The notes under the pieces: generated by a model
Seen by the model: only the letters and a program-made list of their open reading frames with translations
What the model was told of the DNA's origin: nothing
Database searches by the model: none
Source of the DNA: Burkholderiales bacterium
Lineage (GTDB): Bacteria; Pseudomonadota; Gammaproteobacteria; Burkholderiales; Burkholderiaceae_D
Length of the DNA: 10,949 nucleotides
Reading direction: 5' to 3'
NCBI GenBank assembly: GCA_016197345.1
Contig: JACPVY010000035.1
Span: forward strand, 1 to 10,949
Shown: positions 1 to 10,949 of the stretch, piece after piece
How positions within the stretch are numbered: position 1 is the stretch's first letter
How the letters are laid out: every line of letters begins with the position of its first letter
Program-made: the position numbers and the translations under genes

Positions 1-1368
1 CAACGCTTGCTACAGCAACTACTCAAAGCCAGCCTACGCAATGATGACAATGCCGTGCTCGACTGGCGCAATATGATAGAAGAGCAGCCCTATATCGCCC
101 GTGGTCAGCGCAAAGAGGCACGCAAACTCAATAGCCAAGGTTTGGCCTTGTTGGCGAAAAATGATTTTGCGGCCGCGCTAGCGCAACTGGAGGCAGCGCA
201 GCAAGCTGATCCAGCCGATGCTGAGATTAGCAATAACTATGGCTACGCGCTATACAAAGCGGGACGTCTGCCAGCCGCCGTCACTAGCTTGCAGCAAACG
301 CTGGCCTTAGCGCCAGCGCGTGCGGCGGCGTGGGGCAATTTGGGCGATGTGTATGCAAGCTTGGGGCAAGAAAAAGAAGCGATTGCCTGCTATCAAAATG
401 CTTATCGTTTTTCGCGCGCCGCCGACAAAACCTTGGCGTATTTCAAGCATCAACAACAAGATAGCACCACGAGCGCTAGCGTGAAGCAAGCGTTGGAGCG
501 CGCAATTGCGCTGCTAGCTGGCAATCGCAGCAATGATGGTGAGCGCGCTGCCGCTGGATTTGCGCCGCTACCACCGTCGAGCGCCACATTGCCAGCGCCC
601 GCACCGACCACTGCACCAACCGCGCCACCAAGCACGCCCGGCCCGAAGCCTGCCATGCCTAGCGTTTCGGCGCTGCCGTTTGAAACGGTGAATCAAAACA
701 ATCCACAAACCCTATTCCGCCTCGCCAAAAGTGGCAACAAAGACGCCTTGCGCGATTTGCACAAGCTAGCCGAAAGCGGCCATAGCATGGCGCAATATCT
801 GTCTGGCGTCGCGCATGAAAATGGCTATGCAACCTTGATGGACCCTAGCATTGCAGTCAGTTGGTATAAGCGCGCGGTGGCGCAAAATCTGTCGCAAGCG
901 CAATTTGCACTGGCTTATGCCACTAGCCTTGGGCTTGGGGTGGAGCAAGATGCGGCCGAAGCTGCGCGCTTATATAAACTCGCCGCTGAACAAGGCAATG
1001 CTTCGGCGCAAAATAATCTGGGCGTGATGTACGCCCGTGGTCAAGGTGTGACGCAAGATTTTGTGCAGGCGTGCCAGTGGTATCAGCGTTCTGCGGAACA
1101 AAATGATCCGTGGGCACAAGTCAATCTGGGGCGCGCTTATCAAGCGGGCAAATGCGGCAAAGTGGAATTGGAAGCCGCCGCCAAATTATTTACACGCGCC
1201 GCCAGCAGTGGCTATGCCGCGGGCCAGTTTAAATATGGCCAAGCACTGGAATATGGTTCCGGGATCACGAAGGATTTGCCGCAAGCAATTAGCTGGTATA
1301 AAAAAGCCGCTGAGCAAGGTTTGGAACCCGCGCGCGATGCCTTGAAGCGCTTGAATGCGCTAGATTGA
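1..1368 (+). CDS. TPR and Sel1-like repeat protein, 5' end outside the window
   Basis: The reading frame is open from the first base, so the true start lies upstream; the TTG at 7 is only the first possible start inside the window. About 455 codons are visible. Residues ~37-137 form roughly three tetratricopeptide repeats. A low-complexity Ala/Pro/Thr linker (~186-222) follows. Residues ~235-450 hold four to five Sel1-like repeats, recognisable by recurring AxxxYKxAAEQGxxxAQ patterns such as RLYKLAAEQG and SWYKKAAEQG. Both repeat types form alpha-solenoids used for protein-protein contacts, so a scaffold or assembly role is likely. No catalytic motif is seen. Localisation cannot be judged without the N-terminus. 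The gene ends at TGA 1366-1368, just before a hairpin terminator, and converges on the MocR-type regulator. The domain reading is firm; the specific function is unknown. Confidence 0.9.
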   Translation, partial: QRLLQQLLKASLRNDDNAVLDWRNMIEEQPYIARGQRKEARKLNSQGLALLAKNDFAAALAQLEAAQQADPADAEISNNYGYALYKAGRLPAAVTSLQQTLALAPARAAAWGNLGDVYASLGQEKEAIACYQNAYRFSRAADKTLAYFKHQQQDSTTSASVKQALERAIALLAGNRSNDGERAAAGFAPLPPSSATLPAPAPTTAPTAPPSTPGPKPAMPSVSALPFETVNQNNPQTLFRLAKSGNKDALRDLHKLAESGHSMAQYLSGVAHENGYATLMDPSIAVSWYKRAVAQNLSQAQFALAYATSLGLGVEQDAAEAARLYKLAAEQGNASAQNNLGVMYARGQGVTQDFVQACQWYQRSAEQNDPWAQVNLGRAYQAGKCGKVELEAAAKLFTRAASSGYAAGQFKYGQALEYGSGITKDLPQAISWYKKAAEQGLEPARDALKRLNALD

Positions 1369-1376
1369 TCAACATT

Positions 1377-1419
1377 GGGGACACATCAACTGCGAGGCAG
1401 TGCTATGTCCCTATTTTTT
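1377..1419 (+). terminator. Rho-independent terminator of the TPR/Sel1 gene, built on a GGGACA/TGTCCC inverted repeat
   Basis: GGGACA (1378-1383) pairs with TGTCCC (1406-1411). Nested inside, ACTGC (1390-1394) pairs with GCAGT (1397-1401). A run of six T follows at 1414-1419. It begins 9 bp after the TPR gene stop and its T-tract overlaps the 3' end of the convergent regulator gene. The outer stem sequence recurs near 4596 and 5896. Confidence 0.75.
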
Positions 1420-2928
1420 GATAGCGCGCTCAATCACTTGCGCCAGCTTAGCAAACGCTGGCGCAATTTCTTCTTCTGGCACATAGGCATAACCGAGCAT
1501 CAAGCCGCGTTGACGCTTTGCTAGCGGCGTGCTGTTCAAATAATAGCCCGATAGCGGTCGGGCGATGATGCCACTGGCCAGCGCTTGCTGCGATAGCGCA
1601 ACGTCATCGCAATCGTCTGGCAGCCTTAGCGCTAAGTGCAAACCCGCTTCGGCACCGCTAATCGAAAAACGCGTGCCAAAATGCCGCTGAATTTCTTGCT
1701 GCAAGCGCAAACGCCGTTCGCTATACAACTGGCGCATGCGCCGCACATGTGAAGCGAAATGGCCTTCGACCATGAAGTCAGTCAACACCGCTTGCGTGAA
1801 TAAATGGCCACCGCGATATAGTTCAGAGAGCGCGGTCGCAAAAATATCGGCCAGCGCGGGCGGCACGACTAAAAAACCGGTGCGCAAACCGGGGAATAAG
1901 GTCTTGCTAAACGTCCCCATGTAGAGCACACGCTGAGCGCTATCCATCCCCTGTAGCGAAGCCAGCGGCCTGCCGCCAAAGCGAAATTCGCTATCGTAAT
2001 CATCTTCCACCACACACGCGCTATTGTCTTGAGCGTATTGCACCAATTGCCGCCGCCGCGCTAGGCTCATCGTCACCCCGGTCGGATATTGGTGGGACGG
2101 CGTGACAAAAATCAACTTCGGCGCTCCAGCGGCTGGCATGTCCAATTGCGCGCTGAAATTCATGCCTTCATCATCGACGGGGATAGGCACGGTTTCCATA
2201 TCGAGCGCATGCAAGACGCTACGCGTGCCCCAATAGCCGGGATCTTCGACCCAGGCTTTTTCTTTCGCATCACCGAGCAATTTGGCGATCAAATCTATCG
2301 ATTGATGGATGCCATTCGTGATCAAGACATTTTCGGCGCTGCAATTGACCGAGCGCGCTAAGCGCAGATATTCGGCAATCGCGCTCCTGAGCGGCAAATA
2401 GCCACCGGCTTGGCTATAGGTCAGCAAATCTATCCGCCCACGTCGCCATACTTTGTTGTGTAAGCGGCTCCAGATTTTGTAGGGAAAATGACTGACGTCG
2501 GGTACGCCCGGCATGAACGCCCCCCATTGCTGTTCACTGACGCCGACCTGCGCCATCAAATGCCGCCCACGCTGCGATAAGCCTACCTGTTCACTCGCGA
2601 GCGCATCCGGCAATGGCTTTTTGTTGTCAATTTGCGGGCTGGTGCTCGGTGCGGTATCGGCAATGAAACTACCGGAGCCGGGACGGGTTTCGATATAGCC
2701 TTCGGCAATCAATTGCTCGTAAGCGAACATCACCGTGTTGCGCGATAGGCCCAGCTCACGCGCTAATTCGCGCGAGGATGGCAATTGCATGCCTACGGGT
2801 AGCACTTGCTGCAAAATTGCCTGCCTGATCACCTGATACAATTGCCGATTCATTGGCAAGTTCGGGCGGGTCGCCTCAGAATGATTCTCGCTGGCGGGCG
2901 CTTGACGCGGCAAGGCTAGCCGTTGCAT
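1411..2928 (-). CDS. MocR/GabR-family PLP-dependent transcriptional regulator (GntR HTH fused to aminotransferase-like domain)
   Basis: Counting from the ATG at 2928 (505 aa), residues ~28-90 are a GntR winged helix, with LPSSRELARELGLSRNTV followed by GYIETRPGSGSF. After a linker, residues ~135-505 match a class I aminotransferase fold. PLP-site residues are kept: D309 and Y311 in VEDDYDSEF, and K342 in GTFSKTLFPGLR. The D309-K342 distance of 33 equals that in B. subtilis GabR (D279/K312), so internal-aldimine formation is expected. Family members bind DNA and sense PLP or GABA-PLP adducts. It is divergent from the gabD-like gene, which it probably controls; that target is inferred. The start is uncertain. 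The frame is open up to GTG 3030, but a TATAAT box at 2998-2993 argues for a start downstream of it. TTG 2958 would add PLTDFLMQRL, which resembles family N-termini. Neither candidate start has a clear Shine-Dalgarno sequence. Confidence 0.93.
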   Translation of the reverse strand: MQRLALPRQAPASENHSEATRPNLPMNRQLYQVIRQAILQQVLPVGMQLPSSRELARELGLSRNTVMFAYEQLIAEGYIETRPGSGSFIADTAPSTSPQIDNKKPLPDALASEQVGLSQRGRHLMAQVGVSEQQWGAFMPGVPDVSHFPYKIWSRLHNKVWRRGRIDLLTYSQAGGYLPLRSAIAEYLRLARSVNCSAENVLITNGIHQSIDLIAKLLGDAKEKAWVEDPGYWGTRSVLHALDMETVPIPVDDEGMNFSAQLDMPAAGAPKLIFVTPSHQYPTGVTMSLARRRQLVQYAQDNSACVVEDDYDSEFRFGGRPLASLQGMDSAQRVLYMGTFSKTLFPGLRTGFLVVPPALADIFATALSELYRGGHLFTQAVLTDFMVEGHFASHVRRMRQLYSERRLRLQQEIQRHFGTRFSISGAEAGLHLALRLPDDCDDVALSQQALASGIIARPLSGYYLNSTPLAKRQRGLMLGYAYVPEEEIAPAFAKLAQVIERAIKK

Positions 2929-2992
2929 TAAAAAGTCGGTGAGAGGGGATGGATGCAAAGTGGCACCATTAAAAAATTCAAATTGGTTCTTT

Positions 2993-2998
2993 ATTATA
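2993..2998 (-). promoter_or_regulatory. -10 box (TATAAT) of the MocR-type regulator gene
   Basis: The minus strand reads TATAAT, a perfect sigma-70 -10 hexamer. No good -35 hexamer is seen 16-18 bp upstream. Transcription would start near 2986, which makes the GTG at 3030 an unlikely translation start. Confidence 0.5.
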
Positions 2999-3040
2999 GG
3001 GCCAGCACAGCATAAGATCATCCTAATCACAATGTGTTAA

Positions 3041-3059
3041 TATATTTAGATTATATCTA
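3041..3059 (+). promoter_or_regulatory. gabD promoter region with a perfect 13-bp palindrome (candidate MocR-type operator)
   Basis: TATATT at 3041-3046 is a possible -10 element without a recognisable -35, as expected for an activator-dependent promoter. Immediately after it, TAGAT-TAT-ATCTA (3047-3059) is a perfect inverted repeat centred at 3053. A related AGATCAT lies at 3015-3021, about three helical turns (33 bp) from AGATTAT at 3048-3054. GabR-type regulators bind in such divergent regions. The operator assignment is inference. Confidence 0.4.
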
Positions 3060-3078
3060 TCCGCAAAATCACAACCTC

Positions 3079-3083
3079 AGGAG
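3079..3083 (+). promoter_or_regulatory. Ribosome binding site of the gabD-like gene
   Basis: AGGAG lies 5 bases upstream of ATG 3089 (spacer AACAC). It is the strongest Shine-Dalgarno sequence in front of any of the confidently called genes here and fixes the dehydrogenase start. Confidence 0.8.
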
Positions 3084-3088
3084 AACAC

Positions 3089-4543
3089 ATGCTGCAATTA
3101 AAAGACCCTAGCTTGCTGCGCCAACAAGCGTATATCAATGGCACTTGGTGTGATGCCGACGATGGCAAGACCTTGGTGGTGACCAATCCCGCCACCAGCG
3201 AACAAATCGGCACCATCGCTTACATGGGTGCGAACGAGGCGAAACGCGCGATTGACGCGGCGAATGCAGCATGGCCAGCATGGCGTAAAAAAACCTCGAA
3301 AGAGCGCGCAGCGATTTTGCGCAAATGGCATGACTTGATGATGGCCAATCTGGATGATTTGGGCTTGATCATGACTTCCGAACAAGGCAAGCCGCTGCCA
3401 GAAGCAAAAGGTGAAGTCGCTTTTGCTGCCTCGTTTTTGGAGTGGTTTGGCGAAGAAGCGAAACGGATTTGCGGCGATGTGATGCAATCGCCTTGGGCTG
3501 ATAAGCGTAGCGTGATTTTGAAAGAACCGATTGGCGTGTGCGCTGCGATTACGCCGTGGAATTTCCCCGCCGCGATGATTACGCGTAAAGTCGGCCCAGC
3601 GCTTGCTGCTGGTTGCACGATTGTCGTTCGCCCTGCCGATTTGACACCTTATTCTGCACTCGCGCTAGCCGTATTGGCCGAACGCGCTGGCGTGCCACCG
3701 GGCGTGTTTAGCGTCATCACTGGTGCTTCGCGCGCAATTGGCGGCGAATTTACCTCCAATCCTATCGTGCGCAAATTGACGTTTACTGGCTCGACCGAAG
3801 TCGGCCGCGTCTTGATGCAACAATGCGCCCCAACCATCAAAAAACTCTCGCTCGAACTCGGCGGCAACGCACCATTCATCGTATTTGATGATGCTGATTT
3901 GGATGCGGCAGTCGAAGGCGCGTTGATCTCCAAATATCGCAATGCGGGACAGACCTGCGTTTGCGCCAATCGTATCTATGTGCAAGATGGTGTGTATGAC
4001 GCCTTCGCCGAAAAATTCGCGAAAGCAGTGGCACGTTTAAAAGTCGGCAATGGCGTCGAAGAAGGTGTCACCCAAGGCCCATTGATCGACGACAAAGCGG
4101 TGCAAAAAGTGGAAGAACATATCGCCGATGCGCTCGCTAAAGGTGGTCGTCTGCTCGCCGGTGGTAAGCGCCACGCGTTAGGCCATAGCTTCTTTGAGCC
4201 AACCATTATTGCCGATGTGACCTCGGACATGCGCGTCGCTAGCGAAGAAACTTTCGGCCCCTTAGCACCGCTATTCCGCTTCAAAACTGATGAAGAAGTA
4301 TTGGCGATGGCAAACGACACCGAGTTGGGCCTCGCTAGCTATTTCTATTCACGCGACATCGGCCGCGTTTGGCGCATCGCCGAAGGTTTGGAAAGCGGCA
4401 TGGTCGGCGTCAATACGGGTTTGATCTCAAATGAAATCGCACCGTTTGGCGGCATCAAACAATCTGGTTTGGGTCGTGAAGGCTCGAAATACGGGATTGA
4501 AGACTATTTGGAAATCAAATATGTCTGCATGGGTGGGATGTGA
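3089..4543 (+). CDS. gabD: Succinate-semialdehyde dehydrogenase, GabD-type NAD(P)+-dependent aldehyde dehydrogenase
   Basis: The 484-residue product has the normal GabD length and oxidises succinate semialdehyde to succinate, the last step of GABA degradation, in the cytoplasm. Visible aldehyde dehydrogenase motifs are TPWNFP with N158 (oxyanion hole), FTGSTEVGR (230s, cofactor-binding glycine turn), LELGGNAPF with general base E256, and NAGQTCVCANR with catalytic C290. One oddity is that the KPA motif, whose lysine contacts the cofactor ribose (K179 in E. coli GabD by my alignment), reads RPA here (R181), a conservative change. The gene starts behind a good AGGAG. It is divergent from a GabR-like regulator, so induction by GABA or PLP status is plausible. 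No aminotransferase (gabT) lies in the window, so the semialdehyde source is not shown. A related semialdehyde dehydrogenase such as glutarate-semialdehyde dehydrogenase cannot be excluded. Confidence 0.92.
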   Translation: MLQLKDPSLLRQQAYINGTWCDADDGKTLVVTNPATSEQIGTIAYMGANEAKRAIDAANAAWPAWRKKTSKERAAILRKWHDLMMANLDDLGLIMTSEQGKPLPEAKGEVAFAASFLEWFGEEAKRICGDVMQSPWADKRSVILKEPIGVCAAITPWNFPAAMITRKVGPALAAGCTIVVRPADLTPYSALALAVLAERAGVPPGVFSVITGASRAIGGEFTSNPIVRKLTFTGSTEVGRVLMQQCAPTIKKLSLELGGNAPFIVFDDADLDAAVEGALISKYRNAGQTCVCANRIYVQDGVYDAFAEKFAKAVARLKVGNGVEEGVTQGPLIDDKAVQKVEEHIADALAKGGRLLAGGKRHALGHSFFEPTIIADVTSDMRVASEETFGPLAPLFRFKTDEEVLAMANDTELGLASYFYSRDIGRVWRIAEGLESGMVGVNTGLISNEIAPFGGIKQSGLGREGSKYGIEDYLEIKYVCMGGM

Positions 4544-4560
4544 TTGATGATATGAGGATG

Positions 4561-4587
4561 TGAAGCGCTGGCATCGTCAGCGCTTCA
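4561..4587 (+). terminator. Perfect 10-bp hairpin downstream of gabD
   Basis: TGAAGCGCTG (4561-4570) pairs perfectly with CAGCGCTTCA (4578-4587) around a 7-nt loop, 17 bp after the gabD stop. No T-tract follows on either strand, so it may be an atypical or bidirectional terminator between convergent genes, or an mRNA 3' stabiliser. Confidence 0.5.
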
Positions 4588-4595
4588 ATCAACGG

Positions 4596-4620
4596 GGACA
4601 GGCATCAACAATGCCCGTCC
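4596..4620 (-). terminator. Second hairpin between convergent genes, member of the GGGACA repeat family
   Basis: On the minus strand GGACGGGCAT (4620-4611) pairs with ATGCCTGTCC (4605-4596) around a 5-nt loop with one G-U pair. On the plus strand the same position is an A-C mismatch, so the fold favours minus-strand RNA. It lies 16 bp past the stop of the PEP-CTERM gene. No T-tract follows. The GGGGACA...CATCAAC part matches the terminator at 1377. Confidence 0.45.
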
Positions 4621-4636
4621 ACGTTTGTTATCAGTC

Positions 4637-5461
4637 TTATGATACTTTCTGCCCACTCGCTACGCGACGACGCGCAATCGCACCCAACACCGCTAAGCCA
4701 GACAACATCATGGCGTAAGTTTCTGGTTCAGGCACAGCAGGAACATTCGGCCCGAACGCATTGCCGTAATCCTGCGCAGAAATTGAATTATGGATATTGA
4801 TCTGACCATAGGAGTTGTACGCGCTACGGTTGACATAGCTCAGAGCAAAGTCGGATTCGTAATATTCCTCATTGCTACCGTAGTAACTCGTTGCGGCCTG
4901 ACCATAAGCTGAGACTTTGCTATTACCACTTTGACTGCTGAGAGTGATATCGGTGCCACTGCTCGCGCTATTCATCCAACTATAACCACTGCCAGTACTG
5001 ATCGCGGAACCTGCGAGTGTGCCAGTAAAAACCAGCTTGGTATGTGGGCTAAGCACGAACGAGCCGCTCAAGCGCTGATCGGCTGAAATCACGCCGTAGG
5101 TCGTGTCCGCCATATTGCCATTGGCAAATAAGACATTCCCCATCATACCGCTGCCGACCTTACTGCTACCATCATCGCTACTTGCTGAGCTTTGAAAATT
5201 TTTCCAGCTGTGCACGGTACGGCTGGCCGAACCATTGGTGGACTCGCCGTCAACTGACACACTCAGGCTGACACTAGACTGCCCTGTCATGTCATAAAAC
5301 TGAATAGTCGGGCTAATGCCATCGCTGGCATCGAGATCTAGCAAGGTATAGCTCAAGTCTGTGATGCCAGCAGTAGCTGTTTTTGCCGCCATTGCATTGT
5401 TACTGAAAATTGCCAAAGAAACAGACAAAGTAAGCATGCTTACGGTAGAAATTAGTTTCAT
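4637..5461 (-). CDS. PEP-CTERM sorting-domain exported protein
   Basis: The ATG at 5461 gives 274 residues beginning MKLISTVSMLTLSVSLAIFS, a standard Sec signal peptide with likely cleavage after AMA (residue 25). The frame is open to 5554, but that start would put ~31 unlikely residues before the signal peptide. The mature part is rich in Ser, Gly, Thr and Asn, without a recognised domain, and is probably beta-rich. The C-terminus carries a textbook PEP-CTERM signal: VPEPETYAM (243-251), a hydrophobic stretch to ~262, and RRR (264-266). Such proteins are anchored, cleaved and sorted by exosortase and are linked to extracellular polysaccharide and biofilm in Gram-negative bacteria. The exosortase locus must be elsewhere. 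There is no strong Shine-Dalgarno sequence (only AGAAAG). The specific role is unknown. Confidence 0.88.
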   Translation of the reverse strand: MKLISTVSMLTLSVSLAIFSNNAMAAKTATAGITDLSYTLLDLDASDGISPTIQFYDMTGQSSVSLSVSVDGESTNGSASRTVHSWKNFQSSASSDDGSSKVGSGMMGNVLFANGNMADTTYGVISADQRLSGSFVLSPHTKLVFTGTLAGSAISTGSGYSWMNSASSGTDITLSSQSGNSKVSAYGQAATSYYGSNEEYYESDFALSYVNRSAYNSYGQINIHNSISAQDYGNAFGPNVPAVPEPETYAMMLSGLAVLGAIARRRVASGQKVS

Positions 5462-5895
5462 ATGCGCTTTCTGATAAATGGAGGTAAAAAGACATTGTGT
5501 GTAGTTTATTTTTTCAGTTACTACTTTTTGTCTTGGATTTCCGGCCGCCATCAAAGCAGGACGCTAGAGTAATCTACATTTTTCGAATTGAACAGATACA
5601 GTTAGGGACTTTCTGATGCAGAACAGATTTCACAATTTCCATACTTAAAGTTTCCAACAGCAAACCTTTCTCATCGCCATCATTGTAACTTTTAATAAAT
5701 ACCAAATGACACATTTTACCGAGCGGAGTTTGCCGGGTTGAGAGGATCAAGGAAAGAAGGAATGGATGGATGGTGGCACTAGCACCCGCCCCTGTGCTTT
5801 ACCTGCTCTTGGAAAAGGTTTCGCGCTGATGTGCAGGCGGAAAAAAGGTGGTGGTTGGCGGGTGGCAGCGCAGCGGTCGCATTGCATCGGAAATA
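5462..5895. other. Intergenic region upstream of the PEP-CTERM gene, no gene recognised
   Basis: It should hold the minus-strand promoter of the PEP-CTERM gene, but I see no convincing -35/-10 pair and no sigma-54 GG-N10-GC pair. On the plus strand AGAAGG (5755-5760) sits 5 bases before ATG 5766, which opens a 94-codon frame to 6050. Its Arg/Gly/Cys-rich product looks fortuitous and runs through the inverted repeat at 5896, so I do not call it. A minor ATG at 5762 opens only M-D-G-W-W-H before a stop. Confidence 0.4.
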
Positions 5896-5920
5896 GGGAC
5901 AGGCTATTAAGTCCTGTCCC
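5896..5920. repeat. Inverted repeat of the GGGACA/TGTCCC family
   Basis: GGGACAGG (5896-5903) and CCTGTCCC (5913-5920) are perfect 8-bp inverted arms around a 9-nt loop. The same core occurs at 1378-1411 and, degenerate, at 4596-4620, always between genes. There is no T-tract. It probably belongs to a dispersed REP-like palindromic family; mobility by a RAYT-type transposase elsewhere in the genome is speculation. Confidence 0.6.
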
Positions 5921-5924
5921 GAAT

Positions 5925-6351
5925 ACTACATTTGGCGAGTTAGCAAATACTGCCGCCTATGCTTTTTCCCGTTTTCAAATCGAAGCCAAAGGAGCAAGAA
6001 TATTCACCTTTTTCACTTCGTTGACAGGAAATTTTTTCACCGTCTTATAGCACAACCAACGCTGTACAAGCTTATCAAGCGAACGGCAACTTGCTGTATA
6101 CGGTGACGCTAACCGGTGGCGCCACGGATGCCTTTTCACTCGCGGCGACGGGTTTAGAAATTTTTGGCTGGCACGTGCAAACCGCCTATGGTCAACACCA
6201 ACTTGCCCACAATGGCACGGTAGGTGATTTCAGCACCGATTATCACTGGCATTATCGAGCCAAGTTGGCCGATATAATCCAGCCCGGCGCCGTCCCGGCG
6301 CCAAAATCCGCGGCGGGACGGATGCGCATTTTCTCTCAACACCCGCTGTGA
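5925..6351 (+). pseudogene. Possible frameshifted remnant of a secreted or PEP-CTERM-like protein gene
   Basis: Two overlapping plus-strand frames look protein-like and appear to continue each other. The first ends at 6050 with NTAAYAFSRFQIEAKGA followed by LTGNFF. The second, open from about 6025, reads ENFFTSYSTTNAVQAYQANG, then LLYTVTLTGGATDAFSLAAT and on to a stop at 6351. A single indel near 6035-6050 (next to the T-run at 6033-6038) would join them. The beta-strand-like, Thr/Ala/Gly-rich composition resembles exported PEP-CTERM-type proteins, and an AVPAP sequence occurs near the end without a hydrophobic anchor. No start, signal peptide or Shine-Dalgarno sequence can be assigned. Function is unrecognised, and chance open frames remain possible. 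Confidence 0.3.
6290..6321. repeat. 8-bp GC-rich inverted repeat
   Basis: CCGTCCCG (6290-6297) and CGGGACGG (6314-6321) are perfect inverted arms separated by 16 nt. It could form a hairpin near the end of the decayed frame. No T-tract follows, so a terminator role is unsupported. Confidence 0.35.
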
Positions 6352-6442
6352 TTTTGCGCTGACGTTTTATCAACTGACCATGTTCCATTCCCTGTAACAG
6401 GTATTCGAATGCACATTTCAACATCCACAAGCATCCTACCTG

Positions 6443-6460
6443 CCATATTGTGAAATATGG
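6443..6460. promoter_or_regulatory. 18-bp palindrome upstream of the TonB-like gene
   Basis: CCATATT (6443-6449) and AATATGG (6454-6460) are perfect inverted arms around GTGA. It lies ~115 bp before the ATG at 6575. AT-rich palindromes of this size are often operators for dimeric repressors, but no partner regulator is suggested by the neighbourhood and no clear promoter hexamers are visible. Confidence 0.3.
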
Positions 6461-6574
6461 GACACTTCCAGCTGATGAAAACGACGCTGTTTGCAAGCAA
6501 GTGCAACAATCAAAGCGTGCATAGCCAGCTACCTTTAGCATGCGCAGAGTTTTTCCTTAATTTGCCAAAGCGCT

Positions 6575-7255
6575 ATGCACAACTCTCGCCGTCTGATCTT
6601 GCTTGTGCTTGTTTCAAGCTTGCTCCATATTGCGGCTTTGCTGTGGTTGAATCTCACGCCGCAGCGTGTCGCCATGAATGCGAGTGCACCCTCGTTGCAG
6701 GTGCGCTTGCAGCTAGCGGCCGCACCTGAACCTGTGGCCCCAGTTGTCGCGCTGCCGACGCCCGCACATATCGCGCCGAGCGCCAGCGCGCCTAAGCAGA
6801 CCACACCGCATATATCCGCCCCCACGCAGCCAACGCGCGCCACACCAAACATCATCAGCCGCTTACCCAGCCAAGCTGCGCCTGCGTCATCCTTTAGCGT
6901 TAGCACCGACAACAGCGCAGATATACCAACGCGCGATACTAGCGACAAACCATTAGACCTCGCCGATATACGCAAAAATTGCATAGGCAAAATCGACCGT
7001 GATTTACGCGGCGAAGATAAATTAGCGCGCCCAAATACGATCGCGGCGCTCGCTAATAAGGCCGAAAGCGGCCACCAACTGGAACGCGCAATTGCTGCTG
7101 CCGGTATTCAACGCGAGATAAAGATACAAGAATTAGTCGCCGCCGATGGCCGCCGCTATAGCAAATTCACCAGCGCAGCGGGTACCTATTGCATGTGGCC
7201 GAAAACACAAAGCGATACTGGCACAAAAGACTCTCTGATCACGAATTGCCCATAA
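6575..7255 (+). CDS. Inner-membrane-anchored, proline-rich periplasmic protein with TonB-like N-terminus; function unknown
   Basis: The 226-residue product starts MHNSRRLILLVLVSSLLHIA: a short basic N-tail and one hydrophobic helix (~7-27), followed by a Pro/Ala/Thr/Ser-rich stretch (~38-110). This is the design of TonB and TolA-type spanning proteins, with the body in the periplasm. The C-terminal ~95 residues (from DLADIRKNCIGKIDRDLRG) do not show the TonB C-terminal pattern. They hold three cysteines (in KNCIG, TYCMW and the near-terminal TNCP), so a disulphide-stabilised domain is possible. I do not recognise a family. Translation starts at ATG 6575 without a clear Shine-Dalgarno sequence. 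The gene lies in the same direction as the lipoprotein-kinase operon, but 152 bp with a hairpin and operator-like repeats intervene, so it is probably a separate unit. Confidence 0.75.
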   Translation: MHNSRRLILLVLVSSLLHIAALLWLNLTPQRVAMNASAPSLQVRLQLAAAPEPVAPVVALPTPAHIAPSASAPKQTTPHISAPTQPTRATPNIISRLPSQAAPASSFSVSTDNSADIPTRDTSDKPLDLADIRKNCIGKIDRDLRGEDKLARPNTIAALANKAESGHQLERAIAAAGIQREIKIQELVAADGRRYSKFTSAAGTYCMWPKTQSDTGTKDSLITNCP

Positions 7256-7270
7256 TTTCCCGTAAGCAAC

Positions 7271-7285
7271 GCCACCATTGGTGGC
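7271..7285 (+). terminator. Short hairpin after the TonB-like gene
   Basis: GCCACC (7271-7276) pairs with GGTGGC (7280-7285) around ATT, 16 bp past the stop. No T-tract follows, so it is a weak terminator candidate at best. It abuts the direct repeats at 7289. Confidence 0.35.
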
Positions 7286-7288
7286 TCG

Positions 7289-7319
7289 CTTCATTCCCGT
7301 TTTTGCCGTCTTCATTCCC
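7289..7319 (+). promoter_or_regulatory. Candidate LytTR-type operator: two exact 10-bp direct repeats with an 11-bp spacer
   Basis: CTTCATTCCC occurs at 7289-7298 and again at 7310-7319, a repeat period of 21 bp, so both copies face the same side of the helix. LytTR response regulators bind pairs of ~9-10 bp direct repeats separated by about 11-13 bp; E. coli YpdB uses GGCATTTCAT-N11-GGCATTTCAT. The site lies 89 bp upstream of the first gene of an operon that encodes a LytTR-type regulator, which suggests autoregulation. A degenerate further element (GCATTCGTCCC) is at 7329-7339, and TTGCAT at 7354-7359 could be a -35. Confidence 0.55.
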
Positions 7320-7398
7320 TCGTTTCGGGCATTCGTCCCTTTCCGCTCCACAGTTGCATCAAGCTCCGGTATCGTGCTAGCACTACATCTACTGTGTT

Positions 7399-7402
7399 GA
7401 GG
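7399..7402 (+). promoter_or_regulatory. Ribosome binding site of the lipoprotein gene
   Basis: GAGG at 7399-7402 lies 5 bases before ATG 7408 (spacer TTGTC). It selects this start, which is also the one giving a lipoprotein signal peptide. Confidence 0.6.
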
Positions 7403-7407
7403 TTGTC

Positions 7408-8670
7408 ATGCTTGCCAAATGTCGTCAAATTTCCATGTTGTGTGCTGTCAGCGCGGCGTCGCTGGTTGTCAATGCTTGCGGTGGCTGCACGATACTCAAT
7501 CAGCGTACGGAAATCACCACAAGCGCAGCCAGCCTCGGCCCAGCACGTTTCCAAGCCCCTTTTTCGACAGCAGAACAAGGGTTCAAAGTCACCAGTTTGC
7601 CTGCCACCAGCACCCTCGCTAGCGAAGCCGCACAATTGGGCAGCCGTAGCCATAAAATTGATCACACAGTGCAAGCACTTTTGCGTCAACACAATATCCC
7701 CGGCGCCGCCGTGGCTGTGCTGCAAAATGGGCGCGTCAGCTATGTCAAAGCATTTGGCTACGCCGATCTGGAACATGGGCGGGCACTACAGGCCGAACAG
7801 CGTTTTATGCTGGGAAATGCTAGCCATCAATTCGTGGCAGCAGCCGTGTTATTGCTAGTGCAAGATGGCAAAATCACCCTCGATGAAAAAATCGGTCGCT
7901 ATCTAGGGGAGGTGCCGAATAGCTGGCGCAACATCACCGTGCGCCAATTGCTGACCAATACTGGCGGTTTTGGGCCGCAACAACCAGATCGCTTCGCCTA
8001 CTATCAGCGCGATCATTTGACTGGCAAAAACAATGACGAAAAACTCGCCGTATTGGAATCGTTCCCGCTAGCGAGCAAACCGGGACGGCATTTCATCGAA
8101 AGCCAATTGGGCTATGACGCGTTGGGCTTCATCGTCGCCAAAGTGAGTGGCAAAACGTATATCGATTTTGTCCAACAACGTATATTTCAACCGCTGGGCA
8201 TGCACTCGGCACGCTTAGTGCAAGCAGGCGCCAATGATGCGCAAGCGGTTACGGGATATTTAGCGAAAGATGGCTTGGATTATGCAGTGCGCTACCACGC
8301 GAATACGCTTGCGCATGCCTCGCTAGCTGCCACCAATATCGAGATGAATGTGCTCGACATGGCGAAATGGGATCTGGCCTTGAATAGCAATCAAGTCTTG
8401 AACGCTGAAAGCCGGGCGCAAATGTGGCAGGCACAGGTGGCGAACGAAGAAACCCAGCACGCCTATGGCTTTGGCTGGAGCGTACAACACAAGGCCGGCA
8501 CGACGCAATTATCACAAACTGGTTTGCTGCAGTCCTCCACGGCCGATTATCGTCGCTATCCCGAAGCACAGTTGTCTGTCATCATCTTCACCAACAAGGC
8601 AGATAACGGCGATTCAACCAGCTTAGCCCCAGCCATCACACGTATTGTGCAGCCTAAGCTCGCCGTATAA
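7408..8670 (+). CDS. Lipoprotein with class C beta-lactamase/PBP-type serine hydrolase fold, apparently catalytically dead
   Basis: The 420 residues begin with a lipoprotein signal peptide and a plausible lipobox VNAC (C24), so the protein should be membrane-anchored on the periplasmic side. Residues ~83-400 follow the serine beta-lactamase family closely: NIPGAAVAVLQNGRVSYVKAFGYAD, AAAVLLLVQDGKITLDEKIG, ITVRQLLTNTGG, GYDALGFIVAKVSGK, PLGMHSA, and RRYPEAQLSVIIFTN. The active-site motifs are replaced. SxxK (usual GSxTKQF) reads GNASHQF, with N137 for Ser and H140 for Lys. YSN reads ESQ (231-233). HTSG reads NTGG (184-187). The late HxG reads QTG (370-372). An intact fold with all these motifs changed suggests a ligand-binding pseudoenzyme rather than a pseudogene. 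It is the first gene of an operon with a LytS kinase starting 20 bp downstream, which suggests a sensing role (inference). Confidence 0.88.
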   Translation: MLAKCRQISMLCAVSAASLVVNACGGCTILNQRTEITTSAASLGPARFQAPFSTAEQGFKVTSLPATSTLASEAAQLGSRSHKIDHTVQALLRQHNIPGAAVAVLQNGRVSYVKAFGYADLEHGRALQAEQRFMLGNASHQFVAAAVLLLVQDGKITLDEKIGRYLGEVPNSWRNITVRQLLTNTGGFGPQQPDRFAYYQRDHLTGKNNDEKLAVLESFPLASKPGRHFIESQLGYDALGFIVAKVSGKTYIDFVQQRIFQPLGMHSARLVQAGANDAQAVTGYLAKDGLDYAVRYHANTLAHASLAATNIEMNVLDMAKWDLALNSNQVLNAESRAQMWQAQVANEETQHAYGFGWSVQHKAGTTQLSQTGLLQSSTADYRRYPEAQLSVIIFTNKADNGDSTSLAPAITRIVQPKLAV

Positions 8671-8690
8671 TAAAGGTCTCCCACGACAAC

Positions 8691-9725
8691 ATGTTTGTGA
8701 TGACCCCGACCCGCTTACCATCGTTGTGGGCGTTGAAGATGGGGCGGCCAGAAAGTTGGCTGCAAGTCGTGCTCCTGCTGGGATTTTATTATCTGTGTGG
8801 CGTGCTGGTATATGGCGCTTTGCTCTGGTTTGATCCATGGTTCAGCCGCCGCTGCAATCGTCATCTGGTTTCGCGCATCGTCTTTGGCCAATTGCTACTC
8901 TTGAGTGAAATCCTGATGCTGACCTATCTGCTGTATTTACAACTTTTTCCCTTCCTTTTTGGGCGTCAAGCCAATTCACTGGGCTTATGGGTCATCTTCT
9001 ATCAGGCAACGATGGCTAGTTTTTTAGTGTATGGCTGGTTACTCGTTGTACGCACCAACCAAAACAACCGACAACAAGCACTACGCTTGCATGTCGAAAC
9101 CGAAGCTCTGGCCACCTCCCTGCATCGCACCGAATTAGCACTGCTAGAAGCGCAAATCGAACCCCATTTTTTATTCAATACGCTGGCCTTGATCAAACGC
9201 CAATATCGCCACGATACCGAAGCGGCGGATAAGGTGATGCTAGCCTTACTGCATTATTTAGAGCGAGCCGGGCCAGCACTCAGGCAAGCTGATTGGAATC
9301 TCGCGCAAGAACTCGATTTGGTGGCGCGCTATCTGGATATCTTGCAGCATCGCTTTGGCGAGCGCTTGCGCTATCAGATTACACAGGCCGAGGGTAGCGG
9401 TCAGGCGAAGATTCCTGCCCTAGTGTTAGCAACCTTGGTCGAAAATGCGGTGCGCCACGGCATTACGCCAAAAGCGGAAGGCGGCACCATTACGATCACC
9501 ACCCACCTCGCCCATAAAATCTTACACATCACCATTTGTGATGACGGTGTCGGTCTACGCCAGACATCTGGCAATGGCTTAGGGCTATCGACCGTCCGCG
9601 CGCGCCTGCGTAGCGCTTACTCTGACGCGGCCAACGTATTGGTGGAACCGAATGTTCCCTGCGGCGTGCGGGTCAGCATCACTTTGCCTTGGAAAACTGA
9701 AAACCATGTCGAACGTATTGCATAA
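8691..9725 (+). CDS. LytS/YpdA-type sensor histidine kinase (His_kinase plus HATPase_c)
   Basis: The 344-residue protein has three or four hydrophobic segments (~23-46, ~62-88, ~98-121), a short coiled linker (~125-150), then the LytS-family His_kinase domain. The phosphoacceptor is H159 in EAQIEPHFLFNTL. The ATPase domain is complete, with an N-box at ENAVRHG (251-257), DDGVG (284-288) and GNGLGLSTVRARL (294-306). It should autophosphorylate and pass phosphate to the response regulator encoded two genes downstream. There is no extracytoplasmic sensor domain, so input may come through the membrane helices or a partner such as the upstream lipoprotein. The gene starts 20 bp after the lipoprotein stop. 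ATG 8691 is chosen, with in-frame GTG 8697 and ATG 8700 possible. AAAGG is 14 bases away, so coupling to upstream translation is likely. Confidence 0.92.
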   Translation: MFVMTPTRLPSLWALKMGRPESWLQVVLLLGFYYLCGVLVYGALLWFDPWFSRRCNRHLVSRIVFGQLLLLSEILMLTYLLYLQLFPFLFGRQANSLGLWVIFYQATMASFLVYGWLLVVRTNQNNRQQALRLHVETEALATSLHRTELALLEAQIEPHFLFNTLALIKRQYRHDTEAADKVMLALLHYLERAGPALRQADWNLAQELDLVARYLDILQHRFGERLRYQITQAEGSGQAKIPALVLATLVENAVRHGITPKAEGGTITITTHLAHKILHITICDDGVGLRQTSGNGLGLSTVRARLRSAYSDAANVLVEPNVPCGVRVSITLPWKTENHVERIA

Positions 9726-10488
9726 GCTTTGGCAGCGGCTACGGCCTCGCTTGGCGCATCATTGGCAAGCGCAACTTGCCTTTCTGGCCGTTGGCGCAAC
9801 CAATAGCATGGTCTTGATGCGTTTGCCATTCTGGATCGACATGATTGAAAGCAATAGCTGGGCAACCATCACGATGACCACGCTTTGGCAATTATTTATC
9901 GGTCTCTTGACTGGTGCCGTGATGCTGTTGATTTTTCACACCTTTGTTGAAGATGGCGCAACCATCGTCAATCAACCACGGCGCTTTTTGTTAGTACTGG
10001 CACCAGCTTCCTTGGCTGGCAGCACGATCAGCGTCGTCGGGCCAGATATGATGTGGCCCGGCCATGTCCCCTTCCAGGTTCGACCAATTGATTTGCTGGC
10101 CTCTTGGATGGAAATCATGCTGTGGGGCGGCATCTTAATCTGGTTGTATTGCCTGTATTTGCAAAAACAGCGCGACCAATTGCAATTCACCACCCTGCTA
10201 GGCAAGCGCGCTATTCTCGCGCGGCAATTGGCGAACTCAGAATTATTGGCCGCCCGCGCACAAATTGATCCGCAATTGCTGACACGCATTTTGCGCATCG
10301 TTCACTCGCACCATAGCCATGCGCCGGAAGCCGCGAATGCACTACTTGATCAACTGATTGCCTATCTGCGGATGGCGATGAATCGCAAACGCGAAAACGA
10401 TCCTTCGCGCTCACTGCAACACACGATGGACGAAGCCATGCAAACCATGTTGGCCAGCCTGCATCAATTAGAAAGCCAAACACCATGA
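9706..10488 (+). CDS. Membrane protein with degenerate LytS-type dimerisation domain, no ATPase domain (pseudokinase-like)
   Basis: ATG 9706 gives 260 residues and overlaps the kinase gene by 20 bp; TTG 9652 would add 18 residues in the overlap and is less likely. Four hydrophobic segments are visible (~23-43, ~56-80, ~94-112, ~128-152). Residues 176-245 align with the LytS His_kinase domain of the gene before it: LLAARAQIDPQLLTRIL matches LLEAQIEPHFLFNTL, and ANALLDQLIAYLRMAM matches the ADKVMLALLHYLERAG helix. The phosphoacceptor His is Q190, and the F and N that follow are also changed. The protein stops cleanly after the second helix, with no N-box, G-box or HATPase remnant. It cannot be a functional kinase alone. 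A heterodimer partner or modulator of the real kinase is the likely role (inference). Its TGA overlaps the ATG of the response regulator. Confidence 0.87.
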   Translation: MSNVLHKLWQRLRPRLAHHWQAQLAFLAVGATNSMVLMRLPFWIDMIESNSWATITMTTLWQLFIGLLTGAVMLLIFHTFVEDGATIVNQPRRFLLVLAPASLAGSTISVVGPDMMWPGHVPFQVRPIDLLASWMEIMLWGGILIWLYCLYLQKQRDQLQFTTLLGKRAILARQLANSELLAARAQIDPQLLTRILRIVHSHHSHAPEAANALLDQLIAYLRMAMNRKRENDPSRSLQHTMDEAMQTMLASLHQLESQTP

Positions 10489-10949
10489 CCACCGCCCTGA
10501 TCGTTGAAGATGAACCTTTTTTAGCGAGCGAATTAGCCGAGCTATTGCAAAGCCTGTGGCCAGAATTGACGTTAGCACCGCCCGCGAATAACGGTTTGCA
10601 GGCGCTGCAATACATTTTCCAACACAAGCCCGACATCGCTTTTTTGGATATCCAAATCCCCGACCCTAATGGTTTGGAAGTGGCGCGGATTGTGCGCGAC
10701 ACCTGCCATATCGTGTTTGTCACCGCTTACGATCAACATGCGATAGAAGCGTTTGAAAAAGGCGCGATTGATTATTTGTTGAAACCGATCAGCCGTGAGC
10801 GCTTACAACTGACCGTGCAAAGACTGCAACAACGCATCACCAGCCCGGCACCTGATTTGGCCCAGATGCTGCCCAGCGCACCCGCCGTACCGCAACAAGG
10901 GCGCTATCTACGCTGGATCACCGCCACCATTGGCCAATCGCTGCGTTTG
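10485..10949 (+). CDS. LytTR-type response regulator, 3' end outside the window
   Basis: The gene starts at ATG 10485, overlapping the preceding stop (ATGA), and runs open to the window end (155 codons). Residues 1-~115 are a complete receiver domain: acidic pair E8/D9, phosphoacceptor D55 in IAFLDIQIPDPNGLEVA, T80 in VFVTAYD, and K100 before P101. A Pro/Ala-rich linker (~120-138) leads into RYLRWITATIGQSLRL, which matches the opening strands of a LytTR DNA-binding domain as in AlgR/YpdB-type regulators. The rest of that domain is cut off. It should be phosphorylated by the LytS-type kinase two genes upstream and bind paired direct repeats such as those at 7289-7319. The overlapping start and lack of a clear Shine-Dalgarno sequence imply translational coupling. 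Confidence 0.92.
   Translation, partial: MTTALIVEDEPFLASELAELLQSLWPELTLAPPANNGLQALQYIFQHKPDIAFLDIQIPDPNGLEVARIVRDTCHIVFVTAYDQHAIEAFEKGAIDYLLKPISRERLQLTVQRLQQRITSPAPDLAQMLPSAPAVPQQGRYLRWITATIGQSLRL

Follow-up and report, generated by a model that had tools for sequence, protein, structure and literature searches.

A LytS-type kinase operon of a Burkholderiales bacterium with a conserved pseudokinase partner and a variable lipoprotein slot

In this study, we analyzed a 10,949-nt stretch of Burkholderiales DNA (hereafter, the window), which is the whole of one contig in an assembly that is 68% complete and comprises 675 contigs. A LytS-type histidine kinase (HK), a kinase-like protein with neither acceptor histidine nor ATPase domain (pseudokinase, PK) and a response regulator (RR) are encoded there in the order HK-PK-RR, directly downstream of a lipoprotein gene. 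The operon is a variant of the LytS/LytTR systems, and the combination of its parts appears to be new. Our preferred interpretation, to which we give a probability of roughly 0.55, is that of an autoregulated four-gene LytS/LytTR operon with a dedicated PK partner and a co-regulated envelope lipoprotein.

Organization of the locus

The four open reading frames (ORFs) of the unit all lie on the plus strand and begin with ATG (Table 1). They are spaced by a 20-bp gap, a 20-bp overlap and a 4-bp ATGA overlap, precisely the arrangement of same-strand genes that the first-pass annotation of this DNA had described. Promoter and terminator prediction between positions 7150 and 8750 gave nothing above the shuffled mean, and a search of Rfam families returned no match.

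Table 1. Features of the window and the evidence for each.
Feature	Coordinates	Strand	Evidence
ORF1: PF00144 (beta-lactamase/DD-peptidase-fold) lipoprotein, 420 aa, five catalytic positions altered	7408..8670	+	PF00144, 204 bits
ORF2: LytS-type HK, H159 DHp and HATPase, without GAF	8691..9725	+	Pfam and motifs
ORF3: PK, 260 aa, Gln190 instead of acceptor His, without ATPase domain	9706..10488	+	Pfam, alignment, model
ORF4: RR receiver domain, D55, incomplete at contig end	10485..10949 (contig end)	+	PF00072
Putative LytTR operator: TTCATTCCC / TTCATTCCC / TTCGTCCCT, 21-bp period	7290..7340	+	Repeat score versus shuffles
Short stretch like lipoprotein residues 355-393, 38% identity, possible remnant	6163..6279	+	Weak similarity

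The kinase, the pseudokinase and the regulator

The HK encoded by ORF2 is intact: it matched PF06580 (62.8 bits) and PF02518 (36.9 bits), both above the cut-off, and possesses H159, an N-box (ENAVRHG) and G-boxes (DDGVG and GLGL). It had been described as a kinase without its own sensor domain, and no Pfam match to GAF or 5TMR_LYT was obtained at E ≤ 1, which sets it apart from receptors of the BtsS/YpdA type. Hydrophobic stretches above the cut-off number three in this HK and three or four in each of four relatives.

The protein encoded by ORF3 gave a single Pfam match, to PF06580 and below the cut-off (20.5 of 25.2 bits), and no match to HATPase (PF02518) at E ≤ 1. At the site of the HK's IEPHFL it reads IDPQLL, with Gln190 replacing the acceptor histidine. 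Neither of these two features of an active histidine kinase was present, in agreement with the initial proposal of a kinase-like partner lacking catalysis. HATPase was likewise not matched at E ≤ 0.1 in five kinase-like partners, of which four belong to the module and the fifth to genome G766 (see below). The acceptor position is occupied by Q, E, A or D in 13/13 aligned PK members, and no histidine is invariant across them. Mean column identity in this family of 13 sequences is 39%, and 12 of the 16 invariant residues fall within residues 159-230; because this DHp-like region is the best conserved of the protein, it points to a retained contact surface. Longer members carry a C-terminal part in which HATPase was not matched. 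An AlphaFold model built from the 13 sequences (mean pLDDT, 80.9; 56 to 76 by block over residues 181-260, but 66-70 near the end) predicts an all-helical protein with four membrane-length helices, the fourth of which extends as one long helix and is followed by shorter helices at the DHp match. Hydropathy alone gave two hydrophobic stretches in the window's PK, and a Foldseek search with the model returned nothing at E ≤ 0.001.

ORF4 had been taken for a regulator gene, an assignment upheld by its receiver domain (PF00072, 72.2 bits), the only part visible because the contig ends at 10949. The incomplete receiver gave its best score, 116.5 bits, with the BtsR model, whose cut-off is 246. Both regulators of relatives that were scanned contain PF04397 LytTR (82.8 and 82.9 bits), and from these relatives we infer a LytTR domain in the window's regulator that would lie beyond the contig end.

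Conservation of the module

The PK profile identified 7 of 392 family genomes, the window's own included, at E ≤ 1e-15. Searching with the HK profile separated the same seven, the lowest of which scored 322.9 bits versus 234.0 for the next genome (in both searches, the five best first-look candidates were scored per genome). The HK-PK-RR order is identical in 7/7 loci, i.e., the window, L036, L037, L038, L039, L052 and L053, and HK-PK-RR is hence a conserved module; broken frames occur in L052 and L053, that of the PK being broken in L052. Co-conservation with the HK/RR pair, a check which the first-pass annotation had proposed, held for the PK in all seven loci among the 392 genomes and failed in part for the lipoprotein, with PF00144 in 3/7. 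We regard as very improbable the explanation that an ordinary LytS/LytTR pair happens to lie next to unrelated genes and that its linkage to the lipoprotein and PK is coincidental. PF00144 proteins are common and the distribution is sparse (7/392), as such an explanation would have it, but the order kept in 7/7 loci and the retrieval of the same seven genomes by both profiles contradict it for the PK, and the overlapping frames and the recurrence of a repeat array ahead of the lipoprotein gene (see below) also argue against it.

G001, the one further genome sampled from the genus of the window, lacks the PK; in the genus of G093, 4/17 genomes have it. A protein search found 133 HK homologues at E ≤ 1e-50 versus at least nine PK homologues, the PK itself included, among 5.8 billion sequences; nine is a lower bound because this search missed the PKs of L036-L039 that were found by genome search. 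HKs of this subfamily that have no PK may exist. Four of eight lipoprotein homologues have a longest contig of exactly the same size as that of an HK homologue among the best 119 of 132 non-self matches, and with random sizes four or more such matches arose in 0/10000 trials. Three of eight PK homologues (3/4 of those on contigs over 2 kb) are likewise size-matched to the contig of an HK homologue, again among the best 119 of 132. These matches suggest more cases in which a lipoprotein or PK is linked to an HK. Scanning genome contigs with a single PK sequence found nothing, and scanning them with the PK alignment found five loci, three of which have the module (L040-L042); L043 and L044 were set aside as ordinary EPHF kinases.

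The lipoprotein

ORF1 matches PF00144, a serine-hydrolase/beta-lactamase fold, over 328 residues in the Pfam scan, has relatives in the PDB (best E, 1.8e-21) and begins with a lipobox-like stretch that ends at Cys24. The class C beta-lactamase model gave 79.3 bits versus a cut-off of 415. By sequence, the fold of what was originally described as a "periplasmic binding-type lipoprotein" is that of PF00144 serine hydrolases and not of periplasmic binding proteins.

The SxxK, YxN and HxG motifs, which we take to be the catalytic motifs of a protein of this type, read NASH, ESQ and QTG in the window, where the five catalytic positions are N137, H140, E231, Q233 and Q370. We aligned ORF1 with ten relatives, i.e., two L036 proteins and all eight non-self matches at E ≤ 1e-60 from a homologue search that scored only the 7995 candidates with the most words in common. 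SxxK and YSN are intact in 10/10 of these relatives and HxG in 9/10, the tenth (P0014) ending before the HxG position. Fifty-two columns are identical across the ten, of which the window's lipoprotein retains 42 and loses 10, and among the lost columns are all five catalytic ones (S137, K140, Y231, N233 and H370), an outcome with a hypergeometric p of about 1e-4 if losses were random. In leave-one-out controls, each relative (n = 10) lost 0 to 6 such columns, none at a catalytic position. Since 42/52 columns are kept while all five catalytic ones are lost, the window's lipoprotein looks like a pseudoenzyme in which most fold constraints have been kept. The dead form was seen only in this genome: the catalytic motifs are all intact in L036, and SxxK and YSN are present in the L053 lipoprotein, where a broken frame makes the third motif unreadable. 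The "dead-enzyme lipoprotein" of the first-pass annotation is thus a property of the window and not of the module.

A short stretch upstream in the window has weak similarity to the C-terminal part of the lipoprotein (E = 5e-4 with the window's own; 0.23 and 2.8 with two L036 homologues) and may be what is left of another copy that has decayed. Such a remnant, the broken PK frame of L052 and the loss of the C-terminal domain from the PKs of the window, L036 and several homologues would suit an explanation in which the locus is degenerating and the genes of both the PK and the dead lipoprotein are in decay. We consider this improbable, as the frames are open in the window, the losses in the lipoprotein are focused on catalytic residues to the extent given above (p about 1e-4), and 13/13 PK members, drawn from several genera, share the His-less state and are best conserved in the DHp part.

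A PF00144 lipoprotein is encoded next upstream of the HK in three of the seven loci: the window, L036 (8985-10196) and L053 (read in pieces). Upstream of the HK in L038 and L039 (2/7) is a short ORF (69 and 65 aa, respectively) whose product starts with a lipobox-like stretch; the similarity of the two ORFs was reached by 3/300 shuffles, and they are candidate lipoproteins, neither of which exceeds the hydropathy cut-off and of which that of L038 has a poor lipobox. Their gaps to the HK are 175 bp (L038) and 240 bp (L039), making co-transcription in these loci uncertain. No lipoprotein was seen upstream of the HK in L037 and L052 (2/7). The lipoprotein slot is therefore fluid. A PF00144 protein encoded 3' of the L038 regulator (6162-7373) was rejected as a counterpart, having 22% identity over 185 residues. 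A search of 116 family genomes for the lipoprotein family gave 13 matches in 8 genomes, and in flanks of roughly 1.5 kb no HK, PK or RR was found beyond the window and L036; this lipoprotein type hence also occurs without the module, as in the six other genomes.

The repeat array

The operator-like repeat that had been noted before the genes consists of direct repeats at 7290, 7311 and 7332, the first of which starts 118 bp ahead of the start codon of the lipoprotein gene. With as many as three mismatches allowed, two matches to the pair pattern were found versus 0.01 expected. The triple scored 24/27, which was reached by 0/200 shuffles, although this test is partly circular because the consensus came from the window; independent tests are provided by L038 and L053, where triples with 24/27 matches to TTCATTCCC (spacings of 21 and 21, and of 21 and 22, respectively) were each reached by 0/200 shuffles. 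Two repeats, TTCATTCCG and TTCGTCCCT, are present in L039 with a score not above shuffles (155/200), and no array above chance was found in L036, L037 or L052 (127, 181 and 30 of 200 shuffles, respectively). The triple array is upstream of the lipoprotein gene in the window, L038 and L053, the distance from array start to the ATG of the next ORF being 129 bp in L038, 163 bp in L039 and 131 bp in L053. As the array stands ahead of the lipoprotein gene, the unit probably starts with this gene.

LytTR sites usually have repeats of 9-11 nt and a spacer of 11-13 nt according to PMC4847170, and the array of the window, a putative operator, has 9-nt repeats with a 12-nt spacer, a correspondence in layout only. 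Described sites are a direct repeat of GGCATTTCAT for YpdB (PMC4847170) and the core site CCGTTCGTC for AlgR, the latter differing from TTCATTCCC. At two or fewer mismatches, the pair pattern occurs once in the window's own genome, at the array itself, and its best match in genome G237 is the lipoprotein promoter, with one mismatch. An operator search in seven genomes listed 35 places, 31 of them with three mismatches or near chance (control patterns matched at most once on each strand of a genome), and since most of these matches have three mismatches no regulon can be named. The position of the array suggests autoregulation of the operon.

The strongest alternative to our interpretation, and one to which we attach appreciable weight, is that the lipoprotein is merely an output, i.e., a target gene of the LytTR regulator with no sensing role, and that the signalling core is HK-PK-RR. 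In the same way, lrgAB is an output of LytSR. An output would fit an array directly ahead of the lipoprotein gene and a lipoprotein type that varies by locus (PF00144 in three, a short candidate in two) while the HK-PK-RR core is constant. The residue after the lipobox Cys governs the sorting of lipoproteins, and the Gly present at this +2 position suggests the outer membrane, far from the HK. However, a dead enzyme that has kept 42 of 52 invariant positions is easier to understand in a binding role than as an enzyme output.

Proposed mechanism and relationship to known systems

In the autoregulated operon that we favor, the intact HK, with a topology that is perhaps AlgZ/FimS-like, would autophosphorylate and then phosphorylate the LytTR regulator. 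The PK would be its dedicated partner, pairing with it via membrane and DHp contacts, and could either set the kinase/phosphatase balance of the HK or supply signal input. The phosphorylated regulator would bind the array with its 21-bp period and drive the operon, including the gene of the envelope lipoprotein. The lipoprotein would be an envelope-side component that in relatives is an apparently active PF00144 hydrolase and in the window may be a pseudoenzyme retained because it binds a ligand or a partner. Cell-envelope or beta-lactam stress, put forward as the signal in the first-pass annotation, is a guess. A more far-reaching proposal, which we offer tentatively and consider rather unlikely, is that the LytS receptor is an obligate heteromer in which an active HK is combined with a PK devoid of acceptor His and ATPase domain, and that it is linked to an envelope lipoprotein that has turned from an enzyme of the beta-lactamase/DD-peptidase fold into a receptor; together they would make up a complete envelope-sensing pathway, with further PK partners elsewhere in Burkholderiales.

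Lipoprotein input and/or kinase-like partners without kinase activity of their own are found in the Rcs (RcsF lipoprotein, RcsC, RcsD and RcsB), DivL/CckA and RetS/GacS systems, for which we claim no homology to the module. RcsD contains an HPt domain, whereas the PK family has no invariant histidine. To our knowledge, the signal is known for few LytS-class kinases. A natural operon of an active and a dead LytS kinase would represent a clean genetic system for studying the tuning of a kinase by a pseudokinase. Comparing the lipoproteins of relatives, which are apparently enzymes, with the apparent pseudoenzyme of the window would allow a hydrolase to be viewed before and after its possible conversion into a sensor.

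AlgR of Pseudomonas carries a LytTR domain. The AlgZ/AlgR (FimS/AlgR) system is alike in its LytTR regulator and in its LytS-class HK, AlgZ, whose N-terminus is a membrane part with four predicted transmembrane helices (PMC4064291). AlgZ has no G1, F and G2 boxes, whereas the window's HK has DDGVG and GLGL; no pseudokinase is mentioned in the portion of PMC4064291 considered, in contrast to the module of the window. BtsS/BtsR and YpdA/YpdB of E. coli likewise pair a LytS-type HK with a LytTR regulator, but BtsS has 5TMR_LYT and GAF (PMC10653868), neither of which was found in the window's HK. A precedent for a heterodimer of a dead and an active HK, as proposed for the PK, is ChrS of Corynebacterium glutamicum, a catalytically dead HK that heterodimerizes with the active HK HrrS (PMC9491836); that pseudokinase arose by laboratory evolution from a paralogous system and is not a natural operon partner. 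In the portion of the open-licence PMC literature covered, no description was found of a LytS/LytTR system partnered by a pseudokinase or a lipoprotein, which is weak evidence of absence.

Wider occurrence of His-less partners

Order-wide, the PK profile matched 7/399 genomes, i.e., the window's own and six with weak matches (E 1e-16 to 1e-19), five of which were rejected as PK loci, having only an EPHF kinase in the stretch examined; the sixth, G766, has a second kinase that is His-less. G042 and G303, considered as possible outliers, have one LytS kinase each only. In 63 LytS loci that were scanned, a second DHp was found in 8 (6 distinct operons) and its histidine is absent in 8/8; 8/63 is not an unbiased frequency because the loci came from HK or PK searches. 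Genome G766, of another Burkholderiales family, has an EPHF kinase followed by a kinase-like protein with EPQF (AQVEPQF), encoded by a separate gene, and a regulator. Genome G288, of the window's family, has both kinase parts fused in a 748-aa ORF with a regulator after it (the LytTR parts of the G766 and G288 regulators were judged by eye), and the second kinase part of the fusion reads ARIEPALL, with A replacing the histidine.

Lipoprotein relatives and other genes in the window

Upstream of the lipoprotein gene, the window holds a 39-residue stretch similar to the C-terminal part of the encoded PF00144 lipoprotein. The frame of this stretch contains no ORF from the lipoprotein family; the stretch is possibly the remnant of a decayed lipoprotein duplicate. 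A 226-aa Pro/Ala-rich ORF, whose start appears hydrophobic by eye and which gave no family match above the cut-off, ends directly before the repeat array.

Further PF00144 proteins were found in other genomes. In Massilia sp. CF038 (L036), an intact second lipoprotein paralogue shares a contig with the operon and adjoins an ORF pair that, by eye, resembles a two-component system. In L038, the locus of another relative, the strand that carries the regulator also encodes, farther downstream, a distinct PF00144 protein (95 bits). The locus L095 has two tandem matches to the lipoprotein family, with no module genes near them.

LytS partners lacking the acceptor His also occur outside the module. 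In the window's family, one 748-aa fusion joins an intact LytS kinase to a His-less kinase-like half and is followed by a regulator (L090), and in another family of Burkholderiales, a regulator is preceded by a LytS kinase with EPHF and, as a protein of its own, a kinase-like partner with EPQF (L127).

Among the other genes in the window, the PEP-CTERM protein has the FxDxF family as its nearest model (43.3 bits, below the cut-off of 50). The succinate-semialdehyde dehydrogenase (844.9 bits) is divergent from a MocR/PdxR-type regulator that scored above the cut-off with the PdxR model (444 bits).

Coordinates of the features in the window and in other loci
Location	Positions	Strand	Feature
Window	1411-4543		Dehydrogenase and MocR/PdxR-type regulator
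Window	4637-5554	-	PEP-CTERM protein
Window	6163-6279	+	39-residue stretch
Window	6575-7255	+	226-aa ORF
L036	13214-15989		ORF pair
L036	16041-17243	-	Second PF00144 paralogue
L038	6162-7373	-	Different PF00144 protein
L095 (G009:C787)	571-1581, 2082-3032 (contig)		Tandem PF00144 matches
L090	5540-7786	-	Kinase fusion
L127	3113-5535	-	Kinase and partner
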